Positions 1-64,000 of a stretch of 64,000 nt of DNA are shown in pieces. This DNA is from Entrophospora sp. SA101. Its lineage: Eukaryota > Glomeromycota > Glomeromycetes > Entrophosporales > Entrophosporaceae. The DNA lies in NCBI GenBank assembly GCA_958430865.1, contig CAUDNR010003779.1, forward strand, positions 108,358 through 172,357, in the 5' to 3' direction. The notes below the pieces were generated by a model. It did no database searches. It was not told where the DNA came from and saw only the letters and a list, made by a program, of their open reading frames with translations. The position numbers and the translations under genes are program-made. The stretch's first letter is position 1. Each line of letters opens with the position of its first letter.

Positions 1-1475
1 TGTTTTTAAATTGTCTCTTTTTTGGTTCTATTTTATTGATTATTTGATCAATTTTTTGGTTTACAGTAGAAAGTTGATTTTGATAAGTTTTATAATGAAG
101 CAAGAAACCAAGAAAGAGCCAATTAACAACCCGCAAAAAAATTCATTATTGAATGTAAGCATTTTTTTTAAATGTTATCACAGATGAAAATACTGTTAAT
201 GTAAATTAACTTCATACTAATTATTTTATATAGGAATAATTCTATATATTACTAAAGTAATAGGAAAGATTATAAAACTGTTAACTAAATTTTGATCCCT
301 GGAATCCTTGATAATACAAATGTTCACTTTGTCTGGTTTTGTTGCAGCATGCCCCAATTGTAGCATTTTCATAAAATCCCAAATATTTGCTTCGGAAGGG
401 ACAATTAAGGTCTTGATGAAATAATTTCATCATTTAAATTGTATCCTTCACATAAGAATATTTTATTTATACATGTAGATGCTGAATGCAACCTTTTTAA
501 TGGTCGTGATTTATCACCAGACTTCCATCCAACCTGTTATTTAAAAATTATATAAATGGTTCAACTACAAAAAATATAATACAAAAATGTTTTTTTGAAT
601 ACTTTATGTGGATCTTGAATTTAGGTGGAATTCTAATACTACCACAAGCAAACTTCATAAATTTTGTTTTTTATCTAAGAATTCAATGTATTCTCCATAT
701 AGTTTCATTCTTGTTTTAGTTATTAATTCCTTTGGATTTTGGTAATCATCTAAATAATTCAATATATCACTTCCTTTTGTAACAATGTGATAAAGATATT
801 TTCCAATTGATCTCCAATGGGATATGCATTGGTTGAATATGAACTTATAAAGAATCAAAAAAAGCAATTGATGGAATTAATGGAACAAAATTCCTTGGTA
901 AAACGTTATTTTGTGATTTTGCGTTTATAAGACCACCTGTTAATCCAACTATTAGTTTGCCGGATAGAGATACAAGAGATCGTTCCATCAACAAGAAGTA
1001 GAATTGGAAGTAGTAGAAGACGTGGAAGGTCATCAAGCCCATTGTCATCATCAAGGAGATATTAAAAATTATAATTCGGGGAATGGTGAAGAGAGGTCAG
1101 AATGAGAAAGAAGTAATACATATACACATATATATTATAACGTTACAATTATTATGATTAATAAAAGAACTATTAATATTGAAACAACCTTAAAAAAATA
1201 ATATGAAATAGAAAAAAATTAATAAATCTTAAAATAATAATCAGATTTTGTTACAAAAAAGAATTATTGTTGATAATATTACTATAAGATTATAATTATT
1301 GAAACCAATATCATAGTTTGGTTGAAGTTCGGTAATTATTACTTTGAAGATGTTGATGGATTGATTTATTATTATTATCATCAATTGTTCGTTTGATCTT
1401 GATCTTGATACAATATTTGTTGTATAATAATCTATTATATTATAGTTAATGTTATTATCAATTGATATTGTTATT
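1..1475. other. AT-rich stretch with coding remnants
   Basis: No intact gene is supported. On the minus strand there are short open stretches, for example about 70 codons around 655-867 (containing the motif GEYIEFLDKKQ) and a shorter one around 300-420. They have more complex composition than the surrounding AT-rich DNA but no family I recognise and no convincing start or splice sites. I read them as decayed coding or transposon sequence. Confidence 0.3.
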
Positions 1476-1479
1476 ATTA

Positions 1480-1755
1480 ACTTTTTTCTAAAACGGGTTG
1501 TTTCTCCTTCATGAGTTGGTGGTGATTGTTGTAGATGACGTTTCTTATCTTGTGGGTGGCGAGGCCTATACTTGTACTCTAATAATCTCTTTGTATGTCT
1601 TTCTGATATTTGAGGTCTAACTTCCAAAGGTTTTCCATGCCACATTTTCCAAATTTTTTGGAAACATCATTATTAAAGATTCCAGCATTTTTAGCAACTA
1701 TATGCGCTTGGAGGTCTCGGGTATGGTCGAGAATGATAGTTGGATTAGAAATAAT
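1480..1755 (-). pseudogene. HMG-box (MATA_HMG-like) pseudogene
   Basis: Minus-strand reading gives the helices and tail of a fungal MATA-type HMG box in pieces. First comes a segment containing AHIVAKNAGIFNNDVSKKFGK. In another frame this continues as MWHGKPLEVR. The box ends with the basic tail LLEYKYRPRHPQDKKR, typical of the family (YKYRPRR..KK). A one-base loss in an A-run at the GKMW junction would explain the main frame change; a second change is possible between PLEVR and the tail, where the alternative frame reads LKYQKDIQRDY then a stop. No intact N-terminal segment (the RPxNxFxxYR helix) is present; NPTIILDHTR lies in its place. An inverted-repeat element sits about 100 bp upstream. 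It is the fourth HMG-box locus of the window and probably a dead paralogue of the three intact ones. Confidence 0.7.
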
Positions 1756-1849
1756 TCTGATTTTACAATTAATTTTATAATTTGCACAGTAAATTTTACA
1801 TGACTTAAAAATCCAATTCATTTGTGTCACTTGGTAGCATACCCATATA

Positions 1850-2091
1850 GGGTCTGTACTAGGAAAATCAAGCTTCCAGCTATTTTTTTTTTTTTTACTC
1901 TCTAATACTAATAAAGGATTTACAGCTGGTGAAAAAATTGGTCCCTGTTTGCATAGTAATAGTAGAAAAATGAGATACAAGGCTTGGAATATTTTCTTTA
2001 TATATAAAAAACATGTGTAACCAAATTTATAAGGGTTGTTACTAAAAATAGATTTTTTGTCTGGAAGCTTGATTTTCCTAGTACAAACCCC
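1850..2091. mobile_element. Inverted-repeat element (MITE-like), about 242 bp
   Basis: Two arms of about 30 bp face each other. The left begins GGGTCTGTACTAGG and runs to 1879. The right arm (2061-2091), reverse-complemented, begins GGGGTTTGTACTAGG and matches nearly throughout, including the inner AATCAAGCTTCCAG. The interior is AT-rich and non-coding. No clear target-site duplication is seen, so the superfamily is open. It lies just upstream of the HMG-box relic. Confidence 0.6.
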
Positions 2092-2124
2092 ATTTGTTAG
2101 GACATTATTCACACTTTAAAAAAC

Positions 2125-2700
2125 TCAGTGCGCATTATGCATTATACAATTTTGCCTACATCTAATATGGACCTCATGAATCACCGGAAGAGTTATCATG
2201 AATATTATTTGTAATGATCCAATTGTAATATCATTTACATTCATTTTGCTAAATGAGAGCATAAATTCCAGGTTTTGCAAATGAACATTTTTTATGACAA
2301 CTTGTACACTTGCTTTCATATATGTCATTTTCTTTTTCTTGACCTTGAATAAATTTCCTCCATACACCTCTAAGTTGTATGCCATGATTAATAGAATTAC
2401 TTGATTCTTTTCTCAGTCTTTGTTCATTTATAAAAATTTTTGTCACAAAAGAAATTTATCTATTATTACAATGATCTTATATGTAAATTGACTCTGGTTT
2501 CTTTGTTCTGGTATGGCATATGGAAATATGAGTTCGCACTTATGATTACATTCTTGTAATATTGATGATGATGCTTCTTCAATTTGTTTGATACTACTTT
2601 CATTATAGTTTTTTTTAAGTTTGTATTCTCCATGAATATTTGACTGATAATTGTGAAAATTTAAGCATATACATTTGAACAACATTTTCCAAGTCCCCAA
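2125..2700 (-). pseudogene. Degenerate coding relic, family unknown
   Basis: Three adjacent open stretches in different minus-strand frames (2700-2443, 2446-2249, 2385-2125) abut or overlap. This is what one protein broken by frameshifts would give. The middle part has a cysteine pattern, CTSCHKKCSFAKPG, and the first has ECNHKCELIFPYAIPEQ, so a small zinc-binding segment is possible. I do not recognise the family. It may belong to a transposon or to a lineage-specific gene. Confidence 0.3.
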
Positions 2701-5700
2701 GATGTGTTAAAACATGGTAACCTAAAATAGCTCCAAGTGCAACTTTTCTAAAAATCTTAATTTGTCTTTTAAACATCAATAACAATCAGCTCAACATGAT
2801 ATTTCAGTAAGCATTTTCTTATTAATACATAACATCTGTTACTTAATAAACAAATGACTATTTATGCTAAATATTTATTTGATTATTTTCAAGTGAGTCA
2901 ATACTTTTTTTAGGGGTGTTTACTCAATATATAATTCAAATACAAATCACTTATTATAAAACTTACCTACAAGGCTTACTCAGATATTCAATTGTTATCA
3001 AAGAAAATAACCCTATTTAATAATGTAATACTACTGATATCATGTAGTGTTCCTATTGAACCAGACCAAACTGAACTTTTGACCATGTTCAAGTTTGGTT
3101 CAACAAAGCTCAGTTCAGGTTCAGTAAAGCAAAGGTTCAGTTCAAGTTCAGTTCCGGTTTAAAATTTTCAATTCAGGTTCAGTTCAAGTTCTGTTGCTTA
3201 TTAATCAATATCTGGAATTACGTCATTAAATGGGGATAGAACAAAATGAAGAATCAAACAAAGACATTCAGATTGGAGTAAACCGGATTTCACTAGATAT
3301 GTTACATTAATTATTCCTTTAATAAGTTTTAACGAAAAAAAACCAAGCCTTTTAAAAAGGCATTTGATGAAAATGTATCTTATTTTACTACCCGTATGAA
3401 AGAGAGTATTCAGAACAGAAAAAAAATTCATAAATATATATTAAAGTTGTAAAATTTTGGGGTGGAATTTAACTAATTTAATATTAATTTTAATTTTTAA
3501 ATGTCGTGTGATGGAATTTTTTGGCGCATGGCGCAGGAATTAAAGAGTTCCCGCGTCATATTTGAATTTTAATTTACAATCTAAAACCTTTTTATTTTTT
3601 TTTAAGTATAGTTGTATTATCAATTACATTTATAAAATTTATAAGAGATAAACAAAAATAAATATCCCCGTATCAAAGAAATTTTTGTTCCTGTGATCAA
3701 CGTTACACCACTCATTTTTCGATTTTTAATTTTGGTAAAAAGCCCAAATCTATTTTGATAACGCCCCAAAGATTTTTTTGAAGAGAAAAATAGCCATTAC
3801 ACAAACTATTCTGAAGTATTTTGAATTCCTAGAATTAGTTAATAGACAACTCATATTTTGCAAATATTTATTAACATTGACGTAATTTTTCTAGATGTAT
3901 ACTAACACAAGCCCTAAAAACTTAGTAAATGTAAAAATTCGCGTTATTACATTATAGACAAGGTTTCCAGGAGTAAAAAATCATTTCTGTGACCATTCCG
4001 CTCCTGGAATTTACACTTCCCTACTGGGAACATGTGTCTATAAAATATAGTCTCACAACAAAAAGGTATAGTAAAAAAGGTAATAATAATGGTATTACAA
4101 GGAAAATTGAAAAATTTTATCTTTATTATTTGATTTCCCTTATATGTATGTTTGTGATTATACTGATATGTAACACCCAATCCAACATGCTGGCTTGCAA
4201 AGAGAACAATATCTGCATTTTAAGGGATTTGCTATTGTTTTCTCAAAAAACCAAAATGTTGGATTCCAGTCGAGACTACTACCTCTCTTAGTAGCCGAAA
4301 TTGCGAAGCACTTTGGGCAAAAATCAATTTTTTGCAAGCCTAAACTATTTTTTATTAATGGCCAAAATTAGGCGAAGTTTTTTTTAAAATTATTTAAAGT
4401 TCATTCTTATAGAAGCCCAAACTGTTGCAAAAGCTATTTTTTTTCAAAAATAGTTTGGACCATAATTCCTAAATATCGATATTCTTTTTGTTATTAATAT
4501 CGTGCAAAAATGATTCACAAACGTGAAAATTAATCTTTAATTCTCGATGTTTATCTAGGTTAGTATCCATACATTTGTATGCCAATTCAATCAATGTAAA
4601 TGTTGTGTATTATTGGGAAAGTCAGGTTTTCTTAATCCTTCGCATAACTTTATTATGTGATTGAATGGTAGTCAACCTATTGAAATGCCTGATATTAAAG
4701 CTCCAAAACTACAAATGTCTGAGGCTATTATATAGGGCTCGCCTTTAAAACTTCAGGAACTAGGTATAGTAATCTCCAAATATATATATATCATTACTTT
4801 ATTTAATGAAGTCGGTTAGATAACTCTAAACATGTTATCTATGTATAATTATAATTATAATTATAATTATAATTTTTTCTTTGAAGAATATTTTTACATT
4901 ATGAAGATTATGATGAGTAATTTTTTTGCTGCAAACCATTAATAATCTCTAAAAGAATACAGTCTTATTAAAATTGGTTGGTAAATATTCCCATATTTTA
5001 TATTATAATGCGTTGCAAATGATGAATTATTAAGTTATTGAACTAGCAAAATATAAATGTTAATGAATGGTCAATAGTAATGAATTATCAATTATTTTTT
5101 AAAAAATAATAGATAATTCACTTACCTCGTTAAGGGATTCTCAGAGATATTTTCAGGATTATGTAATTTTTTTCATAAAAAATCCTATATTTACCACCAT
5201 ACATTCTATTATTAATTATATGCAATGTTTTTCGTAAAAATCTTCTACGAAAAGTATCCCCTCGATAAAGAAAAGTTGGTTAGTACAATAAATATTTACA
5301 ATTTGTATACCTGAAATATAAATAAAATATAAATATTCCAATTGCAAATTTTTGTTGTGTGTAGTACAAGTAGTCGGATTAAAAATTTTTAACAACGAAC
5401 CCTCTGTCCATTACAATCCTATAAACTTAGGTTTCTTCCGCAAAGGTTGCAGCGACTATTTTTATTAAAACAACTTTTAAAGAAAACGTCATTTTGAAAT
5501 ATTTTAAATTGTGCGATGACAAAAACGATAATCAATCGATTAACCAATCATATACTTTTTTTTTTAGTGTAATTGTCTGCGACATACCTAATTATTTCAT
5601 CGCGACCTTTTTTTATGAATTTAATTTTTTACGTGACTTAATTAATTACTTTTAATAATACACGAGTATCTAACCATACGAGTGAAAAAAGAAAGAATTA

Positions 5701-6777
5701 AAACAATGAAAGGAAGACATTTTAAAACGTTCTAACAATGCTTTGAAATTACAAAATTTTTTTATAGATTACGAATTTCAATGATTTCTAAAAAGATATC
5801 GTCATTTGTTTATATTATTATTTAATATAAAAAAAGTAACAAACAGGTTACTTTGTGACATGGTATAAAATATACTTTGCGGTAAATGTCATTTATTTAT
5901 TTGGGTTGACACGTTAAATATATAAATTTAATAAAACTAAAAATTTGAGATCGTCAAAATTAACAAAGGATTTAGGAAAAGAAAGGAGAGTGAACAAAGG
6001 ATTAGCATAAGAATTGTTCTTTTTTTTTAGCGTTAGTAAAAAAAATTTTTTTCAATATTAATAAAATGACATTTTGTTTTGAGTAATGTATATATTCTGT
6101 TTATGATATTGTAGTACAAGTATAGTTAAAGGCAATATGTGTAAGTTTTCTTTATGTCGTAGAACGTCACACTGCATATATATATATATAGTTTTTTTTG
6201 AGGACTTGAACTAAAAAATTACTTTCTTTATGATACATAAATTAATTCATTAATAACAATCATGAAACATCGGCTCGTATATCGAAAAAGCTCGCTATCG
6301 ATTTAACCACGAGATAACCGAGGAATTCGTTAATTAATTAATTTAATCGCTCTTATCTCATCGCCGCAATTTTCATCGTGATAGTAAGTATGGAAAATAA
6401 TGAAAACAATAAAAATTTTTTGAAATTATAATTAATTATAATTTTCTTTAAAAAAAACTGTAGATTATCAATTCAAAAAAATAAACATAAGCCGACATCA
6501 AAAAAATTCTTTCGCAAAATCATTGCAAAAATTATGGATTAGTTCGATAAAAAATTGAAATTTTTTTATATATTTTTTTTATTTAACTTTAAGCATAAAT
6601 TTAAATCTTATAAGCATCATATGTCATATCATAAATAATAAAAATTTTGTTGCATATATACGAATCACAATAATTGAAAAAAATGAAAAATGAAAGCATA
6701 TAAAAAAATGAAAAAACGAAAAATAACGAAATCAAAATTACGAAAATACTAATTAAACGAACGAATAACGAAATTAT
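2701..6777. other. Gene-free AT-rich stretch
   Basis: No supported gene. Items seen: a degenerate run of GTTCAG/TTCAAG-like hexamers at about 3060-3195, a dispersed repeat at 4271-4461 (listed separately), an (ATAATT)n run near 4845-4875 and a (TA)n run near 6175-6190. The open stretch at 3989-4291 overlaps the dispersed repeat and looks fortuitous. Confidence 0.5.
4271..4461. repeat. Dispersed repeat, copy A
   Basis: Shares with 10661-10764 the opening CTACCTCTCTTAGTAGC, the block TTTGGGCAAAAAT, and the end AAATAGTTTGGACC. This copy carries an extra interior segment. It is non-coding. A shorter, inverted echo of the end motif (GCCCAGACTATTTTT) occurs inside the tandem duplication at 23173-23631. 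Confidence 0.55.
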
Positions 6778-7392
6778 TTAAAAATCAGAACACATATAAA
6801 TTGGCGTGAAGTTGATGTTAAACAACTCCCCTATAACATAGTTATCGTCACATATGTTTATGAAATTAGAAAAAAAATCAATATTTTGACATTGCTGTTC
6901 AAAGACGGTGGGATCGTGTCGGGTGTCAGTGGTAGGTGTGGCGGTGGCTGTTGTAGGCTTTGGCTTTTTTGAGGTCCGTTTGTGGACTTTATGGCCCATC
7001 GAACGGACTTTTAGGATGGACTTGTCTCGTTTTGGTTGGTATTTGTAGGTTGGAAACTTTTCATTGAAAAGCTGTTGAGCAATCTTATATAATTGGATGA
7101 AAGGTTCCTTTTCATTGGCCGAGAACTGCCTCCACAGCATTGATTGGGATTTTGACAGCACTGTCTGGTTGTTGTGGCCAGGGATTGATTTTGAAGTTGC
7201 AAATCTGTTGAAAACAGATTTGAACTGAAAAAAGCAGTTGGATACACGCCCAACCGTGTTATTTTTTTTAGAGGGTAATATAGGATGATGGCCTTTGGCC
7301 ACACAAATGAACTCGTTCAAATTATTTTTGAAATAGAGCACCATTTGCTCTATAAGTTCCTCATCGTTCGCCTCTTTAATACAAACTGACAT
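6778..7392 (-). CDS. HMG-box protein, MATA_HMG-like (204 aa)
   Basis: Single uninterrupted reading frame starting at an ATG at 7392. Residues about 48-122 form an HMG box: RVSNCFFQFKSVFNRF (helix 1 region), SKSQSMLWRQFSANEK (with the conserved W of helix 2), then FIQLYKIAQQLFNEKFPTYK and the basic tail YKYQPKRDK. HMG boxes of this type bind the DNA minor groove and act as transcription factors; related proteins sit at fungal mating-type loci. After the box there is a Lys/Thr-rich linker (KRTSKKPKPTTATATPTT) and a hydrophobic C-terminus. The canonical RPxNxF opening is changed to RVSNCF and helix 1 is longer than usual, so it is divergent. Divergently oriented relative to the two other intact HMG genes. 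Role in mating is not shown by the sequence. Confidence 0.8.
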   Translation of the reverse strand: MSVCIKEANDEELIEQMVLYFKNNLNEFICVAKGHHPILPSKKNNTVGRVSNCFFQFKSVFNRFATSKSIPGHNNQTVLSKSQSMLWRQFSANEKEPFIQLYKIAQQLFNEKFPTYKYQPKRDKSILKVRSMGHKVHKRTSKKPKPTTATATPTTDTRHDPTVFEQQCQNIDFFSNFINICDDNYVIGELFNINFTPIYMCSDF

Positions 7393-9730
7393 ATTGATTG
7401 TTCGTTATTCCTCGTTTTATTACGTGATGTGATTATTTTTTTGTTGTGTTATATGATCTTTTGTTTCGATAGAGAATGAATAAAATAAATAACAACGAAT
7501 ATTGTGAATTATTTAATTATAACCATTATCATGTTGGCTTTGCCTGTATTTATACTTTTTGAAAATCTAAAACGTTCATTTATTTTAGTTAATTTTCCTA
7601 CAAATAAACATTTAATGGAATCAGGATTAATCTTCCTAGAATATTTTTCAAAGTGCATTTATTTAAAATTACTAAATTAGTATTATAAATGTGTGTTCTT
7701 TCATATATTTTTATTATTATGGGAATTTCAATTTCAATTTTATTTGCAAATACACTAAGGTTAATGATGATTTCTCGGGAAAGTCAAATCCACAGTTTGT
7801 GATTAGTTTTTTAATGAACGTGGTTGTATTTGGAAAAATATGATTGGTAAAGAACATCGCCAAAGAAGCAACATTATAAGGGAAAATTTGTGGAGTAAAT
7901 TTCCAGTGTTTGTGTTTATGATTATTATTATTTATGTTTTTCTGTACAATTTGTGGATTTAGAATTATGTTGAAAGAAATATAATACGTAACAGCATTAA
8001 TTATCACATCAATGAAGCGATGGATTTGTCGTTTTGCAGGAAATTAAAGGAGATCATCAACGATTTTTTTTCCACATTTTCGAATTAAGCTTAAACATAA
8101 TTAAAAATTCCAAACTTAAAATTGTTATTATGTGATCATCGCCCATTATCATAAAATTAAATTAGAAAATGAATTAATATTAGTAACCATTGAATGCATT
8201 CGTTTAGTTACTGATTAATTCGTTCATTCATTCATTTCCTTATTTGTAAGATTTTGATCAAACAAATATAATATTTATCCATTAGGGTTTTCCCCAAGAA
8301 ATTATTTTTAATAATTCGCAAATAATAACTAAGCCGTTAACCGGCAGGGTTAATGCTGTATTAATGTTAAGTTATTTATCGGGCGGAATAAAAAATTCCG
8401 AAATTAATATTAATAGTTATTGTTATATGCAACTATATGTATTAGTTCAATTTTCATTTTAGATTTTTACCCCGTAATACTGTGACACAAAATCAAAGCA
8501 AGATATTTAACTTGTTATTTTTATTGCTAAACATTAAATTAATCCTTTATAATTGTGAATAATCATAATGTTGATTGATTTTTTAAAATCGACATTGCTA
8601 CATGTAGTATTTAGAATATTTTTAAAATAAATGATTAAATATTAATATTAACATAATAATATATGTTAATAGGACCCTTGAATATACTTAATATACTAGA
8701 ATTGCGCCAAACCGCGCCCGTACCAAAATGATATCTAAATGCTAATCAATAATAATACTAATAATAATCGCACTCCGTTTCGTCGATCATTTTTAAAATG
8801 ACGATTTTAAAGCTTCTTATTATTCATTAATCATTCATTACACAGAAGAAAATTTAAAAATGACAATGCTATATTTTACAAGCATTCATTCACATTACTA
8901 AACAAATTCTAAAAATTATAGTAAACGCATATATAGTGAACTTTCTGGGATTAAAAAATCTTTTTATTTTTTTTCTGTAGTTATTTTGCTTCCAATGTTA
9001 TAAAATTTTCAAGAAAAAATAAAAAAAAACAAAAATATTGATATTGATAATATGAAGAAAAAAGTAAAAGCAATTCTTTGTAAAATAACAAAGTCATTAA
9101 ATAGAAAAATTACTAAAAAGACCATTAACTTTGATCGTATTTAAATAAAAAGAATTTGGGCTTTACCTTTCAACAAAAGTTGCAATAAACATCTAGCCAC
9201 ATTACATATTTGAGAAAGAAAAGTCGGCGAAAGATACCGTACATACTTGTATTGAAATGAGTGTTTTTCTTACCTTCTTTTGTTTATATATGTGTTTCTT
9301 TTTTTTTTTTTTTTTTTTTGACAGTTCTTTTCTCATAAACTGGAATTGTAAGATTTTAATTGCAACCAATCTCGTAATTACCATGGAATCTCGAAATGTT
9401 CATAATTTTTAAAGCATCATTATGATAAATATACATTCATTTGTTGGTTTGTAAAGTTATCACAAAAAATTTAATTATAAATGGTTAGAACACCCATGAA
9501 CTTGTATAATTTAAAAGAACACTTAATAATTTACTATTATGGGATCTTTAGCTCCAACGAGATCAGATTTTTAAAAAATCTTCTTATAGAGACTTTGTTG
9601 TGGAATAATGTGTTTAACGAAATGTTAACAGCGTTGTAAAATTATTGCGTCAAATTCACTACTATTAAGTCAAAAACGACGAACGTAAAAGTTTAAATAA
9701 AAAATTACGACTTAAAATAAAAAATTTTAT

Positions 9731-10093
9731 TTAATTGAAATTTATTGAAGTAAAAATTACAATTTTTTTATTCATTACGAGGGTTTGCATTATATTACTT
9801 ATCATTACAATAACTATGACAACATCATCAACTATTATTAATAAAAATCGAATGTTATCAAAAACACCAATAGCATAAATGCCAATCAATTCATTATCTG
9901 CCAAACAATCAATTTCGTTGACATTGTTTCCAAAACAACCCCATAAAATTTGAGTACGTAAGCTTTCGTATTCTTTAGCTTTAGCGTGCAGATAAAAGGC
10001 TGTTTGTCCAACTACTGATAGTAAACATAAATTCAATATAATTTCAGTAGTTTTAAGTGGTGCGTTAATTCGGAATTCATTTTCCTGTACATA
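9731..10093 (-). CDS. Unrecognised open reading frame, possibly one exon
   Basis: An open frame begins just after a good 3' splice site (TACAG at about 10094 on the minus strand) and continues through a hydrophobic stretch (TEIILNLCLLSVVGQTAFYL), then KAKEYESLRTQILWGCFGNN and IDCLADNELIGIYAIGVFDN, before becoming AT-biased (poly-I/V). The first 80 or so residues look like real protein; the tail may be intron read-through. No ATG is present near the start, which fits an internal exon or a relic. Family not recognised. Confidence 0.3.
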   Translation of the reverse strand, partial: YVQENEFRINAPLKTTEIILNLCLLSVVGQTAFYLHAKAKEYESLRTQILWGCFGNNVNEIDCLADNELIGIYAIGVFDNIRFLLIIVDDVVIVIVMISNIMQTLVMNKKIVIFTSINFN

Positions 10094-10660
10094 TTAATAC
10101 TCAGGGCTGGTTCTCTATAACTCCGTATGTTTCAGGATTTTCTTCCATGTGTGAGGATTTTTTATAGGATCAATTTACTCAAAATCAAAAAAAAAAAAAG
10201 GAGATAAAATTTTGTGAAAATTCTTGGAAAAAAATAATATCAAATATAAATTGACTATTATGTACAGTATAGTGCATTATCAAACTATTGTTATGCATAC
10301 CCAAATTATTACAAAGGCCTCAAAAAGGCTCTGTATAGAATTAGTTAAAATTTCCAAAAAAGTAAATCTCATAATAAAAAGTCATATTGTGTGTCAAAAA
10401 TGTCAAAATTAATATTTTAGGAATTTGGTTAACGTAGTACATGGAAAATACCGGAGCCTATCACCCGTTTTATTTCTTAGATATTTTACTATGTGAATTG
10501 ACCCAGCTACAACAGTAAAATATTAATACAATTTTTGGGTCCTAATACATAATAATAAACTTTCATATTTTTTTTTTTTGTTTTATCATTTTTTTTAAAC
10601 AATTACTCCAAATATTATTGTCTTCTAATTCTTATACGATATACCACTAAAATTTCTGGT

Positions 10661-10764
10661 CGAAACTACCTCTCTTAGTAGCTTGAAATTATCGAAATAC
10701 TTTTGGGCAAAAATTAATTTTTTATAATTGCTAAAGCTACTTTTTTTCGAAAATAGTTTGGACC
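10661..10764. repeat. Dispersed repeat, copy B
   Basis: Shorter relative of 4271-4461. It opens with CTACCTCTCTTAGTAGC, contains TTTTGGGCAAAAAT and closes with AAATAGTTTGGACC. The pair suggests an uncharacterised interspersed family. Confidence 0.55.
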
Positions 10765-13258
10765 GAAAACCTTATATATCGTTGAGAAAGTATCCTTGTA
10801 TTTTTAGCTTGAAGCAGCAAGGAATTGGCTGATAATATGATAAGAAGAGTGAAAGCGTGTTATGGAAATCCAATAAGATATCAATTAACCTTTGCTAACA
10901 TTTCAATTAATTTTTATAAAGAGAAATTTAAAATTTTTTACAAAAGTTGACTTGGCAACAAAACTCTGTCGAGTAGTGATTTGTACCATATTCAGCAAAA
11001 TGTAGAAGTTCAAGCATTTGTGACCCAAATTTTAATCAAAAGTGAGTTTACTTATACCAATTTGATGGAAATCATTTCCAATAAATTTAACAATGATAAT
11101 TATGGCAAGTATAAGGTGCTTCCCGACCAAATAATGAAAGTGATCGACAACCACAGAAGTGGAAAGAATCAAAGCGTGATTGGCTTATTATAGAAAATAT
11201 TTAATATTAGTGATTTGTATAGTGTTTTTTAAGCATTACAACAGTAATCTATCTACCGTATAGTTTTCGGGATCCTAGAGTGGATTTAGAATTGGACGGG
11301 CAGGAAACACTAGAGATATAGCATCAAAGAATTTCAACTATTATTTTTTATATTATTATTTTTAGGCAAAAATTGAGCCTTTGTCAAATAAAAATAAAAA
11401 AAAACCATTGATTTACTTTTTTACTTATTTCAAGATTTACTACTTTCGTCAAGTGTTTTATTTTAGTCAAATTATCAAAATGACCCTCTGTGAGAAACCA
11501 TCTTTAGTCAATGTTGTAGTCGTGTCAACGACTAAAGTCAAAAGTTTCATCATGTATCATTAATATGTAAATTGTTATTTTGAAATCTGGAAATTCATTT
11601 CACTTTGATGTATTCAAAAATACCATTCAAAGAAGTAGGTGTTTTTCAAGTTATGACCACAAGCATTAAATATAATTTCAACCAGATCTTATAAACCGAA
11701 GGCAGGTCTACGCAAACTTATTTATCATCAGATTTGCTTGTTCTTATTAAAGAAGATGTAAATAACGAGAACTTACTTTACTCTATTTTGCATATGCTAC
11801 TCATATTTTATTTCCAATAGATAAAATGATGTTGCATGTCAGTTCTAGTTGGGATGATTGATGTTATAGCAACATTCACTAACATCAAATCAAACAAAAT
11901 AACCACCAGAAGGAATAAAATTTTCGCAATATGTAATTAGCTCTGCTTTTCTGATATCGGGTAACTAACACTATTAAAAAATCAAATTTAAACATACGGT
12001 AAGCATTTGTTAAGGTGTGCAGCTTTAGTTACAAAGGACCAACTTTTGATAAAGCCATAAGTCTTAACGAATGTTTAACTATTGTTAAATTTATTTTTTT
12101 ACCAGCGCAAATAACCTTAGAACTCCCAGCTAAATGTGATTCATTATTACTTTGCGAGTTTATGATTTCAGAAAAACATTGTTCAAGTGTTTTTATCAAA
12201 TACGGCTCACAAGCCATCATTAAAAATGAAGATTCCTTTTCTTTTTTTCTTTTTTTTTTTTTTGATAAACAAAATCACAATTGTAGATGATATGATATTT
12301 GTAACCATTATGTGCAATGGATTCACATTAATTATCACGATTATTCTTTGGGTTTCTCCATCTTGAACTTAAACAATATACCTGGGACCCAATAAAATAT
12401 ATTACAGTTACAAACTAATGTTAAATCGTGCAACTTTTAATATTTTTATTATCATGAGATAAATCATTAAATTTTATAATACTGTATTTTGTATTTCATT
12501 TGCATTAGATTTTCAACTTTTTTTAAAATCAAAAAATTTATATGTAATTGAAACGCAAATCATCTACACTCAAAAGTTGAAAAACTTGAAATATGACATC
12601 AGAATTTAGTATTAAAAAAGAAATTAGAATTGATTGATTCATTTCATTTTTATTTTTCCCGTAGATCATTCTTAATTTAATAATTATATTAAATGAATAA
12701 ATATAAATTTCATTTCAATATAATAATTTATTTATTTAAATTATTATTGTTATTCGAAACATAATTATAGTAGTCATAGTTACCTCCCATCCATTCCTTT
12801 CTTCATTCCTGAAAAGAAATTATATGAATTTGTGTTACTACAAGTGTCGATCATTTATCACCTTTATTTTTTAAAGTTTTAATGTTTTTAAAATCTAACC
12901 AATTAGTTTTGAAGCAAGAGCCATAAAACATAAAACCTATCGGTTAAACATTTTTGAAATGATGTAAATTTTTTTTTGGATATTTAAAGCCATCCATATA
13001 TTATTATAAAACATTCTAGATTATTATAGACGATCTGCAATTCCCAAAATTGAAATTCAAAATGCAAAATGACGTTCTTTCCTTTGAAATTGTTTTAATA
13101 TAAAAATAGCTAATGCAGCCCTTTTCCTTTTTTGATGTAATATAAATCATCTAATAAATATAAACCTATTCAATTTCCATATAAATTATTGTCAAATGAG
13201 AATGAGGTTTTTCATTATGTAAACATTCAAATTCCCTAAATCATTTATCTTTTTTTTG

Positions 13259-13425
13259 CTATGATGATAATGACGATGCGATGATGATGATGATGCAGTG
13301 ACTACGTTGGTAATGCGATGATAATATGGTGATGGTAATGTGATGGTGGTAATGATGATGGTGGTGATGATGGTGATGGTGATGATGGTGATGGTGGTGA
13401 TGGTGATGATGAATTACCGCCATTT
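13259..13425. repeat. GATGGT/GATGAT microsatellite
   Basis: About 165 bp of imperfect GAT/GGT triplets on the plus strand. Read on the minus strand it gives a poly-histidine frame with no other protein-like sequence, so it is treated as simple repeat rather than a gene. Confidence 0.8.
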
Positions 13426-16306
13426 TTTCAAGAAAATTAATGTGATGATGATATATAGTACATAATACATGTTGACTTTTTTGGTATTCCATAACTTTAT
13501 GAACGAAAAAAGCATAATTATATTTTTTATTCTTGAAGGGGAAAATCTACTCCAATATTCAGCCGTGTAAATAATTCCGATGAATGATTTGACAAAGGAA
13601 TTAATTGTCCGTCTAATTCAAGGATATACGTCTCACTTTACAAGTTTCATCGTTTGTACTTGCCCCCAGATACCCGTTGTGTTGTCATTTAGAGGGAAAA
13701 TGATAGTTTTAATCAATGAATGGGTGATCCCGTGTATTTTTTGTGAGTTGTAGATAAATTACTTGCATGCAATGTACACAAAAATATACTGCATTTTTTT
13801 GTTTAGGAATTTAGATTAAAATTTTCTTTGTTATTAAAAAGTATTTTTAAACACGCACGATCCAAGAATTTTTGGTGTTGTGCGAACAAATTGAATTGTT
13901 GTGTACAATTTACTGTTACACGATTATGTTAGAGTTGAGATTTATGCGACATGATTTTACCAACATTGTACTTTCTAGCTTTGGATTTTCTTATTTATTT
14001 TAATGCAAACAAACGTGTTATAATTAATATGATAATTTGGTTTTTAATATGGTATTTAATATGGTGGTGAAACAAATTATTTTGTACCACTAAAAATTTA
14101 TTTCATTTTGTCGTATTTTGTCTCATGTATATTGTACATTCATATATACTATTACATATATTTTATTCAAATTAATCGCGTATATTTTTACCTAATTACT
14201 AAATAAGTCACGGAACAAAGTATCTAAATTATTAGAAAGCAAAAAAAAATACCCATTAAATATACCAGTATAATTCGTCAAAATTTGCAAATCTTTCTTT
14301 ATATGGACGTTTAAAGATTATTGTGTGATCTGAAAACATACAAATTCTGAAGACTAAGTATTTATTTCTGCAGAGGAAAATCATGCATAATTGGTTGTTA
14401 TTAGGCGGAGAAGAACAAATTTACGGAATAAAACCGACCATAATATAAACCAATACAATGGCTAAGAATATGTTGTTATTGTTGTTGTTTATAATGTACA
14501 GTACAACAAATAATAAATATTTAAAGATTGTTTTAATAAATGCATTTTATTTTGAAAATATTTAATATTTGTTCAATTATTTAACAATCTAATAATGTTG
14601 TCTCGATTTGTAATTAAAAATATTTGTAGAGTTTATTTATTTATTTGATTTGTTGTTAGAAACTTCTGCTCCGTCAATAAAGAATTTCTTTGTTTTTTAT
14701 TTTTAGAATTTTTGTTATTATAATGACTACTGTTTTAGCAAACATATATTCATATTTACGTTTACGATTGCTGATTGGATTGCAATTGAAGATAATGATG
14801 ACAAAGATAATTGGATTTATTAATAATCGCAATTATTGCTAATGATTGGATCGATAATATTGGGGTCGGAAAAATAATAATCATAAATTTGGTAAGCTTG
14901 TTAATTTTTATTTATTATTATTATTATGTTTGTCCCTGACTAATCTCATGCACTTTCTCACTCACGCGCGCACACACTTAATTCGAGTCACCGCCCTACT
15001 ATGATTATTATTGATGCTATTATTATTAATGTTATTGTTGTTATTGTTGTTATCTAGATACTAACATTGTTCAATGTTGTTATCTAATTGAACTTTCGAT
15101 CAAGAATGTCAAGAAGGCTTTTTGTTTTCAATATTAAGGAGTTAAGACTGCGAGAAGATACACATATAAAGATTCTCTTTTATATGGCGTACAATTTACT
15201 TTTTCCACTAAGCCATCATCTCTTGTGTTAAAAAAATAGTACATATATGTATGTGTATGTTTGAGATTAGATTGTATATTTATTATTATTCTAATTAATA
15301 AACTTTAAATATAATCATAATATAATTAATTAATAAAACAAGAATGATTAGTCCAAATCTAGATTTATCATACCTTTTTTTGTTTTTGTGTGAGAATGTG
15401 AGTAATAAAACAAAACTTTCAAAATCTTCGAATTTTTATTGGAGGGATCATCATTGTACAATAAATAAATAAATAAAATTTATTATTTTATGCTAATTAT
15501 AGATAGGAAGAATGCCAAACAATTAATTAAAAATAGGTTTTAATTTTCCAGTGGCAAAATGAAACTTTTTTTTTTTATAAAAAAACATTCAACATCGTAC
15601 TTTCCCTCTATCAATAGTAAAAACTGTAGTCTTCTCTATATAGAAACCATTTTTCTTTCGAGTCTAGAATGTTTTTTGTCAATCATCACTTGCATTGGTT
15701 GTGCAAATAAAAAAATAAAAAAATGAATGATATCTATCTCTCTTAATGAACTAATAAATAGATTTTTGGGATATAGAAATGTTTTTTAACGAGAATATAC
15801 ACTAATTAATTATAATTAATTGGTTGATTGGTTGATTTATCTTTCTTTTTTTCTTTTATTTGTTATTTTCAAAAAATCGGAAGCCACGCGTATAAATTTC
15901 TTCTGGAAAGAAAAGAATTCTAGAAAATTAAAAAAATTACTTTTTTCAATTTTCATTTAACTTCTTTGGAAACGGAGTACCTTCTTTTTTGTTTATTGTT
16001 ACACGATACCAATATGGTAGATCTACTATTTTGTTGCAATTTATTTATATCCTTACTATATTACTTTGTCATTTATTATTAATTTTTTTTATATATATAC
16101 TTGTGCTCTCAGAAATAATCGTAAGGAAAAAAATTAAAAAATTAATTCGTCAACGCTTTTACCTCTTAATAAAATTATATACTCTATATAAAACGTATTT
16201 TCCCAAGGAAATTATATTCATCGATACATTTTATTTTTTTAATAAAATTATATATTTGAAATTATAAACAAAATCATTTATAAATATTTACATCTAATAA
16301 ACAAAC

Positions 16307-17494
16307 ATGAATAATCGATGTGATAAGCTTAGTTATAAATCAACAGCAATACCAAATGTAATAAACATGAATAGTGGGGTCAAAATGCATTATTCGCCAC
16401 CTTCACTCGTTTCTTCGTCTTCCTCGGAAAGTAGCAGCGATTATGAAGAAGAGGAAGAGGAAGAGGAAGAAGGGATTCTTTTAAGAGAAATTCAAAACGT
16501 AAAAAATCAATTAAACCTATTCCCGGTTCCATCCACTCCCGAAAGTTATGTCCAAAAGAATCCTTTCAACGCAACTGACGGACGCGTTAAACGTCCCTCA
16601 AATTGCTTTATAATTTTCCGAAAGATAGCCCATGACCAAAAAAAGTTCAACAAACAATTGGAAGTTTATAATGAAAGGGAATTTAGTAAAATATTAGGAA
16701 TAATTTGGAAAAGCTTAGAAAAACGGCAAGTACAAATGTACAAGACGTTTGCTGATTCCGTAGCAAATCTTCACACCACAAGAAATCCTAATTACAAATA
16801 TCGCCCGAAAAGAAATCGTGCCGCTTGGAAGCAGTATGTCCCTTATTCGTTGATCGAACACAAAAACTATAAAACAACAGCAAACGATAATCTGGAAAAA
16901 GCACCATCGACAGCAGTTTCTTCGGAGGCATTGGCAACAGCACCAATTAATCCCAATAATTGTATTAATGATAATTATGATCATAATTATAATAACAATA
17001 TTAATAATTTTAGCAGCAAAAGCACCGGCGGAAGCAGCTATGACAACAACAATATCAGTAATCTTGACGCTAATAATAATTTGATCATAAAAAATAATCC
17101 TTTGTTTAGTGGTATTCCTCACTTTGGACAATCCGGCGCCAATGACAACCACAACTATGACAATTTCGTCAGCAATGATTACTTAGATTTAAACAACTAC
17201 GATAGTAATAACGACGCCAATAACATCGACAATAACAGCGATAATAACGTTGGTCCCTATGTGATCAATTATGGTTATACACATTATTACGAAACGCCTT
17301 ATACTTTACGGTCTAACGAAAGCAACAGTAATGTTGGTAATAAAAGTACTCTTTTCAATGAAAACAACAATAATAACATCGAAGATAATTTTATTAATAC
17401 TACCGCCAGTAATAATTTAGATTATAACCTTAGTAATATTATTAATTGGGATTGTAATAATAATCGTTGCTTTGAAAATATTTTCTTTTCATAG
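16307..17494 (+). CDS. HMG-box protein with acidic stretch and Asn-rich tail (395 aa)
   Basis: ATG at 16307, uninterrupted to TAG. The N-terminus has a Ser run (residues 36-44) and an acidic run of glutamates (47-55). The HMG box spans about 93-170: GRVKRPSNCFIIFRK (canonical RPSNxFxxxR), REFSKILGIIWKSLEKRQVQ (helix 2 with W), then YKTFADSVANLHTTRNPN and the tail YKYRPKR. This is a near-canonical MATA-type box, known to bind DNA and regulate transcription. Residues from about 205 onward are rich in Asn, Asp, Tyr and Ser, probably disordered and partly from AAT/AAC triplet expansion. Same strand as the HMG gene at 19603, 2.1 kb downstream; both have the box near the N-terminus and an Asn-rich tail, so they are likely paralogues by tandem duplication followed by strong divergence. 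Confidence 0.85.
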   Translation: MNNRCDKLSYKSTAIPNVINMNSGVKMHYSPPSLVSSSSSESSSDYEEEEEEEEEGILLREIQNVKNQLNLFPVPSTPESYVQKNPFNATDGRVKRPSNCFIIFRKIAHDQKKFNKQLEVYNEREFSKILGIIWKSLEKRQVQMYKTFADSVANLHTTRNPNYKYRPKRNRAAWKQYVPYSLIEHKNYKTTANDNLEKAPSTAVSSEALATAPINPNNCINDNYDHNYNNNINNFSSKSTGGSSYDNNNISNLDANNNLIIKNNPLFSGIPHFGQSGANDNHNYDNFVSNDYLDLNNYDSNNDANNIDNNSDNNVGPYVINYGYTHYYETPYTLRSNESNSNVGNKSTLFNENNNNNIEDNFINTTASNNLDYNLSNIINWDCNNNRCFENIFFS

Positions 17495-19602
17495 TATTAA
17501 CTATATCGAAGATGTTAATGCAACATCCTCGAACATTCCACAATTTATATATTTACTCTCGTTATAATAATATAACAACATTTATGATACAGATAATATT
17601 ACATTTAGCATTTTAAAGTATCCGCAGTAATTATCTTTATTATCTTCATTGTCGTCGTGGTCATCATGTGAACATCGAACATGTGAACATGTGAATGGAA
17701 GGACATCATCAAAATAAAAAACATCCAACAACCAACTAACAAATGATGAAACACAACAATCGAAAAACGAAGTCATTTGATAGCAAAATCTTTTTAGAAA
17801 TAGAATAAATTAATTTTCATTTGTTTCTCGAATTTTTTTTTTTATTTTTTATTGTGGCTATTTTTCTCACATGATTAATTAATTTTTTTTTAAATCTTCT
17901 CTTTTTTTTAAATAAATATATCAAGGATAAACGTTGTACTTGGAATTTTTTTTTTATTTCTTTTTATAAATATATCGAAGATAGGCATTATGAATTTTAT
18001 TGTACGCAGCAATTAATATATTATCTTCTATTTTTGTCTTTTTCTTAATTAAAAAATATTTATAAACAATAAGCATCAGCTGGTCGGTTTTGTCAATGCA
18101 CGTGAGTGTATTTATTTTTGTTTATTGGATCAATCAGATGATGAATTCGTTGTAAATATGACTGATATGACTGATATTATTGATACAATCATTTAATCAT
18201 TTCGTTACTAATTCCTCCGCTATTAGATGGGAAAGATAAAAAAAAAATAGATTAATTGATTAGAATCAGTTAATTAATTAGAAAATAAATTATAATCGAT
18301 TGTTAATGGTAGGTAATAATAGCAAGAAATAAATAATAAATCAATAAATTAATATTTTCAACAGATATTATTATTATTAAAAAATATGAATGTAAATGTT
18401 TCGGATTTTTATTTATTTTTACATTTATTATATAAAAAAGTTTTTTTTTATATTACTGTATAAAAAAAAACTTTTTTTAAAAATAAGTAAAAGGTCAGTC
18501 AATCACAATTTATTCCTTGTAATATACAAGTATATCAAAAAATAATAAAATGGGCAACAGTTTCATGCTAACATAAATATATACATACATTGTGTTGATA
18601 ACAGGTGGTATTATTATATACATATATGTTTATAAATATAGCAAATATTACAGTAGTATTGTAATTATATATATATATATATATACTGTTAAATATCAAT
18701 AAATAAATTAGAGTACTAAATATATACGGCCTAAGGGAAATTAAAAACGGATAAATATTTGCTATATTAATAATATTATGTCTTCTTGATATTTACTATC
18801 ACTTGTGCTACCATTAAGGGACCCAAGTGTAGAAGTATTAGTAAAAGTAAAAAAGTAACAAGTAATTTCCTAATTCATTATTTTTACCTAATTCATTAAT
18901 AATAAAACAAATTTATACTTTGCCTGATTAAAACATTAGTGTGACCACTAACATATTTTATTCACACGACACGATTGATCAAATTTTTTAGTGAAGATAT
19001 TCTATAAAGAAGATTTCCTTGATTACTTACTTCACTATTGGAAAATATTTTTATTTTTATATTTTGTTAGCAGCTTATTAAAGGACAATAGTCAATACTA
19101 AATATAGCACCAATGTACAACGAATAACCAATAAATTTTACAAATTGTAAAATTATAAATGATTCCACCTATTACTTACTATCTATAATGATTACTATTT
19201 GTAACATTTTGTAAATAATCTAGGGCTGTCCAAATTCGGTAGTGTCACATAGCACTACATAAATTAGCTTCTGCTGCACAAGATCATGCGTTTTTATAAA
19301 ATAAATATATATATAACCTTTTTTCCCAATGCTAAATAAATTTTTTTTTTAAAAATCAAGATTAAATAAATTATTTTTCCCTTAACAACCAACATCAGCA
19401 ACAACAACAAGAATAATAATTATTATAATAATTTTATAATAATAATAATAATAATATAATATAATAATAATATAATAATATAATAAATAATATAATAGTA
19501 ATATAATAATAATAAAATTCAAAAAATTTTATATAGAAATAATAGAATAAATACATAATCGTTCACCTTTTATATTTTCATCATTTTTTATCTTTTAAAA
19601 AA
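17495..19602. other. Intergenic AT-rich stretch
   Basis: Between two co-oriented HMG-box genes. No coding sequence supported. Contains poly-T and poly-A runs, a (TA)n run near 18668-18685, and a dense AAT/ATAATA microsatellite at about 19420-19520 just upstream of the next ATG, which is probably promoter or 5' UTR of that gene. Confidence 0.5.
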
Positions 19603-20733
19603 ATGTCAACAATTAATATATCGCCACAAAAACAACCCTTACCGTTTAGTGAATTAGAAAAAGAGTTAAGTCATAATAGAGATTTATTTTATAAACCTTT
19701 AGTAAATGCTAGGGACATTGCATTATCCTCAAAGAAAAAAGGATCTCAGAAGGTTAACAGGCCACTAAACAGTTTCATGGTTTATAAAATAAATTTCAAC
19801 CAAGTAGTTAAATTATATGGTTACTCATGGGGCAAAAATATGAAACATGCGACGCGTTATGCTTCATTTCTTTGGAAGCAAGCAACACCACAAGAAAGAA
19901 GCATATTCGTAGAAATAGCAAATGAATCGAGAGTAATTCATAAAGAATTAAATCCCGGGTATAACTATTCCCATACTGTCAGAAGAGCCTCCAACTTTGT
20001 TATGGTCGATTTCTCCAAAAGAAAAAATAGCACTAATAATACTAATAGTAATCAAAAGCTCAAAGAATCAAATCCTACCTGTCCGACAATCGATCCGACA
20101 ACACCAACAACAGTTGATTGTAATATAGTTGATGATTCTAGTTATGATTCAATGATACCAGTGTTTCAAACAATACCTTTACCACCACCACCACCATCAC
20201 CATTGTTCTCATCACTTATGTCACCATTATCCATACCATCGTCATCTCCTGAAATGTGTTTACAAACCACGTCTACCACAACATATTCACCTAATCTTAA
20301 TGATATTTTAACTTTCTATAATAATAATAGTAATTATTGTAATAATAATTGTAATAATAATAACTATAATGATGATGATGATAATAATAATTATTATTAT
20401 AATAATAATTGTAATAATAATAACTATAACGGTAATGATGATAATAATAATAATTATAATAATAATAATGATGGTAATATTATTTATTATAATGATACTT
20501 ATGATTATATTTACAATAATAACTACATTAACGATAATTATTATAACATTAACAACAACAACATAACATACCCGGAGGCTTATGATAATGTTATTACTTA
20601 TCCATGTGGAGATTTTAATCTGGATTGTAATGCGTATATGAAAGGTGACTCTAATCCGTTGCAGAATCCGAGTTATATTGAAGAGTTATATCGTTATCTG
20701 TCCTTGCAAGGTGGAGCAAACAAACAAATATAA
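19603..20733 (+). CDS. HMG-box protein with poly-Pro and Asn-rich tail (376 aa)
   Basis: ATG at 19603, open to TAA. The HMG box lies at about 51-127: VNRPLNSFMVYKINFNQ (RPxNSFxxY signature), the helix 2 segment ASFLWKQATPQERSIFVEIA with conserved W, then KELNPGYNYSHTVRR in place of the usual YKYxPRR tail. After the box come a Ser/Thr/Pro segment with PPPPPSP near residue 197 and a long Asn/Tyr/Asp-rich region (about 248-345) encoded by AAT/AAC triplets. The frame stays open through this microsatellite, which argues for selection. C-terminus SYIEELYRYLSLQGG is again normal protein. Likely DNA-binding transcription factor of the MATA_HMG family; target genes and any mating role unknown. Confidence 0.83.
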   Translation: MSTINISPQKQPLPFSELEKELSHNRDLFYKPLVNARDIALSSKKKGSQKVNRPLNSFMVYKINFNQVVKLYGYSWGKNMKHATRYASFLWKQATPQERSIFVEIANESRVIHKELNPGYNYSHTVRRASNFVMVDFSKRKNSTNNTNSNQKLKESNPTCPTIDPTTPTTVDCNIVDDSSYDSMIPVFQTIPLPPPPPSPLFSSLMSPLSIPSSSPEMCLQTTSTTTYSPNLNDILTFYNNNSNYCNNNCNNNNYNDDDDNNNYYYNNNCNNNNYNGNDDNNNNYNNNNDGNIIYYNDTYDYIYNNNYINDNYYNINNNNITYPEAYDNVITYPCGDFNLDCNAYMKGDSNPLQNPSYIEELYRYLSLQGGANKQI

Positions 20734-21919
20734 TTCATTATTAGTGGTAGTAGACATAACATGGACAATAAAAATATATTAAATAAATTATAAAATTATA
20801 GTAATATTTAATAATTAATAGTTAGTTAGTTATATAAATAGTAAGCAATAGTAAGCAATAGTAATAATAAATAATAATCTTGTTAGTTTACTATTAATTA
20901 TTTGAACATTTTTTCTTATTCATATATTGTACAAACAAACAAACAACAACATTAAGACTCTCGGACAACTTTTTTTCGCTTACTAAATTAAGATGATACG
21001 TGTACTACATGTTCTTTTATTATTTTAAAATTTTTTTTTACTTTATTATTTTGTGTTGATTATTTAATAATAATTAATTAATTAAATTTACTAATAATAA
21101 AAAATATCAACATGTTAAATCCATCTTTATTGAAAATATATTTATACGCAGCCAGCTGGTCCAATTCTTAACTATGCAGTTACAAATTTGAACAAAAACC
21201 TAGCAAGGTGTTACATTAGTATTTGATGAGTGGAAGAATTCCATCAATCAAGCAATTATGATTATATGCCACCTTAACTGTTAATAATTAAACTTGCTAT
21301 TATTTAATAATTAATATGTGTGGCAGATGCAACCAACAACCCTAAACTTTATAAGTGAAAACATGAGAGATATATAGATGGATAGATGGATAGATGGATA
21401 GACGAATGAACGTCCTTTCCAAAATAACGAGAATTTAGCACTCTGGTGACAGATATTATCTTTGTTACACAAATATGCAAGTAGGGAAAATCTGTCAACG
21501 TTAAAAATGATTCATCCTTCATTTTGTGAAATTATATACATTTTATTTTATGCATAATCTCATGTTAATATTTTAAATATTATAATTATGAGGGCATTTA
21601 AAAGGCGGAATTTAATTAGACATTAACATTGTCTAAAATAATGAATATTATTGGGGATTTACCCCAACGTAATCATAATAAATAAATAAAAAAAGAGAAA
21701 CTTGATTTCAAAACAATACATTTGCATATATAAAGATCCAACCAGGTTTTAATTATCATCCAACTGTAAACAAACAAACATTTTAAAATCGTATTGTAAC
21801 AACACATATATGCATAATAATAACGCACAATTGTATAATGCATATATGACAAGATCGGAACAATTTATGGTGCAAAGATCTTTTTACAAAAAATTAAATA
21901 ACAATAATAACAAAACAAC

Positions 21920-21966
<47 letters not shown>

Positions 21967-22885
21967 AACACAACAACAAACAACAATAACAACAATTTTT
22001 AATTTTAAATAAGCCTGGTAAAATAGCATTTATTTGGTTTTTTATTAGCCTTAAAAAGTAATATAATAAGTGTATATTTATTCATTACATGCAACCCAAC
22101 ATGCTGAGATTAAGCCAATAAACTTTTATTATTATTATTATTTCCTTCATTAAATTACTAAATAATCAACAATAAACTATTGTAATTAATTGATGCATTG
22201 TTTTTTTTTTTTGCTAATTTACTTGTCTCTTATTTACTTTCCCACACATCATTCATAATAATAAACAACAATAATAAACCCATTTAAATTTCACAAATTA
22301 ATTGATTATAAAAAAATAATTAACCTTTTATTGACAACTATTACTTTAACGAGATGATGATATGTATGTCATTATCATACAAAATAATCCCTCCCGAAAA
22401 AAGAAAGGAAGAGAAAGAGAAAATTACAAATATTTGTAAATATTTGTAAATATCAAATTTCCTTGCCTTTTTGTTTATAAATTTAATTAATTAATTGTTT
22501 GTTTGTTTGATTCGCTCATTCTATCTTAAGAGCAGTTGCATATGATCCTGTACAGATATGGTATTAAAGTTTTTTATAGATCTTGCTAATGAAGATATTA
22601 ATTGGTGTGGTAAATCAGGCGATAATATTTCTCATATTGATATTTATTGTATAAGGATAATAAAGGAAAAGATAATATGAGAAGTTTGTGTTCAAGAAGC
22701 TATACGCCAAGTTTATGTTAATAAAAATACACAAATCAATAATATTTCATGCTGCAATCATAATTAAGATGCATTTGGTTTTGTAATGAAAGTAATAATT
22801 TTTATTATTTGAAGAAATTAAACAGACAACAAAAGAAAACATGCTAAAATTGTTTGGGAAATATAGTAAAAGGAAAGTTCCTTCC
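20734..22885. other. Intergenic AT-rich stretch
   Basis: No supported gene. Contains GATA-type short tandem repeats at about 21370-21402 (ATAGATGG units), a (CAA)n microsatellite at 21915-21990, and several poly-T runs. A short protein-like fragment near 22560-22690 (plus) has no recognised family. Confidence 0.5.
21915..21990. repeat. (CAA)n microsatellite
   Basis: Near-uninterrupted CAA triplets of about 50 bp flanked by CAATAA variants. Non-coding in context. Confidence 0.85.
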
Positions 22886-22893
22886 ACTCATAC

Positions 22894-23079
22894 CAGTGTT
22901 GCGACCCGAAACTCTGAGTTAGGGAAGACCCGAAACAGAAACTAACAGAAACTACCTGAAACTAGTTTAGGTTGGTAGTTTATGCTTAGGTTTAGGTTTA
23001 GGTTTAGTTTTCTGCTTAGTGTAAGTTCATTTTCCTGAAACGTTTCGGGAAGCCAAAAGAGTTTCTGGTCACAACACTG
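22894..23079. mobile_element. hAT-type MITE with 8-bp target duplication
   Basis: Terminal inverted repeats match at 19 of 21 positions: left CAGTGTTGCGACCCGAAACTC truncated here to CAGTGTTGCGACC, right arm (reverse complement) CAGTGTTGTGACC. Both sides are flanked by the identical 8-bp sequence ACTCATAC (22886-22893 and 23080-23087). CAGTG-type ends with 8-bp duplications are diagnostic of the hAT superfamily. The 186-bp interior is non-coding and includes a TTTAGG-like run at about 22985-23008. Preserved ends and a perfect duplication suggest a fairly recent insertion. Confidence 0.88.
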
Positions 23080-23172
23080 ACTCATACCCAATCAACATTA
23101 AGTGAATTAGATATTAAACAAAAAATAGCCAAGAATATGCATTATTATAAAATATCGAAAAAGATCATATCC

Positions 23173-23631
23173 ATGCATAATATTACGGTTGCCCAGACTA
23201 TTTTTAAAAGAGCAAAAATAACTATCTATATTATCATCCCAAGATTATAAAATACCTGGTAATTTCATCACGCAACCTATGAAAAAAATTATTTCAATTG
23301 AATAATTATTATCATTATTATATAAATTTTTTTAATTATATAACCCTTGATAAATGCACTTCCTCCATAAATGTATCTTGTGTCCTGGTCCCAACCTCAG
23401 GATGCATAATATTACGGTTGCCCAGACTATTTTTAAAAGAGCAAAAATAACTATCTATATTATCATCCCAAGATTATAAAATACCTGGTAATTTCATCAC
23501 GCAACCTATGAAAAAAATTATTTCAATTGAATAATTATTATCATTATTATATAAATTTTTTTTAATTATATAACCCTTGATAAATGCACTTCCTCCATAA
23601 ATGTATCTTGTGTCCTGGTCCCAACCTCAGG
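23173..23631. repeat. Tandem duplication, unit about 229 bp
   Basis: 23173-23401 is repeated head-to-tail at 23402-23631, from ATGCATAATATTACGG to TCCCAACCTCAGG. The only difference I see is one extra T in a T-run of the second copy. The near-identity indicates a recent event or an assembly artefact. Confidence 0.85.
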
Positions 23632-23639
23632 ATTTAGAG

Positions 23640-24960
23640 GTAAATCCATGCCCTGTATTACTATGTTCTGCACTGCACGATCCCATTTCATACTCTAAAT
23701 GCATACCCGTGACTTTCACGTGACCATATCGCAATATAATTCTTGTGTTACATAATATAACGAACAAATAAAAATTCTTTTATTACAGAAAATGATAAAT
23801 CCTTTTTTTTTTAATGGATTATTAGAATAATAGAATAAGAGAGGGAGAATACAGGTGACAAAGATTTTATATTTTTTATAGTTGAATTATTATATATAAA
23901 GGTAAAGGAAAAGGCATACAGATAAAATTAAATAATTTAATTCTAATTATACTTGTTATTTTAAAAAATAAAAATAATTGGTTATCTTCTAATTTGTAAA
24001 ATATTATTATCAAATAAATTAAATTAACATTATACTTGGTTATTAAATCATTGTTCGCTGTAATTGTTCTTATGACATTCATATTCTCCAAATAAAATGA
24101 CTTCAAGTAAAATAACTGCCCGATCTAAAATATGGAATTTTGCTTATTTGTCACAAGCAATAAATTGACCAGAAAAGAATATGTAAATTACCTACCGAGC
24201 CAATGCCAACGAAGCTTCAAAAAGTTTAAGATTGATCGTACAAGAAAATTCTAAAAATGCTAATGCTCTTGATAAATTTAGTTTAAAAAAATAAATAAAA
24301 CTACATGACTTATTAATTAAAAATTTTTTTTTATTAGTGTCACATGCAGTCAATAAAATACTTTTGTCTTATTACTATATATAAAATGCACAGTCTCACT
24401 TGGCTGAAAAACCTGACTGTGTGGCGTAATATCAGGTCAATACATATTATTATTGCCAAATTTAGATACTAATATGATACAACTAAAAAAAGTCGCAAAA
24501 TCTAGACCTCGAACTATAATGTGATCGATATAATGTATTGTAACACAAAAATATGATGGAGGGAAAAAAGCAATTTCTTTACATGATGGTATTTTTTAAA
24601 TATTCTAATGTGTGGCGGGGTCAAGTTTTTGGGTATAAACTAGGGATGTCCACCGAAACCGAAAGTGTACCGAAAGTGCTTTCGAACATTTACAAGTTTG
24701 AAACTTAAACCAAGTCTCAAACAATGAATACATTTGACTAAAATTTGCTTATTTTATTTAAATTCTTTTCTGACAATCTCAATCAACTATCAAAAATCAT
24801 TATCAAATTTTATAATTAATCCTAGTTTTTTTCTAAACTCGACCCTTTTTTTTCTAGCCTATTTTCTAATAATTTTTTCTTATTAATTTTATTATTAACT
24901 AGTTTCTTTTCATTTTGGTTTTTATTATCTGCATTACTATCATCATAATCATAACCGCCA
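23640..24960. other. AT-rich stretch, no gene supported
   Basis: Short open stretches only. A sequence near 24640 (AGGGATGTCCACCGAAACC) resembles a hAT-type end and could belong to the BED/hAT relic that follows. Confidence 0.35.
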
Positions 24961-24961
24961 T

Positions 24962-25430
24962 CTATATTATTTGCTTCATAATAAATTGTTCTATTTTCAC
25001 AAATAGCAGGTTAAGTTTGGAGTTAATATTAATCACTTCTATATCAAAAAGTCTTCCTGAAATTGCTTTTCTATTAGGTGGTGTGTAAGCAGACCCAAGT
25101 TGTTCAAGTAACTCGATAAAATATGGATTCTGAATAACATTAAAAGGTATATCACACATTACAAATGCCCTAATTAATGCTCTATTAATATTATCATCCC
25201 TTTCTATGGTTAATTTTGTGCTTTCGTAGAATTTAGACAAACTTTGTTGTTCTTGTTTATTAAAAAGAAATTTGACTACTTTCTTTTTTTTTAAGAGTTT
25301 TTTTTTGCAATGACAACCAAATAATAAATTTCTCTATTGCAACCACCACATTCATTTACCAGATGTTTTTCAAGTAACATACATCAAAAAATTTGGCACA
25401 ATAGTAACACTTTGTAGGATAGTGTCCTTT
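24962..25430 (-). pseudogene. hAT-family transposase relic (BED finger side)
   Basis: The minus-strand frame 25240-24962 contains INRALIRAFVMCDIPFNVIQ, NPYFIELLEQLGSAYTPPNR and SGRLFDIEV, the conserved segment that follows the BED zinc finger in many fungal and animal hAT-like transposases. Just upstream, at 25430-25320 on the same strand, a decayed finger is visible (KCYYCAKFF followed by a stop and INVVVAIEKF-like sequence). Stop codons and frame changes show it is dead. The catalytic and C-terminal dimerisation parts are not present here. Confidence 0.65.
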
Positions 25431-25908
25431 GCTATTTTTAACCTCATAAAGTGTATTCAAACATTCGAAGGAGAACATCCAATAATTTGTGAATTTCCAA
25501 TTTGATTCTAAAAATAAATGAACATGATATTTAGAATTATGTAATTATGCCAAAACATATTCAAATATAATATAATTAAATAATTAATCTCATTTTTTAA
25601 TTCAAGTAACTGCCACATAAGATAAAATAATTCCTCCCGTGAAACTTCTTTTTACATTATTAATATATGTATCATTGTCAGCAGTCAATAGAAAATAAAA
25701 GTAAATTTAATAAATTCATTGTAAATTTTCTTGAATTACAAAAATAATTGGAAAATCGTTCCTGTTGATTAAATGCATGTTTTGCACTCAAATTAAGTCC
25801 AATTCGCATCGTGTGTACCTTTTCAAAACAACATGGATAATAACTTTATCTTTCAGATAATTTATTTTGTTTATTATTTTTCAAATGTTGTAAAAATTGA
25901 CTTCAAAA

Positions 25909-26760
25909 TGTCCACGTCTCGTCAAGAAAGAAAATGTTAGACTCTATTGCATTTTTGGAACCAGGGTGTGAGATCTGCCAAAGAATTTCACACTCTGACA
26001 AAGATTCTTCTCTTTACTATCTATTTTAACATTGAAAAAATTTAAAAGATAGGCAACATTTTGCATAAAGGTGGTAATGGTCGACTAAACAAGATTACTG
26101 TGGATGCTGCACATTCAATTGGACAAACTATCAAAAAAGGTATTTCGGTTTCAAACCATGGTTATAAAAAAAGCCTTCCACAAGTCGCCCTATAAGGAGA
26201 AAAGAATAGGAAACACGTGAATGATTACTGGTAAAAGACATTATTCACCGATGAAACGGCCTTTCAGCTGTTTAGGAACATTGGCATAAAGGTGTGAAGC
26301 CAGTTCGTCGCATGTCAAAATACGGAACAAAATTTTTAGCATGGGCGATTTTGTGTAAATGGAAACTTTTTTGTTATAGTAATTAATGGATGCGAATTTT
26401 TATGTGGATATACTTGGAAATCATATTCCAGAAGTTAATGAGATGCTGGGGATTCCGACGGACAATGATCCTAAACATATTAGTAGAATCGCCCAAAGCA
26501 TTTCTCAACGGAAATGTTCCTGAATTAATGAACTGACCATCCAATAGTCTTGATCTTAACCCATTGAAAACCTCTGGAGCATTGTTAAACAAATTGTTGA
26601 AGGAAGGATGCCAAAAAATTGTTATGAATTAAGCCGTTTTATGAAAGAGGAACGAGATAATATTCCAAATCATATTTTAATTAACTTAATCAACTCAATT
26701 AAAGATCGTTATGGATTGATTATTGAAAAAATGGTGAAAAAATACCATATTAATTTATAA
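25909..26760 (+). pseudogene. Tc1/mariner transposase pseudogene
   Basis: Plus-strand fragments in order, with frameshifts and stops: MSTSRQERK, then HKGGNGRLNKITVDAAHSIG (helix-turn-helix part), GYKKSLPQVAL, TLFTDETAFQLFRNIG (first catalytic Asp region, xFTDE), DNDPKH (second catalytic Asp), and SLDLNPIENLWSIVKQIVEG (third acidic position) after one repaired base. It ends at about 26760 with MVKKYHINL and TAA. This order is that of Tc1-family transposases with the DDE/D triad. The expected 3' inverted repeat is absent; the hAT-like element starts 40 bp later. Confidence 0.85.
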
Positions 26761-26800
26761 TAAAATGTGCTAATTCTCAATTATTTTTGTTACTGTACAT

Positions 26801-28057
26801 CAGGGCTGGAAATAGGGTCTGAAAAAAAAACGGAAATTCCTCCTGAATGCTAAGAATTTTCCGGAAGAAAAATTTAAAAAAAGGAAAATTTTTTTCAAAT
26901 TTAAGAATTTTCTTTATTTTATACTTCTGTTTTTACTTTGAAGAAGATTACTAAGAGCATCACTAAAATCATAACAAAATAAATCAGTACTTTCTAAACC
27001 AACCATCATTAATAAGTGCAATATGTCATTTTCCATTGCATTACATAAATCTGTTTTGTTTTCTAAAGCCTCTTTCACAATCTACACTAGAAAATGGAAT
27101 TGAGTGCACTATTTCTATAAGTTTTAAAATATAAATAAGACTTGGAAGTTTGGAAATTGGAATATTTTCTTTTGCCATCCAGTAAATCATTTTCATTATA
27201 TTAATTATACGTTTGTTACCATTATTAGTGGTTTTTTTTTGGAAGAATCTTGCATGATTATTCTCTTTTCTAGAAAAAAAGAGCCATTATGTTGGTTTGA
27301 AAGTGCATGAGTTGCTAGAGCAGTAGATTTTGAAATACTCTTTGATCCCAAATAATAACATTATAATATTAGTAATTTAAGAATTGCAAAATACAAAATT
27401 AATTATATTTATTTGTCACCTTTTCCTGTAAATAGATTTTTTTCCCGTGTGCTTTATAAATTATGTAAAACATTCTCTTCATTGCTGCATCATATTTTAC
27501 CATTTATATATGTTTAGCCATTCATGCTTAAAACTTCTTCCTGATTTTTAAAATGCATTTTTTTATTTGACATTTTAATATGGTTTTCACTTGATTCACT
27601 TTTTTTATTTGATTTTTTTTGAAGTATCATCATCATCTGAGCCTTGAATTGTCAAAACATCTGAACCTTCTATATCTGATTCATCAATATTTGTTTCAAA
27701 ATTTCAGTAGTCAAATTATCTAATCCTTCTTATTCTATACTATTTATTTATAATTTATTTTTTTGAATAAGGGGAAACAAATAAATGCACATAAATTCAT
27801 ATTTAAGTGTATATATTTAATAATTTAAAATTCAAAAGATACAAATTATGGTACTTTTCTAAAATATTGAAGTAATGACACACATATATGTACAGTATAC
27901 ATTATTTAGTATAAAATTTTTTTATGTGAATGGAAATCTGTATATACAAAAAAAATAAAAATAAAAATAAAAATAAAAAGGAAAAATATCCGGCAACTCT
28001 GAAGTTAAAAATTTTTAAAGGAAAATCCGGATTTTTAAAGTACTATTTCCAGCCCTG
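26801..28057 (-). mobile_element. Degenerate hAT-like element with 15-bp inverted ends
   Basis: Starts CAGGGCTGGAAATAG and ends with its exact reverse complement CTATTTCCAGCCCTG, a hAT-style terminus. On the minus strand at about 27120-26935 it encodes the C-terminal hAT dimerisation motif: IPFSSVDCERGFRKQN, then after a frameshift ENDILHLLMMVGLESTDLF and DALSNLLQS. An acidic segment and further stop-filled sequence make up the rest. Flanks (CTGTACAT and ATTGCCTA) do not match, so no target duplication is left. Compared with the second copy at 56819 it lacks 17 bp near 26890 (AGGTGCTAAAATTTTTT between short direct repeats). It abuts the micro-exon array and appears to truncate that gene. Confidence 0.75.
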
Positions 28058-30318
28058 ATTGCCTATTTATTATTTAAAATAAAATGAAAATCAATCAACA
28101 GTTAATATGTTTACAAAAACAATGGTAATGGTAGTAAGTGATAAAAATACTTACCTTTTATTTATTATTTAAAATAAACGAAAATCAAGAATAATATTGG
28201 CTGTAATAATAATGAAGAAAATACTTACTTTCTATTTATTACTAAAAATAAAACGAAAATCAACAGTTAATATGTTTTCAAAAACAATGAATGATATTGA
28301 GTGTAATAATAATGAAATGATAAAAATACTCACACACTATTTATTATTTAAATTAAAACGAAAATCAAGTTTAATATTTTCAAAAAAACAATGATATTGA
28401 ACTGTAACAATAATGAAATGATGAGAATACTTACTTGCTATTTATTATTTAAAATAAATGAAAGCCAACGGTTAATATTTTTTCAAAAACAATGATATTG
28501 ACTGTAATAATAGTGAAATAATGAGAATACTTACTTCCTATATTTATAATTAAAATAAAACGAAAATCAACAGTTAATATTTTCATAAAAACAATGATAT
28601 TGACTGTAACGATAGTGAAATGATGAGAATACCTACACACTATTTATTATTTAAGATAAAACGAAAATCAACAATTAATATGTTTCCAAAAAACCAATGA
28701 TATTGACTGTAAAAATAGTGAAATGATGAAAATACTTACATCCTATATTTATTATTTAAGATAAAACGTGAATCAACAGTTAATATGTTTTCAAAAAAAC
28801 AATGATATTGACTGTAATAATAGTGAAATGATGAAAATACTTACATCCTATAAAAAATAAAACGAAAATCAACAGTTAATATTTTCAAAAAAAAAGATAT
28901 TGACTGTAACAATACTTACATACTGTTTATTATTTAAAATAAATGAAAGCTAACAGTTAATATGTTTTCAAAAAAACAATGATATTGACCGTAACAATAG
29001 TTAAATGATGAGAATACTTACATCCTATTTATTATTTAAAATAAATGAAAACCAACAGTTAATATGTTTTCAAAATCAACGATATTGACTGTAACAATAG
29101 TGAAATGATGAGAATACTTACCCACTACACATTATTTTAAATAAAATGAAAGCTAACGGTTAATATTTTTTCAAAAACAATGATATTGACTGTAACAATA
29201 GTGAAATGATGAGAATACTTACATCCTATATTTATTATTTAAAATAAATGAAAGCTAACAGTTAATATGTTTTCAAAAACAATGATATTGGCTGTAACAA
29301 TAGTAAATGATGAGAATACTTACATACTATTTATTATTTAAAATAAAACGAAAATTAACAGTTAATATTTTTTCAAATTGACTGTAATAATAGTGAAATG
29401 ATGAAAATACTTACATCCTATATTTATTATTTAAAATAAAACGAAAATCAACAGTTAATATGTTTTCAAAAACAATGATATTGGCTGTAACAATAATGAA
29501 GTGATGAGAATACTTACATACTATTTATTATTTAAAATAAATGAAAGCTAACAGTTAATATGTTTTCAAAAAAACAATGATATTGGCTGTAACAATAGTA
29601 AATGATGAGAATACTTACAGGCTATTTATTATTTAAAATAAATGAAAGATAACAGTTAATATTTTTTTCAAAAACAATGATATTGACTGTAACAATAGTG
29701 AAGTGATCAGAATGCTTACCCGCTACACGTTATTTAAAATAAAACGAAAATCAACAGTTAATATTTTTTCAAAAACAATGATATTGACTGTAATAATAGT
29801 GAAATGATGAGAATACTTACCCGCTACACGTTATTTAAAATAAAATGAAAACCAACAGTTAATATGTTTTCAAAAACAATGATATTGACTGTAATAATAG
29901 TGAAATGATGAGAATACTTACAAACTACCCATTATTTTAAATAAAATGAAAACCAACAGTTAATATGTTTTCAAAAATAGTGATATTGACAGTAATAATA
30001 GTACAAAAATACTTACCACTCTATTTATTATTTAGAATAAAATGAAAACCAATAATTAATATGTTTTCAAAAACAACGATATTGACTGTAATAATAGTAC
30101 AAAATACTTACGGAACTATTTATTATTTAAAATCAAATGAAACCCAATAGTTAGTATTTTTCAAAAACAATGATATCGAATATAATGATATTTATTGTAA
30201 TAGTAAATATAATAATAAATGAAGTACTTCGCTTCGCCAAATTATTGTTATCAATTGGACTTGCTAAATCCACAACAGCAAAGATAATCAAAAAGAGAAG
30301 AGAAATATTGAATTTCAT
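28015..30318 (-). CDS. Putative secreted-peptide gene built from 3-nt micro-exons (copy 1)
   Basis: Exon 1 is 30318-30228: MKFNISLLFLIIFAVV is a signal peptide, followed by DLASPIDNNNLAKR with a terminal Lys-Arg suited to Kex2-type cleavage; donor GTACTT at 30227. Then about 22 repeats follow. Micro-exons, all minus strand: 30115-30112 TTCC, 30020-30017 AGTG, then 3-nt exons ending at 29922, 29821, 29720, 29619, 29518, 29415, 29324, 29223, 29122, 29022, 28920, 28845, 28740, 28637, 28535, 28435, 28334, 28229. Spliced, they read IPV then FRRPYDYDWDYDDCEQCK. A last acceptor at 28063 opens a 15-codon exon (28062-28015) that runs into the hAT terminus and stops. Introns are 72-112 nt except the last (166). 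Splice sites are nearly invariant while the three bases between them vary. No homologue recognised; a secreted effector or signalling peptide is an inference. Splicing is unproven. Confidence 0.6.
28058..30227 (-). repeat. Tandem array of intron-like repeats, unit about 101 bp
   Basis: About 22 imperfect units, mostly spaced 98-105 bp. Consensus parts on the minus strand, in order: GTAAGTATTCTCATCATTTC at the start, CTATTATTACAG, TCAATATCATTG, TTTTTGAAAACATATTAACTG (a branch-site-like TTAAC), then TTTTATTTTAAATAATAAATAG at the end, each given here as part-motifs. Between the final TAG of one unit and the next GTAAGT there are three variable bases. Variation in donors is limited to splice-compatible forms (GTAAGC, GTAGGT, GTGAGT). 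One unit at 28151-28160 has lost its acceptor (TAG to TAA). Confidence 0.9.
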
Positions 30319-31755
30319 TTTGATTTGCTCAGGTAATTTTTTTTGTCGATTTTTCACTTTTTCATGATTTTCAAATTGTATGGGATTACTGTAAAAGTAT
30401 TTATAAAAAAAAATGAAAGCGAATTTTGTTTTTTTCAAATTGTATGCAGTTGTTATTGTAATTAGGATTTAAAGCTGATTTGTTGGTCGAAATACCCTAA
30501 TTCCGAATCAAATCTTTTTATTTCTATTTATATCTTTATTATTTCTTATTTTATTATAATAAAAATTTTCAATATTGCCGGCAATTCTTTTGAAAGTTTT
30601 TTGTTGAGATTTTTATTTTTTTGGTTTTTTTTATATACCTATACCAGACTAGGACAAATACATTTTATAGACTGTTAATTCTCGACGACCTTTTCTTCTT
30701 CGTTTGGAAATTACTATTACTGAATAATTTTTTTTCATACGGGCTAAGAAGCCGTAATAAACGTCATTTAATACTTAATATTAATATTAAATTTAATTTG
30801 TATTATTATTTAATGTCTGCCGATATCGAATGTTGCGAACGTATTTATATACGTATAATAATAATATATTCAAAAAAAAAAAAATTTTTGCAAAGATATT
30901 GTTCTTTTGGGCCAATTGACATAAATATATATATAGAATTCTTTTTCTTGTGGAATATTATTTGGCTTTTGACTTGTCTTTAATATTAAATTTTTTTGTG
31001 TCAATTCGACAAAATTAACAGACAATAAAATAATAGATGATAGTAGACCATTTCAATTGCATTTATAGCAATTGGCACAAAGAACTTCGATTAATTTGAA
31101 GGAGGTGAATTAATTTTTGTCACTTATATACTTATATTATTAGCTTATTTAAGCTTATGCTTTGGTTATTATTATCAGCTTCCTTTAAGCTTATAAGCTA
31201 ATATAAGCTTCCAAAGATTTTTTTAATGGACAAACGTTTAATTTATATAAAAAAGCTAGTTTATTCATTTATAAAATATAGGTCTTTTCCTTTAACAAGA
31301 TAATATAAACAAAAATTACATTTATAATCTATATTATTATTATAGTTTCTAGCATTATGACTTAAGGAAAATGCCAGCTACTACTATTTATTATTATCGC
31401 TATATTCAAGGAGGACCAAGGAAAGATAGATTGATAAAGAAAAAAAATTTTAATTGGATCGGATTATTCGAATTTTTATTATTATTTTTATTATTATCGT
31501 TCATTTTATTCGAATTAAAAATTTATTCGAATAGAAGTCCTACTACTACTACACCAAGTATATAGAAAAAAAATTTCATTCTAATAATAATACAATAAAA
31601 TTTATGCTAAAATTATAAATATTCGTTAAATGTAAACGTAATATATCAGATATAAGATGCTGACGAAACCAGCAAATTGGATTCGTCTTATAGGCTAAAC
31701 GTTTAGTCTATATGAAAAAAACCAATTTACTAGTTTTTCATTATTATTATTACTA
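30319..31755. other. Intergenic stretch
   Basis: Probable promoter side of the micro-exon gene. A 64-codon frame with an ATG at 31371 (plus) encodes a basic N-terminus and one membrane segment (GLFEFLLLFLLLSFILFEL) followed by a Thr-rich end; it could be a small membrane protein but evidence is weak. At about 31131-31213 there are inverted AAGCTTA/TTAGCTTA motifs able to form a hairpin. The longer plus-strand open stretch at 30621-30983 starts only at TTG and looks fortuitous. Confidence 0.35.
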
Positions 31756-32256
31756 TTATTGTTCAATGTCGATTTCGATTTCTTTTATTTCATCGTTCCA
31801 TGATAATTTTCTGTTTCTATTTCTGGTGGTGTCGTCGTCATCTTCTTGCAGAAGGTCCAATATCACTATAGTAGTATCTAATGCTAACACATTCCACAAT
31901 AATTTACTTAAATAGCTATTCAAATCAAACCAAAAGGCGATTTCTATATAAAGTAGAATACGTATAAAATATACTAGAGTAAAGAAAAGACCGAAGAAAA
32001 TCCAAACGTAATTGTTCCGTTTATGTTGTTCATGGTTATCATCTTGATCATTGTATTTATATCTTTGCAAAAATTCTTTCCATTTATTTTGTCCTTTCAT
32101 TTTAAGGGCATACTTAATTGCTCCTAACGAACTGATTAGTGTTACTATTGAAAGAACGATGATCCATGATAACATCTCAGTCGTGATTTTATCATAATTT
32201 TTGCCTAGAAAAGCCAAAACTATGCATGTTTTGATAGGTGCAGATATGTAGACCAT
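31756..32256 (-). CDS. Small multi-pass membrane protein (about 166 aa, or 3' exon)
   Basis: Minus-strand frame from ATG at 32256. It encodes roughly four hydrophobic segments: APIKTCIVLAFLG, MLSWIIVLSIVTLISSLGAI, YVWIFFGLFFTLVYFIRILL and LLWNVLALDTTIVILDLL, with basic loops (KMKGQNKWKEFLQRYKYN) and an acidic C-terminus (EIKEIEIDIEQ). An acceptor-like CGGATAG lies just upstream at about 32270, so this may be the last exon of the gene starting at 33052, with the pogo-like MITE sitting in the intron. Family unknown. Confidence 0.5.
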   Translation of the reverse strand: MVYISAPIKTCIVLAFLGKNYDKITTEMLSWIIVLSIVTLISSLGAIKYALKMKGQNKWKEFLQRYKYNDQDDNHEQHKRNNYVWIFFGLFFTLVYFIRILLYIEIAFWFDLNSYLSKLLWNVLALDTTIVILDLLQEDDDDTTRNRNRKLSWNDEIKEIEIDIEQ

Positions 32257-32338
32257 TAAATTCAAATCTATCCGTATATTGTTATTACTAAATGAAAATA
32301 TACATTTAATGAATCGATTGCTTGCTCATTTATTTATA

Positions 32339-32478
32339 CAATCAAACCTTGCCACAGCGGATCTTATTGCAGTGAATTCTAATCAAACTTGCGTTATACA
32401 TATATGACGAGATTAGTAATTATAATAATAATATTTTTCTAATGTGTCCGGTGTATTCGTTGTGACAAGGTTTGACTG
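32339..32478. mobile_element. pogo/Tigger-like MITE, 140 bp, TA target duplication
   Basis: Left end CAATCAAACCTTGCCACA and right end, reverse-complemented, CAGTCAAACCTTGTCACA face each other, with similarity continuing inward (GCGGAT versus ACGAAT). TA dinucleotides flank both sides (32337-32338, 32479-32480). CAGTCAAACC-type ends with TA duplication are characteristic of pogo/Tigger elements. Non-coding. Confidence 0.75.
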
Positions 32479-32486
32479 TATTAATA

Positions 32487-33052
32487 TTAATAATATAAAT
32501 AAAATTGAAAATCAAAATTAAATTTATACTTATTGTTATTATCTTTTTTTGATTTTTTTTCGAGATTAGTAGCTTCAATTTCCTTATTTTCTTCTAATTG
32601 ATTAATTTCAATTTCCAACTCATTTTCTTTAATTTCCTTATTTTCTTCCAAAGACCACATTTCTACATTATCTGCTTTTATTCCGAGTATAGTTCTAATT
32701 TCTTTAATCAACACAGTCACTGCGAGCACAAAATTCATAACACTATAGCATATAAATACTATTGTCCAAGTAGTGTTCTTCTCGATCTTGCTTTCAAGGG
32801 TCAAAAAGAGTAAATTACTATGAATGTAATATATAAGTATACAAATAATCTTACAAGAAACCTCGCAATTAATGCGAAGTATCTAGCTTTTGATTCTTTG
32901 CAGAAAGAAAGATAAATAAATAACGGCAAAAATAATGTTAACAAGGTATCAAGTAAGTTGTCTCCCTGAAAGCCTTGATCATCAATAGGTGGTGCTGCTT
33001 CAGTGGTGACAATAAACAGATTGATTGTGGAAAATATCAAGAGTTTCTTCAT
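32487..33052 (-). CDS. Signal-peptide membrane protein, probable two-exon gene
   Basis: Exon 1 starts at ATG 33052: MKKLLIFSTINLFIVTTEA is a likely signal peptide, then PPIDDQGFQGDN and a membrane segment LLTLFLPLFIYLSF, ending with YFALIARFL before a GTAAGA donor (intron from 32854). Exon 2 (probably 32786-32487, acceptor AAGCAAG, which keeps the frame) has WTIVFICYSVMNFVLAVTVL as a second membrane segment and a charged, Glu/Lys-rich tail with two EENKEI repeats. The CATAG acceptor at 32818 would break the frame with this donor. About 165 aa if spliced so. A further donor in the tail (AATAAGTATAAA) may join it to 32256-31756. Unknown function. Confidence 0.5.
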
Positions 33053-34000
33053 GATTCAATGATTTTAAGGAAAATTCGACCCTACCACCGTTTCATTTAT
33101 AAATGGTTTCCATCATTATCATTATCATTATCACTATCATTGACTCATTCCACTTCCTTAAATGGCTTTATAATAAAATCCAATCGCAATATTTATGTTA
33201 CACGGATAATCAGTTATCAAAAATGTTGAATCAAACCCTTTTTTCAGAACTTTATGAGACTAGGAATTGGAAAAAGATGATTAAATTATGTTTACCTCAT
33301 AAAATTCTTTATCATAATAACAAACAAATTAAGAATTATCTATTCCAAGACCACATAAAAAACAATTATTTGTTTAAGTGAAGGAATAAGAACAGGTAAC
33401 AAAATTTTAACCCATGCAATTGTTGATTAACCAATCAACATCGTGAATTTGATAACGTAAAAATAAATGTTGGTTTGATAACAATCACTTCACCAACAGT
33501 TGTTTCGTTAACAAATGGTTCGAATTTAAGAAGTTGGGAGCAATCATGCGATAAACCTTTGAAATAGTCTAATAAATTAAATCGTACTACTCGAAAATGT
33601 TTTTAAAGGGATGGTTTTCGGCTTGATTGAAGAATAACTCTCTTCATAACTCTTCTCTTGACCATATTTTTCGATATAATCAAAATAACCTTAGTATAAT
33701 GAATGTCGGTAAAATGATTGTAAATACAACCAATATTTAAGATATACGATTGAGACAAAACATGAACAATGTACAAATTTATTTAATAAAAACAAAATTT
33801 ACAACCTAAAAAATGTTTTTTTTGCATGTTCTAATAAAATTTCCATTGTTGCTATCCATCAATTGCTGATTCAACGTTACCCGGATCATTATCAACTGTA
33901 TTTTCGATATTTTCAATAAACTCATTTTAGTTTAATCTTTTCGTCCTACTTTCTTTAGTGCGTTGACTTTTTTTGATTTCGACTTGAAGATATCAAACAT
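33053..34000. other. Intergenic stretch
   Basis: Plus-strand open stretches begin only at TTG and overlap a CATTAT simple repeat at about 33110-33140, so they are not called. The rest is AT-rich with no recognised motif. Up to 33977 this is duplicated at 63076-64000. Confidence 0.4.
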
Positions 34001-34498
34001 TTAGATCGGCACCTTTGTAGACAATGATTGTGATACCCATGTCCACACGTGAGCATATACACTACAATTATTCAAATTAGTATAGTTAGTGTAATCACAA
34101 TATACGTAATTGCAAAAAATGTTTGTAGATGACTTCCTAGAAGTAACAAAGCCTCTTGGAAGGTGACGATTGGTTATTTCGTAAACTAAAGAATACAATT
34201 AACACCACCATTAGATGAAGTTTTAGTAATCAAAGGATAGTGGTAGTACCTACCGAATCTAAATAGAATGCAAGGTCGAACTTAAGTTTTGTATTAACAT
34301 ATAAACACCGTTAATCATACAGTCAATTGTTTGTTCATTACGTTCAAATGGCCGAGCTGCTAAATAGAGTTGGTCAAAAAACCCCTTCAAGCTTGGTTTT
34401 ATTTCTTGGAACAATCTTCGTATTTCATCAAGATCGTATATAGGACCTTCTTTATTTGAACATTCTCTTTCATAAAAGATTTTGGTCATCATTTTCAT
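34001..34498 (-). pseudogene. Degenerate relic of an unidentified protein family
   Basis: From ATG 34498 the minus strand reads KIFYERECSNKEGPIYDLDE, IRRLFQEIKPSLKGFFDQLY and LAARPFERNEQTIDCMINGV, good protein-like sequence, then loses the frame near 34259. A downstream frame contains VYEITNRHLPRGFVTSRKSS, and a third frame CGHGYHNHCLQRCRSKC, a Cys/His pattern like the end of a RING-type finger. I have the impression that such sequences are multicopy in Rhizophagus, but this is from memory and unverified. Likely a truncated copy. Confidence 0.45.
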
Positions 34499-37074
34499 GC
34501 TTGTTTTAACAACGTTTTCAGTTGTTAAATTTTATTTTCTGCTTTTTTTTTTTTTTTTTTATTTCATGTTTGTTTATTTTCAGTTGAAACCTTTTTATCG
34601 TTGATATTAGTAACGGCAACATCTATTCATTATAATCAGGATCTTTTACCACTTCTAACTGTTGCTTCTGTTGTTGCTGTTGATAAACGGAGGAAGACAA
34701 CATCAAACGTGTTTTTGAAGAGAAAGTTGACAAGGAAGAAGATAATGCCGAAGATATCCATGGAATTTGTTGTGGTTGATGATGATGATAATAAACTGTG
34801 AAATAATCTTGATTCTATACCCTTCAATCTTTTAGTGATGGAGGCAACTTTTGTGTTCTTTATTTGTGCTGTTGGATGATGATGATAAATTCCTTGGATT
34901 TAAGAATGCCTATTTGCAACAATAGCTTTTCGCTTCTCATCAACATACAAACCTTCAGAATCATGAAACGTGACACTTTTTCTTGTAAACTGCTACTGAT
35001 ATCTCCACGTCTTTTTTATCCTTGTCTTCTTTCGAAAGCATTATACACTTGGCGTGAAATCTTAAACATAACTTCATAACCTCTTCGGAAAATGTCATTG
35101 CTAGCGGCAAGGATTATTCAGACCATTGATGTGTATGTCGAGTTTGATTGCTTGGTGAACTACTAACTAATAGATAATATGAGAGGGATATAATTAATTC
35201 ATTGAAATATTATCATTAATGATTGACTACTTGCAGCAAAAAATCTACTTTAATTTTGGCACCTCGCCAGTGACTGTTTCATTAGTTTTTTATGGCGATT
35301 TTTACCAATCTGATCATGAATAGAATCGATGACATTATATTTAGATGCAAGCTAGTTGTTTTTTATGTTTGGGTCTTTATTTTTTTCAATGCATATTTCT
35401 ATTTTTTATGAGATTGTTATAGGCATATGTTTTCTTTTTGATACCTCGACTTCTTTTTCAGTAGATTTTTTTTCCTCTTGTTTGCACTAGAGGAAAACCT
35501 ACCCTGGTAATTTTTGTACACATGTATTCTATAACTTGTATATTATTATTATTGGCCAATTTTTATTTCACTTCGTTTTATAAAAATTAATCTTTGGTTT
35601 ATAAAAATTCGAATTAACGGGGCAATTTTACATATAAATGGCTTCAAAAAATTTAAAAATTTCTTTGGTTTATGGTTTATAAAGTTTCATTATTGACATT
35701 CATATTAACGGGGTGGTGTTTTAAAAATTATTCATTTAACGGGATTTTCGGATTAACAGGGTTCGGACTAATGGGTTGGCTACGTATACACTAATGCCCA
35801 TAATTATCATGTAAAAATTGTCTTACCTGATTTGGATACAACTTATAATAAAAAAGCTTATGCTATATCTAAAATAGTCATTGAACTTTATCAGCAAAAA
35901 ACTTACCAAAATCAGATGTTGCTTCAAATTATGATAATCAAATGCCGTATTTTCTCTATGAAATTTTTAATAAAATGATAAAAATTAAATACTGAATTTT
36001 CTTGGAAGTTTGATATAAACGTGACAAAATAATAAAATTTAGATTTTTACCAAAATTTCAGGGAAAATCAAGATTTATATGAACAAAAAATTTAATGTGG
36101 AAATAAATATATATACACGAGAGTTTATTCCTATATTACCACTACCACTACCACTACCACTGTCATCTTATTCTTGTTCTACTGCTGTTGTTACTGCTAC
36201 TGCTACTGCCACTGCTAATGCTACTACCGCTTTTAATTTGCCATTATTATATTTGATGCCATTACATTAGAGAGAGAAAGTTAAATCAAAAAAATTTGCA
36301 TAAATGTTCTATTTATGAATTGATTATAAGTAATAATATTTATTAAATATTTGTCAGTATATCCATGTCCATTCATCATTAATAAAAACAAGTATTGATA
36401 GATAGATATGAATAAGAACGTTATATATACCTGGAGTCTTTCTTAAATTTGTAATATAAACAATAGCCTTTATTCATAATAGAGTAAGAAATTACTTACC
36501 TGTAATTAAATTGTATATAAAAATAGTTTAATAATTCCATAAAGAATACCTCTTTAAGTATTGATGTATTAGAGATGCCACATGTTTAAGCAACAATCTA
36601 TGCTTGATTTTACATCTAATGTTAGAGTCTCATCTACGATTGTATTGGAAGAAAGTTTTTTTTTTAATAAAGCGAAGTTACTATTTAAATTCCTTTGCTT
36701 CTAATAGAAATTCGTGAAAATTATTTCATTGAATATTATTATGTATATAATTTTTTAAAACTCATGCTAGAAATTTCCCAAAAATCGTTATGGAGTTATT
36801 AAAAAGTTAAAATATTCATTACACGATCCAATGTCAGTTTTTTTATAGTTCTAATGTGAACAATAATAATTTTATTAACATGATTATCCAACTAATCTAT
36901 TAGCTAATCTAACAATTAATATAATAACGATAACAGTAAAATAGCCATATCTATGGTAGTTTCTTAAGAAGCGGACTAAAGGCATTAATTAATTAGTATT
37001 AAAGAAATTTAACTTAAGACTAATTCTACTAATACTATTACATATATTATTATTACACGAAATTAAATTAATAT

Positions 37075-37250
37075 TAATTCTAATTCTAATTCTAATTCCA
37101 ATTCTAATTCTAATTCCAATTCCAATTCCAATTCTAATCCCAATTCTAATTCTAATTCCAATTCTAATTCTAATACTAACTTTAATTCTAATACTAATAC
37201 TAATACTAACTTTAATTCTAATCCTAATACTAAATATACTATATTTTTAT
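37075..37250. repeat. AATTCT/AATTCC hexamer microsatellite
   Basis: About 175 bp of imperfect (TAATTC)n with AATTCC and AATACT variants. Read on the minus strand it gives an ELELEL frame of 146 codons, which I regard as an artefact of the repeat. Confidence 0.8.
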
Positions 37251-37894
37251 TTTTAAAATAACTACTGTCACTAAATTTAAATTTAGTCCACTTCACTACC
37301 AAACCTTCATCCAGTCTGTACCGTAAGTCTTCTGCCTTCCACACCAAGTAAGTAAAAGAGCTATTGAAAGAAGAAGAAAATGAAATGACAACAAAAATGA
37401 TAAAGGAGAGGACAATAATGATAAAGGAGAGAATAATAATGAATAAGATAGGATTGATAGTGTTATAACAACGGGTATAACAATATACAATACAAATCAG
37501 CAAAGTATCAATAAATTGATAAGTTTTTAATGATCAAAGATAATTAATTACCACAAACTATCTGGATAAAATCACAAACACCAAAACTGCCTTTCCTCAT
37601 CACTTAGCACTTTGTCTTTGTACTTCCTCTCTAATTAAGAATTTTTCTTATGGCTGTTTTTGAGATTAATGTGCGCCCACACAAATTAAAAGTCGTCCTA
37701 ACTTCAAAATAAAGGAATATAATGATTAACACTATGTTACAATAAATTGATCAATTATTGTTAAATAAATAATATATTTGATTGATTATTTACCTGACAC
37801 TTACAAAAGACTAGCATAAACCTCAACAAAGGAAAATAAAAAGCGGTTGGGAAGATGAGAAATCACGAGGATGAAAGTGGAAATTAAAGTGGCA

Positions 37895-38130
37895 ATGGAA
37901 GTGGTGATGGAAAAAAGAGAAAGAGTGTGGATGTGGATGTGGATGTGAAGATGGATGTGAAATGGAGATGGGGATGAAAATGAAAGTGGAGATGGGGATG
38001 AAAATGAAAGTGGAGATGGGGATGAAAATGAATGAAGATGAAGATAAAAGTGTGTGATAAAATAGAGATGGAGTGGAGATGAAGGTGAAGGTGAAAATGT
38101 GTGATAAAATGGAGATGGAGGTGATGAAAG
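37895..38130. repeat. Purine-rich GATGGGGATGAAAATGAA minisatellite
   Basis: Imperfect repeats of about 24 bp (AGTGGAGATGGGGATGAAAA and shorter GATGTG/GAAGGT variants). The strong purine strand asymmetry could favour triplex or slipped structures. No gene evident. Confidence 0.7.
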
Positions 38131-40885
38131 TGTATAAAGTGATATAAAACCGCCTAACAAAATATGTAAATTAGGTTACAATTAATTTCAATATCAAGAG
38201 CAAATTATCATTTGATTTCTTCAATTGAGAGGTATACACATACTTTTTATTTTCTGACAACATGCACAAACCAAATCCACTATTTCCAGATAGTATAACT
38301 CCATCTGTAATTAGTTAATAATGATAATATTATTATATGTTAATATACTAATTTCAAAAATATTAATTTATTAATAGAACCCATATTTGTTACTAATTTT
38401 ATACTTACTGCCATTTGGGATAAATAAATGTCTGACCCTTTTATTCTATGGGTAAAGTTTGGTGATGCCTCGCAATAAAACCTCTGGAAGAGGAAGCTGT
38501 TTACAGCTTTGTTGGAGACAAATTGAGGAAGTGTAAGTGCTGAGAAAATTTACTTAAGGGCTGAACGCGCGGAAAACAGTTCTTGGCAATAGAGTTGCTC
38601 TTTCATTTTACATGACCTTTTATGAAAAATAAGAAAACAAATAAATAATAATAAAATAAAACAGATTTTCTCAATATTTATATATATATATATATTTCTT
38701 ACAGAATCACCAGAAATGAGTGAAATATTGTTTATCATAACAATAATAAATGATGGAAGGTCTTGCCGTCGAGAGTCTTGAAGTTTCTTGCTGTTGAAAG
38801 TGGTCCTAGAGTTTCTTGTTGTGAGAGAAAAACAATAATATTGTTATTTATTATTAATCATAAAATAGGGGTAAAAAGTAAACAATACATTTTTAATAAA
38901 TCGCCAAGAAAATCATCATTTTTACATCATTAATGATTTAATAATTTTCGCGTTTTTCAAACAAAGAAAACCATTAAGATCCTACCTAACATCTTATTGG
39001 CTAATTGATAATAAATATCTTTAATATCTTTAATAAAGCAAGATTTTTGTATTTTTGGTAATGATATTCGTATCCTTACTATCAACTTTACTCTTGGCGT
39101 TTTTGGGATCTAAAGCTTCCGGGTCCCCTCTCATTCTTTAGATAAAAACGCGTTATTTATTTGGTATTAAAATAGGATAAGAGAGGGATCCATCATTTTT
39201 GGATGACACTTTTTTTTCCAATGAAAATTTATTGAGTCACAAAATATATTATATACTAATAAAGTGGAGGAAGGGGATGGCAAAATTTTGGGCGGGAAAT
39301 TGTCACGTGAAAGTATATTTTATAAGAGTGTGGTTTGGTCCATACTAATACTGATTTAATTTCGGGAGTCGAAATGGTCATATCACATGATTTATTATAA
39401 TTAATAATTTCAAAATTATTTATCTTGAGAACCAGTGATCCAAATTTAATAAAACACAGCTCATTAGAATGGTCTCATAAAGACAATTCGAATAATGGTC
39501 CACAGCATCAATAAATGGCGAGTTATTGTAAGATTATGGTAAACCAAAATATCTCAATGATCAGTGGTTCTAATTACATCTCATTAGACTTGCCTCATTT
39601 AGAGAATCCGAATGATAGTTGTTTTATTCAAAATAGCCAGATATTGACCAAGTTATGAGGATTTGAAGCTTTGATTAATTTTCTGTATGTTCAGCTTGTT
39701 GTATGATGTAATTTCAACCATTTCGACTACTTTGATCTCCCAGGTCGAAATATTTCGACTTTTGTAGTTTGGGTTTCAATTTCGACTTCATGTATAGTTT
39801 GATCATCACTCTGGTAAAAAATGGGTGTTGTATTAAAAAGATTATATAATTCTCGTGATAAAATTTTATACATTTTAAAAGAGGTAAATAAAAAAAAAAG
39901 CTTAATATTAATGTTGATTAATTATCTCTTTAAACGAAATTCCGTTGTAGACGTGAATATAAATTTGAAATTTGAAATTTGCTTTCATAAATCAAAAAGT
40001 TACAAAATAATTGTAAAAAACGTTAATTCGTGGTCCGTTGATCAACGATAGTAATAGAAACTCACTAAAATTTAAAAAGTGACAAAAGTTGCATATTATA
40101 AAATTTTGTACTTTCGTTATGCAAAGTCACACGAAATCATGCAAGATTTGTAGATAAGAACTTGGTTTTGGGCCGCTGTGGATTCCACGTAAAATACATA
40201 TATGAATTTTATGAAAAAATTAATAGAATTGCAACATTACAAAAAAAAAAATGTAGCTAGTTTTAATAGTAATTCTCAACTATGTTTATGAATAAATAAT
40301 GAATTTTATTATTTTAAATTCAAAAAAACTTATTACGAATTATTCATTGTTGTTAATTCAGTCTTGTATGTTGCAGAATAACAAGTTATCCAACTTTGTA
40401 TAGCATTCATTACCTGTATAAAAAAAACCTTGCAAAATGGTAATTATTTTTTAGAAAATTTTGTCCCGCCTTCATCCTTTTTCAAATCGTCTATAGAAAT
40501 TATTTAAAATTATTTCAATAAGTTTTTTTTATTGGGTTAATAAGGAAAAATAAATACAATAGCTGATATATCCAGTAGCTTTCAGAAGGTCAATATGCTA
40601 GATCTTTATTTAACATGGGTAAAAGATTTTCTCCAGAACAAATTCAAAAAATTATCAAAAGCAAAAGCAACTAAACCTCATCCGCAAACTTTTATTCATG
40701 TAACTTTTTACAATATACAGTATATACTTTTACTATTTAGGGAAATTGTTTTCCGATTCAAATTGGCAATACAATGTAAATCAAAAAGTCTATAATGATC
40801 ATTATTATTATTATATTTCTAAAAATCTGAAAACGGGGTTTTTTTAATTTATACCAATATTATTATTAAAGAATTTTTAATTTAA

Positions 40886-41182
40886 AATATATTTTTTGAT
40901 ATCCCGGATCTGCATAACAAATTTCTATCATTGATCGCCGGACCACCAATTAAGAATGCTGAAATTACCCGGGAATGTTATATAGATAAACCTGTTGAGT
41001 TCAATAATCCAACTTATACCTATCTTAATTTAATTGTTGATCGTGCATTTACTGATCCAAATACAGAAAAAAATTACATTGCATTTGGAGTGACAGTTAC
41101 ATTAAATTATCTAGATCCTTCAAAAGACATCAATTTGGTTCAAAACGAAGTTGTGGAGCGAATAATCCATTTCTTGAAATGA
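40886..41182 (+). CDS. Unrecognised open frame, probable 3' exon or relic
   Basis: Open from 40886 to TGA with normal protein composition: DIPDLHNKFLSLIAGPPIKN, AEITRECYIDKPVEFNNPTY, LNLIVDRAFTDPNTEKNYIA and VTLNYLDPSKDINLVQNEVV. There is no ATG before the middle of this segment, so it is either a terminal exon with an unseen upstream part or a fragment. I do not recognise the family. No upstream partner exon was found within about 1 kb. Confidence 0.35.
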   Translation, partial: NIFFDIPDLHNKFLSLIAGPPIKNAEITRECYIDKPVEFNNPTYTYLNLIVDRAFTDPNTEKNYIAFGVTVTLNYLDPSKDINLVQNEVVERIIHFLK

Positions 41183-41367
41183 TGCAAGTTGCGGAACAAG
41201 AAGAACGATATACTTAGAATATATATAAATACAAAATATTATATAGTATTTTATAATTAGTGTATAATTTGTATTAACATTTATAATGTAAAAGTCATAA
41301 TAAATTTATTTGCTTTATTTGTTCTTAAATATATATTATAAAATCAATACTTTTAAAAAGAAATATA

Positions 41368-41500
41368 CACTCACCTGCCAAAAGTATCCGGACAAAATGT
41401 AGATCATGTAAATTTCCGTGACATTTCTGGGTGTTTTACACAAAAATACTCGAAAACTAGCGAGAAAACGTGGCTTTTTGTCCTAAGTAACTGCACTTCA
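41368..41500 (+). mobile_element. Solo Tc1/mariner end
   Basis: After TA at 41366-41367 comes CACTCACCTGCCAAAAGTAT followed by CCGGACA, a Tc1-type terminal inverted repeat. No opposite end and no transposase follow within the next kilobase, so it is a truncated element. It lies just past the broken 3' end of the HAM1-like gene. Confidence 0.6.
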
Positions 41501-41704
41501 AATGTTCGAAATTGCATACTTCCATTAATATTTATAATCTAATAAAATATAGTTTTTGGGTGATATGTAAATTCTTAAAATCGTTTAAAAATGTTGGTTC
41601 CCAAGACTTTTTTTTGTCCCATAAAATATCCCACATAATAATAAAAAGTCTGAAAACTCCATAAAAGAATTTAAAATATAATGAACAAAATAAAAAAAAG
41701 ATGA

Positions 41705-42818
41705 TTAAAATTCGTCAGAAATTGATAGAGTTGCATGTATTGAGAAAATTTCCGAAAATTTTTCAAAAATCAAAANNNNNNNNNNATCATCAGAGGTTAT
41801 TTCTTTACTATCTTCTTTAATATGATGTTCGGTTAATTCTGTCGTTGATTTTGCAGCAGTAGATACTTTTTCCTGTGCTTTTTGACTAGTTTTACTAACA
41901 GCTTCACCGATCCCTTTCTCTTTATTCTCTTTATCCTTTTTAGTTTCAGCAACTATTCCTTTTTTATCCTCCGGTCCTTTCTCTTTATCCTTTTCACCAT
42001 CTTTAATTTCAGCAACTATTTCTTTTTTATCTTTTGTTTCTGGCGTAGGTATTTCTGATGATGATGGTTCATGTTTTGCGATTATATCTTGAGCAATTGT
42101 ACCAATATCGTTAATCAATTTACGAAATTCAGAATTTGTAACTATTAACTGTGAGATATTCAATATGTTTTTTATTCCTTCCTCAACTAATGATCTGTTG
42201 GTGATTTCAGTCACGATTATTTCCTGATCAATTCCTTCACGAGATGATGGTAATTTAGTAGCTATTTTTTAATTAATGATTAGAAGGGAAAAAAAAGACG
42301 TGTTATATTTAATTGACGTGTAAAGAAATAATTTTTGAACATATATAAATATATATTATTAATATTCGATATCTTTAACGATCCGAGTACCATAATAAAC
42401 AACAACATTTTGTAATTCATTTTTTTCCTCAAAGAATCTTTTCAAAGAATCTAACAAATTTTCCAAATCTGCTAAAACTTTTTTACCCAACACAGAGATA
42501 CCATGAGTTGCATCGTATAATAATTCTGATTGATGAATTTCATCAATCTCTTCGGATATTTGTGAAGTAGTTGGTAATTTTCCTTTACTATTAATTATTA
42601 CATGTAAAATAAAATAATTAATCGCAAGTTTCACAAAGTTTATAAAGTAGTTTATTGAATGTTTATATATATATATATATCTAATGTATCTCTTTGTACC
42701 CAAGTGCTTCGGTAACTTCTACAATCTTATTTTTGTATTGTAAAACCTCACGTTCTCGTATTGCACGTTCTGAATCATGTTTGGGTGGTAATTTACTGTT
42801 ACTCTTTGAAGTAAACAT
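41705..42818 (-). CDS. HAM1-like N-terminal (DUF5923-type) protein, 3' end uncertain
   Basis: Three exons join in frame. Exon 1 is 42818-42700 (MFTSKSNSKLPPKHDSERA to VEVTEALG), exon 2 is 42587-42391 (KGKLPTTSQISEEID, then GISVLGKKVLADLENLLDSL) and exon 3 runs from 42260 downward (TKLPSSREGIDQE, then ISQLIVTNSEFRKLINDIG and TIAQDII). Donors are GTACAAAG and GTACTCGG, acceptors AATAG. The pattern of GKLP..Q, SxLGKKxLxDxExLL and LIVTNxEFRKLxxDI resembles the fungal HAM1-like N-terminal domain, an alpha-helical membrane-associated type; function poorly known. A Lys/Glu/Ala-rich LEA-like segment follows. The assembly gap and a stop soon after it make the end doubtful; family proteins are usually much longer. 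Confidence 0.55.
41776..41785. other. Assembly gap (10 N)
   Basis: Ten N bases. Gap size is probably nominal. It falls inside the 3' part of the HAM1-like gene, so the coding end of that gene is not reliable. Confidence 0.99.
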
Positions 42819-42971
42819 TTATAGTAATTAATCGAAGATATAAAAAAAAAGGTTGGGAATTTAGAAAATTTTTTATAAATGTCTACGTTTTACATATATT
42901 ATTAATGAGATTACATAATATAAATTACAAATTTTTCTTAAAAACTAATCCTCATTTGAAATTTTTTTCAC

Positions 42972-44018
42972 CCTGCTATATCTTCCAAACTTAAACCTTT
43001 AGTTTCAGGTATTAAGAATGTAGCTGATAATCCAATAAACATCAATAATTAAAATAATTTAATAAATGCGGAACAAATGCGTTCTTATGACCACCAACAT
43101 CTTTCAATCGTAAGAATCCAACTCGCCAAGTTTTTCTGATGCTGCTGAAATCCCAAAAGCTGTCGATCTAATGTATTTGATCCAAAATTTTTGGAAGAAC
43201 TATTTGAGAGAAAAAATTAATTGTTTGAAAAAAAAAAAATTATAAAGTAATAACATACTATAACATGCACGTGCCTACCTTAAATAATATAATGTATAAA
43301 CTAGAGATTTATCAAGTATTAATAACCGAATCCAAGTGTGACAAAAGGTACGGTTAACATAGTGAAACCCATCACTGTGAAAACGGTAAACAATAACCAG
43401 GTACAGTACCCAATAAAGCTATCGTAATGTTTCCAATAGCAATATTATTGGTGGATATCCTATAGCATCCAATATGATTGCATTATTCAAACCAGTACCA
43501 CAAAATGCCACGTCCAATGCAAACAAAGACAATGACGTTCCAATAAAACTTTACATTTTTCCATTTACCAAAATGTTCTATAAATTCATTCCAAGTGAAA
43601 GATTTTGATTTGTGTTTGTCAAGTTCGGTTTAAATTAAGTTTATTATCTTTTGATCCAACTACAGTTGTTGTCATATCAGATGGTGGCAATAATTATCGA
43701 TTTCATACATCTGATTGATTAACAATTTATTTAACGATCACCAATAAATGTACATGAATAGAATTTTATATAATAGTAATTCGCGTTTTTACGACCAACA
43801 AACCAAATAACAATTGACCAGCCAAAGTACCAATTGCAGTACTAACTTTTAACACGTATCAACAGAGACAAGAAAAGTGTTGATCCATAATAAACATATG
43901 CCAACATCACGGCGATTATGTTTATTGCAAATAAAATCATAAGCATCAGGGAAAAATCCGACACCTGAAACTACACAGACTCTAACATGAAACCATCCGA
44001 ATTTGGAATGGAGGACAT
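42972..44018 (-). pseudogene. PHO84-type (PHS family) phosphate:H+ symporter pseudogene
   Basis: Minus-strand fragments in family order but different frames: MSSIPNSDGFML and an FFPDAYD-like segment at the start, LFAINIIAVMLAYVYYGS, KSFTWNEFIEHFGKWKN, NNIAIGNITIALLGTVPGY, MGFTMLTVPFVTLGFGY, KDVGGHKNAFVPH, and finally FLIPETKGLSLEDIAG. The last is the MFS sugar/phosphate transporter signature PETKG. The fragments match proton-coupled phosphate transporters of the PHO84 type, which take up phosphate at the plasma membrane. Many frameshifts and stops, and a coding span of about 1.05 kb against about 1.6 kb expected, show it is dead. It lies 3.1 kb from, and on the opposite strand to, an intact PHO-4 family transporter. 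Confidence 0.75.
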
Positions 44019-47000
44019 ATTTTGTTGTTATTTGATCGGTTGGGATTTTGTTTGATTTAAATTTTATTCATTATAAGGTCGTCTATCTGGTTTATTTATA
44101 CTTTTAAAAAAAATGCCAAGAAAACATTCGCACGTCAAATTTGATATCGAACGGAAAATTATATGGATTTAGATGTTTGATTTTGATCGTAGAAATGATT
44201 TGGAAAATCAGTGCGGTGGTGCAATACATACAAGCATTGTAAAGGTAATTTATAGTTGTACAAAACTCGAATAATCTGACCAATCAATGAATAAAACAAA
44301 TTTTAACCAACGTTTTGTCTACTGGTTTTAAGAATATGCATCAGCGAATCAAGAATTATGTAAATAGTAACACTGTTATAAAAAATCAAGTATATGTTGG
44401 TTTGGAAAATCTGTACTAGTTACACACCGACTGGCTAGGGCCGCTTTAAAATACTTGATAATAATAGTAAATAAATGATCGACATGCCAATTTTACCTGT
44501 TTCCTGTGTAACAAATATTTGAATTTGAAATTTGAAAAATCTTATTCCTTACTAGGCAATGTCGAATATTCCAAACATAAAATTCAGTACGGGAATATGG
44601 GAACGTAACGTCATACATTATAATTTTATGCAGATAGTTTCTAAATTTATAGAAATCTGCATTCGTCACACACCGAAATTTGTACACTAGAGGTTTTTTT
44701 TCTACCAATCAAAATAAATAAATTGACCATGAGACTTGCGTGTTTTCTGTTATCAATCTTTGGGAATGCAATATATGATGCCATCTAAAAATTTTAATGA
44801 ACAAATTAAAAAAATTTTGTTTATGTAGAAAGTAAAGAGGATCCCCATTTATTTTATTGATGTTGATTTCTATTTCCATGTATTTATTAACTCTGCTAGG
44901 AATACCAGCTTGGGGAAAAGTGTATAAATACGATTGAATTTTCGCCTGTGGAAAATTCAGGGTAGGCTATTAATAACTCATACTAAGAGTTATTTTGAGA
45001 GTAAAAGGGATTTCCGGATTATACACATCTCTCTATATATAATCCGGGGTTCTTGGTAGATTGCATGATTTAATATCGGATATATACGGAAACACATTAT
45101 AAATTATTTTAAATTATTAATTATTATGCATGAAACACTCGTAAAATTAATCTAACCTTATGCCGTTGTATTATTATCAATTGCATAATCAGTATTGTTC
45201 TGATCAAATTCTTTTATCCATCGTGTGAATTTAAAATTGGCCAATTGAAAGGAATTTTCCACACATATTTGATTGGTCAAGTCAAAAAATTATGATAGAA
45301 TGGAACATTTAACCATTGTTAAAAAAATTTTTTTTTTCGCAAATGTATACTGGATCGTTTCCTTGATTTTTTTAAGGTTCTTTTTATTTATGTATACAGA
45401 AAGAGCTATGGGCCTTTTTTAATCGTAAAATTATTATTATTTGTTATAGCTTAAAAAACACTAAAGCCAAATTGAAAAGGTATATATATTCATTTAATTT
45501 ATTTATAAATGTTTCGATTTCGATTTTAATTACTAGTGTATGAAAACTACCCAACAAAAAATCACTGAAATGTGATATTTATCCAATAAAAACTGCAAGA
45601 TCACGTGTAACCAAGAAAAAAAACCGAAAAAAAAAGGTTTAACTATGACAAACTACTGATTAAAATGCCCAACGTGAAATTTAGGTATAGGGTGTCATTT
45701 TTTGAGTTGACAGGTATCCCAATGCAAAAAAAACACGTGTTCGCGCTTTTTTTCTGGTGAAGAATGAAAAAATACGTTTACCAAAATGGGATTGTCTTTT
45801 TAAGGACATAAATAAATAAACAAATGCAAAAAATTCCTGTTATTAAATAATAATAAATACATTGTTGAGTCAAAGGATCGGTGCAAATTTTATTAATAAT
45901 AGGTAATTAGGAAAAAAAAAATTAAAATTGATTAACCAATCAATATTTATATCTTAATCTAATATTTATTTTATTATTAAGGTTTTATCAAAGAATGTAA
46001 TACTACTATTTTAATAATTAATCTCCCTTAACTAAATTACTATGTAATTATGGACAGCTGAAAAGGTAGTATATACAAAATGTTTTTTTTTAAGCAATAA
46101 AATTATACTGTCACTTTCCTTTTTAGTATTACAATTTAAAAATTGTAGGAAGCTTCGACATTTTTAGTTATCAGACCAATGGTTGATCGATCATCCATAT
46201 GTAAAATAGAAATCCGATCCATGTAGCCAGTCTTTTTTTAAAACATCTTTTCTAATGAATCCTCTCCTATATTGAATAGAGACTCTCTATGTAAAGCTAT
46301 AGTTATTCAAAATCTTATCAATCAATACACAAATGAGAAAAAATCTGGGCAGGACTAATTTCCAAATGTAGTAATTTGGTTGATAAACTTTGACACCAAG
46401 ATTTTCTTACTTGAAAACAAAGGATTTGTGACTAATTTTTTACAAAATTTCGACGTCCCAAGAAAATGAAATGGTTTACATTGTGTAGATCAAGATTTCA
46501 TAAGCCCGCCCACACCATCTTTAACAAAAAAGGATTTTTGAATTTGAGACATATTAGTATAAAAAAAGAAATGAAATTAATTTACTAATACTTGTAAAAA
46601 AACGGGGTATTGAAATTTATTTGTATTGCAATAGAAATTACTTAAAGAATATTTATTCGTTAAATTGTATGAATTATCTAAAATAAGAATTCTAAATTTT
46701 TTCCGAAAAAACGTTACTACTATTATTATTATTAATGAACACATATTGTGGAAATAATATAAAATTTATAAAATGTGTGCATCCAAATATTTTTAAACCG
46801 TCGATAGAACCGGTGTATGTTTACTTTTAATTTTTAATTCAAAGATTTAGAATTTGAAATTGGTTCGATTTAGGTTTTTTATTTGTCGCACAAACTAACT
46901 TGAATCATGATAATATTAATAATATTTCATATAAAAGTGCCATGAATTTTCTCGTTTTTCTATTACCGATAAAAAAATAAAAATAAAAATAAAAAAAAAA

Positions 47001-47105
47001 CCTTTGGTTTTTAGCAATTAAATTTTTCCTACGAACACCTTTCACAATCTTCTTTTTTTTAACGAGTCAAAAACTTCTTTAATAAAAAAAAAAAAACTCT
47101 CCGAA
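44019..47105. other. Intergenic stretch
   Basis: No gene supported. A minus-strand frame at 44708-44493 (KFRCVTNADFYKFRNYLHK, then VWNIRHCLVRNKIFQ) is protein-like but unrecognised. A perfect 10-bp stem CCGGATTATA / TATAATCCGG (45014-45023, 45038-45047) with a 14-nt loop is present. The last few hundred bases are A/T homopolymer-rich and should include the promoter of the transporter at 47106. Confidence 0.4.
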
Positions 47106-49075
47106 ATGGAACCAGGATCTTACGTGTATTTATTAGTCGTAGGCTCCATAATTGCTTTTGCCGATGGTTATGGTATAGGAGCCAACGATGTAGCAAATTC
47201 ATTTTCCACATCCGTCGGTTCTAGATCTTTAACGTTAAAGCAAGCATGTGGTATTGCAGTTTTCACTGAATTTTTAGGAGCATTTCTTCTTGGTATGTTG
47301 AGAACTTTTGCTCGTCACAAATTATTCGTTTAAACGTATTGATATGGAATTCGAAATTTACATTAAAAATCATTTTTTATATAGGTGCAAACACAGCCGA
47401 AACTATTCGTGGCAAAATTATAAATGTAAACTTATTTGTTGATAAACCTGAAGTTCTTATGGTAAAAATCAAAAACAAAAATATACAAATCGTTTTATCA
47501 TTTTAAAATTACGTTTTTATATTTATTTTATATATTTATATATTTTCATAATAGCTTGCAATGGTATGCGCTTTAATAGGATCATCCAGTTGGATTATTT
47601 TTGCTTCAAGTAAAGGTTGGCCAGTTTCAACCACTCATTCAATTGGTTAGTATTAATCATAATCATAATCATCATTGTTGTTATTTATTATTTAATTATA
47701 TCAAATGTTAATCACGTAACATTTAAATATTATATATTAATAGTTGGTGCTATTATTGGTGTTGGTGTTAGCGCTTTTGGTACTCAAGCAATAGATTGGG
47801 GTTATAATGGTGTTGGAAAGATCGTTGCCTCATGGTTTATATCACCTGTTGTGGCTGGTGTCGTAGCCAGTTTGATTTTCATTTCTACAAAATATGCCGT
47901 ACTTAGGAGCACGAATTCATTCAATCGTGGTATCATTGCTGTACCAATCTATTTTGGAATAACTATTGCCGTAAATGTATCATTCTTTATCTATAAGGGT
48001 GCTCCTGCTTTTAAACTTGACAAAACTCCACCAGGTAAATATTAATATTACAATATAATTATTAAATATATATATACACATTTTAGATTTTTAATTAATT
48101 ATTAATAATATGTATCATCATTATATATATATAGTTATTATTGCACCTGTAACAATTGGTGTCACATTAATCGTTTCAGCATTTTCATACTTTTTCTATG
48201 CCGAATGGCTCAGACGTAAGATTATTGGTAAAGAGACCGGACTTCGTTGGTATCATATTCCAATAGTACCATGCATTAAAAAAGGTGGATATATTGATCA
48301 AACTTCCACTGAAAGTGGAGCCACATCAGCCGAAAAAACTAATAATGAAGAAATCTCAGAAAATCCTGATGGCAAAGATGGTGGAGATAAAATAGAAGAA
48401 GATAAGGAGGTTAACTGGGTACAAAAATCATGGGTAAAAATATTGGCAGTAGCTGGCCATGGTCTCAACAAAGAAATTGCAGATTATAATCATGATAAAA
48501 ATGAAGCTATGCACGCTGTTGCCGTCAAATATGATGATGACACTGAAACTTTATATTCATTTTTACAAATCTTAACTGCGTCATTTGCCTCATTTTCTCA
48601 TGGTTCAAATGACGTAGCAAACGCAGTTGGTCCATTAGCCACAATCTATCTCATCTACACCTCAGGAGCAGTCGATCCAACTGGAGTAACTCCAGTGCCA
48701 ATTTGGATTTTAGCATTAGGTGGTATAGCTATAGACATTGGTCTCATTACTTATGGTTATCATGTGATGAGGTCACTTGGTAACGAAATTACATATCATT
48801 CCCCGTCTCGTGGTTTCTCCATGGAATTGGGTACCTCTCTCACCGTATTAACAGCATCGAAACTTGGTTTACCGGTTTCAACAACGCATTGTATTACTGG
48901 TGCAACAGCAGGTGTCGGTCTTTGTAATGGTAATGTCAAAGCTTTGAACTGGAAATTATTAGCTTGGTGCTTTTTTTCATGGGTACTCACTCTTCCAATA
49001 GCAGGATGTACCGCAGGACTTATTTTTGCTTTTGTAGCAAACGCACCAAAAATAGGTTTAGCTGCTACAACTTAA
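47106..49075 (+). CDS. PHO-4 family phosphate transporter (Pho89/PiT type), 5 exons, 528 aa
   Basis: Exons 47106-47292, 47385-47461, 47555-47645, 47744-48034 and 48135-49075 join in frame (1587 nt) with GT-AG introns of 90-100 nt. The product has the two family repeats: GIGANDVANSFSTSVG at residues 23-38, then GANTAETIRGK and KGWPVSTTHSI, and near the C-terminus SHGSNDVANAVGPLATI (about 370-386) and GLPVSTTHCITGATAGVG. A hydrophilic, Glu/Asp/Lys-rich cytoplasmic loop (about 268-350) separates them, as in yeast Pho89 and animal PiT proteins, which import phosphate with sodium. Length and topology (about 10-12 membrane segments) are normal and all signature residues are present, so it should be functional. 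Ion coupling is inferred from the family. A decayed PHO84-type gene lies just upstream on the other strand. Confidence 0.95.
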
Positions 49076-49658
49076 ATTATATAATTATTTTTATTTAACT
49101 ATTTAATTTTAAAAAAAATTTATACATGCATAATTTAATCATTTTTTATAAATTCATTCACACTTTTTTATAATAAAATATAACAACATTAGCAATAATG
49201 ATGATATAAAACAATGATGTAAAAAAACATTTGAACAAGTAATTTATTTAATAGTGACTTCTTGATAAGATAAGTTTGTAATTATAAATAAAATAAAACT
49301 TTTATGAAAAATTACTTTTTAATTATTTAAATCTCGCTTTTTTAATGTTTACAAATATATAAACTTGCACTGTTCTGTTGAATCTAAATGTTACAATCTC
49401 ATCATCAATATTATCCCGATCATTATTTTCTTTTACCTTGTCATTGGAATTATGGTGATGTTTTACCATGCTATGCATTTGATTTTAAATTTATGTATGA
49501 ATTTTTCTACCAAAGAAGACCAAATATTCTTTCTAAAGTAAAATAGATTAAAGTTAGGCCAAGTTGAGTTGCCAAGGTTGGTTGAATCCTGCTTTAAACT
49601 AGCAGGTCTAACCGGGTTATTTTGTTAAAGATAGTTCATAATGATTGAGAATTGCAAT

Positions 49659-49704
<46 letters not shown>

Positions 49705-50094
49705 TTTGCGCGAATTATTCCAACTAAAAAAAATCAAATTAGTCTTATTCTTCTGTTCGGTAACTACAAAACAATCCAAACCATATCATTGAATTACGGT
49801 TGGTACATCAAAAGGAAAAGATTCCTGCCTTTAACCAAACATAATCACTTGGAAGTTGAATTACCCTCATTGTAGAGAGCCCGATCACAATGATATATTA
49901 ACACTTGATTGAAAATAAAAATAATAAAGTAGCATTTAGTTAGTTTACTTATTTTAAAGACTGGGTGCATTTTTCACGTCATTTACTGTTTTAAGTAATA
50001 TGTCATATCAAGGCAATAATAATTGTTAAAATTTTTAAGTTTCAATTTTAACAATACGTATTTGATACACACATTTCATAAACATACATAATTG
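49076..50094. other. Intergenic stretch
   Basis: 3' region of the transporter and 5' region of the J-domain gene. A TAATAA microsatellite lies at about 49660-49700. Nothing else recognised. Confidence 0.6.
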
Positions 50095-50886
50095 ATGGAT
50101 TTTAATTCTTTGTTAGAATCATTTGGTTTTCCCGTTAAGAAAGAAAAAAAAGGAGGTGGAAGAGAGAAAGAGGAAGAAGAGGAGGAAGAAGAGGAAAAAT
50201 TTTATGAAGATTTATATAAAGTATTGGGATGTTTTGAATCAAGTACTGTAAGTATTATTCGATTATTATTCTTTACTATTATTATTTGTTAAAAAAGATT
50301 TTTTTTTTTAAACAAAGTCAGAACAAATTTCGGCAGAATATAAAGTACGTGTATTACAATGCCATCCTGATAAAATAAAGAATGAAGAAGATAAAAAAAT
50401 TGGTGATTTTAAGAAGAGTTTATATTTAACCGATCAATCAAAAAAAATTTTAAAATTATTTTTTAATTAAATTTCTTTTTGTAGCTGAAAATCAATTCAA
50501 TAGATTAACAACAGCTTACAAAATATTAATTGATAAAGACGAAAGATTGAATTATGATAAATGGAAAAGAGGATCACTAAAAATTTCATACAAGCTATGG
50601 AAAGAATTAATCGTCGAGAAAGGACATGTATACACACACATACATATGTTGATTGATTTGATGTATTATATTCTATTTTATATTATTAATATAATCATTA
50701 TGTTTTTAGGCAGTTCACTGGAGACCTTCACCAAATCCACAACTTACCATCAAGAATCATTCAAATGATAATGACAACAATAATAAAGATGGTAATAACA
50801 TTGTTAGCGAAAGAAGTTATCAATGTAATAATAAAAAAAGTAAACAAGACGAATTATACGAAAAATTTAGAAATTATGAAATTTAA
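50095..50886 (+). CDS. DNAJC12-like J-domain protein, 4 exons, 185 aa
   Basis: Start at ATG 50095 rather than the upstream in-frame TTG. Exons 50095-50247, 50318-50402, 50485-50627 and 50710-50886 join in frame (558 nt); donors are GTAAGT, GTGATT and GTATAC. The protein has a Lys/Glu-rich insert (residues 17-36), then a J domain: FYEDLYKVLGC, EQISAEYKVRVLQCHPDK with the essential HPD motif, and FNRLTTAYKILIDKDERLNY, DKWKRG. After it come the family-specific AVHW motif and an exact C-terminal FRNYEI preceded by ELYEK. That tail is the hallmark of the animal DNAJC12 co-chaperone, which works with HSP70 and, in animals, with aromatic amino acid hydroxylases. Client in this fungus unknown. Confidence 0.88.
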
Positions 50887-51119
50887 AATGATTTTTTTTT
50901 TTAATGTTACTAAACGAATGGTTTTTTTTTTAAATAAATATAAACATGAAAATAAATCCACAAGGAAAATCCAATCCACCCAGTCTAATAAGTAATATAT
51001 TGCGAGTCTAATAAATAAGCAATAAATAAATATGTAATGAATGATATGTGTGTGTGTGTGAGTGTATAACATGAATGAAAAGCGATGATAAATAATAAAC
51101 AACAAATAATAATTAATAA

Positions 51120-51183
51120 TTGATAAATAACAAATAACAAATAACAAATAACAAATAATAAATAACAAATAATAAATAACAAA
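51120..51183. repeat. (AACAAAT)n short tandem repeat
   Basis: About nine 7-bp units of AACAAAT/AATAAAT between the convergent J-domain gene and the low-complexity gene. Confidence 0.85.
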
Positions 51184-51208
51184 TGATAATATTTTTTAAT
51201 AAAAACCA

Positions 51209-53119
51209 TCAAATAGAAAGATTCCAAAGTAATAAAGCATCATCTCCTTCATCTTTGCAGTAATTTAAAATATTTTTTGTGTCAATTTCTTCATTTGAAT
51301 TTTTGTTACAATTATGATTATGATTATGATTATGATTATGATTATGATTATGATGGTGGTGGTGATGATGGTGGTGGTGATGGCGGTGATGATGGTGGTG
51401 GTGGTGTTTTCTTCTGTGATGATTTTTCTTGTGGTAATGTTGATATAAATAGTCAGGGTTATGATGATTATTTGGTATTGGAATTACTTTTATGGCTGTG
51501 TGACGATGAATATTGTTTATGGGATTTGGTAAAGGAACAATATTCGATGTATTATTATTATTGTTGTTGTTGTTGTTGTTAATAGTATTGTTGTTATCAT
51601 TATTGGTAGTATTATCATCATTATTATTGTTACTACTATAATTGTTAATATTACTGTTATCCCATATAATTAGACGTCTTGAGTAAGGTAATGATTTGGT
51701 TTTTCTTATCATAGATGGTAAATATTTTGAATTTGGATTATTTGTAGGCGTTAATATTGAGACAGCTGTTGAATAATGTGATGAAGTGGAACGATATGAT
51801 GTCGGTGATGTAGATGTAGATGTGGCAGACGTGGTGGTGTTATTATTATTAGGAAAAATTGAATTAGCTGGATTAGTTGAATTGAATTTGTTGATTGTAG
51901 ATTTAATTAATATAGAAGTAAACTCGTTGGTATGTTTTGCATTTTCACGTTTAGTTATTATTGGTAAGATTTCCTCCTCCTCTGAATCTGTTGAGTCTAT
52001 TCTTCTTGATTGATCTATAAAAGTATCATATTCATCTTCATCCTCTTCATCATCATCATTTTCATCCTCTTCATCATCCTCTTCATCATCATCCTCTTCA
52101 TCGTCATCATCCTCTTCTTCATCGTCATCCTCGACATCTTCTATATATCCATCTTCATCTACAAAATTATCATCATCGTCACAACCATCTTCAGTAGAAC
52201 TATAGCTATAATTGGAACAACTATTATTAGCAATGATGTCATCGTCGTTATTGTTGTAGCTTTTGTCTGCATTATCTTTTCCTATTTCTTTTTCTTCAGA
52301 ACAGCTGCATGTTCCTTTATTACAAGTTTCATCATCATCAAAAGTTCTTTTTGCACATTTTTTTGTCAATAACAATTTTGATGGTGGAGGTGAAAAAAGA
52401 TTTGTTGGTTTTATAATGCTATTTTTATTTTTGCTATCTATACCATTTTTGGTTGAAGTTGATAATGTTGCTTTTTTTTGTTCATTATTATAATAAACAT
52501 TATCGTCATTAGTAGTATTATTATCGTCATCGTCATTATTATCATCATCATGTTGAATTGGTTTCTCTCTAAGAACCAAAGGACAATCAACAAATTTCAA
52601 ACGTTGTTTATTGTTATTATTATCGTTATCTTTTTCTTCTTTATGTTTATTAATGTTACTTACAAGTAATGGTTTTGAATCCAATTGCTTGGTAATGTCG
52701 GTTGTTGTAACGTCTTTAGGATTTTTACATTTGTTGTTGTTATTGTTTATCGTCATCATCGATTTGTTATTCCTACTATTACTATTGTAATAATTATGAT
52801 ATTGTTGTCGTTCCGATCGTTTCTTTAACATTTCTGATAATAATGAAACTTGCTGGTTATTATTTTCATCTTGTAATAAATTATTTGTAACATTTATTTT
52901 CTTAAATTCTTTTTCTTCTACTACTATTTTTTCGTCATTATCATCATTGGCGATAGTGATGTGTGTTGTTGTGTTTGTGGGTGTTGTTGAGGTTGATGTT
53001 AATTGTAAAACTTGTGAAAACAAATTTTTAACCATATTTGTTGGTGTTTTTGATCTAGAAATTAGAAAATTCATAAAAAAAAAATTATTTTTTATATTTA
53101 TAATAATTTTTCCTTTCAT
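51209..53119 (-). CDS. Large low-complexity protein, unknown function (up to 636 aa)
   Basis: A 1.9-kb minus-strand frame stays open through several microsatellites, which argues that it is translated. Start choice is uncertain: ATGs at 53119, 53074 and 53035 are all in frame, and a good acceptor (TTTCTAG) near 53059 suggests an upstream exon, so the first residues may be intron. Regions in order: Thr/Ser-rich, Asn-rich, a Cys/Glu patch (CNKGTCSCSEEKE), a long Asp/Glu run (about 312-368), a more conserved-looking segment LPIITKRENAKHTNEF and SKYLPSMIRKTKSLPYSRRL, another Asn run, and a His-rich block (about 575-615) with HN alternation that could bind metal. C-terminus is DDALLLWNLSI. No known domain recognised; probably a disordered nuclear or regulatory protein, but this is a guess. 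Confidence 0.6.
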   Translation of the reverse strand: MKGKIIINIKNNFFFMNFLISRSKTPTNMVKNLFSQVLQLTSTSTTPTNTTTHITIANDDNDEKIVVEEKEFKKINVTNNLLQDENNNQQVSLLSEMLKKRSERQQYHNYYNSNSRNNKSMMTINNNNNKCKNPKDVTTTDITKQLDSKPLLVSNINKHKEEKDNDNNNNKQRLKFVDCPLVLREKPIQHDDDNNDDDDNNTTNDDNVYYNNEQKKATLSTSTKNGIDSKNKNSIIKPTNLFSPPPSKLLLTKKCAKRTFDDDETCNKGTCSCSEEKEIGKDNADKSYNNNDDDIIANNSCSNYSYSSTEDGCDDDDNFVDEDGYIEDVEDDDEEEDDDDEEDDDEEDDEEDENDDDEEDEDEYDTFIDQSRRIDSTDSEEEEILPIITKRENAKHTNEFTSILIKSTINKFNSTNPANSIFPNNNNTTTSATSTSTSPTSYRSTSSHYSTAVSILTPTNNPNSKYLPSMIRKTKSLPYSRRLIIWDNSNINNYSSNNNNDDNTTNNDNNNTINNNNNNNNNNTSNIVPLPNPINNIHRHTAIKVIPIPNNHHNPDYLYQHYHKKNHHRRKHHHHHHHRHHHHHHHHHHHNHNHNHNHNHNHNCNKNSNEEIDTKNILNYCKDEGDDALLLWNLSI

Positions 53120-56100
53120 TCCTTTTTTATTCTCCTACCTTCTTATACTCAAAGTTGAAAGAGGGGGATATTTATTGCATTCACTAAATTTTAATGATGC
53201 AGTAACAGGGAAATGTTGCATTATTTATGTTGTTTATGTTATTGTTATTATTGACTTGAGTTGGATATTGATATGGTTTTATAATAATTTATTTAATCAA
53301 TTAATTAATCAATCAAAAAATTTTTTTAATTTTTTTGAATTGCTGTTATTGTTAGTATATATATACTACAAGGAAAATATTACAGGGGTCCAGAATATAG
53401 AAATTGTCAACCGCCCTAGCCGCCGCCATAATTTTACTAAATTTGTCATATGAGTCAATAAAAAAAAATCCATGGAGTTTAATATGAAAAAAATAACCAG
53501 GTAACACTTGAAATCTGATACCATCACTCTTGATGATGGGATAGATAACTCTTTTTGAGTGCGTGTGCAAACGAAACTTTTGCTCGAAGACCAAACCATC
53601 AACATTGAAAGAAGAGGAAATTATTTGTTAAAACTCTGTATCTCAACATCTTTAACAGAGACTATGATGGAAAGAGTAATTCACAAATTCTACCTTTCAA
53701 TAATATTTGGAATGGTGAGGACGTTACATCTGAACCAAACCTTTGCCATAAATAAGTCCTTAGGTATCGAAGCCCAACTTCCAACCTCGTTGGACTGAAT
53801 TCGACAAATAATACACAATTGCTTGAGTAAAATTCAATTTCAATATGTCTAACAAATCAATTAATTTCCAATTATTTTACTTCAACTAATATGATTTATC
53901 CTGCATGCATATAAAACTATTCAGATAACAATTGATCAATTTGATCAGTGATCCACACGAATGGGTCATATCCTCGTGTAAAGTTAACAATGACGACAAT
54001 ACGATGACTATGGTTTGAGAATATTCTAGCCTTTCCCGTGTTTGCACGGTCCAGATAATTATGATTGATTAGATAAAAATGAGCATGCTGGGAAGATTTC
54101 ATTATTTATATCAAGTTACACAGAAAAAGTTTAATATAAGAAAAAGTAATTGACCGTTATCTTCAACCCATCAAAATTTTTTTTAGTAAACAGAATATAA
54201 TACCAGTATGGATTTTGTTGATATAAATTGGGTTTGGCTATTTTCAAGGTCGTCATTATTACATAAGACAAAAAAAAAATTTTTTTTAACTTTTACAGAA
54301 GTGTTTAAACACACACCAATTAGATTTCAAAACAATCCATTATGTTTTTCAATCTTTTTTGTGACATAATAACAATGAAGGACCAATTTCATCATAATAA
54401 TCAGTCTTATGCATCTTTAAATTGTTGCTCTTTAACATTTAAATATAAAAATGATTATCAAATCCTCCTGATTTGGAATTATATCGGCTAAATGTTTTTT
54501 TTTTTGGATAAAATTAAATAGCCAAACTGGTTTCTCGTGATTTTTGCATGATTATAAATTCTAAATATGTCTAACTATAGTAATGGAAAAAACATCAGCA
54601 ATTTCATTTTGAACAATGCTAGTCGATAGTAATAGTGACTAGTATTATTTATATATGATGATTAATAGTAATATTTCGTTCATTTAAAGATAGTGGTTGA
54701 TTCTTCCAGCACTCAACACAAAAACATCCATCTTTGTGTAACTCAAACAATAATGATAATAATTACAAGAGTTTGTGAGTCTTGAATTTCCCAACACTCA
54801 CCCATTTAATATTAATTTATCTTGTAATACTTTTTAACAAATTTCCTGTTTATTAATTCATCCATTTATGGTTTTTGCCATGAAAAAGCACACCATTTTT
54901 TGTAATTGCTCACCAATGGTTTTAAAGGATGAATTTTCAGAATTACGTTGGGACAAGATATTTTCTTAATGGCCCAGCTTATTGCAATTGACGGTGGATC
55001 AATAATCACTACAGAAAAGAAACGAGAGCTCGGATCATAATGTCAAAGAAACATACCTTAATATGTTGTGCTTATTTTGAGAATGCCAGAAATCATTTAA
55101 TGAATAAGAGAGTCTTCTTGTATCAAGAATTCATGTAATGCTAAAAATGCTGCTACTACTGCAAATAACTTCCTTGGAAATTATGCTGAAGTTCATGGAT
55201 TACCAAAGCAGTAACCCAATCATTTATATTCCTACCAGCAAGAATTAGAGACTTCTTGCTAGTCATGAAAAAGACAGCATGTTGAAGTTGTTAAAACATG
55301 ACGCATTTTGCAAATTATGACATCAGCTAGCACCCGAGATTCAAATTATGAGACTGGCTTATGCGATATCCGTTAACATTTTCGAAATGGCTTACAATAT
55401 AATGTTCATAAAGAAGGAGAGGCTAAAGACTTATTAAAGAAATACAAAGAACATTTATCAAAAGCAAAAATTAGAAGGAAGTTATTTTAACAAAATACCA
55501 AATTAGCAGAACAGCAAAGAAGAGTTGTCAATCAAAATTAACACTACAAGAATTCAAACTACTCGATCAATGTAAATAGATTATTTCATTGTCTTTATCT
55601 CATTGTAACTTTATATTCATAACATAATAATAAACATATCTTTAACAATAAACATAATATTGAAGTAAAAAAGAAACTCCTTCGTCAGCAAAGAATTAAG
55701 GGCTAGTCTTCATAATAATCCTATTTTTTTTTAACGAGGTACTGTTATTAGGGAATAGCACTACAGATCAGAGTGAATCTAACGAGAGAATTTAGCAAGG
55801 TATTAGTAGCTAGGGAGTGGCTATACGGATTATAGTAAAAGATAATTTAGAACAAATATATCTTTTATCCTTAATTATTATTTTTGACTTGGGCACAACA
55901 TATTATAAAAAAAATTTATATTAATATTAATGTATTGTTTGTTAAAAAAAATTTAGACATTCTGTTGATATGGATAAAAGAAAAAAAGATTTTTACCAAA
56001 ATTGTATTGAGAGGCTACAAATAGTTAATTATCAATGTAAATTAATTGTTAACATCTATTAACCTTTATTATGTATTAAAAAATTTTCATCCAAAAATAC

Positions 56101-56155
56101 TATTTAAAATAATCGTCAAGTTACAAGTATGATATTGATATTCAAGCACCATCTT
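53120..56155. other. Stretch with coding relics
   Basis: No intact gene. Protein-like fragments: 53400-53600 minus (IKSDGIRFQVLPGYFFHIKL), about 53640-53820 plus (FNRDYDGKSNSQILPFNNIW), 54102-53917 minus (RIVVIVNFTRGYDPFVWITD), and about 55280-55560 plus (MLKLLKHDAFCK, APEIQIMRLAYAISVNIFE). The last is followed by frame-broken sequence. All are interrupted by stops. I recognise none of the families. They may be remnants of several different genes or transposons. Confidence 0.35.
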
Positions 56156-56810
56156 TCATCTCATAATCGTATCTTTTGTGCGTGATTTACTTGGTGTTGT
56201 AAATGTGTTCGTTACGGTATTAGTGGTAGGTATGTGATATCCATCATCATCATCATCATCAAGAAAAGTTTCGACGTTTAAATCATCTTTTTTATCAAAT
56301 ATATTCATTGTTGCGATGATAATAGACCGTACATATAAAACCTCTTTTAGTACAAAAGCAAGTGGTTTGGCGTTGCTCAATCTGCCAGCGACTTCTTGAA
56401 CATTATTACGGTTAATTCGAGTAATGTATCCTTTAGGATGATCTACAGTTAAAACTTGTAACCTGTTTGCACCGTGGAGTATTCCGATTACTTTTAGTTT
56501 TTTATTAGAGATTCTTTTATCTTACATTCTCTAATTAATTTATCTAGCATATCCTTTAACATCTTAGATATTTAAGTGAATCGGACATATATTTTGTACC
56601 ATTCGTTTCTTCCCATTTCCTGCCGGCTTCAATTGCACCGAATTCTAAACGGTCTTTATATAACCTTATCACACCATCCCTTTTTTGCCAAATTTTTTAT
56701 GATCATTAATTTTTCTTTGGATGTTCTTTCTTTCGCTAGAAGCGAAACTCATTCCCTCCCCACGAATTAAATCAATATTTAAATCATCGAACGCGGGATT
56801 CATAATTCGG
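56156..56810 (-). pseudogene. Frameshifted relic truncated at the duplication edge
   Basis: Minus-strand fragments read MNPAFDDLNIDLIRGEGMSF, ASSERKNIQRKINDHKKFGK, then in another frame LKVIGILHGANRLQVLTVDH, PKGYITRINRNNVQEVAGRL and SNAKPLAFVLKEVLYVRSII, ending in an Asp run and a Thr/Ser-rich tail (GYHIPTTNTVTNTF). The stretch around 56640-56480 has stops. Composition is protein-like but I cannot name the family. Its upstream side ends a few bases from the start of duplication copy 2, so the duplicated block probably landed in or beside it. Confidence 0.45.
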
Positions 56811-56818
56811 CTCCAGAC

Positions 56819-58080
56819 CAGGGCTATGAAAAAAAACGGAAATTCCTCCTGAATGCTAAGAATTTTCCGGAAGAAAAATTTTAAAAAAGGAAAATTTTTT
56901 AGGTGCTAAAATTTTTTTCAAATTTAAGAATTTTCTTTATTTTATACTTCTGTTTTTACTTTGAAGAAGATTACTAAGAGCATCACTAAAATCATAACAA
57001 AATAAATCAGTACTTTCTAAACCAACCATCATTAATAAGTGCAATATGTCATTTTCCATTGCATTACATAAATCTGTTTTGTTTTCTAAAGCCTCTTTCA
57101 CAATCTACACTAGAAAATGGAATTGAGTGCACTATTTCTATAAGTTTTAAAATATAAATAAGACTTGGAAGTTTGGAAATTGGAATATTTTCTTTTGCCA
57201 TCCAGTAAATCATTTTCATTATATTAATTATACGTTTGTTACCATTATTAGTGGTTTTTTTTTGGAAGAATCTTGCATGATTATTCTCTTTTCTAGAAAA
57301 AAAGAGCCATTATGTTGGTTTGAAAGTGCATGAGTTGCTAGAGCAGTAGATTTTGAAATACTCTTTGATCCCAAATAATAACATTATAATATTAGTAATT
57401 TAAGAATTGCAAAATACAAAATTAATTATATTTATTTGTCACCTTTTCCTGTAAATAGATTTTTTTCCCGTGTGCTTTATAAATTATGTAAAACATTCTC
57501 TTCATTGCTGCATCATATTTTACCATTTATATATGTTTAGCCATTCATGCTTAAAACTTCTTCCTGATTTTTAAAATGCATTTTTTTATTTGACATTTTA
57601 ATATGGTTTTCACTTGATTCACTTTTTTTATTTGATTTTTTTTGAAGTATCATCATCATCTGAGCCTTGAATTGTCAAAACATCTGAACCTTCTATATCT
57701 GATTCATCAATATTTGTTTCAAAATTTCAGTAGTCAAATTATCTAATCCTTCTTATTCTATACTATTTATTTATAATTTATTTTTTTGAATAAGGGGAAA
57801 CAAATAAATGCACATAAATTCATATTTAAGTGTATATATTTAATAATTTAAAATTCAAAAGATACAAATTATGGTACTTTTCTAAAATATTGAAGTAATG
57901 ACACACATATATGTACAGTATACATTATTTAGTATAAAATTTTTTTATGTGAATGGAAATCTGTATATACAAAAAAAATAAAAATAAAAATAAAAATAAA
58001 AAGGAAAAATATCCGGCAACTCTGAAGTTAAAAATTTTTAAAGGAAAATCCGGATTTTTAAAGTACTATTTCCAGCCCTG
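56819..58080 (-). mobile_element. Degenerate hAT-like element, copy 2
   Basis: Same as 26801-28057, with the IPFSSVDCERGFRKQN dimerisation motif on the minus strand near 57140-57080. The right inverted end is intact; the left end keeps only CAGGGCT followed by ATGAAAA, so the 15-bp terminal repeat is broken. The left flank (CTCCAGAC) is unrelated to that of copy 1. Confidence 0.75.
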
Positions 58081-60341
58081 ATTGCCTATTTATTATTTAA
58101 AATAAAATGAAAATCAATCAACAGTTAATATGTTTACAAAAACAATGGTAATGGTAGTAAGTGATAAAAATACTTACCTTTTATTTATTATTTAAAATAA
58201 ACGAAAATCAAGAATAATATTGGCTGTAATAATAATGAAGAAAATACTTACTTTCTATTTATTACTAAAAATAAAACGAAAATCAACAGTTAATATGTTT
58301 TCAAAAACAATGAATGATATTGAGTGTAATAATAATGAAATGATAAAAATACTCACACACTATTTATTATTTAAATTAAAACGAAAATCAAGTTTAATAT
58401 TTTCAAAAAAACAATGATATTGAACTGTAACAATAATGAAATGATGAGAATACTTACTTGCTATTTATTATTTAAAATAAATGAAAGCCAACGGTTAATA
58501 TTTTTTCAAAAACAATGATATTGACTGTAATAATAGTGAAATAATGAGAATACTTACTTCCTATATTTATAATTAAAATAAAACGAAAATCAACAGTTAA
58601 TATTTTCATAAAAACAATGATATTGACTGTAACGATAGTGAAATGATGAGAATACCTACACACTATTTATTATTTAAGATAAAACGAAAATCAACAATTA
58701 ATATGTTTCCAAAAAACCAATGATATTGACTGTAAAAATAGTGAAATGATGAAAATACTTACATCCTATATTTATTATTTAAGATAAAACGTGAATCAAC
58801 AGTTAATATGTTTTCAAAAAAACAATGATATTGACTGTAATAATAGTGAAATGATGAAAATACTTACATCCTATAAAAAATAAAACGAAAATCAACAGTT
58901 AATATTTTCAAAAAAAAAGATATTGACTGTAACAATACTTACATACTGTTTATTATTTAAAATAAATGAAAGCTAACAGTTAATATGTTTTCAAAAAAAC
59001 AATGATATTGACCGTAACAATAGTTAAATGATGAGAATACTTACATCCTATTTATTATTTAAAATAAATGAAAACCAACAGTTAATATGTTTTCAAAATC
59101 AACGATATTGACTGTAACAATAGTGAAATGATGAGAATACTTACCCACTACACATTATTTTAAATAAAATGAAAGCTAACGGTTAATATTTTTTCAAAAA
59201 CAATGATATTGACTGTAACAATAGTGAAATGATGAGAATACTTACATCCTATATTTATTATTTAAAATAAATGAAAGCTAACAGTTAATATGTTTTCAAA
59301 AACAATGATATTGGCTGTAACAATAGTAAATGATGAGAATACTTACATACTATTTATTATTTAAAATAAAACGAAAATTAACAGTTAATATTTTTTCAAA
59401 TTGACTGTAATAATAGTGAAATGATGAAAATACTTACATCCTATATTTATTATTTAAAATAAAACGAAAATCAACAGTTAATATGTTTTCAAAAACAATG
59501 ATATTGGCTGTAACAATAATGAAGTGATGAGAATACTTACATACTATTTATTATTTAAAATAAATGAAAGCTAACAGTTAATATGTTTTCAAAAAAACAA
59601 TGATATTGGCTGTAACAATAGTAAATGATGAGAATACTTACAGGCTATTTATTATTTAAAATAAATGAAAGATAACAGTTAATATTTTTTTCAAAAACAA
59701 TGATATTGACTGTAACAATAGTGAAGTGATCAGAATGCTTACCCGCTACACGTTATTTAAAATAAAACGAAAATCAACAGTTAATATTTTTTCAAAAACA
59801 ATGATATTGACTGTAATAATAGTGAAATGATGAGAATACTTACCCGCTACACGTTATTTAAAATAAAATGAAAACCAACAGTTAATATGTTTTCAAAAAC
59901 AATGATATTGACTGTAATAATAGTGAAATGATGAGAATACTTACAAACTACCCATTATTTTAAATAAAATGAAAACCAACAGTTAATATGTTTTCAAAAA
60001 TAGTGATATTGACAGTAATAATAGTACAAAAATACTTACCACTCTATTTATTATTTAGAATAAAATGAAAACCAATAATTAATATGTTTTCAAAAACAAC
60101 GATATTGACTGTAATAATAGTACAAAATACTTACGGAACTATTTATTATTTAAAATCAAATGAAACCCAATAGTTAGTATTTTTCAAAAACAATGATATC
60201 GAATATAATGATATTTATTGTAATAGTAAATATAATAATAAATGAAGTACTTCGCTTCGCCAAATTATTGTTATCAATTGGACTTGCTAAATCCACAACA
60301 GCAAAGATAATCAAAAAGAGAAGAGAAATATTGAATTTCAT
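58038..60341 (-). CDS. Putative secreted-peptide gene with 3-nt micro-exons (copy 2)
   Basis: Identical in every compared base to the gene at 28015-30318, shifted by 30,023. Exon 1 is 60341-60251 (signal peptide and AKR), micro-exons follow at the matching positions, and the terminal exon is 58085-58038. Predicted product is the same. If real, the duplication gives two identical loci, so reads cannot be assigned uniquely. Confidence 0.6.
58081..60250 (-). repeat. Tandem array of intron-like repeats, copy 2
   Basis: Same array of about 22 units of about 101 bp as 28058-30227. The lack of any difference between two arrays so rich in internal repeats points to a very recent duplication or to an assembly artefact. 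Confidence 0.9.
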
Positions 60342-61778
60342 TTTGATTTGCTCAGGTAATTTTTTTTGTCGATTTTTCACTTTTTCATGATTTTCAAATT
60401 GTATGGGATTACTGTAAAAGTATTTATAAAAAAAAATGAAAGCGAATTTTGTTTTTTTCAAATTGTATGCAGTTGTTATTGTAATTAGGATTTAAAGCTG
60501 ATTTGTTGGTCGAAATACCCTAATTCCGAATCAAATCTTTTTATTTCTATTTATATCTTTATTATTTCTTATTTTATTATAATAAAAATTTTCAATATTG
60601 CCGGCAATTCTTTTGAAAGTTTTTTGTTGAGATTTTTATTTTTTTGGTTTTTTTTATATACCTATACCAGACTAGGACAAATACATTTTATAGACTGTTA
60701 ATTCTCGACGACCTTTTCTTCTTCGTTTGGAAATTACTATTACTGAATAATTTTTTTTCATACGGGCTAAGAAGCCGTAATAAACGTCATTTAATACTTA
60801 ATATTAATATTAAATTTAATTTGTATTATTATTTAATGTCTGCCGATATCGAATGTTGCGAACGTATTTATATACGTATAATAATAATATATTCAAAAAA
60901 AAAAAAATTTTTGCAAAGATATTGTTCTTTTGGGCCAATTGACATAAATATATATATAGAATTCTTTTTCTTGTGGAATATTATTTGGCTTTTGACTTGT
61001 CTTTAATATTAAATTTTTTTGTGTCAATTCGACAAAATTAACAGACAATAAAATAATAGATGATAGTAGACCATTTCAATTGCATTTATAGCAATTGGCA
61101 CAAAGAACTTCGATTAATTTGAAGGAGGTGAATTAATTTTTGTCACTTATATACTTATATTATTAGCTTATTTAAGCTTATGCTTTGGTTATTATTATCA
61201 GCTTCCTTTAAGCTTATAAGCTAATATAAGCTTCCAAAGATTTTTTTAATGGACAAACGTTTAATTTATATAAAAAAGCTAGTTTATTCATTTATAAAAT
61301 ATAGGTCTTTTCCTTTAACAAGATAATATAAACAAAAATTACATTTATAATCTATATTATTATTATAGTTTCTAGCATTATGACTTAAGGAAAATGCCAG
61401 CTACTACTATTTATTATTATCGCTATATTCAAGGAGGACCAAGGAAAGATAGATTGATAAAGAAAAAAAATTTTAATTGGATCGGATTATTCGAATTTTT
61501 ATTATTATTTTTATTATTATCGTTCATTTTATTCGAATTAAAAATTTATTCGAATAGAAGTCCTACTACTACTACACCAAGTATATAGAAAAAAAATTTC
61601 ATTCTAATAATAATACAATAAAATTTATGCTAAAATTATAAATATTCGTTAAATGTAAACGTAATATATCAGATATAAGATGCTGACGAAACCAGCAAAT
61701 TGGATTCGTCTTATAGGCTAAACGTTTAGTCTATATGAAAAAAACCAATTTACTAGTTTTTCATTATTATTATTACTA

Positions 61779-62279
61779 TTATTGTTCAATGTCGATTTCG
61801 ATTTCTTTTATTTCATCGTTCCATGATAATTTTCTGTTTCTATTTCTGGTGGTGTCGTCGTCATCTTCTTGCAGAAGGTCCAATATCACTATAGTAGTAT
61901 CTAATGCTAACACATTCCACAATAATTTACTTAAATAGCTATTCAAATCAAACCAAAAGGCGATTTCTATATAAAGTAGAATACGTATAAAATATACTAG
62001 AGTAAAGAAAAGACCGAAGAAAATCCAAACGTAATTGTTCCGTTTATGTTGTTCATGGTTATCATCTTGATCATTGTATTTATATCTTTGCAAAAATTCT
62101 TTCCATTTATTTTGTCCTTTCATTTTAAGGGCATACTTAATTGCTCCTAACGAACTGATTAGTGTTACTATTGAAAGAACGATGATCCATGATAACATCT
62201 CAGTCGTGATTTTATCATAATTTTTGCCTAGAAAAGCCAAAACTATGCATGTTTTGATAGGTGCAGATATGTAGACCAT
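61779..62279 (-). CDS. Small multi-pass membrane protein, copy 2
   Basis: Identical to 31756-32256: four hydrophobic segments, basic loop, acidic tail. ATG at 62279. Same doubt on whether it is a separate gene or the last exon of the gene starting at 63075. Confidence 0.5.
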   Translation of the reverse strand: MVYISAPIKTCIVLAFLGKNYDKITTEMLSWIIVLSIVTLISSLGAIKYALKMKGQNKWKEFLQRYKYNDQDDNHEQHKRNNYVWIFFGLFFTLVYFIRILLYIEIAFWFDLNSYLSKLLWNVLALDTTIVILDLLQEDDDDTTRNRNRKLSWNDEIKEIEIDIEQ

Positions 62280-62361
62280 TAAATTCAAATCTATCCGTAT
62301 ATTGTTATTACTAAATGAAAATATACATTTAATGAATCGATTGCTTGCTCATTTATTTATA

Positions 62362-62501
62362 CAATCAAACCTTGCCACAGCGGATCTTATTGCAGTGAAT
62401 TCTAATCAAACTTGCGTTATACATATATGACGAGATTAGTAATTATAATAATAATATTTTTCTAATGTGTCCGGTGTATTCGTTGTGACAAGGTTTGACT
62501 G
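62362..62501. mobile_element. pogo/Tigger-like MITE, copy 2
   Basis: Copy of 32339-32478 carried along in the segmental duplication; TA flanks are kept. Confidence 0.75.
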
Positions 62502-62509
62502 TATTAATA

Positions 62510-63075
62510 TTAATAATATAAATAAAATTGAAAATCAAAATTAAATTTATACTTATTGTTATTATCTTTTTTTGATTTTTTTTCGAGATTAGTAGCTTCA
62601 ATTTCCTTATTTTCTTCTAATTGATTAATTTCAATTTCCAACTCATTTTCTTTAATTTCCTTATTTTCTTCCAAAGACCACATTTCTACATTATCTGCTT
62701 TTATTCCGAGTATAGTTCTAATTTCTTTAATCAACACAGTCACTGCGAGCACAAAATTCATAACACTATAGCATATAAATACTATTGTCCAAGTAGTGTT
62801 CTTCTCGATCTTGCTTTCAAGGGTCAAAAAGAGTAAATTACTATGAATGTAATATATAAGTATACAAATAATCTTACAAGAAACCTCGCAATTAATGCGA
62901 AGTATCTAGCTTTTGATTCTTTGCAGAAAGAAAGATAAATAAATAACGGCAAAAATAATGTTAACAAGGTATCAAGTAAGTTGTCTCCCTGAAAGCCTTG
63001 ATCATCAATAGGTGGTGCTGCTTCAGTGGTGACAATAAACAGATTGATTGTGGAAAATATCAAGAGTTTCTTCAT
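62510..63075 (-). CDS. Signal-peptide membrane protein, copy 2
   Basis: Identical to 32487-33052. Probable exons are 63075-62878 and 62809-62510. Signal peptide MKKLLIFSTINLFIV, two membrane segments, Glu/Lys-rich tail. Confidence 0.5.
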
Positions 63076-64000
63076 GATTCAATGATTTTAAGGAAAATTC
63101 GACCCTACCACCGTTTCATTTATAAATGGTTTCCATCATTATCATTATCATTATCACTATCATTGACTCATTCCACTTCCTTAAATGGCTTTATAATAAA
63201 ATCCAATCGCAATATTTATGTTACACGGATAATCAGTTATCAAAAATGTTGAATCAAACCCTTTTTTCAGAACTTTATGAGACTAGGAATTGGAAAAAGA
63301 TGATTAAATTATGTTTACCTCATAAAATTCTTTATCATAATAACAAACAAATTAAGAATTATCTATTCCAAGACCACATAAAAAACAATTATTTGTTTAA
63401 GTGAAGGAATAAGAACAGGTAACAAAATTTTAACCCATGCAATTGTTGATTAACCAATCAACATCGTGAATTTGATAACGTAAAAATAAATGTTGGTTTG
63501 ATAACAATCACTTCACCAACAGTTGTTTCGTTAACAAATGGTTCGAATTTAAGAAGTTGGGAGCAATCATGCGATAAACCTTTGAAATAGTCTAATAAAT
63601 TAAATCGTACTACTCGAAAATGTTTTTAAAGGGATGGTTTTCGGCTTGATTGAAGAATAACTCTCTTCATAACTCTTCTCTTGACCATATTTTTCGATAT
63701 AATCAAAATAACCTTAGTATAATGAATGTCGGTAAAATGATTGTAAATACAACCAATATTTAAGATATACGATTGAGACAAAACATGAACAATGTACAAA
63801 TTTATTTAATAAAAACAAAATTTACAACCTAAAAAATGTTTTTTTTGCATGTTCTAATAAAATTTCCATTGTTGCTATCCATCAATTGCTGATTCAACGT
63901 TACCCGGATCATTATCAACTGTATTTTCGATATTTTCAATAAACTCATTTTAGTTTAATCTTTTCGTCCTACTTTCTTTAGTGCGTTGACTTTTTTTGAT
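63076..64000. other. Intergenic stretch, duplicate of 33053-33977
   Basis: Same sequence as copy 1; no gene supported. The window ends inside the duplication. Confidence 0.5.

Follow-up and report, generated by a model that had tools for sequence, protein, structure and literature searches.

Anatomy of the array and its surroundings

The window, the whole 64,000-nt stretch of Entrophospora sp. SA101 DNA analysed here, carries on its minus strand an array at 28015-30318 composed of a 91-nt exon 1, two 4-nt exons and eighteen 3-nt exons. Exon 1 (30228..30318, with the ATG at 30318) encodes MKFNISLLFLIIFAVVDLASPIDNNNLAKR plus the first base of the next codon. It has a hydrophobic, signal-peptide-like start and a Kex2-like Lys-Arg end, and its final bases (GCG AAG CGA A) precede the donor GTACTT in phase 1, in agreement with the signal-peptide exon described in the first-pass annotation. 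Intron 1 (30116..30227; GTACTT...TACTAAC...TAG) is similar to the array introns. Micro-exons 1 (TTCC, 30112..30115) and 2 (AGTG, 30017..30020) join the A of exon 1 to give ATT CCA GTG, i.e., IPV. Micro-exons 3 to 20 are then one codon each, namely TTT (F, 29922..29924), CGG (R, 29821..29823), CGG (R, 29720..29722), CCT (P, 29619..29621), TAT (Y, 29518..29520), GAT (D, 29415..29417), TAT (Y, 29324..29326), GAT (D, 29223..29225), TGG (W, 29122..29124), GAT (D, 29022..29024), TAT (Y, 28920..28922), GAT (D, 28845..28847), GAT (D, 28740..28742), TGT (C, 28637..28639), GAA (E, 28535..28537), CAA (Q, 28435..28437), TGT (C, 28334..28336) and AAA (K, 28229..28231). Spliced in silico, the micro-exons read IPV-FRRPYDYDWDYDDCEQCK and are stop-free; the exon-1/micro-exon junction of the predicted transcript is ...AAGCGA-ATTCCAGTG-TTTCGGCGG... 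The spacing given at first pass (3 nt in 18 units, 4 nt in the first two) and its translation (1+4+4 bases making IPV, then one codon per exon) were both reproduced on the sequence.

Each micro-exon is flanked by a YAG acceptor upstream and a GTRRGY donor downstream. The donor is GTAAGT in 17 of 20 cases, with GTAAGC (micro-exon 5), GTAGGT (micro-exon 16) and GTGAGT (micro-exon 19) once each, and the acceptor is TAG in 19 of 20 and CAG once (micro-exon 13), as first listed. A 21st unit (donor at 28154) departs from the pattern, with AAAAG in place of TAG. The branch-like TTAAC ascribed to every unit is present in the array, except that units 1 and 15 have TTAAT and the intron before the 21st unit lacks TATTAAC. 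That the splice signals are kept while the codons vary was borne out by the mean pairwise difference among the 18 units (61% in exon columns versus 10.9% in intron columns); introns 6 and 9 differ by zero substitutions, yet the exons preceding them are CCT and TAT. Simple tandem-repeat decay was rejected because the exon columns vary while the splice sites do not. On the minus strand of the window, the pattern [TC]AG-N3-GT[AG][AG]GT has 35 matches, of which 34 fall inside two array copies, 17 in each; the plus strand has 0. The units also share a conserved internal TTACAG, a possible alternative acceptor; longer exons made through it were considered and rejected, the implied intron being about 35 nt as judged by eye.

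The terminal units (28063..28228) are degenerate. The AAAAG-GTAAGT junction at 28154 has no TAG acceptor, and its exon would be 0 nt long or skipped; the final acceptor is the TAG at 28063-28065. The predicted last exon (28015..28062) consists of GCAAT, just 5 nt, followed by insert sequence, and reads AIRAGNSTLKIRIFL up to a stop. The insert (26801..28057, minus strand) is hAT-like, with inverted termini CAGGGCTGGAAATA and, in a piece of it, a weak, sub-threshold match to PF05699 (14.3 bits, cut-off 21.4), and it occupies the site of the 3' end of the paralogs. The gene extent first proposed holds at the ATG, but its end at 28015 falls inside the insert, which starts at 28057. The entire locus is repeated at 56820-64000, with an identical run of 7093 bp, and this near-identical block contains a second gene copy (58038..60341, minus strand, ATG at 60341).

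Gene family and reading frame

The first-pass annotation had taken the array to be a single micro-exon secreted-peptide gene; the architecture stands, but the gene belongs to a large family in addition to being duplicated within the window. Two genome searches recovered 40 and 43 exon-1 loci, the second with a control of 0, and their union amounts to at least 52 loci on 36 contigs at which the hydrophobic exon 1 recurs in related form. An assembly artefact of one contig was rejected on this count. Haplotigs or false duplications may account for some of the identical copies. The first genome-wide array pattern gave 66 matches, below its 227 control matches. We then counted AATAG-Nk-GTAAGTATT genome-wide and found 411 sites at k=3 (4 in the reversed-pattern control), against 16 at k=1 (control 10), 1 at k=2 (control 12), 56 at k=4 (control 8) and 4 at k=6 (control 8). 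Among the k=4 sites, 51 of 56 lie at most 450 nt from an exon-1 match. In a second intron family, unrelated to the first, 284 sites have a 3-nt spacer (N3) and 0 have N4, with controls of 0.

The 19 parsed gene models contain 293 micro-exons, of which 257 measure 3 nt; 1- and 4-nt exons stand at the array start, where most parsed members open with a pair of 4+4, 4+1 or 1+1 nt. The introns have a median length of 98 nt (range 72-108, n=224, spacings >125 nt left out), and the donor of the 3-nt exons is GTAAGTAT in 219 of 257. Phase 0 accounts for 211 of the 257 exons of 3 nt and phase 2, in which the C65 gene has its exons, for 42. Exon 1 ends in KR or RR in the gene models, as the model builder required except for C65, where the dibasic end is completed by the first micro-exon. 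Three paralogs (L041, L043 and L048) have TAA directly after the last acceptor; the TAA at this position in C65 genes would be out of frame. The predicted peptide of L038 contains an internally duplicated block without KR. Near-identical copies were found to differ by whole units: one gene pair, without any mismatch, differs by 101 bp, equal to one unit with one R codon, and a second, likewise without mismatch, by 289 bp, equal to three units coding for W, K and C.

The reading frame set by exon 1 is conserved across the family. Stops in the 19 parsed genes numbered 2 in 303 codons in this frame, against 15/291 and 54/288 in the other two, counts that are not independent because the paralogs are related; WIN and L051, which are one unit apart, are both among the 19. 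Phase-0 triplets contained 0 stops in 211, versus 10.6 expected from base composition. As the gene-model parser favours a 3-nt spacer wherever more than one acceptor is possible, the result may be set beside that of a nearest-YAG parser, in which 252 of 289 micro-exons are 3 nt and the stops are 3/301, 14/290 and 54/286. An earlier strict branch-point rule in the gene models missed many units and was replaced by these later parsers, which skip units with off-pattern sites (some genes show spacings of 150-314 nt), so that some residues may be missing. In two of the 19 genes, an exon called at an anomalous 7 or 1 nt is followed by a stop, and two copies on C1 (L031) have in-frame stops within exon 1. 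In the C65 subfamily, whose 3-nt exons are in phase 2, the frame dictated by exon 1 has 0 stops and the third frame is also open; read as whole codons, its triplets include one TGA. With 0, 0 and 6 stops by frame, the window copy alone cannot tell two of the frames apart.

P0121 and P0122 were the only matches in protein searches, whether the query was the spliced product or an alignment of 12 sequences; the alignment included both, so its E-values for them are not independent. P0122, a JGI protein of 56 aa from a 1024-bp contig, is an exon-1 homologue continued by RLPTVWCWDEQWAQWYDCRDPYVSE, i.e., joined without an intron to a 25-residue tail, as expected of a spliced transcript. Against Pfam, P0122 matched no family above the cut-off. 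This single protein looks like a spliced relative, although an intronless relative could also be its source.

Proposed splicing and competing explanations

According to these results, the window gene is very probably a member of a large Entrophospora secreted-peptide family whose mature region is made almost entirely of single-codon exons. Single-codon exons behind a Lys-Arg signal exon, as originally proposed, are supported by the family-wide frame conservation, the near-exclusive 3-nt spacing, the second intron family and P0122, and sequence evidence of this kind argues strongly that they are spliced in vivo. Exon 1 would provide a signal peptide and a Kex2-type cleavage site, the two tiny exons would fill the codon phase, and an intron of about 98 nt plus one 3-nt codon would then repeat. 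Recognition may rest on intron definition, with strong signals inside the intron: the GTAAGTAT donor and a TATTAAC branch-like site some 36 nt away from the TAG acceptor. The introns would be spliced out in succession, with the composite exon lengthening by one codon per step, and cleavage of the precursor behind Lys-Arg would release a short variable peptide, often Cys-, Trp/Tyr- or Lys/Pro-rich. The most likely role of the products is that of a variable secreted peptide repertoire, perhaps acting at the plant or microbe interface; the effector role raised at first pass is a guess.

It is possible, if on balance doubtful, that the window copy is a pseudogene of an otherwise real family, in which the hAT-like insert took the native last exon and 3' UTR and left no stable product. 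The insert begins 5 nt past the last acceptor and has deprived this copy of the paralogs' 3' end; as the array now ends in the insert and the paralog 3'-end motif GGCTGTATTTGCTC is absent from the window, the copy may be dead. Its last complete unit also lacks a branch-like motif and a TAG acceptor. On the other hand, all 20 micro-exons and their sites are intact, the open frame ends at a stop inside the insert, and the copies on C1480 and C860 run into the same insert, that on C860 with one extra unit. Moreover, the AAATAAAAG-GTAAGT junction found at 28154 recurs in the paralogs L029, L038, L046 and L053 and is therefore not decay specific to the window copy.

The micro-exons might instead serve alternative splicing, with skipping of frame-neutral 3-nt exons yielding many peptide isoforms, as discussed for the micro-exon genes (MEGs) of schistosomes. 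Retention of a unit introduces an in-frame stop in 154 of the 180 introns examined, and since the 3-nt exons are frame-neutral, skipping would be tolerated and retention would not. The uniformly strong donors described above favour constitutive inclusion, however, and we regard alternative splicing as rather unlikely. This reading is compatible with the single-codon-exon family.

Tyr/Trp-rich cores are linked to dikaritins. The Kex2-type junction occurs here together with such cores (YDYDWDYDD in the window gene, WCWDEQWAQWYDC in P0122), which would fit products that are neither effectors nor free signals but precursors of a RiPP-like, dikaritin-type modified peptide. This is very unlikely; in several paralogs the cores are rich in Cys or in Lys/Pro instead. 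UstYa (PF11807) had no match in the genome, and the same search matched in no control genome either. Hardly tenable is a tandem satellite of intron-like repeats within one long intron, its units being recursive (ratchet) sites or skipped and its spacers non-coding: the units are similar tandem repeats, and terminal units have 0-nt AG-GTAAGT junctions, but the spacers are the most variable columns amid highly conserved ones, measure 3 nt and not 2 or 6, stay in the exon-1 frame with no stop among the 211, and distinguish near-identical copies by single codons.

Returning to the single-codon-exon family, the units are similar repeats of about 100 bp that each carry one frame-neutral codon, so unequal recombination could add, remove or move single residues without a frameshift, and it may be the cause of the whole-unit differences. 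We lean towards the broader view that a 'one exon, one codon' architecture represents a novel type of gene and has evolved two or more times within a single fungal genome, from intron families unrelated to each other. It would constitute a residue-by-residue peptide diversification system, with intron-intron recombination inserting, deleting and reshuffling single amino acids in hundreds of units and generating a fast-evolving secreted repertoire for symbiosis, recognition or microbial competition.

Significance and known systems

Entrophospora is an arbuscular mycorrhizal, root-symbiotic fungus in which sex is considered rare. Movement of codon-carrying introns would offer it a route to secreted-peptide diversity; the architecture would let evolution add, drop or swap single amino acids. 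If spliced as predicted, these genes would mark a lower limit for exon size, indicate that intronic signals alone can suffice, and provide a natural setting in which to follow the consecutive splicing of some 20 to 46 introns within a few kb. Isolated 3-nt and even 1-nt exons are already known; the literature matches listed included no genes with an essentially all-single-codon-exon mature coding region. Standard annotation would miss such genes, and similar families may therefore exist unseen elsewhere.

According to the available text of PMC10526429, the 35 MEGs of S. mansoni resemble the Entrophospora genes in their many tiny and mostly frame-neutral exons and variable mature part; MEG products are secreted and have a conserved signal peptide, to which the signal-peptide-like exon 1 and the predicted secretion would correspond here. 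Many short exons, most of them multiples of three, are also found here. The exons of MEGs are larger, as noted at first pass (6-81 bp, mostly 15 bp, in the text; 3-81 in the abstract of PMC10526429), and their introns span 0.1-5 kb with the longest in the centre, whereas Entrophospora exons are nearly all 3 nt, with 1 and 4 nt at the start, and the introns are short and mutually alike. Aphid bicycle genes, as described in the available text of PMC9168663, likewise encode putative plant-gall effectors that are variable; the genes average about 17 exons, among which many are micro-exons sharing a phase. They are insect genes with almost all internal exons in phase 2, unlike the mostly phase-0 exons here, and that text describes neither tandem copies of one intron nor single-codon exons.

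Among fungal systems, KEX2-processed repeat proteins (KEPs), many of them in Rhizophagus irregularis, have a signal peptide and KEX2-type processing (PMC6339444, available text, where the words intron and exon do not appear); in Entrophospora, both are predicted. KEPs repeat a near-identical motif between KEX2 sites, whereas the predicted Entrophospora peptides have one conserved KEX2-like site and no KR-bounded repeats. The SP7-like effectors of arbuscular mycorrhizal fungi are also a Glomeromycotina-specific secreted family with repeats, but these are imperfect hydrophilic repeats after a conserved intron, while the window gene has about 20 introns and no such peptide repeat. Stwintrons, as far as the available text of PMC12403724 and PMC9024468 describes them, similarly involve splicing reactions that follow one another and introns of similar sequence that have spread within one genome; they are nested, with one splice element interrupted by another intron, whereas each Entrophospora unit brings a donor and an acceptor of its own, and 3 nt separate one unit from the next. 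Finally, the 3-bp exon of Drosophila hth (PMC7392893, available text) and the spliced 1-nt exon of Fusarium CYP621A, which has SRA support (PMC12940212, available text), are single events in single genes.

The window gene and its surroundings

The window gene (minus strand, 30318-28015) consists of a 91-nt, signal-peptide-like exon 1 (MKFNISLLFLIIFAVVDLASPIDNNNLAKR plus one base) followed on its 3' side by a tandem array of ~100-bp units, each with an intron-like sequence of the form GTAAGTATT...TATTAAC...AAATAATAAATAG. As the first-pass annotation had claimed, and as a re-reading of the array confirmed, the spacers from each YAG acceptor to the next donor (micro-exons) measure 4, 4 and then 18 times exactly 3 bases. 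Translated in the exon-1 frame, they read IPVFRRPYDYDWDYDDCEQCK. Intron 1, directly 3' of the signal exon, resembles the array introns and contains TACTAAC. The contrast between conserved splice signals and varying codons was likewise confirmed, with a mean pairwise difference among 18 units of 0.61 in the spacer versus 0.109 in the intron. The three spacer positions are the most variable columns of this alignment and are flanked by highly conserved ones, while the variability of intron-internal 3-column windows reaches at most 0.50. Introns 6 and 9 show zero substitutions, yet their exons are CCT and TAT, respectively. The interpretation as a gene of single-codon exons is supported and now covers a large family rather than a single gene, with micro-exon splicing predicted from sequence.

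The window also carries a phosphate transporter, whose last-exon ORF matches, at 100% identity across 98% of its length, the database protein P0001 (Entrophospora sp. SA101); the full P0001 sequence aligns to 47106-49072 as four segments. The transporter's four introns, with boundaries placed by eye, start with GTATGTTG, GTAAAAAT, GTTAGTAT and GTAAATAT and share a terminal TAG. The micro-exon donor is GTAAGTAT in 219 of 257 cases. With U1 pairing as the yardstick of donor strength, micro-exon donors are nearer perfect complementarity than the transporter's few intron donors. Two HMG-box genes (PF00505) lie at 16307-17494 (plus strand) and 6778-7392 (minus strand), the latter scoring under the curated cut-off; arbuscular mycorrhizal fungi have expanded sets of HMG boxes.

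Three-nucleotide spacing and reading frame across the family

Genome-wide searches covered the 101.3-Mb assembly (2123 contigs). A DNA search with exon 1 scored at least 40 places (40 of 65 first-look candidates) and an exon-1 pattern gave 43 matches (control 0); their union comprises 52 loci on 36 contigs, a lower bound in which near-identical copies are counted. The pattern GTAAGT-N70..100-TAG-NNN-GTAAGT matched 780 times versus 36 for the reversed control. For AATAG-Nk-GTAAGTATT, counted at k = 1, 2, 3, 4 and 6, there were 16, 1, 411, 56 and 4 sites (reversed-pattern controls 10, 12, 4, 8 and 8). Among the four-nt sites, 51 of 56 have an exon-1 match no more than 450 nt away, and 15 of the 16 one-nt sites adjoin one (listed places, read by eye). 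Given these counts and positions, spacers are as a rule three nt long; the majority of exceptions stand at the array start, where they complete the codon phase. First-family N3 arrays also occur on contigs C139 (43987-46034) and C167, where neither the DNA nor the pattern search found an exon-1 match; these arrays perhaps have a different signal exon.

Gene models with micro-exons were obtained for 25 of 33 stretches, comprising L029-L060 and the window copy, and 19 were kept after removal of 6 copies or close variants. Six stretches without an exon-1 motif match (L030, L032, L033, L039, L056 and L057) gave no model. Also unusable were L036, at a contig end, and both paralogs of L031 (C1:190000-199900), which have long arrays, with 38 and 24 called units, and in-frame stops near the start of exon 1. 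The 19 models contain 257 micro-exons of 3 nt, 24 of 4 nt, 9 of 1 nt, 2 of 9 nt and 1 of 7 nt. The claim of an open frame from exon 1 through the micro-exons was supported across the family: stops numbered 2/303 codons in the exon-1 frame and 15/291 and 54/288 in the others, counts that include both the window gene and L051, one unit apart. Both exon-1-frame stops follow odd calls, a 7-nt exon (L029) and an internal 1-nt exon (L058). No stop occurred among 211 phase-0 triplets versus 10.6 expected from position-wise base composition, a result with a probability of 1.8e-5 under independence of the units, an assumption that does not hold here. The parser favours a 3-nt spacer when several acceptors are possible and skips units with sites outside its patterns (spacings 150-314 nt); under nearest-YAG parsing, 252 of 289 micro-exons were 3 nt, with stops at 3/301, 14/290 and 54/286.

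The array opens with micro-exons of 4+4, 4+1 or 1+1 nt in 14 of the 19 models, each combination restoring phase 0; the exceptions are L034 (different start phase), L041 and L060 (site off motif), L052 and L055. In the subfamily on contig C65, exon 1 ends in AAGAAAC|GTGAGT, and its 3-nt exons are therefore in phase 2, reading KKR-DCDPDPHSIDPCPTTPPPPNP with zero stops. Taken as whole codons, the C65 triplets include one TGA; the third frame is open as well. The composition of the predicted products varies: they are Cys-rich in L038 (SLTCDLLGSCYCYPGC...), Trp/Pro-rich in L053 (IPAWPWWLPKDPCDGENKK) and Lys/Pro-rich in L048. The most frequent residue is Cys (31 of 211).

A second array, on contig C24 (L033 900-3149), has different introns, GTAAGTATTATATTATAATTTAAC...AACCAG or ...CATAG, mostly ~84-95 nt long with these two acceptor types, and likewise 3-nt spacers. 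Its pattern occurs genome-wide at 284 N3 and 0 N4 sites (controls 0 for both); C24 is the single array read, the 284 sites being pattern counts. The first exon of the C24 array was not found. This second intron family is unrelated to the first.

Array ends and whole-unit differences

Several paralogs share a 3' region starting with GGCTGTATTTGCTC or a near variant, and a TAA immediately follows the last acceptor in L041, L043 and L048; a similar TAA in C65 would not be in frame. The window gene differs in that a 1257-bp hAT-like element (minus strand, 26801-28057) starts five bases past the last acceptor. The element's termini are inverted (CAGGGCTGGAAATA), its transposase is a degenerate remnant with weak Pfam support (PF05699, below cut-off), and no 8-bp target duplication was seen by eye. 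Since the paralog 3' motif is also absent throughout the window, the gene lacks its native 3' end, and the copy is possibly impaired. Copies that are identical or almost so, at 58038-60341 and on contigs C1480 and C860, run into the same insert. A ~7.1-kb block is repeated at 26814-33977 and 56820-64000 (identical over a run of 7093 bp; 30 kb separates the copies), with a boundary close to one end of the insert; it is either a recent duplication or an assembly duplication.

Two pairs of genes differ by whole units, as compared without unaligned ends. The window gene and its C860 copy show 0 mismatches over 2280 bp and differ by one 101-bp unit, that is, one additional CGG codon. The genes at C1507:20.6k and on C514 show 0 mismatches over 2.5 kb, but a stretch of 289 bp sets them apart, which holds three units with the codons TGG, AAA and TGT. 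These pairs could be alleles or paralogs, and the first pair also an assembly effect. The 289-bp stretch is not a fresh copy of neighbouring units, because it is at most ~89% identical to the remainder of its gene (best rows). The closest unit in another gene carried the same codon in 30% of 192 cases versus 8.5% after permutation of codons within genes (200 permutations, maximum 14.4%; L051 left out), so that units act in part as codon cassettes, through descent or shuffling. Recombination between similar introns probably alters the peptide in steps of one residue.

Predicted splicing, possible role and known systems

Queried against 5.8 billion proteins, the predicted product gave two matches. 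P0121 (ENA) is exon 1 continuing into intron 1, as from genomic DNA. P0122 (JGI, 1024-bp contig, E 3.5e-5) has a homologous exon 1 followed by RLPTVWCWDEQWAQWYDCRDPYVSE without an intron; in an array-bearing genome such an ORF would arise only after splicing, and P0122 lends support to splicing, short of proof. Because three-nt exons could hardly be bridged as exons, we infer intron definition with consecutive intron removal, in which each splicing step would leave the new codon at the end of a lengthened exon, so that the next donor becomes usable. Unit retention places a stop codon in frame for 154 of 180 introns, and skipping of a unit is frame-neutral. The putative signal peptide and Lys-Arg end suggest secretion and Kex2 cleavage of the product, whose most likely role is as a variable extracellular peptide set at a plant, self or microbe interface.

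Searches of mostly open-access literature, preprints excluded, for microexons in arbuscular mycorrhizal fungi or Glomeromycotina, 3-nt exons, fungal micro-exon genes and tandem introns returned no comparable gene among the matches listed. A spliced 1-nt exon in Fusarium (PMC12940212) shows that fungal spliceosomes are able to handle such sizes. Schistosome MEGs, aphid bicycle genes, KEPs, SP7-like effectors and stwintrons each bear a partial likeness to the present genes, but each, on the passages compared, fails a defining feature.
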